Source: Thermogemmatispora sp.
Lineage (GTDB): Bacteria > Chloroflexota > Ktedonobacteria > Ktedonobacterales > Ktedonobacteraceae
Assembly: GCF_019683755.1 (NCBI RefSeq)
Contig: NZ_JADGHT010000006.1
Coordinates: 1 to 39,844, forward strand
Length of the DNA stretch: 39,844 nucleotides
Direction of reading: 5' to 3'
This document shows positions 1-39,844 of this stretch, piece after piece (position 1 is the stretch's first letter; each line of letters starts with the position of its first letter). Below the pieces are notes generated by a model. The model did not search any database, was not told the origin of the DNA, and worked only from the letters and a program-made list of their open reading frames with translations. Position numbers and translations under genes: made by a program.

Positions 1-1
1 C

Positions 2-715
2 GGCCATGTGGTCGAGAGTGCACGTGATACCTTTACGTCGGGAACGACTCCGGTGGAGGGCTACAGTACGGCTATCGCCGATGCGCTGGCCCATCAGGCT
101 GATGTGATCTTTCTGGCCGGCACCGATGTCGATGCAGTGCGTCTAGCCCATGAGATCGGTATTCTGTCGCGGGCCCAGCCGGATAATACGGCGCTGGCCA
201 ATTTAAAGGTGTTGACGGGTCCGGCTGTTGCTACGAGCCTGCTCCTGGGCGAGGGAGATAGCGCCGATGCTTTCTTGGCCCGTTCCTTTCCCGAGGATAT
301 GCAGCGCATTTATGTCCTGGCCTATGCCGATCCAAGCGAGTGGAGCAATGTGCCGCAGTTGGAGCAGCCTACGCTCTTCACCGACTGGGCCGGTATTTTC
401 CAGAACCAGAAGGAGAGCGCTAATAATGCTCCACCCCCCGATCAAAATGCCATCATGACTTATGATGCGGTGCGTGTCCTGGCTCGCGCAGCCTCTTATG
501 TCAAGGGCGCGCTCAATGGCCCCAATGTGCGCGCTATGCTCAATGCCCTTGGCAACGGTCCCCTACCGGCCTTTGACGGCGCCAGCGGTCGCATTAGCTT
601 CGATTCGCTAGGGAACCCGGGCGATAAGGCGCTGGTGATGCTCCAGGTTCGCCAGGACCAAACGACTGGGGCTTCCACGTTTGCAATGGTTCGTCTGTTT
701 GGGGCACTACACTGA
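2..715 (+). CDS. Periplasmic binding protein, ABC-type (3' part of gene)
   Basis: The reading frame is already open at the left edge, so only the C-terminal ~237 residues are present and the true start lies outside the window. The stretch looks like the second half of a type I periplasmic binding protein of the branched-chain amino acid (LivJ, Peripla_BP_6) class: an alternating beta-alpha core (VIFLAGTDVDAVRLAHEI), a later 'MTYDAVRVLARA' helix and a 'GASGRISFDSLGNPGDKALVMLQV' ending, the usual closing segment 'G.I.FD..G.......v.v' of these receptors. In this family the protein captures a small ligand outside the membrane for an ABC importer, or acts as a sensory receptor domain. A GTG at position 8 is in frame but is an internal codon, not a start. 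The ligand cannot be read from the sequence. A strong hairpin follows the stop. Confidence 0.7.
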   Translation, partial: GHVVESARDTFTSGTTPVEGYSTAIADALAHQADVIFLAGTDVDAVRLAHEIGILSRAQPDNTALANLKVLTGPAVATSLLLGEGDSADAFLARSFPEDMQRIYVLAYADPSEWSNVPQLEQPTLFTDWAGIFQNQKESANNAPPPDQNAIMTYDAVRVLARAASYVKGALNGPNVRAMLNALGNGPLPAFDGASGRISFDSLGNPGDKALVMLQVRQDQTTGASTFAMVRLFGALH

Positions 716-778
716 CGCATCTTCCCCTCGTCAGAAGGCCAGCCACGCTGGCGCATGAGGCGTGATCCTCTCCAGGAA

Positions 779-819
779 CTCCATGCCGATCGGCTGTGCC
801 CAGTCCGATCGGCATGGAG
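779..819 (+). terminator. Terminator hairpin after the binding-protein gene
   Basis: A perfect 15-bp inverted repeat (779-793 and 805-819, arms CTCCATGCCGATCGG / CCGATCGGCATGGAG) has an 11-nt loop. It sits 64 bases after the stop and is followed by the moderately T-rich run ctgcttgtttgctt. It fits a rho-independent terminator separating the binding protein from threonine aldolase. Confidence 0.65.
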
Positions 820-875
820 CTGCTTGTTTGCTTGTCGCCGTCTGACAGGGTCTTCACGCCTCTCTCCTCCTCGGA

Positions 876-905
876 TTCGCCTTTGAGAGGTGTATGCGGT
901 ATACT
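876..905 (+). promoter_or_regulatory. Weak promoter candidate for threonine aldolase
   Basis: A good -10 box TATACT (900-905) lies about 95 bases before the start codon. The best -35 at normal distance is poor (TTCGCC, 876-881, 18-bp spacer). A nearer TTGAGA (883-888) is only 11 bp away, too close for a standard promoter. Confidence 0.3.
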
Positions 906-998
906 GAAAGCAGCTTTGCCAGTCTGGTCTGGCCGGAGCTGGCCTGGTAGGCCAGTATCTTGCTGGGAGGGCAATATAGCAGGAAGAAGGAGCGCACG

Positions 999-2078
999 AT
1001 GGTGATCGATCTGCGCAGCGATACGGTGACTCAGCCAACGCCCGCGATGCGTGAGGCCATGTATCGCGCCGAGGTCGGTGATGATGTCTATGGCGAAGAT
1101 CCAACGGTGAACCGCTTGCAGGAATTGGCAGCGGAGCGCCTTGGTAAGGAGGCGGCGCTCTTTGTGACCAGTGGCACGATGGGGAATACGACGGCCCTGC
1201 TGACGCATGTGGGACGTGGCGCGGCGGCTATTGTGGGTGACCAGGCCCATATCTATCGCTATGAGGGCGGGGGCGCGTCCCGCCTGGGCGGTATTCAACT
1301 CTGGGTGGTGCCCAATCAGCCAGATGGGTCCTTCGATCTGCAGCAGCTCGCCTCGGCCATCACCGATGAGAGCGATGAGCATACGCCGCCAACGGCTCTG
1401 CTGTGTTTGGAGAATACGCATAATCGCTGCGGGGGGTGCGTGCTTTCCCTGGAGCAGATGACAACTCTCTGCCGTCTGGCTCATGCGCACGGCCTCCGGG
1501 TCCACGTTGATGGGGCCCGGATCTTTAATGCAGCCGTGGCTCTGGGCGTGCCCGCCAGTCAACTTGTTGCTGAGGCCGACTCGGTAATGTTTTGCCTTTC
1601 GAAGGGTCTGAGTGCCCCCGTCGGTTCGTTGTTGGTTGGCAGCCGGGACTTTATCCGGCGCGCACGCAGGACGCGGAAGGTGCTCGGTGGCGGTCTGCGT
1701 CAGGCTGGCATCCTGGCCGCCGCCGGTATTGTGGCCTTGGAGCAGATGGTCGATCGTCTGGCCGAGGACCACGAGCATGCTCGCTTTCTGGCTCAGCGCC
1801 TGGCCGAGCTGCCCCAGGTGCGCCTTGATCCACCGCGTGTGCAGACTAATATCGTGCTCTTCCGTCTGCACGATGGCGAGCGCGTTCTGAGCGAGAAGGA
1901 TTGCAGCGAGTTTCTGGCTCGCCTCAAGGATGAGGGCCTATTGCTGAGCAGTATGGGTGATGGTCTGCTGCGGGCCGTGACCCATTATGGCATCGAGCGC
2001 TCACATCTTGAAAAGGCTTTGGTAGTAATAAAGCGCACACTGGATGCGATGCTGCCACGCAGTGCTCAGAGAAGATGA
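999..2078 (+). CDS. ltaE: Low-specificity L-threonine aldolase
   Basis: PLP enzyme of fold type I that splits L-threonine or L-allo-threonine into glycine and acetaldehyde, in the cytoplasm; 359 aa, near the family's usual 330-360. The N-terminus is classic for the family: 'DLRSDTVTQPT.AMR.AM' (residues 4-21) then 'VGDDVYGEDPTVNRLQ'. Asp171 in 'HVDGAR' should hold the pyridine nitrogen of PLP, and Lys202 in 'CLSKGLSAPVGS' is the Schiff-base lysine. The ATG at 999 is preceded by AGGAAGAAGGAG at good spacing. In-frame codons reaching back to 960 lack family similarity. It stands alone between a terminator and an unrelated membrane protein gene. It could serve glycine supply or threonine breakdown; the family is clear. 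Confidence 0.93.
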   Translation: MVIDLRSDTVTQPTPAMREAMYRAEVGDDVYGEDPTVNRLQELAAERLGKEAALFVTSGTMGNTTALLTHVGRGAAAIVGDQAHIYRYEGGGASRLGGIQLWVVPNQPDGSFDLQQLASAITDESDEHTPPTALLCLENTHNRCGGCVLSLEQMTTLCRLAHAHGLRVHVDGARIFNAAVALGVPASQLVAEADSVMFCLSKGLSAPVGSLLVGSRDFIRRARRTRKVLGGGLRQAGILAAAGIVALEQMVDRLAEDHEHARFLAQRLAELPQVRLDPPRVQTNIVLFRLHDGERVLSEKDCSEFLARLKDEGLLLSSMGDGLLRAVTHYGIERSHLEKALVVIKRTLDAMLPRSAQRR

Positions 2079-2153
2079 GCAGAGCTACAGCCCTTTCCAG
2101 CGAAAGAGGCGTAGGGATTGGAAGAGCAGCGCACTCTTGCGTTCTCCTCCAAG

Positions 2154-2177
2154 AGGGAGAGCAGGCTCTCTCTCCCT
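2154..2177 (+). terminator. Possible weak terminator hairpin
   Basis: An 8-bp inverted repeat AGGGAGAG / CTCTCCCT (2154-2161, 2170-2177) with an 8-nt loop lies between the aldolase gene and the next gene. No T-tract follows, so a terminator role is weak. Confidence 0.25.
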
Positions 2178-2222
2178 AGGCTTTCCCAGGGGTAGAGGAG
2201 AGCCAGTCAAGCGAGGAATGGC

Positions 2223-2948
2223 ATGATGATGGGAAATTCGCCAGCAAACTGGCGTCAGCAGATGAAAGCCGCTCGCCGCCTGGCCCGCCAGCAAGCCCGA
2301 CTTTACCGCCACGAGGCACGGCGACAGGCGCGCGCCTATCGCCGCCAGCTCCGCGCAGATCAGCGGGGGCGTCTCTCTGCCAAGCCGCTTGCCGCCTTGG
2401 GCACGCTCATTATGATTGCAACTTTTGCCGGCATGGGGTATGTTCTCGTCCACGGGAGCTGGCATCTCCTCTTGACGATTTTCTTTGGCGGTTTGGCTAT
2501 GAGTAGCTTTTTGCATGCGCTGGCTCAAGGACGGTGGAGAGCGAGCCTGAACAGTCTTGTCTATCTGTTGGCCACTGCCGCTTTCTTCCTTAGTGGTTCC
2601 TGGACCTGGTTCCTGCTGGCGTTGCTCTGCTCTTTCACCATCAACAGCGTCGAACAAGGTCTAAAGAGCCTGTTTGGTAGACATCCCTCCCGATCATCTC
2701 CATCGCTCCCTATCAGCACAGCAGCGCCAGCGCCGGCCTCGGAGGCGAGCGCGAACAGCGCTCCAGAGCCGCCCTATGCGCCCTACCATCAGGGTTACTC
2801 TGCGCAGAGCAGGCGGGCAGTCAGCGCCGCGCCCGGTAGAGCCGTTGCAACACCAGAAGCGCAGGCTGCTTCCACAAGCCACTATACGCAGCCGCTGATC
2901 TCCTATCCTGAAGAAAGCCCCCAGGTCCTGCCGCCGCAGTCTCATTAA
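2223..2948 (+). CDS. Membrane protein with basic N-terminus and Pro/Ser-rich tail, function unknown
   Basis: I do not recognise a family for this 241-residue protein. The first ~50 residues are strongly basic and helical (repeated R, Q, A, for example 'ARRLARQQARLYRHEARRQARAYRRQLRADQ'). Then come three or four hydrophobic segments (about residues 56-78, 82-100, 110-140), and a ~90-residue tail rich in Ser, Pro and Ala that is probably disordered. The amphipathic basic head could lie on the membrane or bind nucleic acid or anionic lipid; that is inference. ATG at 2223 has GAGGA at 2213-2217; two further ATGs follow directly (2226, 2229), so the exact start is uncertain by one or two codons. 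The gene stands alone, with its own downstream promoter region for the next operon. Confidence 0.72.
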   Translation: MMMGNSPANWRQQMKAARRLARQQARLYRHEARRQARAYRRQLRADQRGRLSAKPLAALGTLIMIATFAGMGYVLVHGSWHLLLTIFFGGLAMSSFLHALAQGRWRASLNSLVYLLATAAFFLSGSWTWFLLALLCSFTINSVEQGLKSLFGRHPSRSSPSLPISTAAPAPASEASANSAPEPPYAPYHQGYSAQSRRAVSAAPGRAVATPEAQAASTSHYTQPLISYPEESPQVLPPQSH

Positions 2949-2977
2949 GGGTGGGCGCTCGCCCCCTCTTGGTGACC

Positions 2978-3006
2978 TTGCAGCTCCCTCTGGGACGCGG
3001 TAGAAT
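2978..3006 (+). promoter_or_regulatory. Promoter of the SDR/DUF2236 pair
   Basis: TTGCAG (2978-2983), 17-bp spacer, TAGAAT (3001-3006). Predicted transcription start is near 3013, about 88 bases before the ATG at 3101. This excludes the longer GTG-initiated reading frame that begins at 2951. Confidence 0.62.
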
Positions 3007-3100
3007 CCGCACAGGAGCCTTGTTCTGCCTGTTTCTTTCCAGGGCAGAAGCCAGGGCGATTACGGTAGAGCTTGTTGAGAAGCAAGAGGAGCTGCGAGCA

Positions 3101-3952
3101 ATGACATTGACAGCGATCGCAGACGCTGTGGCCGTCGTGACGGGAGCGGCCAGCGGCATTGGTCTGGCTACAGCCCGCGCCCTCCGTAAGCGAGGCGCAC
3201 ACGTTGTGCTTGCCGACATAAACGCCGATGGCTTGAGAGAGGCCTCTCAACGCTTACAGCAAGAAGGTGACGCTCAGGAGCACGGCAAAGTGCTGGCCGT
3301 CGTCACTGACGTCACCGTTGCTTCTCAGGTTGAGGAACTGATGCGGCAAGCAGCGGCACTTGACGGCGGTCATCTCGACCTGGTAGTGACCAGCGCCGGT
3401 ATCGGACGCGGCGGGTCGATCGATAGCTTCTCCGCCCAGGATATGGAAGCCCTGCTGACAATCAACTTCATGGGCACCTTCCACTGTGTCAAAGCGGCCT
3501 TGCCAATCATGCGGCGCCAGGGCCGGGGTCACTTCATCTTTCTCTCGTCGGTGGCCGGTAAATTGCCGGTGCCCGCCCTCAGTGGCTACTGCGCAAGCAA
3601 GTGGGCTGTACGCGGCTTTGCTGCTGCACTGCGAGCAGAACTCTATGGCAGCGGGATCGGTATCACCACGGTCTATCCTTCCTGGGTCGATACACCAATG
3701 GTTCACCAGGCCGAGGCCGACTCGCAGCTCCTCAACATCCAAGCCCTGCTCACTCCCGAGCAGGTTGCTGACGAGATGATCCAGGCGGCCCTGCACGACC
3801 GACGCGATCTGACGCTGGCACCGGATCGCGATACAGCCTTGATCCTGCAAGTCATGCAGCAAGACCCTGAGAAGGCCGAAGAGCTGATGGGGCGCGCCTT
3901 TCAACAGCGCCTGGCCCAGCTTCAGGGATCAGGCCAGGAGCAGGCCTCTTAG
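3101..3952 (+). CDS. Short-chain dehydrogenase/reductase (classical SDR)
   Basis: NAD(P)-dependent oxidoreductase with a Rossmann fold, 283 aa. Visible motifs: cofactor loop 'TGAASGIG' (residues 14-21); Asp39 after the second strand, which favours NAD over NADP in this family; Asn122; and the catalytic Ser150 with 'YCASK' Tyr163 and Lys167. The usual 'NNAG' turn reads 'TSAG' (97-100), a mild departure. The substrate is not predictable from sequence. ATG at 3101 has AGAGGAGC eight bases upstream and a promoter at 2978-3006. The DUF2236 gene begins 98 bases downstream on the same strand with no clear terminator between, so the two may be cotranscribed. The C-terminal ~45 residues are Gln/Glu-rich. 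Confidence 0.9.
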   Translation: MTLTAIADAVAVVTGAASGIGLATARALRKRGAHVVLADINADGLREASQRLQQEGDAQEHGKVLAVVTDVTVASQVEELMRQAAALDGGHLDLVVTSAGIGRGGSIDSFSAQDMEALLTINFMGTFHCVKAALPIMRRQGRGHFIFLSSVAGKLPVPALSGYCASKWAVRGFAAALRAELYGSGIGITTVYPSWVDTPMVHQAEADSQLLNIQALLTPEQVADEMIQAALHDRRDLTLAPDRDTALILQVMQQDPEKAEELMGRAFQQRLAQLQGSGQEQAS

Positions 3953-4050
3953 CCGAGGGTGCCCAGGCAGAGAGCAAGAAGCCCTGAGAAAAGTGAAAGG
4001 AGGAGCTGGCTGCAGGGCCAGGCCAAGAGCAAGCGAGGAGAAGAAGACGC

Positions 4051-4962
4051 ATGACAGAGGCCAGACAAGCCAAGCCTAGCCAGAACGAGGTTGGCTCTTA
4101 CGGTTACTACGGACCCGAAAGCGTTACGTGGAAAATTACACGCGAGGCGGCGATTCTGCTAGGGGGAGCACGCGCCGTCTTATTGCAGATCGCTCATCCG
4201 CTCGTGGCCGAGGGCGTCTATACCCATAGCAGCTACCTCACTGACCCGCTGGCGCGCACCTTGCATACGTTCATGCTCGGCCAGATCCTTACCTTTGGAG
4301 ATCGGCCCGAGGCTCACGAGGCAGCACGCACCATCAACCGTCTCCACGCTGGCGTCTTTGGCCATCTGTCTCATGATGCCGGCGCTTTTCGTCGCGGGAC
4401 CTTCTACCGGGCCCGCGATCAGGAGCTCCTTCTGTGGGTTCATGCTACCCTGGTCGACACGGCGTTGCTCTTCTACACCAGTCTGATTGGATCTTTGAGC
4501 GCCGATGAGCAGGAGCGCTACTATCAGGAAAGCAAGGCTCAGGCGCGCTTACTGGGATTGCAGCCCAGGCATATGCCGGCGACGCTGGCCGACCTGCAGC
4601 GCTATGTGGCGGATATGGTCGAGAGCGATCGGCTGGCAGCCACGCCTCAGGCGCGCCGCCTGGCTCATACGGTGCTGTTTCCACCGCTGCCAACTGTCTT
4701 CCGCCCAGTGCTCCATCTCCATTTTTTGATCACTTGCGGCTTCCTGCCGGAGCCGGTGCGCGCCCTTTATGGCTATCCCTGGGGGCCAGGCCACCAACAA
4801 GCCTTTGAGCTGATTATCCAAGGACTACGGAGTACGTTACCTCATCTACCACTCAGGCTGCGCACCTTGCCGGTGACGCGCCACATCATGGAGCGTCGCC
4901 TCTCTTCAATCCGCCTACAAGCGTATGCCCGCTCGGTGCGCGAAGCACGCGCCTCAGCGTAA
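4051..4962 (+). CDS. DUF2236 / MpaB-family (latex-clearing-like) oxygenase-related protein
   Basis: The 303-residue protein matches the DUF2236 family ('ER-bound oxygenase mpaB/rubber oxygenase catalytic domain'): 'ITREAAILLGGARAVLLQIAHPLVAEGV' (29-56), 'DPLARTLHTF...FGD' (65-84) and 'INRLHAGVFGHL' (95-106) are its typical blocks, with His49 and His99 as likely haem or metal neighbours. Characterised relatives include rubber oxygenase Lcp and fungal MpaB, which cleave hydrocarbon double bonds; most bacterial members are uncharacterised, so the substrate is unknown. No signal peptide is visible, so it is probably cytoplasmic or loosely membrane-bound. ATG at 4051 follows GCGAGGAG. It lies 98 bases after an SDR gene, a pairing that suggests oxidation of a hydrophobic compound followed by dehydrogenation (inference). 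Confidence 0.85.
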   Translation: MTEARQAKPSQNEVGSYGYYGPESVTWKITREAAILLGGARAVLLQIAHPLVAEGVYTHSSYLTDPLARTLHTFMLGQILTFGDRPEAHEAARTINRLHAGVFGHLSHDAGAFRRGTFYRARDQELLLWVHATLVDTALLFYTSLIGSLSADEQERYYQESKAQARLLGLQPRHMPATLADLQRYVADMVESDRLAATPQARRLAHTVLFPPLPTVFRPVLHLHFLITCGFLPEPVRALYGYPWGPGHQQAFELIIQGLRSTLPHLPLRLRTLPVTRHIMERRLSSIRLQAYARSVREARASA

Positions 4963-5301
4963 GGAAGGCATACGAGGGAGGAGTGGGCCAGCGTCCAGAG
5001 CGATCATCAGCAGCATGAGAACAATGGAGAGTGGAGAGGCACCTCAACATCTTTAGATAAGCGACAATCGCAAGCCCGCAGAGAGATAGAGCACAAGATC
5101 TGCGAGAGGCGGATGACAAAGCAAGCAAGCAGCAAGCGGAGACCTGGCTGAGCCGGGACCAGACAGACCCCGGGACGGTCAGATCCCGCTGGCTGCTAGC
5201 CGGGCGCAGAGATAGCTGAGGGCGCCAGCGACGCAGGCGGCTATCAGTAAGCAACCTGGCAGCCATGAGGCAACCTGCGCAGCACGCAGCAGACCTCTCT
5301 G
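4963..5301. other. Gene-free stretch between convergent genes
   Basis: No reading frame here has a credible ribosome binding site or family resemblance. The sequence is rich in short agcaagca-type repeats. I see no convincing terminator or promoter. Confidence 0.5.
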
Positions 5302-5457
5302 CTAGTGCGAGACAGCCCCACTTGCAAAGAACGCCAACAGCAGCAGCCAGCTTATCACAAAAGCCACCAGCAGGCGAATTGTCCAACTAGAGAGTATACG
5401 TCCTGGCTGACGACGGGCTGAGGCGCTCTCGTGCACAGATGAGCTTTCTCCACCCAT
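5302..5457 (-). CDS. Small single-span membrane peptide (51 aa)
   Basis: A 51-residue protein with a polar, Ser/Arg-rich first half and one C-terminal hydrophobic span (about residues 28-46, 'RLLVAFVISWLLLLAFFASG'). The start is chosen because the ATG at 5457 is preceded by a near-perfect AAAGGAGG six bases upstream; an in-frame ATG further upstream at 5520 has no such site. A promoter candidate lies at 5544-5572. No family is recognised. The basic residues just before the span predict the N-terminus inside and the C-terminus outside. Its location between DUF2236 and DUF971 genes gives no functional hint. It may be a small regulatory or toxin-like membrane peptide, but nothing in the sequence proves that. 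Confidence 0.65.
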   Translation of the reverse strand: MGGESSSVHESASARRQPGRILSSWTIRLLVAFVISWLLLLAFFASGAVSH

Positions 5458-5543
5458 AGAGAACCTCCTTTCCCAAAGACGGCGCTCACTCTTCTGCAGC
5501 GAGATATACATGTCTGCCACTGTCTAGATGTACTACATTTATT

Positions 5544-5572
5544 ACTATGACCCAGAGGGCCGTCTTTGTTAA
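5544..5572 (-). promoter_or_regulatory. Promoter candidate for the 51-aa membrane peptide
   Basis: On the minus strand TTAACA (5572-5567), 17-bp spacer, CATAGT (5549-5544). The predicted transcript start is ~80 bases before the ATG at 5457. Confidence 0.38.
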
Positions 5573-5602
5573 GGGGAACAGGACTTCTGGATTGTTCTTA
5601 TA

Positions 5603-5944
5603 TCACTTGTCGCTGGCACGACACTGCGGGCATTCACAAAGCTGGCGCAGTTTTTCAAAGGTAAAGATACCCGTGCGATGACCATCCTCCCAGATAGGAG
5701 TCAGGCCATAGCGTCCCACCGGTTCCAAGTTGACCAGCGTCGTTTCTTCCGTCGTCAGATGTTGCCGACGCTGCAACCTACCAGGCGCACCTCCCTCGCC
5801 AGCACAGATAGCACAGGGACAGGCACGGCGCAGCCTCTCCCAAGAGTAGATGCCTTCATGCCCATCGCTCCAGCTCAAGATCAGACGTCGCTGCTGGTCA
5901 TCCAGCAGAAAAGAAGTGGGAAAGACATCGCGTGCTTCTTGCAT
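5603..5944 (-). CDS. DUF971 (GBBH-like N-terminal domain) protein
   Basis: A 113-residue stand-alone DUF971 protein. The family signature is clear: 'L.LSWSDGHEGIYSWERLRRACPCAIC.GE' at about residues 22-52, then 'VGRYGLTPIWEDGHRTGIFTFEKLRQLCECPQC' toward the C-terminus. Four cysteines form CPCAIC and CECPQC pairs, a likely metal-binding (zinc or Fe-S) arrangement. Single-domain DUF971 proteins occur beside Fe-S and molybdenum-cofactor genes in many bacteria and have no agreed biochemical role. The ATG at 5944 has AAGGAGC seven bases upstream; a GTG ten codons earlier lacks a site. A strong promoter lies at 6054-6081. The second pair and the closing 'RASDK' are intact, so the gene is full length. 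Confidence 0.88.
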   Translation of the reverse strand: MQEARDVFPTSFLLDDQQRRLILSWSDGHEGIYSWERLRRACPCAICAGEGGAPGRLQRRQHLTTEETTLVNLEPVGRYGLTPIWEDGHRTGIFTFEKLRQLCECPQCRASDK

Positions 5945-6053
5945 TGTTCCGCTCCTTGGAGCGAACTCTCCCACACGGAGAACCAGCCAGCCGGCTCGAG
6001 TGGTGGCCGGCCTCGCTTATGGCTACTCGCTCCTCTTTTTGTACTCCAGCCCC

Positions 6054-6081
6054 ATTATATCCCACCGTTGTTCTTGAGCAA
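6054..6081 (-). promoter_or_regulatory. Promoter of the DUF971 gene
   Basis: On the minus strand TTGCTC (6081-6076), 16-bp spacer, consensus TATAAT (6059-6054), about 105 bases before the start codon at 5944. Confidence 0.6.
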
Positions 6082-6091
6082 CTGTCAGAGC

Positions 6092-6119
6092 GGCCCGCTT
6101 GCTAGAAGAGGAGCGGGCC
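6092..6119 (-). terminator. Hairpin across the stop codon of the CHAT gene
   Basis: A perfect 8-bp inverted repeat GGCCCGCT / AGCGGGCC (6092-6099, 6112-6119) with a 12-nt loop contains the CHAT gene stop. No T-run follows, so it may be a weak terminator or a 3'-end stabiliser. Confidence 0.35.
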
Positions 6120-9092
6120 GGGGTCGCCGATCAGCTGAAAAGCTGCCCAGAAATAGGGGTGAGCATCACACGCGCGTGCAGAGGCCCGGGTCCGGGCTAA
6201 AAAGGCACGCTGCGCCTCGGCCAGCGCCAGGGCCTTGGGGCGGCCAGCTAGCAGCCGTTCATAGAAGAGCGTCATCAGTTCAGCGCTACTGGCATCATCC
6301 ACCTTCCAGAGGGTAGGCAACAGCGAAGCCGCGCCCGCATAGAGAAAGCCACGTCCCAGTCCCATCACCTCATCCACTCCTCCTAAGACTACACGCCCTG
6401 TCTCACAGGCGCTCAGGGTGACTAGCGAGCAAGCAGCCAAATCAAGATTAAAGACCTCGATGCCGCTCAATTGACGATCAGCCAGTTGGATAAAAGAGAA
6501 ATTCGGCGCATCGAGGCGGAAGAGACCATGAGCGGCAATATGTACGAGCGGGGCCAGGGGTCCAGCCTCCAGCAGGCGCGCACTCGTAGCCTCCTCATTG
6601 ACATAGCAAGGGGCACCCAGCAAACGGGCAACGGCCTGGGCCTCCGCCACGGCCCAGGGCAGACGCCCGTGATCGGAGAGGCCCAAGACCAGAGCTTGGC
6701 GTAACGCCTGCCGGTGCGTGCGCAGGCACTGACCACGACGTTGGCAAATCTCCAAGAGCCGCAGCGAGGGCAGATACGAGACCGCCACGCGTTCTACTAA
6801 AAATTGCACGCCATCGAAAAGGCAATGGAACGGCAGATAATGCAGCAGGCCATAGGGGACGATCAGCAGGTGCTCGCAGGAGTAGAGAGCTGGTGCTGCC
6901 GGCTCTAACAGCAGATGATAGAGCTTTTGAAGCAGGCCCAGGCAGTTCTCCTGCAAAGCTACTAAGTCACGGCTGGCCTGCTCAGGCGAAGCCGCCGCCT
7001 GGCTCGCCAGATCAAGATTCAAGCGCCAGCGCGTATAGAGGCGTTCCAACTCAGGTAAGGCCCCAGGCAGACGTCGCCAGCGCAGATGGCCCTCCGCCAA
7101 CGAGAAGATGTAGAGGTCATCAGCGGCAAGATAGTACTCCAGCACCACTGTACGTGGTCCCAAGGAGCGCTCCAGCGCTGCCAGACGCCTCAGCCAGTCT
7201 TCCGTCCCCTCCCTGCCCCTTGTCCGAGAGGGTGACAGGCCTGCCTCAGCAGGCAGATGCAGCCGCTCTAGCAGGCGTTCGATCTGCTGCTCCCGCCGTC
7301 GCATCTCCTGCCGGGCCTGAGCTGGATCACTCAGTCGCAGACGCATAATCGCCGTCTCGCTCAAGTCAACTCGCTGCTCCGTCCCATAAAGGAGTGAACT
7401 AAACCAGGCCTGCTCTTCACGCAAACGTGCCAGCTCTTCTAGTAGCGCCTCCTGCTCCGGCTGTCCAGGACTTTCAAAGTGGACGCGGATCTCAAGCGTA
7501 TTGCGCACATAATCGCCAAGCACCCTCGACTTGGCCCGCTCTACATAGCCCAAAGCTTGCGCTCCATCGCCACGACGCAAGGCAAGGAGCACTGCTCTTT
7601 CATAGATCGCTCGCTTATCTTCGAGAAAGCTAGCGCGCGCATCGAAAACCAGACGCGCCTGAATCTCTTCGATACCCTGGACTGCCCGCTCATAGGCTTG
7701 AGCAGCTTCCGCCAGGGCCGCGCGTCGCTCTGCAAGCTGACCACGTAAATCCTCACAGCGATAGACCAGCTCGACCATCTCTTGCCCCTGCGCCAGTGCC
7801 AGAGCTTGAGCGCAGAGCGAGTCAGCCAGGGCCTCATCGCCGCAGCCGGCAGCAATCTGGGCCTGCAATAAGAGAGCACGCGCTAAGTAGGGGAGAGCAG
7901 CCTGTTGGGAGAAAGCGGTAGCGGCCAGACGTGCAGCGGCTAGACTCTCATCAAGTCGTCCACAGGCAAAGAGGAGTTCGGCTTGTAACAGCGCCAGGGA
8001 GGCAGCAGGGACCTGCAAGCCGCCTGCCTCCAGGAGCAGGCGCGCCTCCGCCAGTGAGCGTTCCGCCTGCTCTAGCTCTTTTAAGGCCAGGGCCGCTTGC
8101 GCCTGCCACATCAAAGCCTGGGCCAGATGATACTGCCCCCGACCACCAGGCACCGCCCGGAAAAAGGCCACCGCCTCCTCTGCCAGTTCAGCCGCCTCGC
8201 GTCCACGATTCAAGCGTAACAGGCAATAGCAGGCCTCACAGGCCACCTCGGCGGCTGCCAGCGCTAGACCGTGGCGCTGAAAAGTCGCGCGGCTGCGATC
8301 GAAGAGGGCAAGCGCTCTGCTGAAATAGCCCTGGGCAGCATAGATCTGGGCCATATTTAATTCCTGACGTGCGACCGCCAATTCCTGACCACGATAGGCA
8401 GCAAAGGTAGCTCGTGCCTGCTCATGGAGAGCCAGGGCCTCGCGAAAGTGACCTAGGGCGGCCAGAGTGACCGCCTTATTGGCCCAGGCCCGTGCTAGCG
8501 GTAGCTCTACCCCCTCGCCATGCTGGTGATAGGCCTCGATAGCCCGCTCAAAAAGCTTGAGCGCCTGGTGATAGTGACCAAGCTCATAGTGGACGATGGC
8601 CGCATTGGCATCCATTTGGCCTACCCGCAACCAGTTGCCATGCCGAAGAAAGATCGCTCGCGCCGCCGCAGCGTCTTGCAGCGCCTCCCCGAAACGGCCC
8701 ATCTGGAGACACACCGCAATGCGTCCGCTGCGCGTGCGAGCCCAGCCGAGCTGATCATTGCAGGCCAGAAATTCCTCACCAGCCGCATCAAAGTCCTGCA
8801 GGGCCTCCTCATCATGCTCCAGGCGCCGCAGGGCCTCAGCTCGGGTCAGCAAGCCAAGCCCACGGTAGTCGTGCCGTCCAGTGAGCTGCCCGATCAGCAA
8901 CAGGTAGGCAGCCAGACGCAAAGAAAGCAGCGGCTCGTCGTGCCAGCGTCGATCAGCCTCTTGCTTCAGGGCCGCCACGAGGCGCGCCAGGGCCAAGGGA
9001 GACAGCGAGGGGAGCTGCTGAATCAGCAAGCGCCGGCCCTCTTCCTCATCTGCACTCAAGAGCCGCTCAGCGAGCAGTTCCCAATCCGTCAT
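6102..9092 (-). CDS. TPR-repeat CHAT-domain (caspase-like) protein
   Basis: A 996-residue protein made of many TPR-type helical repeats (about residues 30-480; 'A....G.....A...Y..A' periodicity), a charged coiled linker (about 530-640) and a C-terminal CHAT domain (about 680-996). CHAT is a caspase/separase-fold cysteine peptidase domain. The catalytic pair is present: His855 in 'HIAAHGLF' and Cys896 in 'LSACETG', followed by the canonical 'GGVDEVMGLGRGFLYAGA' and 'LWKVDD'. In known systems the TPR part senses a partner and the CHAT part cleaves a target. ATG at 9092 is preferred; a TTG at 9134 is in frame, and neither has a visible Shine-Dalgarno site. It lies downstream of a sigma factor gene and a zinc-finger anti-sigma gene on the same strand, suggesting one regulatory module. 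A LacI-type palindrome (9225-9240) lies 133 bases upstream. No signal peptide is visible, so it is probably cytoplasmic. Confidence 0.9.
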   Translation of the reverse strand: MTDWELLAERLLSADEEEGRRLLIQQLPSLSPLALARLVAALKQEADRRWHDEPLLSLRLAAYLLLIGQLTGRHDYRGLGLLTRAEALRRLEHDEEALQDFDAAGEEFLACNDQLGWARTRSGRIAVCLQMGRFGEALQDAAAARAIFLRHGNWLRVGQMDANAAIVHYELGHYHQALKLFERAIEAYHQHGEGVELPLARAWANKAVTLAALGHFREALALHEQARATFAAYRGQELAVARQELNMAQIYAAQGYFSRALALFDRSRATFQRHGLALAAAEVACEACYCLLRLNRGREAAELAEEAVAFFRAVPGGRGQYHLAQALMWQAQAALALKELEQAERSLAEARLLLEAGGLQVPAASLALLQAELLFACGRLDESLAAARLAATAFSQQAALPYLARALLLQAQIAAGCGDEALADSLCAQALALAQGQEMVELVYRCEDLRGQLAERRAALAEAAQAYERAVQGIEEIQARLVFDARASFLEDKRAIYERAVLLALRRGDGAQALGYVERAKSRVLGDYVRNTLEIRVHFESPGQPEQEALLEELARLREEQAWFSSLLYGTEQRVDLSETAIMRLRLSDPAQARQEMRRREQQIERLLERLHLPAEAGLSPSRTRGREGTEDWLRRLAALERSLGPRTVVLEYYLAADDLYIFSLAEGHLRWRRLPGALPELERLYTRWRLNLDLASQAAASPEQASRDLVALQENCLGLLQKLYHLLLEPAAPALYSCEHLLIVPYGLLHYLPFHCLFDGVQFLVERVAVSYLPSLRLLEICQRRGQCLRTHRQALRQALVLGLSDHGRLPWAVAEAQAVARLLGAPCYVNEEATSARLLEAGPLAPLVHIAAHGLFRLDAPNFSFIQLADRQLSGIEVFNLDLAACSLVTLSACETGRVVLGGVDEVMGLGRGFLYAGAASLLPTLWKVDDASSAELMTLFYERLLAGRPKALALAEAQRAFLARTRASARACDAHPYFWAAFQLIGDPGPLLF

Positions 9093-9224
9093 ATGGAATG
9101 CCGATAAAGGAACAGAATAGCGCTTATAAGCCAAGGATCACATAGAATAAAGTAGCAATAGCAAAAAGAGAAAAAGAAACCGAAGATAAGCGGGTAGGCC
9201 CGAGCCTTCTCTCTCTTAGCCAGA

Positions 9225-9240
9225 TTCCAAACGTTTGGAA
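9225..9240. promoter_or_regulatory. 16-bp perfect palindrome, LacI/GalR-type operator
   Basis: TTCCAAACGTTTGGAA is a perfect palindrome with the central AACGTT and CG centre typical of LacI/GalR-family operators (compare the PurR core GCAAACGTTTGC). It lies in the 272-bp gap between the anti-sigma gene and the CHAT gene, 133 bases before the CHAT start. No LacI-type regulator is encoded in this window. Confidence 0.55.
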
Positions 9241-9364
9241 GGCCAAAAAATCACATCACCATCATCAGGTGCGGCCTGGCGGCAGAGCGAGACGTGCAGG
9301 ATAGAGGTCCCAAGGGTGAGAGAAGCCGCCAAGTCGCTCGCAGGCAGTTAGAGAAGAGACGGGG

Positions 9365-10303
9365 CTACTCTGGCAGTGCGAGCTGCAGCGACTCGATCAC
9401 CACAGTTCCCTCGGGGAACTGCAATTCCAGAGTATACATCTCGGGGGCCAGTGCCGAGAAGAGGAAATTACCCAACTCATCGATTTTACCAGAACGTACC
9501 GTACCTGAGGCAGCCGTCAGGCGCACCGGTGTTCCCTGGAGCGCCTCCAGGGCAGTTCCCTTGCGAGTCACAAAGCCGATCAGCTCCAAGCCATCCTGAT
9601 GCGAAGGGCCATATTCCACATGGAGAGAAATGCTAAAATCCTCAGCGCTATAGCGGCGGGGCCAGAGGGCCTCAGCCTGCTCCATCTGGGTCAGATCGCG
9701 CTGATAGGCCAAGCGCGGCTGAGGAGCCAGCAACGTAGCCACAATGCGGCGCGCACTGGAAGCCATCTGCTCTCCCAGCGACGCCCGCCCTGGTCGGGCC
9801 GCCGCCAGCGGGCGGGCCTGGGAAGGGCCATCATCCAGCGGCCAAGAAGAGGGCCAGGGCAGCGCCTCACTGGCCTCGGCCTCGGTTTCGGTCGAGGCTT
9901 CCTCTTGCTCGAGAGCTAGCGAGGCGGCCAGCTCCAACTCAGCCAGATCCAGTTCAGAGAGAGGCGAAGCCTCAGCAAGCTGAGTCTCTGCAGTCAGAAA
10001 GTGGGAGAGGATCGCCAGCTCTGCAGTACAATGCTGGCAGGTAGCCAGGTGGAAACGCACGGCCACAGCGACCTCCTTATTGAGCAGGCCGAGATAGTAC
10101 TCGCCAAGCACCTGAGCCGGGGGACAGTCCCAACGATACAGCGACTGGAGCAAAGTCAACTCAAGACGGCGATAGCTCTCCACCCGCGTCGCGCAGGTCG
10201 GACAAGTAGCCAGGTGCTCCAGCACAGCAGGTCGTACCTGCTCACCGGCAAGATAGGCGAGCATCTCCTCGTCGCTGATAGCACCCCGTTGACGACATTC
10301 CAT
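9365..10303 (-). CDS. Tandem zinc-finger (ZAS/zf-HC2) anti-sigma-like protein
   Basis: A 312-residue protein with two copies of the zinc-binding anti-sigma motif: His30-x3-Cys34-x2-Cys37 ('HLATCPTC') with Cys3 upstream, and His85-x3-Cys89-x2-Cys92 ('HLATCQHC') with Cys60 upstream. Known ZAS proteins bind and hold ECF sigma factors; Cys/His zinc sites can respond to redox stress. There is no transmembrane segment, so it should be soluble. Residues ~105-165 are acidic, and the C-terminal ~95 residues look like a beta-sandwich ('GTPVRLTAASGTVRSGKIDELGNFLFSALAPEMYTLEL'), similar in style to carboxypeptidase-regulatory-like or Ig-like domains. ATG at 10303 has AGAGGA seven bases upstream. The sigma factor gene lies 457 bases upstream and the CHAT gene downstream, so the likely partner is that sigma factor. 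Confidence 0.82.
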   Translation of the reverse strand: MECRQRGAISDEEMLAYLAGEQVRPAVLEHLATCPTCATRVESYRRLELTLLQSLYRWDCPPAQVLGEYYLGLLNKEVAVAVRFHLATCQHCTAELAILSHFLTAETQLAEASPLSELDLAELELAASLALEQEEASTETEAEASEALPWPSSWPLDDGPSQARPLAAARPGRASLGEQMASSARRIVATLLAPQPRLAYQRDLTQMEQAEALWPRRYSAEDFSISLHVEYGPSHQDGLELIGFVTRKGTALEALQGTPVRLTAASGTVRSGKIDELGNFLFSALAPEMYTLELQFPEGTVVIESLQLALPE

Positions 10304-10760
10304 GAGCGTTTCCTCTGACCTTTAACTGAACTGAGTAAAACTGGCTGGTAGCCGCATCTTCCTCTTAGGCGTTCCCCACTCGCTCACACCTCAAGCCAAG
10401 GGAGCGAGCGCGACCACGCCAGCGCGGCAATTTCCGAGCATTGGTGCGTCCCTTGAAACGCCGGTCTGACCTGAGCCTTCCACGCCAATCTGTACCACGG
10501 GGCGAGACCTAGGGCCAACAGAGCAGGCTCCTTCTTTGTCTGCCCGCCTGTCTGCTTTCCTCGGTTTCATCCCCAATAAACGGCTACGCCTGCGATTTTA
10601 ACGCCTTTGAGCGTCGACTGCAAGAGCAAGGAGAGAAGGAGAAAGACCTGTCCAGCCAGGCCCCAGGGACTAGGACTTGACAACCCTTGACGAGGCCTAA
10701 CCAACCTTCCCCAGTCCGCACCTTTCTCCTAGGCAGACCGCGATGAGATACCCCCAAGAG
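10304..10760. other. Intergenic region between sigma and anti-sigma genes
   Basis: This 457-bp stretch holds the minus-strand promoter at 10595-10623 and otherwise no credible gene. A 61-codon frame (10391-10576, -) lacks a ribosome binding site. A GGAAC motif (minus strand, + coordinates 10371-10375) resembles the -35 of ECF promoters, but the -10 part is not convincing. Confidence 0.5.
10595..10623 (-). promoter_or_regulatory. Promoter candidate upstream of the anti-sigma gene
   Basis: On the minus strand TTGCAG (10623-10618), 17-bp spacer, TAAAAT (10600-10595). The start codon at 10303 would leave a leader of about 285 nt, which is long, so a second promoter may exist. Confidence 0.48.
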
Positions 10761-11534
10761 CTACAGGCCCTTCACCAGCGCCTGCAAGCGACGATTGCGT
10801 CGGAGACGATCTAACATATTGCGCTTCAAACGATAGACATCATTGACCGACGGGAAGAGATGCCGAAAGCGCAGGCAGATCTCTGAGGGCTTCAAGCCCT
10901 GGACATAGGCCAAATAGATCAGCACGCGCTCCTCCTCACTATGCAGCTCCTCCATGATGGCTTGCCAGAGATCCTGAGCAGAGAGCTGAGTCAAGACCTC
11001 CTCAGCCGGGTCAGCGACCGCTGGCTCATGCTCCAGAGCCTCGAGCGCCTGCTCAAGCTGCTGGAGCTGCTGGGCACGCCCCTCATCGGTAACCACACTG
11101 TGCACGCACATCTTGAGATACTTCAAGAGCGCGGCCAGGGAATCGAACTGCTCAACCCGGGTCGGCGTCAGCGCCTGAGAGAACTTGGCAAAGACCAGGT
11201 TCACTACCGACTGCCCTCCATCACGCTCCACGAGGGAGGTGGCCGCCGGATGCTGATGCACCCAGCTCAATACGAGGGGGGCATACTGCTGATAGAGAGC
11301 GGCCCAGGCCTCCTCATCACGCAGCACTAAAGCCCGCCGGAATAGCTCTAGACAATAACGCTCATCCGCACGATTCTGCTTCAGAAAGCGGCTCGTCTCC
11401 TCAGCACAAGCACGCGCCAGAGCAGGAACAGACCACTGTGCCAAAGGCCGCAGCCGATCATCCCTATCCGGCTGGGCCGCGGCACCCGGCTGCGACTCGC
11501 TCTCGCCATGAGAAGAAGAGCCGCGAAACTCCAT
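10761..11534 (-). CDS. RNA polymerase sigma-70 family factor (ECF-like)
   Basis: A 257-residue sigma-factor-like protein. A polar, Ser/Gly-rich first ~30 residues precede a region-2-like segment ('LFRRALVLRDEEAWAALYQQYAPLVLSWVHQHP', about 60-95). A linker and a region-4-like helix-turn-helix follow near the C-terminus ('SEEERVLIYLAYVQGLKPSEICLRF', then 'VNDVYRLKRNMLDRLRR'). It should direct RNA polymerase to a small set of promoters, which cannot be predicted here. ATG at 11534 is chosen because GGAGGAG lies nine bases upstream; a GTG six codons earlier overlaps that site. A strong promoter lies at 11616-11644. The gene heads a same-strand series with the zinc-finger anti-sigma-like gene and the TPR-CHAT gene. 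Region 2 is divergent, as in other ECF factors of this phylum, so it could be assigned to a non-standard subgroup. Confidence 0.82.
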   Translation of the reverse strand: MEFRGSSSHGESESQPGAAAQPDRDDRLRPLAQWSVPALARACAEETSRFLKQNRADERYCLELFRRALVLRDEEAWAALYQQYAPLVLSWVHQHPAATSLVERDGGQSVVNLVFAKFSQALTPTRVEQFDSLAALLKYLKMCVHSVVTDEGRAQQLQQLEQALEALEHEPAVADPAEEVLTQLSAQDLWQAIMEELHSEEERVLIYLAYVQGLKPSEICLRFRHLFPSVNDVYRLKRNMLDRLRRNRRLQALVKGL

Positions 11535-11918
11535 AAGCAGACGCTCCTCCACAGGCCGTAGTAAGCGCTCACCAGCCAGCCGACCTGCTAGCAGGCTGGG
11601 TGCAAACGCTCTTGCAGTATAGCATCAGCCGCCGCGGCTGGCAAGCCCAAAACGCCCGTCACCGCCCTCCTATCACCCTTTCAACTGCCCCTGGCCGCTG
11701 AGTCAATGTGCTCTCCATCAAATACCAACCATGCAGATTTTATCACAGCAAGCACCTGGAACAGAAACAGCCCCTGACGTGCTAAGAAAGATATCCCAGA
11801 AGATACGCTAGGGATGGTACATTTCCCTTGTCTATGCTATCATAGATTGGCGGTTGCTGCCGACATTCGACTCAATGGGGAGCGGAGGGCGGACATTATC
11901 GGGCAGAGCGAGGCACCC
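11535..11918. other. Divergent intergenic region, sigma gene / DUF4388 gene
   Basis: It holds the sigma gene promoter (11616-11644). No good plus-strand promoter is seen for the DUF4388 gene; TATGCT (11833-11838) and TATCAT (11838-11843) are possible -10 boxes without a -35. Confidence 0.45.
11616..11644 (-). promoter_or_regulatory. Promoter of the sigma factor gene
   Basis: On the minus strand TTGCCA (11644-11639), 17-bp spacer, TATACT (11621-11616). The leader to the ATG at 11534 would be ~75 nt. It resembles a housekeeping promoter rather than an ECF promoter. Confidence 0.62.
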
Positions 11919-12662
11919 ATGCCACAGCAACGACAGACAGTCACTAATCGGCTCGCCGATGTGATCGAGGTCGTTCAGCTAGGACGAAAAACAGGCCTGC
12001 TGACGGTTGAGCGTGGGGAAGGGGCAGCCCTGGAAGAGGGTGCCATCACGTTTGTGAATGGACAGCCAGTGCAGGCACGGCTCGGGCCACATAGCGGCAT
12101 CGATGCCCTCAGACGCTTGAAGCTCTGGGGTCCTTGCCGCTTTGCCTTTGTGCCTTTCACCCCTCCATCGTCCTCACCACCGCCTCTGCTCGATGGTCAC
12201 GCTACTCCCGGCTCGCTGCCGGCCCTTCCGCAGCGCCAGGGGACCGATCCGCGCTTGCGCCGTGTGCCCACGCCACCATCCTCGGGCCCACTGGGTTCGC
12301 TGCCCTTCTCAGGTTCAGGTACAGGCTCAGGTACAGCGCCGGGCCTAGGCTCAGCGCCGGGCCAACGTGCTACCCCGTCGCTGCCTCTGCGCCAGACTGA
12401 ACCCCACCCGGACAGATGGGTGCCCCTGCCCGGAAGTGGGTCCTTTTCTCGTGCTCCTAGCCGCGTGTCGCTCTACGACGATGCTTTGCAACGCCTGGAG
12501 CAGCTCGGCTTCTCGCGTATCCACCGCCGGCTCTATCTGCTGATCGATGGTAACCGTACACCTGCCGAGCTGGCCCGCTTGATGGGCCGCAGCGAGGAGG
12601 AGGTCCTGCGCTTGCTCGCCGATCTGGAGCGCGCCGGCTTCGTCGTCTCTTCATCATCATAA
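11919..12662 (+). CDS. DUF4388 protein with C-terminal winged-helix-like domain
   Basis: A 247-residue protein. Residues ~1-85 match the DUF4388 (PatA N-terminal-like) fold: 'RLADVIEVVQLGRKTGLLTVERGEGAALEEGAITFVNGQPVQARLG...ALRRLKLWGPCRFAF', where a response is read from 'GxLxV...G.I.F..G..v.A'. Residues ~90-165 are a low-complexity Pro/Ser/Gly linker. Residues ~170-247 form a compact helical domain ('LYLLIDGNRTPAELARLMGRSEEEVLRLLADLERAGFV') like a winged helix, a common partner of DUF4388. DUF4388 proteins often sit next to GTPase, chemotaxis-like or two-component genes; here the next gene is a Cache-domain sensor. ATG at 11919 is preferred because the domain begins there; an in-frame ATG at 11814 would add 35 unlike residues without a ribosome site. 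The site before 11919 is itself weak. Confidence 0.78.
   Translation: MPQQRQTVTNRLADVIEVVQLGRKTGLLTVERGEGAALEEGAITFVNGQPVQARLGPHSGIDALRRLKLWGPCRFAFVPFTPPSSSPPPLLDGHATPGSLPALPQRQGTDPRLRRVPTPPSSGPLGSLPFSGSGTGSGTAPGLGSAPGQRATPSLPLRQTEPHPDRWVPLPGSGSFSRAPSRVSLYDDALQRLEQLGFSRIHRRLYLLIDGNRTPAELARLMGRSEEEVLRLLADLERAGFVVSSSS
12309..12363 (+). repeat. Short degenerate tandem repeats encoding the Gly/Ser/Thr linker
   Basis: Units such as CAGGTTCAGGTACAGG and CTCAGGTACAG, then GCGCCGGGCC twice, encode the 'SGSGTGSGTAPGLGSAPG' linker. Such repeats are prone to length change. Confidence 0.6.
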
Positions 12663-12980
12663 TAAATATATTCATAATAGATGAATATCTGCTAATTATA
12701 GAGAAATAAGGCATCCAACGCTCAATAAAGAAGATGCGGCGCGCAACAGCGCCAGCTCTGGCCTTCCCTTTGGCTCCATCTGGCCGTATTTGTTCGCTGT
12801 GCCAGTGGCTTTGTCGGGGATCTTGTGTAAGAAGGTGCCCCTTCCAGGCTTGAGAGCGAGATAGGCCAGTTGATCTCTCCCAGTAGCATGGTGCCAGCCA
12901 AGCACCAGCATGCCAGTGCCAGTAGATCGGGGCGGGGCGCTGCTGCCGCCCCTTGGATACCAAAGGACGGGTTTTCTTCC
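12663..12980. other. Intergenic region with AT-rich inverted repeat
   Basis: Directly after the DUF4388 stop lies an AT-rich stretch with ATATTCAT / ATGAATAT arms (12668-12675, 12681-12688, 5-nt loop), unusual in this GC-rich DNA. Further on, TGGTGC / GCACCA (12889-12894, 12902-12907) forms a small hairpin. I see no clear promoter or gene. Confidence 0.5.
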
Positions 12981-14498
12981 ATGCGTGATCAAGCGATGTC
13001 GTCATACCGCCGGCGGGGCCTCTCCCTGACCGCGCGTGTCTCTTTGCTCCTGGTCTTTGTCGCCATTGTTCCGCTACTCATCACGATCGTCGTCAGCCAG
13101 TTCGTCTCTCGCCCTGCTCTCACCGCTCAAGCACGTACCTCTCTGGATACCGATTCCAGCGAGCGCGTGCAGTTGATTAGTAACTATCTGAATGAACGAC
13201 TGCTTGACGCTGAGACCCTCGTCCAGGTGCCTTCGGTGATCCAGTTTCTGCTTGCTTCCCCAGCCGAACGCCAGGACCACGACCTCAGCGTTCATTCGCT
13301 CTACGCCCTTCAAGCTGGCATCAACCGAGACAATCGCTATACGCTCTGGTGTCTCTTTGATGCACAAGGACACCTGGTCCAGTATTGGCCGACCACTGTT
13401 CGGCCCCAGAATCGGGGCCAGTCCCTTGTTCCCCTTCCGTATCTGCGGCGCGTCAATGCCAACCAGCTCTTTATCTCCGGCGTCTACTACGATAGCGCCC
13501 ACAATAAGGCCTCGATCGATATTTACGCTCCTATTACTTTCCAGAAGCATGTGATCGGCTTCTTGCGCGCCTCACTCAATATCGACTTCATCTGGAACAC
13601 TGTCAACAGCGAGACGGGCGCTAATGGACCCGGCAGCTATGCCTTTCTGCTTGACGAGCACGGGGTACGCATCGCCGATCCTGATCCTACGCGTCGCTTC
13701 AAAGCTGTGGCTTCTCTCTCAGCCCAAGAGATGCAAGAGGTAAAGACCGAGGGTCTCTACGGCCTCCAGGGTAACCAGGACAGCTTGCCCCTGCTGGCTG
13801 ATCAGGCTCTGGCCGATTCGCTGCGCAGCAGCCAATTGTCTTCCTCCTTTGAGGCCACCCCTGCCAGCGAGAATGAACCATACGAGATCTTGCGCCATAA
13901 GATGACGGTCGTTCCCTGGACGTACTATGTGTTGAGTCCGGTCAGCACCGTAACGGCGGTGGTCAATAATCAGATGGTGAGCACGATTGTGATTGCGGCG
14001 GCCATGCTCCTGTTGGCGGCCTTTGTTGGTCTCTGGCTCGGTCAGCGTATTACGCAGCCGATCTTGCGCTCGGTTGACCACCTGCGCCGCAGTAGCGAGT
14101 CGCTGCAGACGCTGGCAGCGAAGCAGCAGAGCTCTTCCAGTGAACAGCAGTGGGTGATCGATTCGGCTCAGGTGGGCCTGCAGTCGGTACAGTACTATAC
14201 CGATGCTAGCAATGTGGCAGTCCGCCAGTTGATGTCGATGGTGACGGAGCTGCTGCAGCGCTGGCCACAGCTCGATGCGCGCACAGCTCAACGAGCGTTG
14301 CAGGAGATGGCCAATACGGCGCGCTATATCGAACAGGCCATCCAGTATCAGGAGACAAGCAATCAGAAGCTGGCCACAGCGATTAAGGTCACAACTCAGG
14401 TCAGCGAGCAACTGGCGGCAGGTGCTACCTCGGCCACCAGCGCCGCCGAGCAGTTGGAGCAAGTGGTGCGCCAGCTACGCCGTGTGGTGGGCCGCTAG
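12981..14498 (+). CDS. Membrane sensor with extracytoplasmic Cache domain and MCP-like helical tail
   Basis: A 505-residue protein. A first membrane span (~20-41) is followed by a ~290-residue extracytoplasmic double-Cache-like domain ('SNYLNERLLDAETLVQVPSVIQFLL', '..IDIYAPITFQKHVIGFLRASLNIDFIWNTV', 'YAFLLDEHGVRIADPD', 'VPWTYYVLSPVSTV'), a second span (~334-354) and a HAMP-like start ('QRITQPILRSVDHL'). The last ~150 residues are coiled-coil rich and resemble a methyl-accepting chemotaxis protein ('QVSEQLAAGATSATSAAEQLEQVVRQLRRVV'). The highly conserved CheA-contacting hairpin tip is missing. It probably senses an external small molecule and signals by a non-classical route. ATG at 12981 is the likely start; ATG at 12996 is an alternative, and neither has a strong ribosome site. 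It follows the DUF4388 gene. Confidence 0.8.
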   Translation: MRDQAMSSYRRRGLSLTARVSLLLVFVAIVPLLITIVVSQFVSRPALTAQARTSLDTDSSERVQLISNYLNERLLDAETLVQVPSVIQFLLASPAERQDHDLSVHSLYALQAGINRDNRYTLWCLFDAQGHLVQYWPTTVRPQNRGQSLVPLPYLRRVNANQLFISGVYYDSAHNKASIDIYAPITFQKHVIGFLRASLNIDFIWNTVNSETGANGPGSYAFLLDEHGVRIADPDPTRRFKAVASLSAQEMQEVKTEGLYGLQGNQDSLPLLADQALADSLRSSQLSSSFEATPASENEPYEILRHKMTVVPWTYYVLSPVSTVTAVVNNQMVSTIVIAAAMLLLAAFVGLWLGQRITQPILRSVDHLRRSSESLQTLAAKQQSSSSEQQWVIDSAQVGLQSVQYYTDASNVAVRQLMSMVTELLQRWPQLDARTAQRALQEMANTARYIEQAIQYQETSNQKLATAIKVTTQVSEQLAAGATSATSAAEQLEQVVRQLRRVVGR

Positions 14499-14651
14499 TC
14501 GCTGGGAGCGCTGTGTCTCTGCTCGCACAGCGCTCGCTTGGCGTTGCAAGAGCAGCAAGCAGGACGATGCCGCGTCCCATGCCTCGGCTATCGCCCTGCT
14601 CTTGTTTTGTTCGCTATTTTCTGTGTTGTCTTTCATCGAGGGGAGAACGCT

Positions 14652-15317
14652 ATGTCTGCTATGTTGTCTGCCGGCAGTGCAGAGAAGGGAGCAGAGCGCT
14701 GGCTGCCGCTGGGACCAATTGTGCGCTTGCAGGTTCAGACGGCCCCGCTCAAGGTGCCAGGAGATGCTGAGGAACTGCGCTATGATCCGGCTCCGCTGCG
14801 GCCTGTATCTCAGCTATGGTTATCTGCCGATGGAGTATTTGCGCTGCTGTCGGACGGCTCTCGCCTGTTGGATGTGCACCATCGCGAGCATCCACGCTCG
14901 CGCAATCGCGGCGGCAAGAACGGGGTTTCGCTGGGCTTCACGGCTCATTATCGGGCAATGCGCGCGCGTTTCGGCGAGCATCTGAGCGATGGCTGCGCAG
15001 GGGAGAATATTCTCATTGCCACTGAGCAGCCGGTCCGTCTGGAACTACTTCAGAATGGGCTGGTGATTATTGGGGCCGAGACGGGGCAAGCGGTGCGGTT
15101 GACGCGGCTGCGTGTGGCGACGCCCTGCCTGGAGTTTACGCGCTTCGCTCTGGGTCCCGAAGCGCTGTTCGCCTCTCCCTGCGAGCTGAAAGCAGCGTTG
15201 CAGTTTCTGGATCGGGGACAGCGCGGCTTTTATGCGACCTGCCCTGTAGAGGAGGCGCTTCCTATCGCCTGCGGCGACCAGGTTTTGGCTTTGGCAGCCT
15301 CGGCGGACCAGGGGTAG
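14652..15317 (+). CDS. MOSC-domain protein
   Basis: A 221-residue protein of the MOSC family (C-terminal domain of molybdenum-cofactor sulfurase). The core blocks are visible: 'GENILIATEQPVRLELLQNGLVIIGAETGQAVRLTRLRVATPCLEFTRFAL' and 'LDRGQRGFYATCPVEEALPIACGDQVLAL'. The PC in 'TPCLEF' is the conserved Cys thought to carry sulfur or bind ligand. MOSC proteins hold or transfer sulfur or act on metal cofactors; the substrate here is unknown. ATG at 14652 follows CGAGGGGAG at proper spacing; an in-frame ATG at 14538 would add 38 residues with a hydrophobic stretch not found in the family, so it is less likely. No molybdenum genes are adjacent, which leaves its role open. The gene converges on the ABC permease. 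Confidence 0.82.
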   Translation: MSAMLSAGSAEKGAERWLPLGPIVRLQVQTAPLKVPGDAEELRYDPAPLRPVSQLWLSADGVFALLSDGSRLLDVHHREHPRSRNRGGKNGVSLGFTAHYRAMRARFGEHLSDGCAGENILIATEQPVRLELLQNGLVIIGAETGQAVRLTRLRVATPCLEFTRFALGPEALFASPCELKAALQFLDRGQRGFYATCPVEEALPIACGDQVLALAASADQG

Positions 15318-15331
15318 ACCAAGGCCGAGGC
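15297..15331. terminator. Hairpin between convergent MOSC and ABC permease genes
   Basis: An 8-bp perfect stem GCCTCGGC / GCCGAGGC (15297-15304, 15324-15331) with a 19-nt loop includes the MOSC stop codon. It may act as a bidirectional terminator; there is no T-tract. Confidence 0.35.
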
Positions 15332-15359
15332 CGCCGCTGCAGGATAGCAGGCTCACTGC

Positions 15360-16133
15360 TTAGATGGCCGTTCGCTTGAGGGAGTGCAGGCTCCAGAGAA
15401 AGGCCAGGAAGGTACACAAGCCAGCACAGAGGTAGCCCTGCCAGACGGCTACCTCTCCCAGCCTGCCCAGAAAGAGGGCCCGCGCCCCGTCAACGACATA
15501 GGCGAAGGGATTGAAGCGCGCTATCGCTTGCAACGGAGCTGGGGCCAGCGTCAGGGGAAGCATGATCCCCGAGAGGAGTAGGAGCGGAACACTGACCATG
15601 TTGAGCAGCGATGAGAGGGCTTCGGCACTGCGTAAGAGGAGGGCCAGGCTATAGGAGCAAGCCGCCAGACCCAGGCCTAGCAGGGCAAGTAGCAGAAGCG
15701 CTAGCAAGAGGCCGCTAGGGGAGACCCGCAGCCCCAGTGGTAGGGCTATGAGACAGATCAGGGACACTTGGATGAGCAGGGTCATTATGTCGAGCAGCAG
15801 GCGGCTGAGTAACAGGGCCGTCCGTGGGATAGGCGTCACTAGCAGACGCTCAACGAAGCCGCTCTGTAGCTCCACGACCAGTCCAAAGCCCACATAGCCC
15901 GCTCCAAAGATGGCCATCATGACCAGGAGACCTGGCACGTAGACGGCCATGGCTTCGCCCGCCGGCATAGCTGAGATGCCGCTCAGGTTCTGCAGCAACG
16001 GTGCAAAGAGGAGCAGATAACAGAGCGGCTGGAAAAGACCAAAGATGATCCAGATAGGATGATGCCAGGCCTGCCGAGCCTGGCGCAGCCAGAGATAGAA
16101 AACACAAGAGATAAGCTGCATGCTAGTGCTCAC
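15360..16133 (-). CDS. ABC-2 type permease (DrrB-like exporter subunit)
   Basis: A 257-residue, six-span inner-membrane protein of the ABC-2 export class, similar to daunorubicin-type DrrB permeases: an early span ('WIIFGLFQPLCYLLLFAPLL'), 'GEAMAVYVPGLLVMMAIFGAGYVGFGLVVELQSGFVERLLVTPIPRTALLLSRLL' (the ABC-2 signature) and a closing 'LLSGIMLPLTLAPAPLQAIARFNPFAYVVDGARALF'. It should form the channel for the ATPase encoded directly upstream; the start GTG overlaps the ATPase stop in GTGA, indicating translational coupling. AGGAAA lies just before the GTG; an in-frame ATG at 16121 is an alternative. The substrate is unknown, but TetR control suggests a drug or lipid exporter. Confidence 0.88.
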   Translation of the reverse strand: MSTSMQLISCVFYLWLRQARQAWHHPIWIIFGLFQPLCYLLLFAPLLQNLSGISAMPAGEAMAVYVPGLLVMMAIFGAGYVGFGLVVELQSGFVERLLVTPIPRTALLLSRLLLDIMTLLIQVSLICLIALPLGLRVSPSGLLLALLLLALLGLGLAACSYSLALLLRSAEALSSLLNMVSVPLLLLSGIMLPLTLAPAPLQAIARFNPFAYVVDGARALFLGRLGEVAVWQGYLCAGLCTFLAFLWSLHSLKRTAI

Positions 16134-17149
16134 TTTCCTTTCCAGGAGAAATCAGAACGGATATCAGGAGGGGCTATCATTGGCTCCCTTCTCAGAGAGC
16201 GACCGGTATAGCGGAGGAAAGCGTCATCTAACGAGGGGCGCTCCAGGGTCAGGCTGGTGACGGTTAGACTAGCTTCCTCAAGCAGACGGAGTACAGCCGC
16301 GAGGGCGACCTCCGGCTGCTCTACAGTCAGACGTAGTCGCTCGCCGTCGCCTTCTTGGTGAATGGCCCGGATATATGAACAGGGGCGCAGCAGGGCTGCC
16401 GCTTGCTGCCCAGGGTTGGAGGAGCCGGATTGCGCCAGAGTGAGGATGAGGGTCGCACCAGTGCTCTCTTGCTTGAGCTGGTCAGGAGTGCCCTCGACGA
16501 CAATGCGCCCCTGGTCGATGAGCGCCAGATGGGTGCAGAGTTGATCAGCCTCGTCGAGATAGTGGGTGGTCAGGAGGATGGTGACCCCTTGAGCCCGCAG
16601 GGCGCGCAGGGAGTCCCAGAGCTGGCGCCGGCTGGCAGGATCAAGGCCCAGGCTCGGCTCATCAAGTAGGAGTAGAGGAGGACGATGCACCAGGCCCAGC
16701 GCCAGATCGAGACGCCGACGTTGACCACCTGAAAGGGAGCCGACAGATCTTCCAGCTAGCTCGCTTAGCTCCAGTTGCTCAAGCACTTCGCTAACGCGCC
16801 GCCGCGCTGCTTGGCCTCTCAGGCCATAAAGGTGGGCTTGTAACATGAGGTCCTGAAAAACTGTTGCCCGGATATCTGTACCTCCTTGCTGACCGACATA
16901 GCCGAGCCGGCGGCGTAGCTGCTCCGGGTGACGGCGTAGCTCAATGCCGGCGATGGTCACGTTTCCCCGGTCCGCTGGGAGCAAGGTGGCTAGTATCCGT
17001 AGCAGGGTAGTTTTGCCCGCCCCGTTCGGCCCCAGAAGGCCAAAACATTCGCCTTCGGCGACGCTCAGCGAGAGGCCACGCAAGGCTTCAACGCTGCGCC
17101 CCCGCCAACGATAGCTTTTCCAGAGATCGCTAACGCTGATGAGAGACAT
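16130..17149 (-). CDS. ABC exporter ATPase (DrrA-like)
   Basis: A 339-residue ATPase powering the adjacent ABC-2 permease. Walker A 'GPNGAGKTT' (40-48), signature 'LSGGQ' (139-143), Walker B 'LLLLDEP' (159-165), then D-loop 'LGLD' and switch His in 'TTHYLDEAD' are intact. The C-terminal ~90 residues carry the DrrA-type extension ('ERPSLDDAFLRYTGRSLR'). ATG at 17149 follows AAAGGAG about 11 bases upstream; the ATG at 17170 overlaps that site and is rejected. The gene starts 68 bases after the tetR stop, with an operator (17177-17197) in between, so the TetR protein should control the exporter as well as itself. Confidence 0.93.
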   Translation of the reverse strand: MSLISVSDLWKSYRWRGRSVEALRGLSLSVAEGECFGLLGPNGAGKTTLLRILATLLPADRGNVTIAGIELRRHPEQLRRRLGYVGQQGGTDIRATVFQDLMLQAHLYGLRGQAARRRVSEVLEQLELSELAGRSVGSLSGGQRRRLDLALGLVHRPPLLLLDEPSLGLDPASRRQLWDSLRALRAQGVTILLTTHYLDEADQLCTHLALIDQGRIVVEGTPDQLKQESTGATLILTLAQSGSSNPGQQAAALLRPCSYIRAIHQEGDGERLRLTVEQPEVALAAVLRLLEEASLTVTSLTLERPSLDDAFLRYTGRSLRREPMIAPPDIRSDFSWKGK

Positions 17150-17176
17150 CGCTTTGTCTTCTCCTTTCATTGTTAT

Positions 17177-17197
17177 ATACATACCGAATGTATGTAT
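17177..17197. promoter_or_regulatory. TetR operator 1 (exporter)
   Basis: ATACATAC (17177-17184), 5-nt centre CGAAT, GTATGTAT (17190-17197). It overlaps the -10 region of the exporter promoter, so bound repressor would block transcription. The same repeat occurs before the tetR gene (17857-17877). Confidence 0.75.
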
Positions 17198-17206
17198 GGA
17201 AGCTAA
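17178..17206 (-). promoter_or_regulatory. Promoter of the exporter genes, overlapped by operator
   Basis: On the minus strand TTAGCT (17206-17201), 17-bp spacer, TATGTA (17183-17178). The -35 is weak, but spacing and operator placement copy those of the tetR promoter. Confidence 0.45.
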
Positions 17207-17217
17207 AAAAAAGCCGA

Positions 17218-17829
17218 CTAGGGTGCACACAGGCCACGAATGAAGATCTCGACAGCCTCGGTGGCGCAGGTGCGCAGAGAAAAGGCGCGGGGATTGAGAA
17301 GCCAGAGGCTGCTGAGACCCATGATCAGGCTGTAAGCGGTTATGGCGGCTTGCTCGGGAACGACCTCGGGGCGGATCTCGCCAGCGGCACGGGCGCGTTG
17401 GAGCAGCTCGGCAAAGTGGCCAATCCCGGCCTGAACAGCCTGGATCTTCTCAGCGACGCCGCTCTCCAGCTCGGGCAGTAAGCCAGTGCGCATGGTGGTT
17501 AGCTCTAGCATGGCGCGAAAGTCGGCATCCTCTTCAGGGTAGCTCAGCCAGGCCAGGAGAATTTGACGCAGCTTCTCCAGCGGAGAGCCATCACGCTGAT
17601 AGAGCGGCTGTAGCTTGCGCGCGGCGCGCTCATACTGCTCACGTACCAGGGTATTGAAAAGATCAGCCTTGCTGCCAAAATGCCACTGAATGGCCCCCCG
17701 CGTTGTTCCCGCCCGGCGTGCAATTTCCTCCAGCGTGGTGGCGGCATAGCCATGCTCCAGAAAACACTGCAGGGCCGCCTGCAGTAACTGCTCACGTGTC
17801 CGGGCCGCTGCTTCCTGGGTTCTCCTCAT
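17218..17829 (-). CDS. TetR/AcrR-family repressor
   Basis: A 203-residue regulator with an N-terminal helix-turn-helix (about residues 8-55, 'RTREQLLQAALQCFLEHGYAATTLEEIARRAGTTRGAIQWHFGSKADLF') followed by a ligand-binding helical domain typical of AcrR/TtgR drug-efflux repressors ('ELESGVAEKIQAVQAGIGHFAELLQRARAAGEI'). It probably releases DNA when a toxic compound binds. ATG at 17829 follows AGAGAGGG at nine bases; longer in-frame starts would overlap the operator. It is autoregulated by the operator at 17857-17877 and is transcribed ahead of the ABC exporter, in the same direction. The operator is AT-rich, matching a GTATGTAT half site. Confidence 0.92.
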   Translation of the reverse strand: MRRTQEAAARTREQLLQAALQCFLEHGYAATTLEEIARRAGTTRGAIQWHFGSKADLFNTLVREQYERAARKLQPLYQRDGSPLEKLRQILLAWLSYPEEDADFRAMLELTTMRTGLLPELESGVAEKIQAVQAGIGHFAELLQRARAAGEIRPEVVPEQAAITAYSLIMGLSSLWLLNPRAFSLRTCATEAVEIFIRGLCAP

Positions 17830-17856
17830 TGCTGGCTGCCCTCTCTTTCTGAATAC

Positions 17857-17877
17857 ATACATACCACATGTATGTAT
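17857..17877. promoter_or_regulatory. TetR operator 2 (autoregulation)
   Basis: ATACATAC (17857-17864), centre CACAT, GTATGTAT (17870-17877), preceded by one more ATAC. The arms are identical to operator 1 and the centres share C...AT. It covers the spacer and -10 of the tetR promoter. Confidence 0.78.
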
Positions 17878-17886
17878 CTTTGTCAA
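17858..17886 (-). promoter_or_regulatory. Promoter of the tetR gene
   Basis: On the minus strand consensus TTGACA (17886-17881), 17-bp spacer, TATGTA (17863-17858), ~30 bases before the ATG at 17829. It is overlapped by operator 2. Confidence 0.7.
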
Positions 17887-17919
17887 GGGAGAAACCTCGC
17901 CAGGCGAGGGGGAGAAAGG

Positions 17920-20394
17920 CTACTCGCCGTAGGGCACCCAGATATTTTTGACCTGGGTTGCCTCGCGCAGAAACTCCTCACCTTCACCCTGGACGGGATC
18001 AAGCCAGTCGCGCGGATGGCCATAGTTCACCCAGGTGCGCTTCATATTGCTGGCGGCGGCCAGCTCGACGCGCTTGCTCCCTTCGGCGCTACCGAAGTAC
18101 CAGACCGCCTCAACATCCTCATGCTCGGCCAGCACCTGAATGAGCGGCTCGCGCTCGCCGGTGACGATATTGACGGCTCCGGCAGGTACGTCGGAGGTTT
18201 CAAAGACCTGGTAGCAGTCGGTGGCGCTCAGTGGGGCCTGCGGCGACGGGATGACCACCAGCGTATTGCCCATTGCCAGGGCTGGGGCCACGAGGGAGAG
18301 GAAGCCCAGCAGCGGGAACTCATCGGGGCAGGCAACGCCGATGACGCCCACCGGCTCGCGCACCGCCAGCACCATGCCGCGCAGGGGCGGACGGTGAATG
18401 CTGCCCTCGAATTTATCGCACCAGGCGGCGTAGCTGAAGAGACGGGCAATGGCAGCCTGGACCTCCGCCGCGGCCTCAGCGTAGGCGCGACCTGTCTGCT
18501 GAACCAGGCGCAGGGCAAACTCTTGTTCGCGGGCGGCCAGGTTCTCGCCAATATAGAAGAGGACCTGAGCCCGCTGGTGGGGAGAGGCCTCGCGCCAGGC
18601 GCGCGCGCTGTGAGCCGCCTCAACGGCATTGCGGATATCCTTGCGGTTACCGGCGCCGACCTGGCCAATGATTGTGCCCTGGGGATCACGGACCGGCAGG
18701 CTATAGCCGCTGTCCGGGCGGACCTGCTTGCCGGCGATGAACAGCTTGGGGGTGCGATCGATCGGCGGGATGCGCCCCGCCAGATCAGCAAAGACCTCGC
18801 TGCCGGCCAGAGCCACGCCATTGCTCCCATGCTCGGCATGGCCATTGCCGCTATGGGCCTTGCTTTCGCCGCCCGCTGAGGCTTCGGCCAGCCCACGCCG
18901 ACGCCCCGAGCGAGCCGCCGCGCCCTCCCAACGGGGACGTACGTACTCGTAGAGGCCCTCTTTGCCACCCTCGCGCCCAAAGCCGCTTTCGCGATAGCCT
19001 CCGAAGCCACAGGCGGCGTCAAAGAGGTTGGTCGCATTGATCCAGACAGTGCCGGCCTGCAGACGTGCGGCTACATCAAGGGCCAAATTGATATTCTCGC
19101 TCCAGACGCTGGCTGCCAGACCATAGCGCGTATTGTTGGCTAGGGTGACCGCCTCGTCCGGCGTGCGGAAGGTCATGGCGACAAGCACGGGACCAAAGAT
19201 CTCAACTTGGGCGATGGTCATGGCCGGAGCTACGTTGGTGAAGAGCGTCGGGGGGAAGAAATAGCCCTCGCGCGGACAGGCCGCTGTTGCCGGTTGCCAG
19301 AGCTGGGCTCCTTCCTCAACGCCGCGCTCGACCAGGCGCTGAATCTCGCGGAGCTGGGTCTCCGAGACGATGGCTCCGATGTCAACCGCCTTGTCGAGCG
19401 GGTCACCAACGCGCAGCTTCTCCATGCGCGCTTGCACTTTAGCAATCAGACGCTCGGCAATGTTTTCTTGGACAAGGAGGCGCGAGCCGGCACAGCAGAC
19501 CTGGCCCTGATTAAACCAGATGGCGTCGACAACCCCTTCGACGACGCTATCCAGGTCGGCATCGTCAAAAACGATGAAGGGCGATTTACCGCCCAGCTCT
19601 AGCGAGAGACGCTTGCCGGAGCCGGCAGTGGCGCGGCGAATGGCACGGCCCACTTCGGTCGATCCGGTGAAGGCGATCTTGTTGACGTCGGGATGACGTA
19701 CCAGGGCCTCACCAACCTGACCAGCCTCGCCGGTGACAATATTGACAACTCCCGGCGGGAGGCCAACCTCTTCGACGATCTCGGCAAACTTCATGGCCGT
19801 CAGGGGGGTGTAACGAGCTGGCTTGAGGACGACTGTGTTGCCCATCGCCAGGGCCGGGGCCACTTTCCAGGCGAGCATCAGCAGGGGGAAATTCCAGGGA
19901 ATGATCTGCCCCACGACGCCAAGCGGCTCGTAGCCGGCCAGCTCGCTCTCCATGAGCTGGGCCCAGCCGGCATGATAGTAGAAGTGGCGCGCAACCAGCG
20001 GAATATCGATGTCGCGCGTCTCTCGGATAGGTTTCCCATTATCGAGGGTCTCCAGCACGGCAAGCAGACGCGCATGCTTCTGGATGTGGCGGGCAATGGC
20101 ATAGAGATAACGTGCACGCACGTGACCCGGTGTTTTACTCCAGCTTGGGAAAGCGCGCCGTGCCGCCGCCACGGCTGCATCGACATCGGCAGCGCTGCCC
20201 GCCGCTACCTTTGCCAGTACTTTGCCTGTGGCTGGGTTGATCGTCTCCAGATACTGACCGCTGGCGGGCTTCACGCGGCGGTTGTTGATGAAGAGATCAA
20301 AAGGTTGGCGCTGAGCCAGCCATTGCAGCGCCGGCTCCGCCGCTTCGAGAGCCGGCCCATATTCCATCGATTCGAACAACTCTAACACGCTCAT
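17920..20394 (-). CDS. Double-domain aldehyde dehydrogenase, ALDH16-like
   Basis: An 824-residue protein of two ALDH units. The first (about 30-505) is a full ALDH: oxyanion Asn168 ('PWNFPL'), general base Glu266 ('LELGGKSP') and catalytic Cys300 ('NQGQVCCAGSR'), with Rossmann residues 'FTGSTEVGR'. A Gly/Ser/His-rich linker (~505-560) follows. The second unit (~575-824) is shorter: 'PWNF' has become 'CPDEF', the region that should hold catalytic Cys is absent, and it ends at 'NIWVPYGE', so it is probably not catalytic. This layout matches ALDH16 proteins, whose second unit is degenerate. Such enzymes oxidise aldehydes to acids with NAD(P). ATG at 20394 lacks a strong ribosome site. A promoter (20471-20500) and an inverted repeat sit upstream. 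The substrate is unknown. Confidence 0.92.
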   Translation of the reverse strand: MSVLELFESMEYGPALEAAEPALQWLAQRQPFDLFINNRRVKPASGQYLETINPATGKVLAKVAAGSAADVDAAVAAARRAFPSWSKTPGHVRARYLYAIARHIQKHARLLAVLETLDNGKPIRETRDIDIPLVARHFYYHAGWAQLMESELAGYEPLGVVGQIIPWNFPLLMLAWKVAPALAMGNTVVLKPARYTPLTAMKFAEIVEEVGLPPGVVNIVTGEAGQVGEALVRHPDVNKIAFTGSTEVGRAIRRATAGSGKRLSLELGGKSPFIVFDDADLDSVVEGVVDAIWFNQGQVCCAGSRLLVQENIAERLIAKVQARMEKLRVGDPLDKAVDIGAIVSETQLREIQRLVERGVEEGAQLWQPATAACPREGYFFPPTLFTNVAPAMTIAQVEIFGPVLVAMTFRTPDEAVTLANNTRYGLAASVWSENINLALDVAARLQAGTVWINATNLFDAACGFGGYRESGFGREGGKEGLYEYVRPRWEGAAARSGRRRGLAEASAGGESKAHSGNGHAEHGSNGVALAGSEVFADLAGRIPPIDRTPKLFIAGKQVRPDSGYSLPVRDPQGTIIGQVGAGNRKDIRNAVEAAHSARAWREASPHQRAQVLFYIGENLAAREQEFALRLVQQTGRAYAEAAAEVQAAIARLFSYAAWCDKFEGSIHRPPLRGMVLAVREPVGVIGVACPDEFPLLGFLSLVAPALAMGNTLVVIPSPQAPLSATDCYQVFETSDVPAGAVNIVTGEREPLIQVLAEHEDVEAVWYFGSAEGSKRVELAAASNMKRTWVNYGHPRDWLDPVQGEGEEFLREATQVKNIWVPYGE

Positions 20395-20418
20395 AGCAGT
20401 GATACGCCCCCCGAACGT

Positions 20419-20466
20419 CTTGCCAGCGAGCCAGCGAGCGGATCATAAGCCAGGCCCGCTGGCAAG
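20419..20466. repeat. 10-bp inverted repeat at the start of the ALDH transcript
   Basis: CTTGCCAGCG (20419-20428) and CGCTGGCAAG (20457-20466), perfect arms around 28 nt. Its right arm ends at about the predicted +1 of the ALDH promoter, so it would fold in the mRNA leader or serve as an operator. Confidence 0.5.
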
Positions 20467-20470
20467 GGCT

Positions 20471-20500
20471 ATTGTATCCCAGTTGGCTCCTCGGCGGCAA
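20471..20500 (-). promoter_or_regulatory. Promoter of the ALDH gene
   Basis: On the minus strand TTGCCG (20500-20495), 18-bp spacer, TACAAT (20476-20471). Leader of ~70 nt to the ATG at 20394. Confidence 0.55.
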
Positions 20501-20778
20501 GCCCTCAGCCTTTCAAGCTGCTCGCTAGACCACTCCGCTCCTTGCTTCACACGTTCTCCCCTCGGCTGCGCACCGGAGGCGGCCCTCTGGCCAGGCATCC
20601 CAGCACGGCAAACGGCCGCCAGGCCTGTGGCCAGCTCTCACAGCCCATTACTTAGCCCAGTCAATGAGCTTGGCTGGCCAGTCTCTAGACTATACGACGC
20701 CAGAGGTCGGCGCAGTGCCCTGCACTAATCAGCAATTAACGAGCGGACAAACAGGCAAGCAGCTTACTAGCCTCTCCT

Positions 20779-22299
20779 CTACTCGTTATGAGGAAAGCCG
20801 GGTGAGAGCGTCCACAGGCCGCTTTCGCCAGTAAAATGGCCATTCTCATCGTGCACCTCGAAGCTACCGGCCATCTGACTGCCCACCTTGATCACGCCCT
20901 CAAAGACCAGAGCAGCCTTTCCTCCATAGATAGGGACCGTAAAATGAATCGATCCTCGGAGGTCCAGCGTCCCCGTGCAAGGGCCACTTTGGCCCAGTCC
21001 ACTAAAGAAGCCCGAGAAGCGTTCCTGATGCTGCTGAACGCGCGTCAGCGCCAGAGGGGTGCGTGTATTTGTCAGCAGATCCTGAACAGTGCCGACATAG
21101 TCGGCAAAAAGGGCCGGATAGGGATAGGCTGCACCTGCCAGCGGCACCTGCCCAGGAACGCTAGCTGTGGCATGAGCTGGCGAGACAGAGGTAACAGAAG
21201 AAGAGCGGCTGAGCAGCGAGCGTAGCGGGCTGCTCAGTCCCAGCGTTAAGGCACCTGCCACCAATGCCAGGAGCAGAGCCAGCACCAGACTGATGAGCAC
21301 CAGGCGGCGCTGTCGGCGTGGCTGACGGCTTGTCAGGGCCTTACGTTCCGAGAACAACTCGGTTGAGGCGGCCATGACTTCCAGCGCTGGTGTGGCTTCC
21401 TGGCGGCCAGCGGTCCTCTCTGCTGGCTCGGCCTGGGCATGGCTCACGAGAGAGCGCCAGAACTCGCGCACCCCAGCAAAGCGCTCTTGACTATTGATAG
21501 CCATTGCCCGCTGCAGATCCTCACTGACGGCCTCCGGCAGCTCGGGCACCAGCTCATGGGCGGGCCTGAGTGGATCACGCTCAGCCCCGTTCTGAAGCAG
21601 TAGCACGCGTTCAAAGGCGTCGCAGGGCAGGTGACCTGTCAGTAGCGTGTAGAGCGTGGCCCCCAGGCCATAGACATCGGTGCGTACATCGCTACGACCG
21701 TGCCCTCCGTACTGCTCAGGCGCCGCGAAGCCTGGCGTTCCCTGACGGAGCGTTGTCGTCATACCATCGGGGATATAGAGCTTGGCCAGGCCAAAATCAA
21801 CCAGTACGGCACCACGCCCAGCCGCAGGCACAATGATGTTCGAAGGCTTGACATCGCGATGGATAACTGGCGGCTGCTGGCTGTGCAAATAATCAAGCGC
21901 GTCGACCACCGGCTCTAGCGTCGTCAACAAGTGCACCAGAGGAATACGCCAGCCAGGGGTGAGGCGCCGCAGCTCCTCTAGATTGGCACCGCGGATATAA
22001 TCCATCACGAGATAACTACGCTGGGTGCGCACATCTTCAAAGAAGCGGTAGACACGCGGTAAGGCCGGGTGCTGCAGGCGCATGAGCAGGTTCGCCTCCA
22101 GTGCCAGGCTGCGCCGCTCGCGCTCAGTGGTCGTGATAACCTCCTTGAGGGCAAAGAGCCTGCCGGAGCCTCGCAGTTCCGTCACCAGGTAGACTGATCC
22201 GAATCCCCCTGTCCCCAAGCAGGCTTCGACACGATAGCGGGTCTGAGCGGGATCTTTAATAATCGACCCCGTCCTCAGCCTGGCCTGTGTTCTCTGCAT
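20779..22299 (-). CDS. Receptor-type Ser/Thr protein kinase (Hanks type)
   Basis: A 506-residue bacterial eukaryotic-like kinase. Glycine loop 'GTGGFGSV' (29-36), Lys52 ('ALKEV'), catalytic 'HRDVKPSN' with Asp149, 'DFG' with Asp168, and 'APEQYGG' are all intact, so it should phosphorylate Ser/Thr on partner proteins. One span lies at about 333-354, followed by a ~150-residue outside domain ending in a beta-rich part ('GTLDLRGSIHFTVPIYGGKAALVFEGVIKVGSQMAGSFEVHD'). This is not PASTA and not one I recognise. The ATG at 22299 is preceded by GGAG six bases upstream and a consensus promoter (22345-22373). A longer frame starting at 22407 lies upstream of that promoter and is rejected. It is divergent from a surface protein/sortase pair. 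Confidence 0.93.
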   Translation of the reverse strand: MQRTQARLRTGSIIKDPAQTRYRVEACLGTGGFGSVYLVTELRGSGRLFALKEVITTTERERRSLALEANLLMRLQHPALPRVYRFFEDVRTQRSYLVMDYIRGANLEELRRLTPGWRIPLVHLLTTLEPVVDALDYLHSQQPPVIHRDVKPSNIIVPAAGRGAVLVDFGLAKLYIPDGMTTTLRQGTPGFAAPEQYGGHGRSDVRTDVYGLGATLYTLLTGHLPCDAFERVLLLQNGAERDPLRPAHELVPELPEAVSEDLQRAMAINSQERFAGVREFWRSLVSHAQAEPAERTAGRQEATPALEVMAASTELFSERKALTSRQPRRQRRLVLISLVLALLLALVAGALTLGLSSPLRSLLSRSSSVTSVSPAHATASVPGQVPLAGAAYPYPALFADYVGTVQDLLTNTRTPLALTRVQQHQERFSGFFSGLGQSGPCTGTLDLRGSIHFTVPIYGGKAALVFEGVIKVGSQMAGSFEVHDENGHFTGESGLWTLSPGFPHNE

Positions 22300-22722
22300 C
22301 GCAGACTCCAGCTTATCGACACGCTTGTAGACGATACTTGCTTCATTATACGGGCTGATCGATAGATCAACAAGAGTTATGCAAGTGACCAGCTCATCAG
22401 CGTTCATATACCGATGTCAGCACGGTGAGATGAGTGGTGCGACAGCTTGATTGATAAGCTGATCATTGTCGCGATGACAGGCTCTCCTCTTTTGCTCCGT
22501 CAGCTTGCTCATTTCCACAAGAGGGGGTTAGTCTCTTCTCCTGCTCGCTGCGTGGGAGCCTAGCCGTCCGGTACCACGCTCTGGACAGGAGAGATACCAG
22601 CCAGACTGACTGCTGTCACTACTTTGTCTTACCTTTAACTATCTTTGTTCGTTCTAACAGCGGAAAGCGTCTCCAGTCTTTCCAAAGAAAAGCTGGGAGA
22701 GGTTGATCTAGGAGGAGTGTCC
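22300..22722. other. Divergent intergenic region kinase / surface protein
   Basis: It contains the kinase promoter. CAGCTT / AAGCTG (22443-22448, 22456-22461) is a short inverted repeat. I could not find a good promoter for the plus-strand surface protein; TTGTCT (22624-22629) has no fitting -10. Confidence 0.45.
22345..22373 (-). promoter_or_regulatory. Promoter of the kinase gene
   Basis: On the minus strand TTGTTG (22373-22368), 17-bp spacer, consensus TATAAT (22350-22345). Predicted start ~22338, a 39-nt leader to ATG 22299. Confidence 0.7.
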
Positions 22723-23580
22723 ATGAGAAATAGCGCGCATCGCTACCTCCAGCCGGGCAGTTTTCTGCCGCTCATGTTTATGGTGTTCTGGCTTATTTCA
22801 CTGGGGTGGATGCCAGGCCCCGGCGCCAACGCGAAGGCCGAGGCTGCTCCCTCAGCTTTCGTGCGGATTATGCACGCTTCACCCGATATCGGGGTGGCTG
22901 ACATTTTCCTCGACGGGCAACGTGCTCTGAGCAATTTCCAGTTTGGCACGGTAACCGACTACCTGGCTATTCCACCGGGGCCACATAAGGTACAGGTGGC
23001 CGTAATCGGTAAGGGAGCCAATGCCGCGGTGATTACGCAGACACTCTCGGTAGAGCCAGGCTTTGCCTATACGGTGGCAGCCATCGGCCTCCAGGCCACC
23101 GGCTTGTCGCTAGTGGTTTTTAAGGAGGATAATAGTCTGGTGACTGGCAAGGCGAAGCTACGCTTCTATCATCTTTCTCCCGCAAGTGGACCGGCAACCT
23201 TGTTAGTCAACGGGGCTCCTCTGATTAGAGATCTGGGCTATCTGCAGGCCAGTAATTATACACTGCTGACCCCAGGTCGCTATACTTTTGATGTGGATTT
23301 GACTCAGAAGGACATCTCTCAGCAGGTGACACTAGAGGTTCCAGCGAATCAGATTACAAGTATTTTCAGCATTGGCCTCCCAGCCGGACTACCGAAACTG
23401 GAGCTGGTGACGCGCCAGGTAGCGGGTACTCCCGGTTTACCGGACACGGGAAGCGATCCGTACGCCTCTCTTTCTAATGCTAATGAAGGGGGCGTACCGC
23501 TGGCCCTGCCCCTCTCCCTGACACTCCTGTTGCTGGTAGTCGGCGCTTCATCGGCCTTTGTCTTGCGCAGTCGCCGCTGA
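22723..23580 (+). CDS. DUF4397 surface protein with LPDTG sorting signal
   Basis: A 285-residue exported protein. The signal-peptide-like N-terminus (~1-40) has a hydrophobic core 'FLPLMFMVFWLISLGW'. Then two DUF4397-type units follow ('VRIMHASPDIGVADIFLDGQRALSNFQFGTVTDYLAIPPGPHKVQV', then 'KLRFYHLSPASGPATLLVNGAPLIRDLGYLQASNYTLLTPGRYTFDV'). A C-terminal sorting signal consists of LPDTG (239-243), a 16-residue linker, a hydrophobic span (~261-281) and RSRR. LPxTG proteins are cut between T and G and linked to the wall or to a lipid precursor by sortase. A sortase gene starts 57 bases later. ATG at 22723 follows AGGAGGAG; longer in-frame starts lack it. The linker between LPDTG and the span is longer than in firmicute LPxTG proteins. 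Confidence 0.88.
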   Translation: MRNSAHRYLQPGSFLPLMFMVFWLISLGWMPGPGANAKAEAAPSAFVRIMHASPDIGVADIFLDGQRALSNFQFGTVTDYLAIPPGPHKVQVAVIGKGANAAVITQTLSVEPGFAYTVAAIGLQATGLSLVVFKEDNSLVTGKAKLRFYHLSPASGPATLLVNGAPLIRDLGYLQASNYTLLTPGRYTFDVDLTQKDISQQVTLEVPANQITSIFSIGLPAGLPKLELVTRQVAGTPGLPDTGSDPYASLSNANEGGVPLALPLSLTLLLLVVGASSAFVLRSRR

Positions 23581-23596
23581 GCACCGTTCTCAGCGG
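23574..23596 (+). terminator. Hairpin across the surface protein stop codon
   Basis: A perfect 8-bp stem CCGCTGAG / CTCAGCGG (23574-23581, 23589-23596) with a 7-nt loop contains the stop codon and is followed by TGGGTTTGC. It may attenuate transcription into the sortase gene, giving more substrate than enzyme. Confidence 0.42.
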
Positions 23597-23637
23597 TGGG
23601 TTTGCGAGTAGCCGCAAAGCCAGGCAGAAGGTTCAGG

Positions 23638-24306
23638 ATGCCAGCGCGAGCAGGAGAGCACTTTCAGCGAGGGCAGGCACGAAGTAGCTGGAAGGTGCTG
23701 GGCTGGGTCGTCGTCGTGCTAGTGTGGTCGCTGTTAATCGCTGGCTGTCACCAGCCCAAGACGGCGGCCACTCAGGTGCGCGATGGCAAACCATCGCCGA
23801 GCAGAGAGGCCTGGCTACCTGATCTCTCTCCCCAGAGAGGGAGTAGACAGGCGCCCGGACAGCCCCTGCATCTGCGCATTCCAGCCATTGGCGTCGATGC
23901 CGCCATCGAGCCGGTAGGGGTGACGACCAGCGGCGAGCTAGCGGTACCGGCACGTCAGCCCTGGGACGCTGTGGGCTGGTATCAGCTCGGCCCGCGCCCC
24001 GGTGAGCGCGGTAGCGCCGTTATCGATGGTCACCTCGACCGTCCAGGAGGGGCCCCGGCTGTTTTCTGGCGCTTGCGCGAGCTGCAGCCAGGCTCGCTTG
24101 TCCAGGTCCTCGATACGCAGGGGCAATGGTGGTCTTTCCGGGTGCGTGCCCTGGCCTTCTACCCGCCAGCGCAGGCCCCGCTGCAGCAGATCTTTGCGGA
24201 TACGAGTGGCCACTACCTTAATTTGATCACCTGCGCCGGCGACTGGATCGCCAGTCAGCATCAGACACGTCTGCGCCTCGTTGTCTATACAACGCTGATC
24301 AGCTAG
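23638..24306 (+). CDS. Sortase (class D/E/F-like), with lipobox-like N-terminus
   Basis: A 222-residue transpeptidase. The core has 'IPAIGVDAAIEPVGVTTSGELAVP' (about 80-105), catalytic His132 in 'AVIDGHLD', catalytic Cys199 in 'LITCAGDW' and Arg211 in 'QTRLRLVVY', the full sortase triad. The N-terminus is a hydrophobic segment (~20-36) ending 'LLIAGC', with Cys37, which fits a lipoprotein lipobox (I-A-G-C); it may therefore be lipid-anchored rather than membrane-spanning. ATG at 23638 follows AGAAGG six bases upstream. The gene lies 57 bases after the LPDTG protein gene, its probable substrate. It has no further sortase-associated genes nearby. The class cannot be fixed by eye. Confidence 0.9.
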   Translation: MPARAGEHFQRGQARSSWKVLGWVVVVLVWSLLIAGCHQPKTAATQVRDGKPSPSREAWLPDLSPQRGSRQAPGQPLHLRIPAIGVDAAIEPVGVTTSGELAVPARQPWDAVGWYQLGPRPGERGSAVIDGHLDRPGGAPAVFWRLRELQPGSLVQVLDTQGQWWSFRVRALAFYPPAQAPLQQIFADTSGHYLNLITCAGDWIASQHQTRLRLVVYTTLIS

Positions 24307-24419
24307 AGCAGTCACAGGCTCCTCGAAAGCTATAGCTCTCCTGCTCCCGTTTGTTTGCTGTCAGTTCTTTGTTAGCTAAGACAACAAGGCTGCGACCGCG
24401 GCGCTCGCTGACGACTCGC

Positions 24420-25469
24420 TCAGACCAGAGGATTATAATGAGCCGCGGCGTAGTGGCCGGTGACAAAGTAGGAGAGCTGGCGTTCAATGTCGGAGAGCAA
24501 GCCACTGGCACCAATGCGGAAGAGACGACTATTGAGCCACTCATCTCCTAGCTCTTCTTTCATGAGGATGAGCCAGTCGAGGGCCGCTTTGGCACTGCGA
24601 ATGCCGCCAGCAGGCTTCAAGCCGACGCGATAGCCAGTGCGCTCGTAGTAGTCGCGAATGGCGCGCGCCATGACCAGGCCGACCGGTAGGGTCGCATTCA
24701 CCGCCTCCTTACCAGTAGAGGTTTTGATGAAGTCAGCGCCGGCCATCATACAGACCAGGCTGGCCATGCCAACATTGCGCAGGGTAGCCAGCTCATGAGT
24801 CGCCAGGATGGTTTTCATGTGCGCCTCGCCGCAGGCGGTGCGAAAGGCCCGCACTTCATCGTAGAGAGCCTGCCAGTTCCCAGTGAGAACATGAGCACGC
24901 GAGATGACGACGTCAATTTCACGGGCTCCAGCCTGTACAGAGGCTGAGATTTCAGCTAGTTTCTGCTCTAGGGCAATTTGACCGGCGGGAAAGCCCGCGG
25001 AGACCGCCGCTACTGGGATCGCTGTGCCGCGCAGGGCAGCCACGGCTACCGGTACCAGGTTGTGGTAGACACAGACTGCCGCTACCTGGATGCGCTCTTC
25101 GGGAACGCCTAGCGCCTCCAGCAGCTCACTGCGCACAGGCCGGCGCGCCTTGGCACAGAGCCGGCGTACGCTGCCGGGTGTGTCGTCGCCAGCTAAGGTG
25201 GTCAGATCCAGACAGGTGATGGCGCGTAATAGCCAGGCAGCCTGCCACTCACGTTTGACAGTGCGGCGCGTCGGCAGGGTGGCAGCTCGCCGCTCAACGG
25301 CACTGCGGTTGATACGTACTTCGCGCAGCCAGCCCAGGTCGAGCGGTATGCCCGGATTGCGCTCATTGCGTGCTTGCTCTCGCTCCTCCTGAGCGATCCT
25401 CGGCTGCTGCTTCGACTCTAAACTCACGCTCTGTTTCTGCGCCTCTGGCTCTCTTTTGATCGTAGTCAC
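24420..25469 (-). CDS. deoC: Deoxyribose-phosphate aldolase, animal-type
   Basis: A 349-residue class I aldolase that reversibly cleaves 2-deoxyribose-5-phosphate to acetaldehyde and glyceraldehyde-3-phosphate. The catalytic residues are visible: Asp185 in 'EIDVVI', Schiff-base Lys249 in 'FIKTSTGK', and Lys285 in 'LKPAGGIR'. It is longer than most bacterial DeoC (~220-260 aa) and has a ~40-residue polar N-terminal extension. Segments such as 'RRTVK.EWQAAWLL' and 'KEELGDEWL...LFRIGAS.LLSDIERQ' match what I remember of vertebrate DERA. GTG at 25469 follows GGGGGAAG. A promoter candidate lies at 25620-25648. No other deo genes are adjacent; the upstream gene is a hydrolase. Probably involved in nucleoside breakdown. 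Confidence 0.93.
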   Translation of the reverse strand: MTTIKREPEAQKQSVSLESKQQPRIAQEEREQARNERNPGIPLDLGWLREVRINRSAVERRAATLPTRRTVKREWQAAWLLRAITCLDLTTLAGDDTPGSVRRLCAKARRPVRSELLEALGVPEERIQVAAVCVYHNLVPVAVAALRGTAIPVAAVSAGFPAGQIALEQKLAEISASVQAGAREIDVVISRAHVLTGNWQALYDEVRAFRTACGEAHMKTILATHELATLRNVGMASLVCMMAGADFIKTSTGKEAVNATLPVGLVMARAIRDYYERTGYRVGLKPAGGIRSAKAALDWLILMKEELGDEWLNSRLFRIGASGLLSDIERQLSYFVTGHYAAAHYNPLV

Positions 25470-25619
25470 TGTTCTTCCCCCATAACAAGGTGAGCATTAG
25501 CTGCGGGCTGGCCCTTCATCTCTGCTCACCATCCGATGCCGGTTGGCGCCTGTGGTCAGACCCGGCCTTCGTCAATGGCCTGGGTGTTGGTCTCAGCTCC
25601 CCTGGCATCTTTGCCCTCT

Positions 25620-25648
25620 ATGATCTTGCACGAGCCAGGCTTTGTCAA
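25620..25648 (-). promoter_or_regulatory. Promoter candidate for deoC
   Basis: On the minus strand consensus TTGACA (25648-25643), 17-bp spacer, GATCAT (25625-25620, weak). The leader would be ~145 nt. Confidence 0.4.
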
Positions 25649-25668
25649 GGTGCTGCTCACTTGCTCGC

Positions 25669-27354
25669 TCACCGTGGAGCTTCTGATGAGGAGGGGATGA
25701 CCGGCAAAACCAGCGCCGAGGGATGGGCGCGATCGTGATAGATACGCTGCTCGGCCACGAGCATCTCGCTGGTGAGACCCAAGGGCGCCCCCGTATTGAG
25801 ATTGCGGTCATATTTAGGGAAGGCGCTAGAACTAAGCTGCAGGCAAATCCGATGGCCCGCTTTGAAGAGTTGAGCGGTGTTCCAGCAGTCGATCTCGTAG
25901 CGGTAGATGCGGCCTGGCTCAATGAGCGAAGGCTGCTCCATGCCGTCACGGAAGCGAGCGCGTACCATGCCATCGCAGAGGCGCTGACGGTAGCCATTGG
26001 GCCAGACGTCGAGGAGCATGGCCATAAAGTCCGTATCCGGAGCCGATGAGGAGGCATACAGCTCGAGGCGTACAGGGCCGGTGACCTCCAGGTCCTCCTG
26101 TAGCGGCTCTGTGACATAGACGAGGACGTCATCGCGGCGCTGGATAGCGGCGTAGTCATCGGGTCCGCCGATCTGCGTCGAGGTCGGTTCCGTGATAAAA
26201 GGGACAGGCCGCGCCGGATCGTAGCGGTAGCTGTCATACGGTTCCTCGCCCGTCGGCGGCTCGATGGAGAGGTGCCCATCGCCAAAGCGACTGTTGGCGG
26301 CGCCGCCGCTGTGCAGGTAGAAGCGTGTCCAGCGCGTGCGCGCTAGCGGCCATTCCTGCTCATCGCGCCAGCAATTGGCTCCCATGATGAAGAGACGTAC
26401 AGGAGCGGGTGAAGGCTCCTGGTTTTCCCCCTTGAGGAAGCGATCGAACCAGCGCCGCTCTTCGGTCTCAAGATCGATCAGGGCCTGGGGACCGAAGTCG
26501 ATCTCTCCCAGCGTGCGGCTCGTGTTCACCTGATGGCCCCAGGGACCCATAATCAGGCGCTGATTGGCGCGGGCCTCGGGCGTGGCGGCCCTTCTTGTCA
26601 TACCGCGATAGTTAAGGGGTGTACCGATCTGCTCATCGTCGTACCAACCAGAAATATGGAGAACTGGCACGGCCAGCTCTTCGAAGCGGCGCTGATAGCA
26701 GAGGGGAAGCCAATAGTCATCAAGCGCGGCATGAGCGATCTGGGCGCGCCAGTGGGGATTGAAGCGTCCGGCTCTCTCATCCATTGTCAGCAGAGGCAGA
26801 TGCCAGTAGACCTGCTCCCAATCGACTAGCTCCATTGGCTGATTGACGCGTCCGCTGACATAATGCTCCCAACAGAGATGCATCGGGCTGGGAAGGCCAG
26901 TCGGTATCTCCACAAAGGGGTCGGAGGGGGTCACCTGGACGGCCATCGCCTTCAGGTGAGGTGGCTGCTCTAGGGCCGCCAGCCATTGAATGCGGCCCGC
27001 ATAGGAGGCTCCTAGAGTCCCTACCTTGCCGTTGCACCACTCCTGTGCGGCGCACCATTCGATGGCATCGTAGCCATCAGGCCCCTCGCAGCGATACGGG
27101 ACAAACTCACCATCCGAGTCGCCACGCCCTCGCACATCCATCGCCACGAAAGCATAGCCATGCTTTACAAAGGCCCAGGCGCGTTGAGCAACCTTGACCT
27201 GGGCCTTTAAATAGGGTGTGCGCAAGAGAAGAGTTGGCCACGGCCCCTGTCCCTGAGCCGGCAGATAGACATCGGCGGATAGCCTGACCCCATCGCGCAT
27301 CGGCACGCGACAATTGAAGAGTATACGCATATGATCTGGCACCAAGGAAGACAT
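25669..27354 (-). CDS. CocE/NonD-family serine hydrolase (X-Pro dipeptidyl-peptidase S15)
   Basis: A 561-residue alpha/beta-hydrolase with a C-terminal jelly-roll (PepX_C). Nucleophile Ser117 in 'GASYAG', the oxyanion-side block 'DVRGRGDSDGEF' (73-84), the 'GWYDDEQIGTPLNY' segment that carries the Asp, and 'GPWGHQVN' for the His match the CocE fold; the C-terminal domain starts near 'LFIMGANCWRDEQEWPLARTRW'. Relatives cleave acyl groups of esters such as cocaine or act as glutaryl-7-ACA acylases; here the substrate is unknown. ATG at 27354 follows AAAGGA; an in-frame TTG at 27516 would add a signal-like segment but has no ribosome site, so cytoplasmic is preferred. The DUF169 gene lies upstream on the same strand. 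Confidence 0.9.
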   Translation of the reverse strand: MSSLVPDHMRILFNCRVPMRDGVRLSADVYLPAQGQGPWPTLLLRTPYLKAQVKVAQRAWAFVKHGYAFVAMDVRGRGDSDGEFVPYRCEGPDGYDAIEWCAAQEWCNGKVGTLGASYAGRIQWLAALEQPPHLKAMAVQVTPSDPFVEIPTGLPSPMHLCWEHYVSGRVNQPMELVDWEQVYWHLPLLTMDERAGRFNPHWRAQIAHAALDDYWLPLCYQRRFEELAVPVLHISGWYDDEQIGTPLNYRGMTRRAATPEARANQRLIMGPWGHQVNTSRTLGEIDFGPQALIDLETEERRWFDRFLKGENQEPSPAPVRLFIMGANCWRDEQEWPLARTRWTRFYLHSGGAANSRFGDGHLSIEPPTGEEPYDSYRYDPARPVPFITEPTSTQIGGPDDYAAIQRRDDVLVYVTEPLQEDLEVTGPVRLELYASSSAPDTDFMAMLLDVWPNGYRQRLCDGMVRARFRDGMEQPSLIEPGRIYRYEIDCWNTAQLFKAGHRICLQLSSSAFPKYDRNLNTGAPLGLTSEMLVAEQRIYHDRAHPSALVLPVIPSSSEAPR

Positions 27355-27518
27355 CGCAGCCTGTCCTTTCTCGCCTGCGGTGGCATGAAACTCGCTGGCG
27401 CTCTGCGCCGGACAGGTTCGTGATTGTGGTCTCCCCTGGGCAGCAGGAGCGCCAGCTAACGAGAGAAGGAAGAAAGAAAGAAAGGCCTGTGTTTGCGCCG
27501 CAAGGCGCAGCCACAAGG

Positions 27519-28226
27519 CTAGGCGGGACAGTTGGCTTTCTGCTGGGCGTGGAAGGGCGCTAGAGCCTCATTGGCGGCTACACTGCCTTCCAGATGGGTG
27601 ACCAGCTCAGGGAAGTGGCTTCCCACAAGCGCCAGCACCATCTGCGACGGCTCCATGCCTACATAGGTACGCGCTCCTACGCAGCCAAAGCTGAGCGAGG
27701 GCTGGCCCGTACGCAGCGTGCGTGGAATGATGCCGCAGGTTGGGCGACCAAAGGCAAGCTGGCCACCCTGCAGCCAGTTGACCGCGCCCTGAGCTTCAGC
27801 CACCAGCATGGCCTGCCGGGCATCCAAGAGCGCCAGCACGATATCTGGCTCGACCGGAAAGCGGTCGAGGCGTCCATAGACAATGGCGCTGTGCTCCTTC
27901 TCCACCACTGGCAGACTGCGCAGCTCCTCGGGCGAGAAGTAACCAATGTTCTCCATCGTCTGCACCAGCGAACGCGCACGTTCGTCCAGAGCGGCAGGCG
28001 AGAGAAAGCCCATCGTGATCATGCCAATGGGACACTGCTGGTGATCATCTGCGGTTGCATAAAAGACGCTCTGCTCGGCCAGACGCCAGAAGGTGCAGGC
28101 CGAAGGAACACCAACCGTCGTATGTTCGACCCCTGGGGGGACCTCGTTGACAAAGGCCAACCCCACCGGCGGCCTCACCAGTCCTAGCAAGGCCGTAAAG
28201 CGCTCTACTAACTCCCGATCAATCAC
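27519..28226 (-). CDS. DUF169 family protein
   Basis: A 235-residue protein of the uncharacterised DUF169 family. Typical parts are 'LGLVRPPVGLAFVNEVPPGVE', 'SACTFWRLAE..VFYATADDHQQCPIG' and the C-terminal 'SFGCVGARTYVGMEPSQMVLAL'. Conserved cysteines (Cys44, Cys65, Cys162 and the 'SFGCVG' Cys) suggest a metal or cofactor site, but no reaction is established. GTG at 28226 follows GGAAGG at about ten bases. It is followed on the same strand by the CocE-like hydrolase with 164 bases between, so cotranscription is possible but not shown. No membrane span or signal peptide is seen. Confidence 0.85.
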   Translation of the reverse strand: MIDRELVERFTALLGLVRPPVGLAFVNEVPPGVEHTTVGVPSACTFWRLAEQSVFYATADDHQQCPIGMITMGFLSPAALDERARSLVQTMENIGYFSPEELRSLPVVEKEHSAIVYGRLDRFPVEPDIVLALLDARQAMLVAEAQGAVNWLQGGQLAFGRPTCGIIPRTLRTGQPSLSFGCVGARTYVGMEPSQMVLALVGSHFPELVTHLEGSVAANEALAPFHAQQKANCPA

Positions 28227-28328
28227 ACAATACCATCCTTCCTAGCAGCAGAACAAGCAAGGCCAGAAGCAGAAACGCCTTTATGCAGCCGCTTAGCGTG
28301 CTACCCTTCTCGCGACCTCTCCCCTCCC

Positions 28329-29180
28329 TCAGAGCGTCCGACGAGCACGAGCCGTGAGTCCCTTCAGCCAATTACGCTGGCCAGCCGTTGGGACGAAGTC
28401 CGGGTAGCGTAGGCGCTGAGCCATATTGTACAGAAATTGGCGCTCGTTGTCTTTCAGGGCAATGCGCCCGCTCTCCAGCAGCCTCAATAGCTCCTGGACC
28501 TGATCACGCATGTGCTCCAGCTCCGCCGCTGAGGGTCGCAGCGCGTCTGCCGCTTCCAGCTCTCCCCTGCGAGCCTCAATGTTTCTCACCCCAGAGCGCG
28601 CCTCGGGCTGCTGCGAGCGTAGCCATTGCTCATAAGCGGCACGATCGTCCTGCCAGGCCCCGAGACCAGCCAGCTCATCGGCGCGCTCGTTGAGCACCTG
28701 CCCCGCATGACCACGCACCCAGCCAAAGGACAACGGCGCCGTGCGATGGTTGACCAGCCAGCGGAACAATTGCCAAAGATCGGGGTTCATGCGAGCCTTG
28801 TAATCTCCCATCGCCACTTTGACCGTGTATTGGCTGTCACTCCAGATTTTGAGGGGCCGATCTGGCGGGGCCAGGCTTAAGGCAGCCAGCAAGGCCGCAA
28901 TCTCTGCCCGGTTGTTGGTTGTTGTCGCCGAGGGAGGAATATGGCCGTGGGCCTCAATGCGCTCAGCAGGTATTTCGGTTAGCGGCTGGTCAAGCCGCTC
29001 GACTGGTACCAGGATAGCGCTCCAGCCGGCGGGCCCCCCCGGGTTTTTAATACAGGCACCATCAGTATAGGCTACAACCCCCGCCTTGCGTCTGAGGGCC
29101 GAGCGCACCGCCTCAGCCGAAAAGCCGGCCAGGGCCTCTTTGACTGAACGCCACTCTAGCGATTCTGTCTCCTGACTCAC
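28329..29180 (-). CDS. rnhA: Ribonuclease HI with C-terminal extension
   Basis: A 283-residue RNase H that cuts RNA in RNA-DNA hybrids. The DEDD acidic residues are present: Asp40 ('AYTDGAC'), Glu93 ('NNRAEI'), Asp115 ('WSDSQY') and Asp168 ('NERADELA'), with 'GHAG' (His158) near the last. The domain ends near residue 175. The remaining ~105 residues, unlike E. coli RNase HI (155 aa), form a linker and an alpha-helical tail ('LYNMAQRLRYPDFVPTAGQRNWLKGLTARARR'), probably nucleic-acid binding. GTG at 29180 is the only reasonable start and its ribosome site is weak. A ~35-residue N-terminal helix precedes the first strand. A promoter lies at 29374-29402. Confidence 0.92.
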   Translation of the reverse strand: MSQETESLEWRSVKEALAGFSAEAVRSALRRKAGVVAYTDGACIKNPGGPAGWSAILVPVERLDQPLTEIPAERIEAHGHIPPSATTTNNRAEIAALLAALSLAPPDRPLKIWSDSQYTVKVAMGDYKARMNPDLWQLFRWLVNHRTAPLSFGWVRGHAGQVLNERADELAGLGAWQDDRAAYEQWLRSQQPEARSGVRNIEARRGELEAADALRPSAAELEHMRDQVQELLRLLESGRIALKDNERQFLYNMAQRLRYPDFVPTAGQRNWLKGLTARARRTL

Positions 29181-29373
29181 TCACTGCACCATTCAAGCAG
29201 ATAATTGTGACTGGGTCCTCTCCCTCCACCTTCTTCGAGGGTCACGCCTCCCCACTATCGCCGTCGCCATCGCGCAGGCTGGGCCTGGTTCCAAGCGCTA
29301 GGGCATAGCAAGGTAGCGAGTGAGAGGGATAACGGCCGCCCTGCTGTCACGCTAGAAGCCAGCATATGGACTC

Positions 29374-29402
29374 ATGATATGCCCGGAGCGGCTTGCCGTC
29401 AA
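29374..29402 (-). promoter_or_regulatory. Promoter candidate for rnhA
   Basis: On the minus strand TTGACG (29402-29397), 17-bp spacer, TATCAT (29379-29374). The -35 overlaps a small GGCTTG / CAAGCC hairpin (29390-29405). Leader to GTG 29180 about 187 nt. Confidence 0.42.
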
Positions 29403-29431
29403 GCCAGCTAGCCCTCGCTTTCTCTCCTTGT

Positions 29432-30022
29432 TCAGCGCAAGAGTCCCGCCAGCGCTTCCAGCAAACCCAGCCCCAGCGTGGCAAGTAGCAACGACCAGGA
29501 CGGCGGGACGCTGGCCCGCCGCTGCCTTATTCTCAAGGCCAGCTCAGGAGGGGGATTAAACCACTGGCGCGCTGCTGGCTGATGCAACCCCCAGATAATG
29601 AGCGGCGAGAGTCCTACCAGCGTCACCAACGTCACTAGCGGCCAATAGTTACCGCGACGCGCATCCAGCCAGAGCGTATAGACCCCGGCCAGCCCGGCCA
29701 GGGCAAGCAGCGTATTGAGAGCTACCTGCACATGGCGCGCCCAGACCAGACCCCGTCGCATTCCTTCACCGCACAGCGCCAAGAGCAGCGCGAAAGGTAG
29801 GGCCGAGAGCAGAGAGAGCAGGGTGTTAAGCGCAGGCGAAAGCCAGGGAAGGCTTAACGCTGGCGGTTGCCGCAGCCAGCGCGCCAGGAGCGGCATCGTC
29901 AGAAGTTGCACCAGCAGGCTCCAATCGAAGAGCACTGCCAGCACCACCATTCGTGGAGGCCGCAATAACTCCTCCACTCTCTGAACACCGGATCTCTCCG
30001 GGCCAGTGAACTTCTCCTTCAC
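29432..30022 (-). CDS. Multi-span membrane protein, function unknown
   Basis: A 196-residue protein with an N-terminal cytoplasmic head (~1-27), then about five hydrophobic segments ('VVLAVLFDWSLLVQLLTMPLLARWL', 'ALNTLLSLLSALPFALLLALCG', 'VALNTLLALAGLAGVYTLWL', 'WPLVTLVTLVGLSPLIIWGL', C-terminal 'SWSLLLATLGLGLLEALAGLL'). No family is recognised. GTG at 30022 is chosen because AAAGGAGG lies eight bases upstream; a TTG 38 codons earlier lacks one. The start codon lies inside a perfect 9-bp stem (30002-30026), so translation may depend on that hairpin. Its genes are transcribed after transketolase on the same strand with a possible terminator between. Confidence 0.72.
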   Translation of the reverse strand: MKEKFTGPERSGVQRVEELLRPPRMVVLAVLFDWSLLVQLLTMPLLARWLRQPPALSLPWLSPALNTLLSLLSALPFALLLALCGEGMRRGLVWARHVQVALNTLLALAGLAGVYTLWLDARRGNYWPLVTLVTLVGLSPLIIWGLHQPAARQWFNPPPELALRIRQRRASVPPSWSLLLATLGLGLLEALAGLLR

Positions 30023-30026
30023 TGGC
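30002..30026 (-). promoter_or_regulatory. Hairpin occluding a GTG start codon
   Basis: GCCAGTGAA (30002-30010) and TTCACTGGC (30018-30026), 7-nt loop. The GTG (30022-30020) is in the upstream arm on the mRNA. The AAAGGAGG site lies just outside the stem. Confidence 0.5.
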
Positions 30027-30135
30027 GCCTCCTCCTTTGGGTCCGCCCGATGCCTCAACCTTCTGGCCCAGTGCAGTGCAGTCCAAAGCTGCTCGTCCGG
30101 CTCCTCAATTGGCTGAAGCAGTAGCCGGACGAGCA

Positions 30136-30173
30136 ATCTGGCTTGCCCTGGCCTGCTGCCAAGCCAGCCAGAT
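30136..30173 (-). terminator. Possible terminator after transketolase
   Basis: ATCTGGCT / AGCCAGAT arms (30136-30143, 30166-30173), and alternatively CTGGCTTG / CAAGCCAG (30138-30145, 30160-30167), form overlapping hairpins 17 bases past the transketolase stop. No T-tract. Confidence 0.3.
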
Positions 30174-30189
30174 GAAACGATGGCGATAG

Positions 30190-32055
30190 CTAGCTATGGA
30201 TCAGAGCCTTAACCGCCTGAGCGATATGGTGGGCATCGATACCAGCTTCCTCTAGCTGCTCCGCAGGCTTGGCCGAGCCGGGCATCTCCTGGACAGCCAG
30301 TTTGACTACACGCGGCAAGGGACCAGCGCGCTGCGTAAAAGCCTCTAGTACGGCCTCACCTAGACCGCCCTCCGGCCAATGATCCTCCACCGTCACGATG
30401 CGCTGCTTGGTCTCATCAGCCGCCTGGAAAAGGGTCTCCTCATCGATCGGTTTCACCGAGTAGGCATCGATCACGCGCACCAGGATGCCCTCGGACTTGA
30501 GGTACTCATAAGCCTTCAGGGCCTCATGGACCGTGATACCCGCCGCCACGATTGTGGCCTGATCGTTCTCAGAACGGCGTAGAACCTTGCTGCCCCCAAT
30601 GGGGAATTCATCATCGGGGCTATAGATCACGGGCGTCTTCTCGCGCGTTGTGCGCAGATAGACGATGCCGCCGTGCTCGGCCATTTGAGCCACCAGTTTC
30701 GCCGTCTGGTTGGCATCGCAAGGATAAAGGACCGTGCTGCCGAAGACAGCACGCATCATGGCCAGGTCTTCCAGACCCATCTGAGAAGGCCCATCCTCAC
30801 CGATCGAAACACCGGCGTGCGAGCCACACAGGCGGATATTGGCCCGAGAGATAGCCCCCATACGGATAAAGTCGTAGGCGCGCGTCAGGAAAGCTGCAAA
30901 GGTCGAAGCGAAGGGAATGCGGCGACAAACGCTCATGGCGATCGCCGTTGCAATCATCTGCTGCTCGGCGATGTATTGCTCAAAGTAGCGCTCGGGATAA
31001 GCCTTAGCGAACTCCTCGGCATAGGTTGAGTTGCTGACCTCGCCATCGAGCGCCACCACATCAGGATAGGCGGCCCCCAAAGCTTTGAGAGCATCACCAT
31101 AGGCCTTGCGCGTCGGCACCTCCTGACCATTGGCGTAGCGGGGCAGCTCCAGGGGCTTGCGCTCACCCGCGCTGGCCGGCTGCAGAGGCTCCGGCTTCTG
31201 GACGGTAAAGGTCTGGCTACGCACATGGGGCAGCTCAGCAAGAGCCTTCTCCTCTTGCTCTTTGCTCAGGGCCTTCCCATGCCAGCCCTCGGCGTTCTCC
31301 AGGAATGAGACCCCTTTGCCCTTGAGCGTGCGAGCGATGATGAGCGTTGGCGCTCCCTCGGCCTTCACAGCCTGAGCATAGGCCCGATCGATCTCCTCGT
31401 AGTTATGCCCATCAATGACTAGCGTCCGCCAACCGAAGGCCTCAGCCCGCTCAGCATAAGCCGCCGTATTCCAGCCAAGCATGGTCTCGCCGCGCTGGCC
31501 CAGGCGATTGCAGTCAAGAATCCCTATCAGGTTATCGAGTTTATAGTGAGCCGCATGCTCGATGGCCTCCCAGATCGAACCTTCAGCCATCTCGCTATCG
31601 CCCAGCAGAACCCAGACGCGATACGGTAGCTTATCCAGATACTTGCCAGCCAGCGCGATGCCGACTCCGATCGGTAAACCCTGACCCAGCGAGCCAGTCG
31701 CCACCTCGACCCAGGGAAGGACCGGTGTCGGATGGCCCTCCAGGCGGCTACCACGCTTGCGCAGAGTCAATAATTCCTCATCGGTGATGGCGCCTGCTGC
31801 CTTGTACATGGCGTAGAGCAGTGGCGCCGCATGGCCCTTGGAGAAAATCAGGTGGTCGTTGTTGGGATGGCGCGGATTCTCGAAATCGTAGCGCAGGTAG
31901 CTGACCAGCAGAACTGCCATCAAATCAGCGGCGGAAAGCGATGAAGTTGGGTGACCCGAGCCCGCCGCCGTGGTACAGCGAATACTATCTACGCGCAACT
32001 GTTGAGCAAGGTTGGTCCATTGCTCAACCTGAGTCTGTGCCTGAGTTGTCGTCAT
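30190..32055 (-). CDS. tkt: Transketolase, animal-type length
   Basis: A 621-residue thiamine-diphosphate enzyme of the non-oxidative pentose phosphate pathway. TPP/Mg motif 'GDSEMAEG' (152-159) with Asn183 and Glu364 in 'IAEQQM' for TPP activation are present, along with 'FSKGHAAPLLYA' (71-82), 'GSLGQGLPIGVG' (121-132), 'STFAAFLTRAYD' and 'GSHAGVSIGEDGPSQM'. It is ~40 residues shorter than E. coli transketolase (~663) and close to vertebrate TKT (623); many blocks match the latter as I recall it. ATG at 32055 follows AGAGGA seven bases upstream. A promoter lies at 32122-32150. The enzyme is complete, cytoplasmic and a homodimer in relatives. Confidence 0.95.
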   Translation of the reverse strand: MTTTQAQTQVEQWTNLAQQLRVDSIRCTTAAGSGHPTSSLSAADLMAVLLVSYLRYDFENPRHPNNDHLIFSKGHAAPLLYAMYKAAGAITDEELLTLRKRGSRLEGHPTPVLPWVEVATGSLGQGLPIGVGIALAGKYLDKLPYRVWVLLGDSEMAEGSIWEAIEHAAHYKLDNLIGILDCNRLGQRGETMLGWNTAAYAERAEAFGWRTLVIDGHNYEEIDRAYAQAVKAEGAPTLIIARTLKGKGVSFLENAEGWHGKALSKEQEEKALAELPHVRSQTFTVQKPEPLQPASAGERKPLELPRYANGQEVPTRKAYGDALKALGAAYPDVVALDGEVSNSTYAEEFAKAYPERYFEQYIAEQQMIATAIAMSVCRRIPFASTFAAFLTRAYDFIRMGAISRANIRLCGSHAGVSIGEDGPSQMGLEDLAMMRAVFGSTVLYPCDANQTAKLVAQMAEHGGIVYLRTTREKTPVIYSPDDEFPIGGSKVLRRSENDQATIVAAGITVHEALKAYEYLKSEGILVRVIDAYSVKPIDEETLFQAADETKQRIVTVEDHWPEGGLGEAVLEAFTQRAGPLPRVVKLAVQEMPGSAKPAEQLEEAGIDAHHIAQAVKALIHS

Positions 32056-32360
32056 CAGCCAATCCTCTTGCCTTCCTAATGTGTGTTGATCGTTCTCTTG
32101 CTACTCGACGGATACTGTTCTATTGTAGGACAACTGCCCCCCCAGGGCAAGCTGATGCTCGCGTCTTCGCTGACTCTGCCGTCTGTAGACGGACCAAGCC
32201 AGGGCGAGCCGCAGGCCGGGGATACCGGCACAAGCCTGTCTGCGCACTGGTCCTTGTGCGGCTACTCTCTCCTGTGAAGAATTATAGTGCTTCCTTGCAC
32301 CGGCTGAGCTGACGCCAATGCCATGCAATGGGGAGCGTGCTGCAGCCACGTCTATGCTTC
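32056..32360. other. Intergenic region before transketolase
   Basis: It holds the tkt promoter (32122-32150). A second minus-strand TATAAT (32286-32281) has no acceptable -35. CACAAG / CTTGTG arms occur near 32230-32258. No gene is credible here. Confidence 0.45.
32122..32150 (-). promoter_or_regulatory. Promoter of transketolase
   Basis: On the minus strand TTGCCC (32150-32145), 17-bp spacer, TACAAT (32127-32122). Leader of ~60 nt. Confidence 0.6.
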
Positions 32361-33431
32361 CTACCGCTCGGCTCCGACATCGCTCTTCACCTCTGCTGTG
32401 GTAGGGGCGGAGGCCATGATCACCACCTTGAGCGCTTCGCCCGGCTGGGCTACCAGGCGAAAGGCTTGCGGCGCCTCGTGCAGAGGAAAGCGATGGGTGA
32501 TCACACTCTCTGCACGGATGCGGCCAGAGGCCAACAGATCGAGCGCCTGGCGCGTCTCATAAGGACCAGCGGAGTAGCTGGTGCGCAATGTGATTTCGCG
32601 GAAGAATAGCTCATTTGGCGTCAGAGGGAGCTGCTCCTCCGGCGGCGGTGGGGCAAAGAACAGGACCGTGCCCCCCGGTCCGACCAGCTCTAAGCCCTGA
32701 TGCATGGCCTGGACTTTTGACGGCGTGACAATGACCACATCGGGCTTGCGTCCCTCATTGGCAGCGAGCACGCGCGGCAGAAGCGGCTCCTCCTGCGGAT
32801 CAAAAGCGAGGTCGGCTCCCGCCTCTAGCGCCCGCTCACGCCGATAGGCAATGGGGTCCACGATCATGACACGCACCGCCCCTCGCAGCCGTGCCAACTG
32901 TGCAAGCAGAATGCCATTGCTGCCTGCCCCCAGAATGAGGACGCGATCACCAGGGCGCAGCATGGCGCGGTCAATACCACGAATACAACAGGCCAGCGGT
33001 TCAATCAGGGTAGCCGCTTCAAACGAGAGCGAGGCGGGGAGCAGCAGTACGTCGCGCTCGACGTTGGGGGCTGGCACCCGAATATACTCGGCTAGGCCGC
33101 CAGGCTCAAGGCGAGTAGCGCGGAAGGTCGGGCACTGCGAGAAGGCACCACGCTGGCAATAGTGGCAGACCATGCAGGGCACATGATGGTGTACAAAAAC
33201 GCGATCGCCGACTTTGAACCGCTCTACGCCTTCCCCGACAGCCTCGACGATACCCACCGGCTCGTGACCTGGATAGAGCGGCGCCCGCGGACGCATATAC
33301 CACTCCATGACATCGCTGGCACAGATGCCGCAGGCCACGAGCCGCACTAATAATTCACCGGGTCCGATGGTCGGCTGCGGCAGCTCCACAACCCGCACAT
33401 CTTGATTGCTATGATACTCAACAGCACGCAT
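32361..33431 (-). CDS. Zinc-dependent alcohol/sorbitol-type dehydrogenase (MDR family)
   Basis: A 356-residue medium-chain dehydrogenase. Catalytic zinc ligands Cys37 ('CGICASD'), His56 and Glu57 ('GHE'); structural zinc cysteines Cys86, Cys89, Cys92 and Cys100; Rossmann 'LILGAGSNGILLAQLARLRGA'; and 'EPLACCIRGIDRA' as in threonine and sorbitol dehydrogenases. It probably oxidises a secondary alcohol or sugar alcohol with NAD; the substrate is unknown. ATG at 33431 begins the typical 'MRAVEY' N-terminus. A GTG at 33458 also reads in frame and overlaps the cupin stop in GTGA, so translational coupling would suggest the longer start; the choice is uncertain by nine codons. The cupin gene is upstream on the same strand. 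Confidence 0.9.
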   Translation of the reverse strand: MRAVEYHSNQDVRVVELPQPTIGPGELLVRLVACGICASDVMEWYMRPRAPLYPGHEPVGIVEAVGEGVERFKVGDRVFVHHHVPCMVCHYCQRGAFSQCPTFRATRLEPGGLAEYIRVPAPNVERDVLLLPASLSFEAATLIEPLACCIRGIDRAMLRPGDRVLILGAGSNGILLAQLARLRGAVRVMIVDPIAYRRERALEAGADLAFDPQEEPLLPRVLAANEGRKPDVVIVTPSKVQAMHQGLELVGPGGTVLFFAPPPPEEQLPLTPNELFFREITLRTSYSAGPYETRQALDLLASGRIRAESVITHRFPLHEAPQAFRLVAQPGEALKVVIMASAPTTAEVKSDVGAER

Positions 33432-33454
33432 AGCGCTTGCTTGCCCCCGCCCGC

Positions 33455-33835
33455 TCACCTTTTGGCCGGGACGACACAGAGGAAGCCGAAAGCTTCGTCG
33501 CCCAAAGCAAAGAATTGATGGATCTCGTTGCCGGGAATATAGATGGCATCGCCCGCGCGGACCTCGTGCTCCTCGTCGCCCAGGCGCAGACGCGCCCGCC
33601 CATGTAGCACATAAACACCATGATCATGGGCATGCTGGTCTAGCGAGGTATGCCCCCCCGGCTGCACAGCAAAATAGCGCAGATGAAAGTTCTGCGCTCC
33701 TTCATCGTTGCCGATCAGGATCTGGCGCGTCGCATCCTTGGCCCGGCTATTCTCCGGCCCATAGGCGCGCACTGGTACGCCTTCCCAGCGTAGCTCTCCA
33801 TGCTCCTGAGACTGGAGACGATGGATGACACCCAT
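33455..33835 (-). CDS. Cupin-domain protein
   Basis: A 126-residue single cupin (beta-barrel). Motif 1 'GGHTSLDQHAHDHGVYVLHG' (60-79) has the metal-type histidines His68, His70 and His72, but the usual glutamate is replaced by valine or tyrosine; motif 2 'GDAIYIPGNEIHQF' gives His106. Such small cupins bind a metal and may be sugar-acid isomerases, dioxygenases or storage proteins; function is open. ATG at 33835 follows AAAGGAG nine bases upstream. The stop overlaps a GTG of the dehydrogenase gene, so the two genes form one transcript and probably act on the same small molecule (inference). Confidence 0.88.
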   Translation of the reverse strand: MGVIHRLQSQEHGELRWEGVPVRAYGPENSRAKDATRQILIGNDEGAQNFHLRYFAVQPGGHTSLDQHAHDHGVYVLHGRARLRLGDEEHEVRAGDAIYIPGNEIHQFFALGDEAFGFLCVVPAKR

Positions 33836-33957
33836 GCCAATCTACTCCTTTTGCACAGCTAACAGCTTAGCAGATCACAAGCAGCTCAGGACAACCATGT
33901 TCATGCTCTGCCTCTCTCCAGCGGCCAGCCATCAACACGCCAGGGGCCAGACAGAGA

Positions 33958-34001
33958 GAGGCCAGGCGGATGAGTCTCTGTCGGTCTGCCGACCTGGCCT
34001 C
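33958..34001 (-). terminator. Nested hairpin after enzyme I gene
   Basis: Outer arms GAGGCCAGG (33958-33966) and CCTGGCCTC (33993-34001), plus an inner GTCGG / CCGAC (33980-33984, 33989-33993). On the minus strand it is followed by a pyrimidine run tctctctgtc. It lies between enzyme I and the cupin gene. Confidence 0.42.
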
Positions 34002-34073
34002 ACTGCCGTCGCCTCTTGACTGGCGGGTCAGAAGCCCTGCTGACCTGGCTTCTGTCATCGCCGCCTGCCCGGC

Positions 34074-35942
34074 CTACGCTATAGATTCTAGCATATGCTG
34101 CAGCTCGCTGGCGGTCTCGGCCTGCAACAGGCGCTGAGCCTGGGCCTGCCAGTAGGCCAGGGGCTGACGTGCAAGCCGCTCCTTAACGGCCAGGAGGGCC
34201 GGCGGGTTCATGCTCAGCTCGCGCACCCCAAGGCCAACGAGGAGCGGGCCAATCAGGGGGTCGCCAGCTAGTTCGCCGCAGACAGCCACCAGGCGCCCAT
34301 GCTGCTGACCGGCCTGCGCAATTTGGGCGATGGCCCGCCAGACCGCCGGCTCCAGGCGCCCGAAGAGGGAGGCCACCCGTCCATTGGTGCGATCGACCGC
34401 CATTACATATTGATAGAGATCATTGGTGCCAATGCTAAAGAAATCCACCTCACGCGCCAGGACATCGGCCATCAAGGCAGCAGCGGGAGTTTCGACCATG
34501 ATGCCCACCGCCGGTTTCGCTTCGAAGTGCAGTCCCTGCCCTTCCAGCTCGGCGAGTGTCGCCTCTGTCACCGCTCGCAGGCGGCGCACTTCCTCGACGG
34601 CGGCAATCATGGGGAACATGATGTGAAGGGTCACTCCCGTGGCCCGGGCAGCACGCAGCAAAGCTCGAAGCTGCTGACGGAGCAGCTCCTCATGGAGCAG
34701 ATGAATGCGCGCCCCACGCAAACCCAAGGCCGGATTGGCTTCGTGCCAGGAGCCGATGAGGGCTGACAGAGCCGGGAAAGGCTTGTCGGCTCCGGCGTCA
34801 AGGGTGCGGGCAATAATGGTCTTGCCCGCTGGCTGCCCAGCCGCAAAGGCACGGAAGAGACGTCTGTAGGCTACCTCTTGCTCCTGTTCATCGGGAAACT
34901 GAGGCCGCCCGCTAAAGAGAAATTCGGTGCGCAGCAGGCCAATGCCTTCAGCCCCAAGCGCCGCAGCCTGCCTGGCTCCTTCTTCATCGCCAACGTTCGC
35001 AAAGATAGCTACCGCTACGCCGTCTGCTGTGGCCCCCGGACGTCCACGCCAGTGCTCGCGTTGCTGTCTCCGTTGCTCCCGCTCATAGTGTTGTTTTTGA
35101 AGATGTTGCTTCAGTTCACGCTCTTGTTCGGGTGTCGGGTTGAGATACAGCAGGCCACTCCCGCCGTCGAGAGCGATGCGCTGGCCAGGGGTGAGTTGGG
35201 CAAAGAGTTCGGGGGCCAGCCCGCTGACCGCAGGGATTTCTAAGGAGCGGGCGATAATGGCGGCGTGGGTTGTGGGGCCCCCAAAGACCGTACAGATACC
35301 AGCTACTAGCTTCGGATCGAGCGTTGCGGTATCGGAGGGGGTAAGATCATCGGCGACGAGAATCACTGGTTCGTGCACACTCTCGGCTTGTGGTAGCAGG
35401 GGAGCGCCGGCGGTCGCTCCGGCTCCAGAGAGCAGGCGCAGCACGCGCCCGGTGGCATCGCGCACGTCGCTGGCGCGCGCCGCGAGCAATTCATCATCAA
35501 GGGCAGCCAGCACTTGGGCATTCTCCTCGGCAACCTCGCGCAAGGCCTGCTCAGCCGGCAGGCCCTCTTGACTGATGCGTTCCAGGGCCGCATCGAGAAT
35601 CTCGGGGTCCTGCAAAATGAGCTGATGGGCCTCAAAAATAGCGGCCTCTTCCTTGCCCACCGTGCGGGCCACCTGGGCAGTCAGGGTCTGTAGCTCGGTC
35701 ATGGCTTGCTCAACCGCTGCCCGCAAGCGCTGCTGTTCCTCGGCTATTTGGTCGGGCTTCAGCCTGCTTTCACGGCTCGCGACCGTTGACTGGGGTTGGG
35801 ACTGCTCTTGTAACGCTGGCGAGCGATAGAGCCAGACAGGCCCAATGGCCAGGCCGGGTGAGAGCGGAACCAGGCGAAGCGGAGCTGACAATGGAGACGG
35901 GGAGAAAGTGGGCGCCTGGGATGTCTGTTGATGCTCAGACAC
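34074..35942 (-). CDS. ptsI: PTS enzyme I (phosphoenolpyruvate-protein phosphotransferase)
   Basis: A 622-residue enzyme that takes phosphate from PEP and passes it to HPr. Phosphorylated His226 in 'GGPTTHAAIIARSLEIPAV', catalytic Cys555 in 'VAVCGELAGDP', and 'GIGLLRTEFLF' are intact. The N-terminal HPr-binding helical part includes 'GKEEAAIFEAHQLILQDPEI'. There is an extra ~20-residue Pro/Ser/Gln N-terminus. GTG at 35942 follows AGGAGG ten bases upstream. No HPr or enzyme II gene is seen nearby, so it may serve a PTS elsewhere or a regulatory or dihydroxyacetone chain. The promoter is at 36070-36098; the next gene is on the opposite strand. Confidence 0.93.
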   Translation of the reverse strand: MSEHQQTSQAPTFSPSPLSAPLRLVPLSPGLAIGPVWLYRSPALQEQSQPQSTVASRESRLKPDQIAEEQQRLRAAVEQAMTELQTLTAQVARTVGKEEAAIFEAHQLILQDPEILDAALERISQEGLPAEQALREVAEENAQVLAALDDELLAARASDVRDATGRVLRLLSGAGATAGAPLLPQAESVHEPVILVADDLTPSDTATLDPKLVAGICTVFGGPTTHAAIIARSLEIPAVSGLAPELFAQLTPGQRIALDGGSGLLYLNPTPEQERELKQHLQKQHYEREQRRQQREHWRGRPGATADGVAVAIFANVGDEEGARQAAALGAEGIGLLRTEFLFSGRPQFPDEQEQEVAYRRLFRAFAAGQPAGKTIIARTLDAGADKPFPALSALIGSWHEANPALGLRGARIHLLHEELLRQQLRALLRAARATGVTLHIMFPMIAAVEEVRRLRAVTEATLAELEGQGLHFEAKPAVGIMVETPAAALMADVLAREVDFFSIGTNDLYQYVMAVDRTNGRVASLFGRLEPAVWRAIAQIAQAGQQHGRLVAVCGELAGDPLIGPLLVGLGVRELSMNPPALLAVKERLARQPLAYWQAQAQRLLQAETASELQHMLESIA

Positions 35943-36069
35943 AGTGACTCAACCTCCTGAAGAATCGCAGCCGCGGATGGTGCCAACCCGGCGGCGGGTA
36001 GGCGATCTAGGCGCGCCGGGCTCTGGGCGCCGCGCGTGGGCATCGGTGCCAAACTGAAATGATGTTCTT

Positions 36070-36098
36070 ATTATCCGGCAAAAATAGCGAGGCTGCAA
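36070..36098 (-). promoter_or_regulatory. Promoter of enzyme I
   Basis: On the minus strand TTGCAG (36098-36093), 17-bp spacer, GATAAT (36075-36070). Leader ~120 nt to GTG 35942. Confidence 0.5.
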
Positions 36099-36215
36099 GA
36101 GCGAGAGTTTCCTGGCTGGTAGCGAGTGCCAGAGCGAGAAGGGAGGTCTTCAATGCAGTGAGCGAGCCGACAGGCTCCCTACGCTGGGGGCAGAGACTCA
36201 GCAGATCTACGCATG

Positions 36216-36245
36216 TTTACAGGCCGTTTACCGGCGGTATATACT
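36216..36245 (+). promoter_or_regulatory. Promoter of the DAGK-like gene
   Basis: TTTACA (36216-36221), 18-bp spacer, TATACT (36240-36245); TATATA (36238-36243) gives a 16-bp spacer. About 45 bases before ATG 36295. Confidence 0.5.
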
Positions 36246-36294
36246 CCTCAGCGAAGCTATCAGGAAGCGACTTTACACCAGTCGGGAGGAACCA

Positions 36295-37368
36295 ATGCCG
36301 GGTAAACGCAAAGCCATTGTCATCCATAGTCCCCACTCCGGGCGAGCGCCGCAGCTTGAAGAGGCCCTGAAGCTCTTGCAAGAGGCGAGTATTGAGCTGG
36401 TCCAGGTCGAGCCAATTACGAGTTTAAACGAATTAGCCCCGCAGGGAGCCAATTGGCGCGCTCAGGGTCTCGACCTAGTCATTGCAGCGGGCGGCGATGG
36501 TCTGGTCGGTGGGGTAATCAGGCATGTTCTCAAAGAGGGGCCGCCGCTGGCCATTCTGCCGTTGGGTACGGCCAATGATACAGCGCGCTCGCTGGCTATT
36601 CCCCAGGACTTGGCCGCTGCCGTTGAGGTGATCGTGGCTGGTCATGAGGCGGCGGTCGACGTCGGCATGGCCCTCCCGGCAGCAACAGCCGCTGCTGACT
36701 CTGAGGCTGAGGCTGTAGAGCACGAGGGTGACTACTTCTGTCATACACTGACCATCGGCCTGAACGTTGAATTTGCTCGTTTGGCAACGAGCAGCGAGAT
36801 GCGGGAGCGTTTCGGCGCCATGACCTACCCAGTGGCGGCCTTCGAAGCACTGCGCTCGCACGAGCCACTCGAGGTAGTTCTACGCTTCGAAGGGCTATTT
36901 GTCCCTTCTGGTGTCGGACAATCCTGCGAGAGTATTTCGCTGCCAGCAGAGCTACGCTGTCAGGTCGTCCAGGTCGCCGTGATCAATGCCCCGATCTTCG
37001 GCGGGCCTTTGCAGTTGAGTATTCCAGGTGCGAGCATCACTGATCACCTGCTCGATATTGTGGTCGTGCAGGGACCTGACTGGAAGGAGATCGCCGGAGC
37101 CATCGGTCAGTTGTTCACCGGCGGCGAGAGCGAGCAGGATGAGAGGGGCGAGGGTTCGGCTCGCCATCCCGCGGAGCTGACAGCTCTTCCCGGCTTGCGT
37201 CACTGGCGAGCCGTTGGGGTTACGATCAGCACACCGGCGGGACCGTGCGAGGTGACGCTTGACGGCGAGGTCAAGGGGAAGACCCCTATCACGGCGCGCA
37301 TCGCTCCCGAGCGCCTGCGTGTCCTGGTGCCATCGACCTGGCAGGCTCAGGGCGCTGAAGCTGGCTGA
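36295..37368 (+). CDS. Diacylglycerol/sphingosine-kinase-like lipid kinase (DAGK catalytic domain)
   Basis: A 357-residue protein of the DAGK-cat family (YegS/DgkB/BmrU class), which transfers phosphate to a lipid or long-chain diol. Motifs: 'IVIHSPHSG' (8-16), GGDG (66-69), 'LPLGTANDTARSL' (88-100; the family has GTGNDFAR, so Thr-Ala instead of Gly) and 'GLNVEFARLATS'. The C-terminal region holds 'GGPLQLSIPGASITDHLLDIVVV' and 'TISTPAGPCEVTLDGEVKGKTPITARI'. It should be cytoplasmic, acting at the membrane. ATG at 36295 follows GGGAGGA. An acidic insertion (about 130-142) and a short tandem GCTGAAGCTGG at the stop are visible. Substrate not known. Confidence 0.9.
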   Translation: MPGKRKAIVIHSPHSGRAPQLEEALKLLQEASIELVQVEPITSLNELAPQGANWRAQGLDLVIAAGGDGLVGGVIRHVLKEGPPLAILPLGTANDTARSLAIPQDLAAAVEVIVAGHEAAVDVGMALPAATAAADSEAEAVEHEGDYFCHTLTIGLNVEFARLATSSEMRERFGAMTYPVAAFEALRSHEPLEVVLRFEGLFVPSGVGQSCESISLPAELRCQVVQVAVINAPIFGGPLQLSIPGASITDHLLDIVVVQGPDWKEIAGAIGQLFTGGESEQDERGEGSARHPAELTALPGLRHWRAVGVTISTPAGPCEVTLDGEVKGKTPITARIAPERLRVLVPSTWQAQGAEAG

Positions 37369-37486
37369 AGCTGGCGAGTGAGCGAGCCTTCAGTTCCGCC
37401 GCCTAGGTAGGAGCGGCTGCCCTCTGCTTTGATTTGAGCGACCGTGGCGGGATGGTGACTTCGCCGGGCCTGGGCGCAGAGAGGTC

Positions 37487-37510
37487 CGCGGCACACGCGC
37501 CGCGTTTCCT
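37487..37510 (+). terminator. Terminator-like GC hairpin
   Basis: CGCGGC / GCCGCG (37487-37492, 37499-37504), 6-nt loop, followed by TTTCCT, ~120 bases after the lipid kinase gene. Confidence 0.42.
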
Positions 37511-37604
37511 TGGCTCTTGTGATACCATAGAGGGAGCGCAGGGAGGCAAGGCCTACAGCACCGCTGCCGCCTGTGGCAGTGGGCTGCTGGTTGTATCTGA
37601 CGGC

Positions 37605-37627
37605 GTCGGCAGTCCCTGCCTGCCGAC
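37605..37627 (+). promoter_or_regulatory. Leader hairpin before BtuF-like gene
   Basis: GTCGGCAG / CTGCCGAC (37605-37612, 37620-37627), perfect 8-bp stem with 7-nt loop, 84 bases before the ATG. Possibly regulatory, with no T-tract. Confidence 0.38.
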
Positions 37628-37710
37628 AAGCTCACGAGAAGAGAGTATTGGCCCGCCCAGGAGCAGCGACGCAACGCTGTCGCCGGCAGAGAAGAAGGGA
37701 GAGAGCAACG

Positions 37711-38667
37711 ATGCGTATTGTTTCCTTGCTCGCCAGCGCTACAGAGATGGTAGCGGCCCTTGGCTGCACAGAGCAACTGGTGGGGCGCTCCCATGAATGC
37801 GACTATCCGCCCGAGGTTCAGCGCCTGCCAGCCTTGAGCCGTCCCGTCATTGATATCAATACTAGCAGTGCAGGGATCGATGCCCAGGTTCGGCAGCTTG
37901 CAGGAACGCGTCAGCGTGGCAACGCCGCCGCACTGCAAGCCCTGAGCATTTATCAGATCGATGTCTCCCGCCTCCAGGAGCTGCAACCGGATGTCATTTT
38001 GACGCAGACCCAATGCGAGGTCTGCGCTGTCAGCGAGCGCGATGTTAGTGAGGCGGTGCGGCAGCTCACCGGCCTGCAGCCACGGATCGTTTCCCTGGCC
38101 CCCTATCGTCTCAGTGATGTCTGGGAAGATCTGCGACGGGTGGGGGCCGCCCTGGGACGTGAGGCCGAGGCCGAGGCGCTGATCGCTAGCTATCAACGAC
38201 GTCTGGAGCAGTTGCGTCAGCGCTGCGCCCGCCTGAGTGCTGAGCGTGGGCAACCACCACGCGTGGCGATCCTGGAATGGCTTGACCCGCTGATGGGGTC
38301 CGGCAACTGGACCCCCGAGCTGGTTGCCTGTGCCGGCGGTGAACCAGTTCTGAGCGCCGGCGGGCAGCACGCGCCGTGGGTGAGCTGGGACGAGCTGCGC
38401 CAGGCCGATCCCGAGGTGCTGATCCTTTCGCCCTGTGGCTTCGATGTGGAGCGCACCCGGCAGGACGCCTCTCTCCTCCAGCAGCACCCCTCTTGGCCTA
38501 CCTTGCGCGCTGTGCGAGAGGGGCACGTCTACCTGATCGATGGCAATCATTATCTGAACCGCTCAGGGCCACGGCTGGTCGAGTCGGCGGAGCTGATCGC
38601 GCTGGCGCTCTGGGGCGAGCGGGCAGAGGTACCCTTGCCGGCTGAAGGCTGGCAGCCTTTAGGCTGA
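37711..38667 (+). CDS. BtuF-like cobalamin/iron-siderophore binding protein without signal peptide
   Basis: A 318-residue member of the Peripla_BP_2 (FecCD/BtuF) family, resembling vitamin B12-binding proteins: 'IVSLLASATEMVAALGC' (3-19), 'VGRSHECDYPP' (24-34), 'LQPDVILTQTQCEVCAVSE' and 'GNHYLNRSGPRLVESAELI' (near the end). BtuF proteins carry B12 outside the membrane for BtuCD; this one starts directly at the domain with no signal peptide or lipobox, as do several cytosolic homologues known in other phyla, so its place and role are unclear. ATG at 37711 follows GAAGGGAG; an in-frame GTG at 37573 would add 46 basic residues and is unlikely. No BtuC or BtuD genes are near. Confidence 0.88.
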   Translation: MRIVSLLASATEMVAALGCTEQLVGRSHECDYPPEVQRLPALSRPVIDINTSSAGIDAQVRQLAGTRQRGNAAALQALSIYQIDVSRLQELQPDVILTQTQCEVCAVSERDVSEAVRQLTGLQPRIVSLAPYRLSDVWEDLRRVGAALGREAEAEALIASYQRRLEQLRQRCARLSAERGQPPRVAILEWLDPLMGSGNWTPELVACAGGEPVLSAGGQHAPWVSWDELRQADPEVLILSPCGFDVERTRQDASLLQQHPSWPTLRAVREGHVYLIDGNHYLNRSGPRLVESAELIALALWGERAEVPLPAEGWQPLG

Positions 38668-38725
38668 GGAGTCACCAGGGCAAGCTGCGGGGGCGATTAG
38701 CGAGGCCAATCTCAGGCTAGCAAAG

Positions 38726-38859
38726 AGAGGGTCACTCTTCACTGCTTGCTTGCTGATTGGCCCTCGTTTGGCAGCGGCAGCGCCCTGAGTGCGTATGAGA
38801 GAGACTTGTCCATCAGGGCGCCAGCTCAAGGCCAGCCAGCAACAGCAGAGTGACCCTCT
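38726..38859. repeat. Nested inverted-repeat element, 134 bp
   Basis: Three concentric pairs: outer AGAGGGTCACTCT (38726-38738) / AGAGTGACCCTCT (38847-38859), perfect 13 bp; middle 38752-38762 / 38830-38840, 9 of 11; inner GCGCCCTGA (38780-38788) / TCAGGGCGC (38813-38821), perfect 9 bp; loop 24 nt. It lies between convergent genes, has no T-tract, and carries no open frame. It could be a structured RNA, a bidirectional terminator or a small non-coding mobile element; no duplicated flanks are seen. Confidence 0.6.
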
Positions 38860-38933
38860 TGCGCCTCCTGTTTGACCACAAGCAGTGGTAGCGGCAGCAG
38901 GAGCCAGGCGTGAGCGCCAGCCAGCGGCGCTCG

Positions 38934-39194
38934 TCAAGACTGCTCGCCGCGCCTGGGCGCCGAGGCCCAGAAGATCGCTACCACAAAGAGGGCGAACAGC
39001 AGGATAAGGAACCCCATCAGTCCGTCGACAATGGGGGCCAGGCTGAATTGAAAGAGGCCGGCGGAGGCAAAGAGCAGCACAACGAGAATCCCAACGACCG
39101 GGAAAAGATAGAGCCAGTTGTAGCGCCGTGTTGGATCAGCAGCCCGCCGGCGCCGGCTCGGCAACGGTGTATAGTCAGACTCCAGTGGCTCCAT
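38934..39194 (-). CDS. Small two-span membrane protein (86 aa)
   Basis: An 86-residue protein with a basic head ('PSRRRRAADPTRR', ~12-24), two hydrophobic spans (~27-50 'WLYLFPVVGILVVLLFASAGLFQF' and ~54-77 'IVDGLMGFLILLFALFVVAIFW') and a basic tail. No family is recognised. ATG at 39194 has GAAAGGCG nearby. A near-consensus promoter (39384-39412) lies ~180 bases upstream with a palindrome in its spacer, so expression may be repressed by a factor. The long leader is unusual. The gene converges on the BtuF-like gene across the inverted-repeat element. Confidence 0.72.
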   Translation of the reverse strand: MEPLESDYTPLPSRRRRAADPTRRYNWLYLFPVVGILVVLLFASAGLFQFSLAPIVDGLMGFLILLFALFVVAIFWASAPRRGEQS

Positions 39195-39558
39195 GAAACG
39201 CCTTTCTACGGCAACGAGCGCAAGTCAGAGGCAGACAGCCCAGACGAGCAGGCTATCTCTGGACCTTCCGGCTCGCACCCGCAGCGGATGATTTCAGCAT
39301 TCAGCTCAGTTCAGTTCCTGGTGAACCAGCGGCACCACTCTGAGCAGGCTCGCGCCGCTGCCTCGTTCCGTTCACCGGCCCTTATTATAGTGCGTCCTGG
39401 ACGCGAACGCAACTCTGCCAGCAGCCCGGTTGCTGACCCATCCCAGGTCACTGGCGGTGAAGCGGATCGCCAGCGCTTCTCACCGGTCAGCCCAGTGGCT
39501 GGCTGGAGTGCTTTCTCTGCGCGCCAGGCCGACTCAGGGGTGAAGAGAGGCATCTCTC
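39195..39558. other. Leader and promoter region of the 86-aa gene
   Basis: It contains the promoter and palindrome at 39384-39412, then a ~180-nt leader with no clear structure. An 80-codon frame (39311-39553, -) starts five bases after the helix-turn-helix gene stop, but it contains that promoter and its ribosome site is too close; I do not call it a gene. Confidence 0.45.
39384..39412 (-). promoter_or_regulatory. Near-consensus promoter with palindrome in the spacer
   Basis: On the minus strand TTGCGT (39412-39407), 17-bp spacer, TATAAT (39389-39384). The spacer contains the palindrome GCGTCC-T-GGACGC (+ strand 39392-39404, 6+1+6). Such placement fits a repressor or activator site. Transcript start ~39377. 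Confidence 0.6.
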
Positions 39559-39762
39559 CTACGAGGCGCGATGACAGCCAGACTCAGGAGAGGAGTGAAG
39601 TGAACGCCTGACCGAAATATAAGGAAGCGGGCGCAAACGATTGAGATAGCGACGCACCTCCAAGGCATTGACATGATAAGCGGAACCTTTCACGGTGGCA
39701 GGGATGCGGCCCTCAGCAATGGCAGTACAGAGGTCGGCAATGGTCAGGACACGCTCAGACAT
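39559..39762 (-). CDS. Small helix-turn-helix (excisionase/MerR-like) protein
   Basis: A 67-residue protein. Residues ~5-45 ('VLTIADLCTAIAEGRIPATVKGSAYHVNALEVRRYLNRLRPL') resemble a winged-helix DNA-binding head of the MerR/excisionase (HTH_17) type, where 'I.DL...I..GRIPA...G..Y.V...E..RYL' reads the site. The C-terminal ~20 residues are polar. ATG at 39762 follows GGAGGT five bases upstream. The ribosome site is part of a perfect palindrome GAGGTACCTC (39763-39772), which may be its own operator. Such proteins can regulate genes or aid recombination; no integrase is near. Confidence 0.72.
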   Translation of the reverse strand: MSERVLTIADLCTAIAEGRIPATVKGSAYHVNALEVRRYLNRLRPLPYISVRRSLHSSPESGCHRAS

Positions 39763-39772
39763 GAGGTACCTC
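39763..39772. promoter_or_regulatory. Palindrome covering the Shine-Dalgarno site of the HTH gene
   Basis: GAGGTACCTC is a perfect 10-bp palindrome directly before the ATG; the direct repeat ATGAGG occurs at 39761-39766 and 39774-39779. It could be an autoregulatory site. Confidence 0.35.
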
Positions 39773-39844
39773 CATGAGGACTGTGCACTCGTAGCCGGCC
39801 AGTCCCACCCGCCCGCTCGCCTTGCTTACTACCCTTTTCTTTTC

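Follow-up and report, generated by a model that had tools for sequence, protein, structure and literature searches.

Two adjacent forward-strand genes of a Thermogemmatispora metagenome assembly (contig C341, 39,844 nt, the window) probably form a surface-display cassette in which a lipid-anchored sortase is dedicated to a single DUF4397 surface protein. Thermogemmatispora is a thermophilic soil bacterium, and the nearest named relatives of this genome are T. tikiterensis, T. aurantia and T. carboxidivorans.

The DUF4397 surface protein

The upstream gene (22723–23580, + strand), preceded by a Shine-Dalgarno sequence read as AGGAGG (22710–22715), encodes a 285-aa protein consisting of a signal peptide, two beta domains, the motif LPDTG, a membrane span and the tail RSRR. 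Residues 45–234 (22855–23424) match PF14344 as two repeats (E 2.4e-37 in the profile search) and form two beta-sandwich domains in the AlphaFold model. The sorting motif LPDTG (residues 239–243; 23437–23451) is followed by SDPYASLSNANEGGVP (16 residues), and then by the C-terminal span and basic tail (23500–23577), which were recognized from both the sequence and the model. The original prediction had described exactly this arrangement of motif, 16-residue linker, span and RSRR, and it was borne out. In the model, LPDTG lies within a disordered stretch (residues 235–260) that separates the two beta domains from a terminal helix (residues 262–284). Since Thr242 is invariant and Gly243 nearly so across the 22 DUF4397 partners compared, LPDTG is not a chance string. 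The protein has the anatomy of an LPxTG substrate, with N-terminal signal, LPxTG, span and basic tail. Among solved folds, the model comes nearest to the extracellular domains of PepT1/PepT2 and to AlgF domains; this likeness suggests that the DUF4397 protein may be a binding or structural module, and points to no specific function. Directly upstream of the DUF4397 gene, two congeners carry a pentapeptide-repeat membrane gene.

The sortase gene and its class

The downstream gene (23638–24306, + strand) encodes a class-F-like sortase. Its frame is open from a GTG at 23596, and the preferred start is the ATG at 23638, from which the residues are numbered. A probable ribosome-binding site, AGAAGG (23626–23631), is located six bases upstream of this ATG, which makes a start downstream of Cys37 very unlikely; such a start was rejected in favor of ATG 23638 with its better ribosome site. 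The deduced protein begins with a predicted type II signal peptide of 36 residues ending in SLLIAG (23638–23745; assigned from sequence), followed by the lipobox Cys37 (TGT, 23746–23748), which is the predicted lipidation site and mature N-terminus, a poorly ordered linker of low pLDDT (23749–23871) connecting the putative lipid anchor to the catalytic domain, and the catalytic domain itself (23872–24297). This domain matches PF04203 (E 3e-18; 66 bits against a cut-off of 26.6), and Foldseek aligned the sortase model with solved sortases at an E value of about 1e-9.

The catalytic residues had been named earlier as His132, Cys199 and Arg211. His132 (24031–24033) and Cys199 (24232–24234, in LITC) are indeed invariant in the alignment, but Arg211 (R225 when counted from GTG 23596) corresponds to Gln in the orthologues of all five congeners. 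The invariant arginine is Arg213 (24274–24276; R227 from GTG 23596), which replaces it. Domain, fold and the conserved His/Cys/Arg confirm that the gene product is a member of the sortase superfamily.

Among the sortase classes, class F gave the best match (NF033748, 125 bits over 148 positions), compared with 30.5 bits for class E and 27 bits for GN. The curated cut-off of NF033748 (166 bits) lies above the score of the window sortase and of every one of 61 relatives. In addition, the enzyme keeps an arginine which in actinobacterial class F has been replaced by Asn (PMC6998099). For these two reasons, the enzyme is described here as class-F-like and is not assigned to class F itself. It resembles the class F sortases of Cutibacterium acnes, Streptomyces and Actinoplanes (SrtF) in its active-site His and Cys and in its location, as these sortases are often encoded one gene after a secreted protein; in Actinoplanes, for example, the genes next to srtF1 and srtF4 encode proteins that combine a signal peptide with a span and a basic tail (PMC13251363). 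It differs from the sampled actinobacterial class F sortases, which have a transmembrane anchor, by its lipobox, and no lipobox was found in the plasmid-borne sortases among them. Two plasmid class F sortases of Streptomycetaceae (L159 and L164) are encoded directly after DUF4331 proteins, a family that may thus supply substrates of the actinobacterial class F enzymes. A similar arrangement is known from Thermomicrobium roseum (RefSeq TRD_RS12585 / TRD_RS14000), in which an annotated DUF4397 gene is also followed by one annotated as a class F sortase; there, however, the sorting motif is degenerate and the sortase N-terminus is of the transmembrane type and lacks a lipobox.

Evidence for a lipobox

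Cys37 is predicted from the sequence to be lipidated. The string LLIAGC noted originally at the sortase N-terminus is present, and its core matches PS51257. Like the substrates of Lgt and LspA, the protein has a lipobox with Gly/Ala/Ser at position -1, a basic n-region, an h-region of about 16 uncharged residues and a polar linker after the Cys; unlike other lipoproteins of this kind, its cargo is a sortase. Conservation of Cys37, on which the prediction had been made to depend, was found in all 12 Thermogemmatispora sortases (six genomes with two paralogues each), and most Ktedonobacteraceae sortases beside DUF4397 keep the Cys as well. Within the genus its codon alternates between TGT and TGC, and the rest of the signal region has diverged.

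The lipobox core of PS51257 was detected in 42 of 125 distinct relatives, compared with a mean of 4.7 and a maximum of 11 in 200 composition-preserving shuffles of the same sequences; together with the conservation, this led us to reject a chance origin. Two relatives with the Cys inside the span (L119 and L159) were left out by hand from the lipobox cases, and the doubtful lipobox VAYAC of L224/L225 was not counted toward the families given below. In the 55 lipobox cases, Leu occupies position -3 in 34 and Gly position +2 in 32, polar residues follow the Cys directly in 51, and the median length of the uncharged stretch is 16 residues, versus 20 in the helix-anchored relatives. Of these features, Leu at -3, Gly at +2 and the shorter hydrophobic stretch were not imposed by the lipobox pattern. 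In the model of the window sortase, the helix before the lipobox likewise comprises only 16 residues. Because its n-region is long and the Cys is at position 37, the window sortase falls outside the strict position rules of PS51257 (Cys at 15–35) and G+LPP (short n-region), with which many Ktedonobacteraceae relatives comply.

The N-terminus could instead belong to an ordinary type II membrane sortase, in which the hydrophobic stretch stays uncut and Cys37, although conserved, sits unlipidated at the outer edge of the membrane. Relatives lacking the Cys carry helix anchors, and the enzyme is thus compatible with this type of anchor; both the long n-region and the Asn or Asp at position -2 in three congeners are unusual for lipoproteins. 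Nevertheless, the Cys is fixed exactly where the hydrophobic stretch ends, Leu at -3, a small residue at -1 and Gly at +2 occur far above chance, and the stretch is shorter than in the helix-anchored relatives. We therefore regard an uncut anchor as unlikely, though it is the most serious competitor of the lipid-anchored cassette.

The machinery for lipidation was also searched for. LspA is encoded in the window genome, and each of the five congeners has Lgt; no Lgt was detected in the metagenome-assembled genome of the window, which is 89.6% complete. Since all five congeners have Lgt, this was taken as an assembly gap, and the missing gene was set aside as an objection to lipidation.

Pairing of sortase and probable substrate

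Besides the window sortase, the genome yielded only one other, which also follows a DUF4397 gene and has its own lipobox. The sorting motifs are specific to the paralogues: LPDTG in 6/6 pairs of the window clade and MPNTG in 6/6 pairs of the other. From the gene pairing and these motifs we infer that each of the two sortases is probably dedicated to its adjacent DUF4397 partner.

A search for further LPxTG proteins, proposed with the original prediction, yielded one more convincing case, namely the second DUF4397 protein. The degenerate pattern [L/M]PxTG-[S/T]DP detected the two DUF4397 proteins and one spurious match in the genome; the latter, on C519, was rejected as it runs into TGA right after LPITG. 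PF00746 (Gram_pos_anchor) was abandoned as a tool for this purpose: neither of the two DUF4397 proteins was among its matches, and a profile that misses the two known substrates is too insensitive here.

These searches bear on the possibility that the window sortase is a general housekeeping enzyme with an incidental DUF4397 neighbor. With two sortases in the genome, any other substrate would need to use them, and PF00746 is too insensitive to exclude such substrates; however, the pattern scan gave no other credible one, and sortase and DUF4397 gene remain paired in each of the two paralogue clades as well as in Bacillota, so that a housekeeping role appears improbable. In Bacillota, the DUF4397-sortase pair has a clear lipobox once (L186), where a DUF4397 protein with MPATG is followed by a sortase with LLFAGC. 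Among the relatives, a DUF4397 neighbor was found for 26 of 46 lipobox sortases versus 3 of 79 other sortases, an association that is not significant once corrected for relatedness, only five pairs being independent.

In Ktedonobacter sp. UBA10473 (L009, the same place as L091; 463–2349), DUF4397 and sortase are fused in one open frame of 604–629 residues, in which the sortase lacks its lipobox and the C-terminus carries an extra beta domain. Unless it is an assembly error, the fusion supports a functional link between DUF4397 and the sortase. A divergent membrane Ser/Thr kinase is encoded at 20779–22407 (- strand) of the window, and its outer domain (residues 437–526) resembles the extra C-terminal domain of this fusion in a pairwise comparison (E 2e-5), hinting at a possible shared surface ligand or shared regulation.

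Proposed mechanism

In the proposed cassette, the DUF4397 protein would be exported by its normal signal peptide and, judging from its anatomy, held in the membrane by the C-terminal span. The sortase would be exported with a lipoprotein signal, after which Lgt would place diacylglycerol on Cys37 and LspA would cut before this residue, leaving the enzyme tethered at the outer leaflet through some 40 residues of flexible linker. Cys199, together with His132 and Arg213, could then attack the Thr-Gly bond of LPDTG, and the DUF4397 protein would be transferred to an amine, for which the peptidoglycan bridge is the likeliest site. In Ktedonobacter, the interpeptide bridge of the peptidoglycan carries an N-terminal Ser (PMC3236041); by analogy, Ser would be a candidate nucleophile, and a plausible amine, in Thermogemmatispora. 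That the pair instead polymerizes DUF4397 subunits into a fiber, or releases them, is very unlikely: it would fit the one dedicated substrate per sortase, as in pilus cassettes, the invariance of Lys145 in 20 homologues and the tandem beta domains of DUF4397, but no second pilin or tip gene was found nearby and no pilin motif was recognized, and Lys145 may merely belong to the DUF4397 fold.

Distribution and exchange of anchors

Sortases of the window type were found in 86 of 301 sampled Chloroflexota genomes versus 4 of 250 Bacillota genomes. Those with a lipobox occur in 12 family codes of the Chloroflexota (f1–f5, f16, f18, f20, f40, f41, f47 and f50), and the Bacillota cases include Lentibacillus, Brevibacillus, Paenibacillus and Chryseomicrobium. 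Within Ktedonobacteraceae, the DUF4397-linked sortases fall largely into lipobox groups, and a sister group, in which some genes are in tandem, has plain helices; Dictyobacter and relatives (L008, L015 and L016) in this sister group each carry two tandem helix-anchored sortases. The sortase tree, which is based on few columns and has many weak forks, requires the anchor type to change 18 times; at least five of these changes are forced by the starred branches.

On balance, we lean slightly toward the view that lipoprotein sortases represent a recurrent and overlooked way of anchoring class-F-like sortases, in which lipid and transmembrane anchors were repeatedly exchanged across 12 or more families of Chloroflexota and in several Bacillota, and which serves one-substrate cassettes whose lipidation may control where and when the surface protein is attached. 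Sortases are held by a transmembrane helix according to textbooks. The original statement that a lipid-linked sortase would be unusual is right when measured by this rule and by the literature searched, but not within the Chloroflexota, where the lipobox type is common. No earlier description of a lipid-anchored sortase was found in the open-access literature. In PMC1586193, 'lipoprotein sortases' is used loosely, of enzymes with protein substrates.

No physiological role is known for class F sortases (PMC13251363, PMC6998099), and in Actinoplanes the deletion of four srtF genes together was without phenotype. The conserved pair of one sortase and one putative substrate offers a concrete candidate substrate for a class F-like enzyme. 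A lipid anchor, if true, would break the transmembrane-helix rule, tie sortase function to Lgt and LspA, with globomycin sensitivity as a predicted consequence, and leave the enzyme without a cytoplasmic tail, unlike helix-anchored sortases; automated class and localization pipelines would then misfile such enzymes.

Lipobox sortases also follow a different secreted protein in Lentibacillus and Chryseomicrobium (L123, L128 and L156), one with MPDTG or MPKTG, a span and a basic tail. The protein of L123, the case that was checked, belongs to no clear Pfam family; its gene is preceded by an anti-sigma-factor-like gene.
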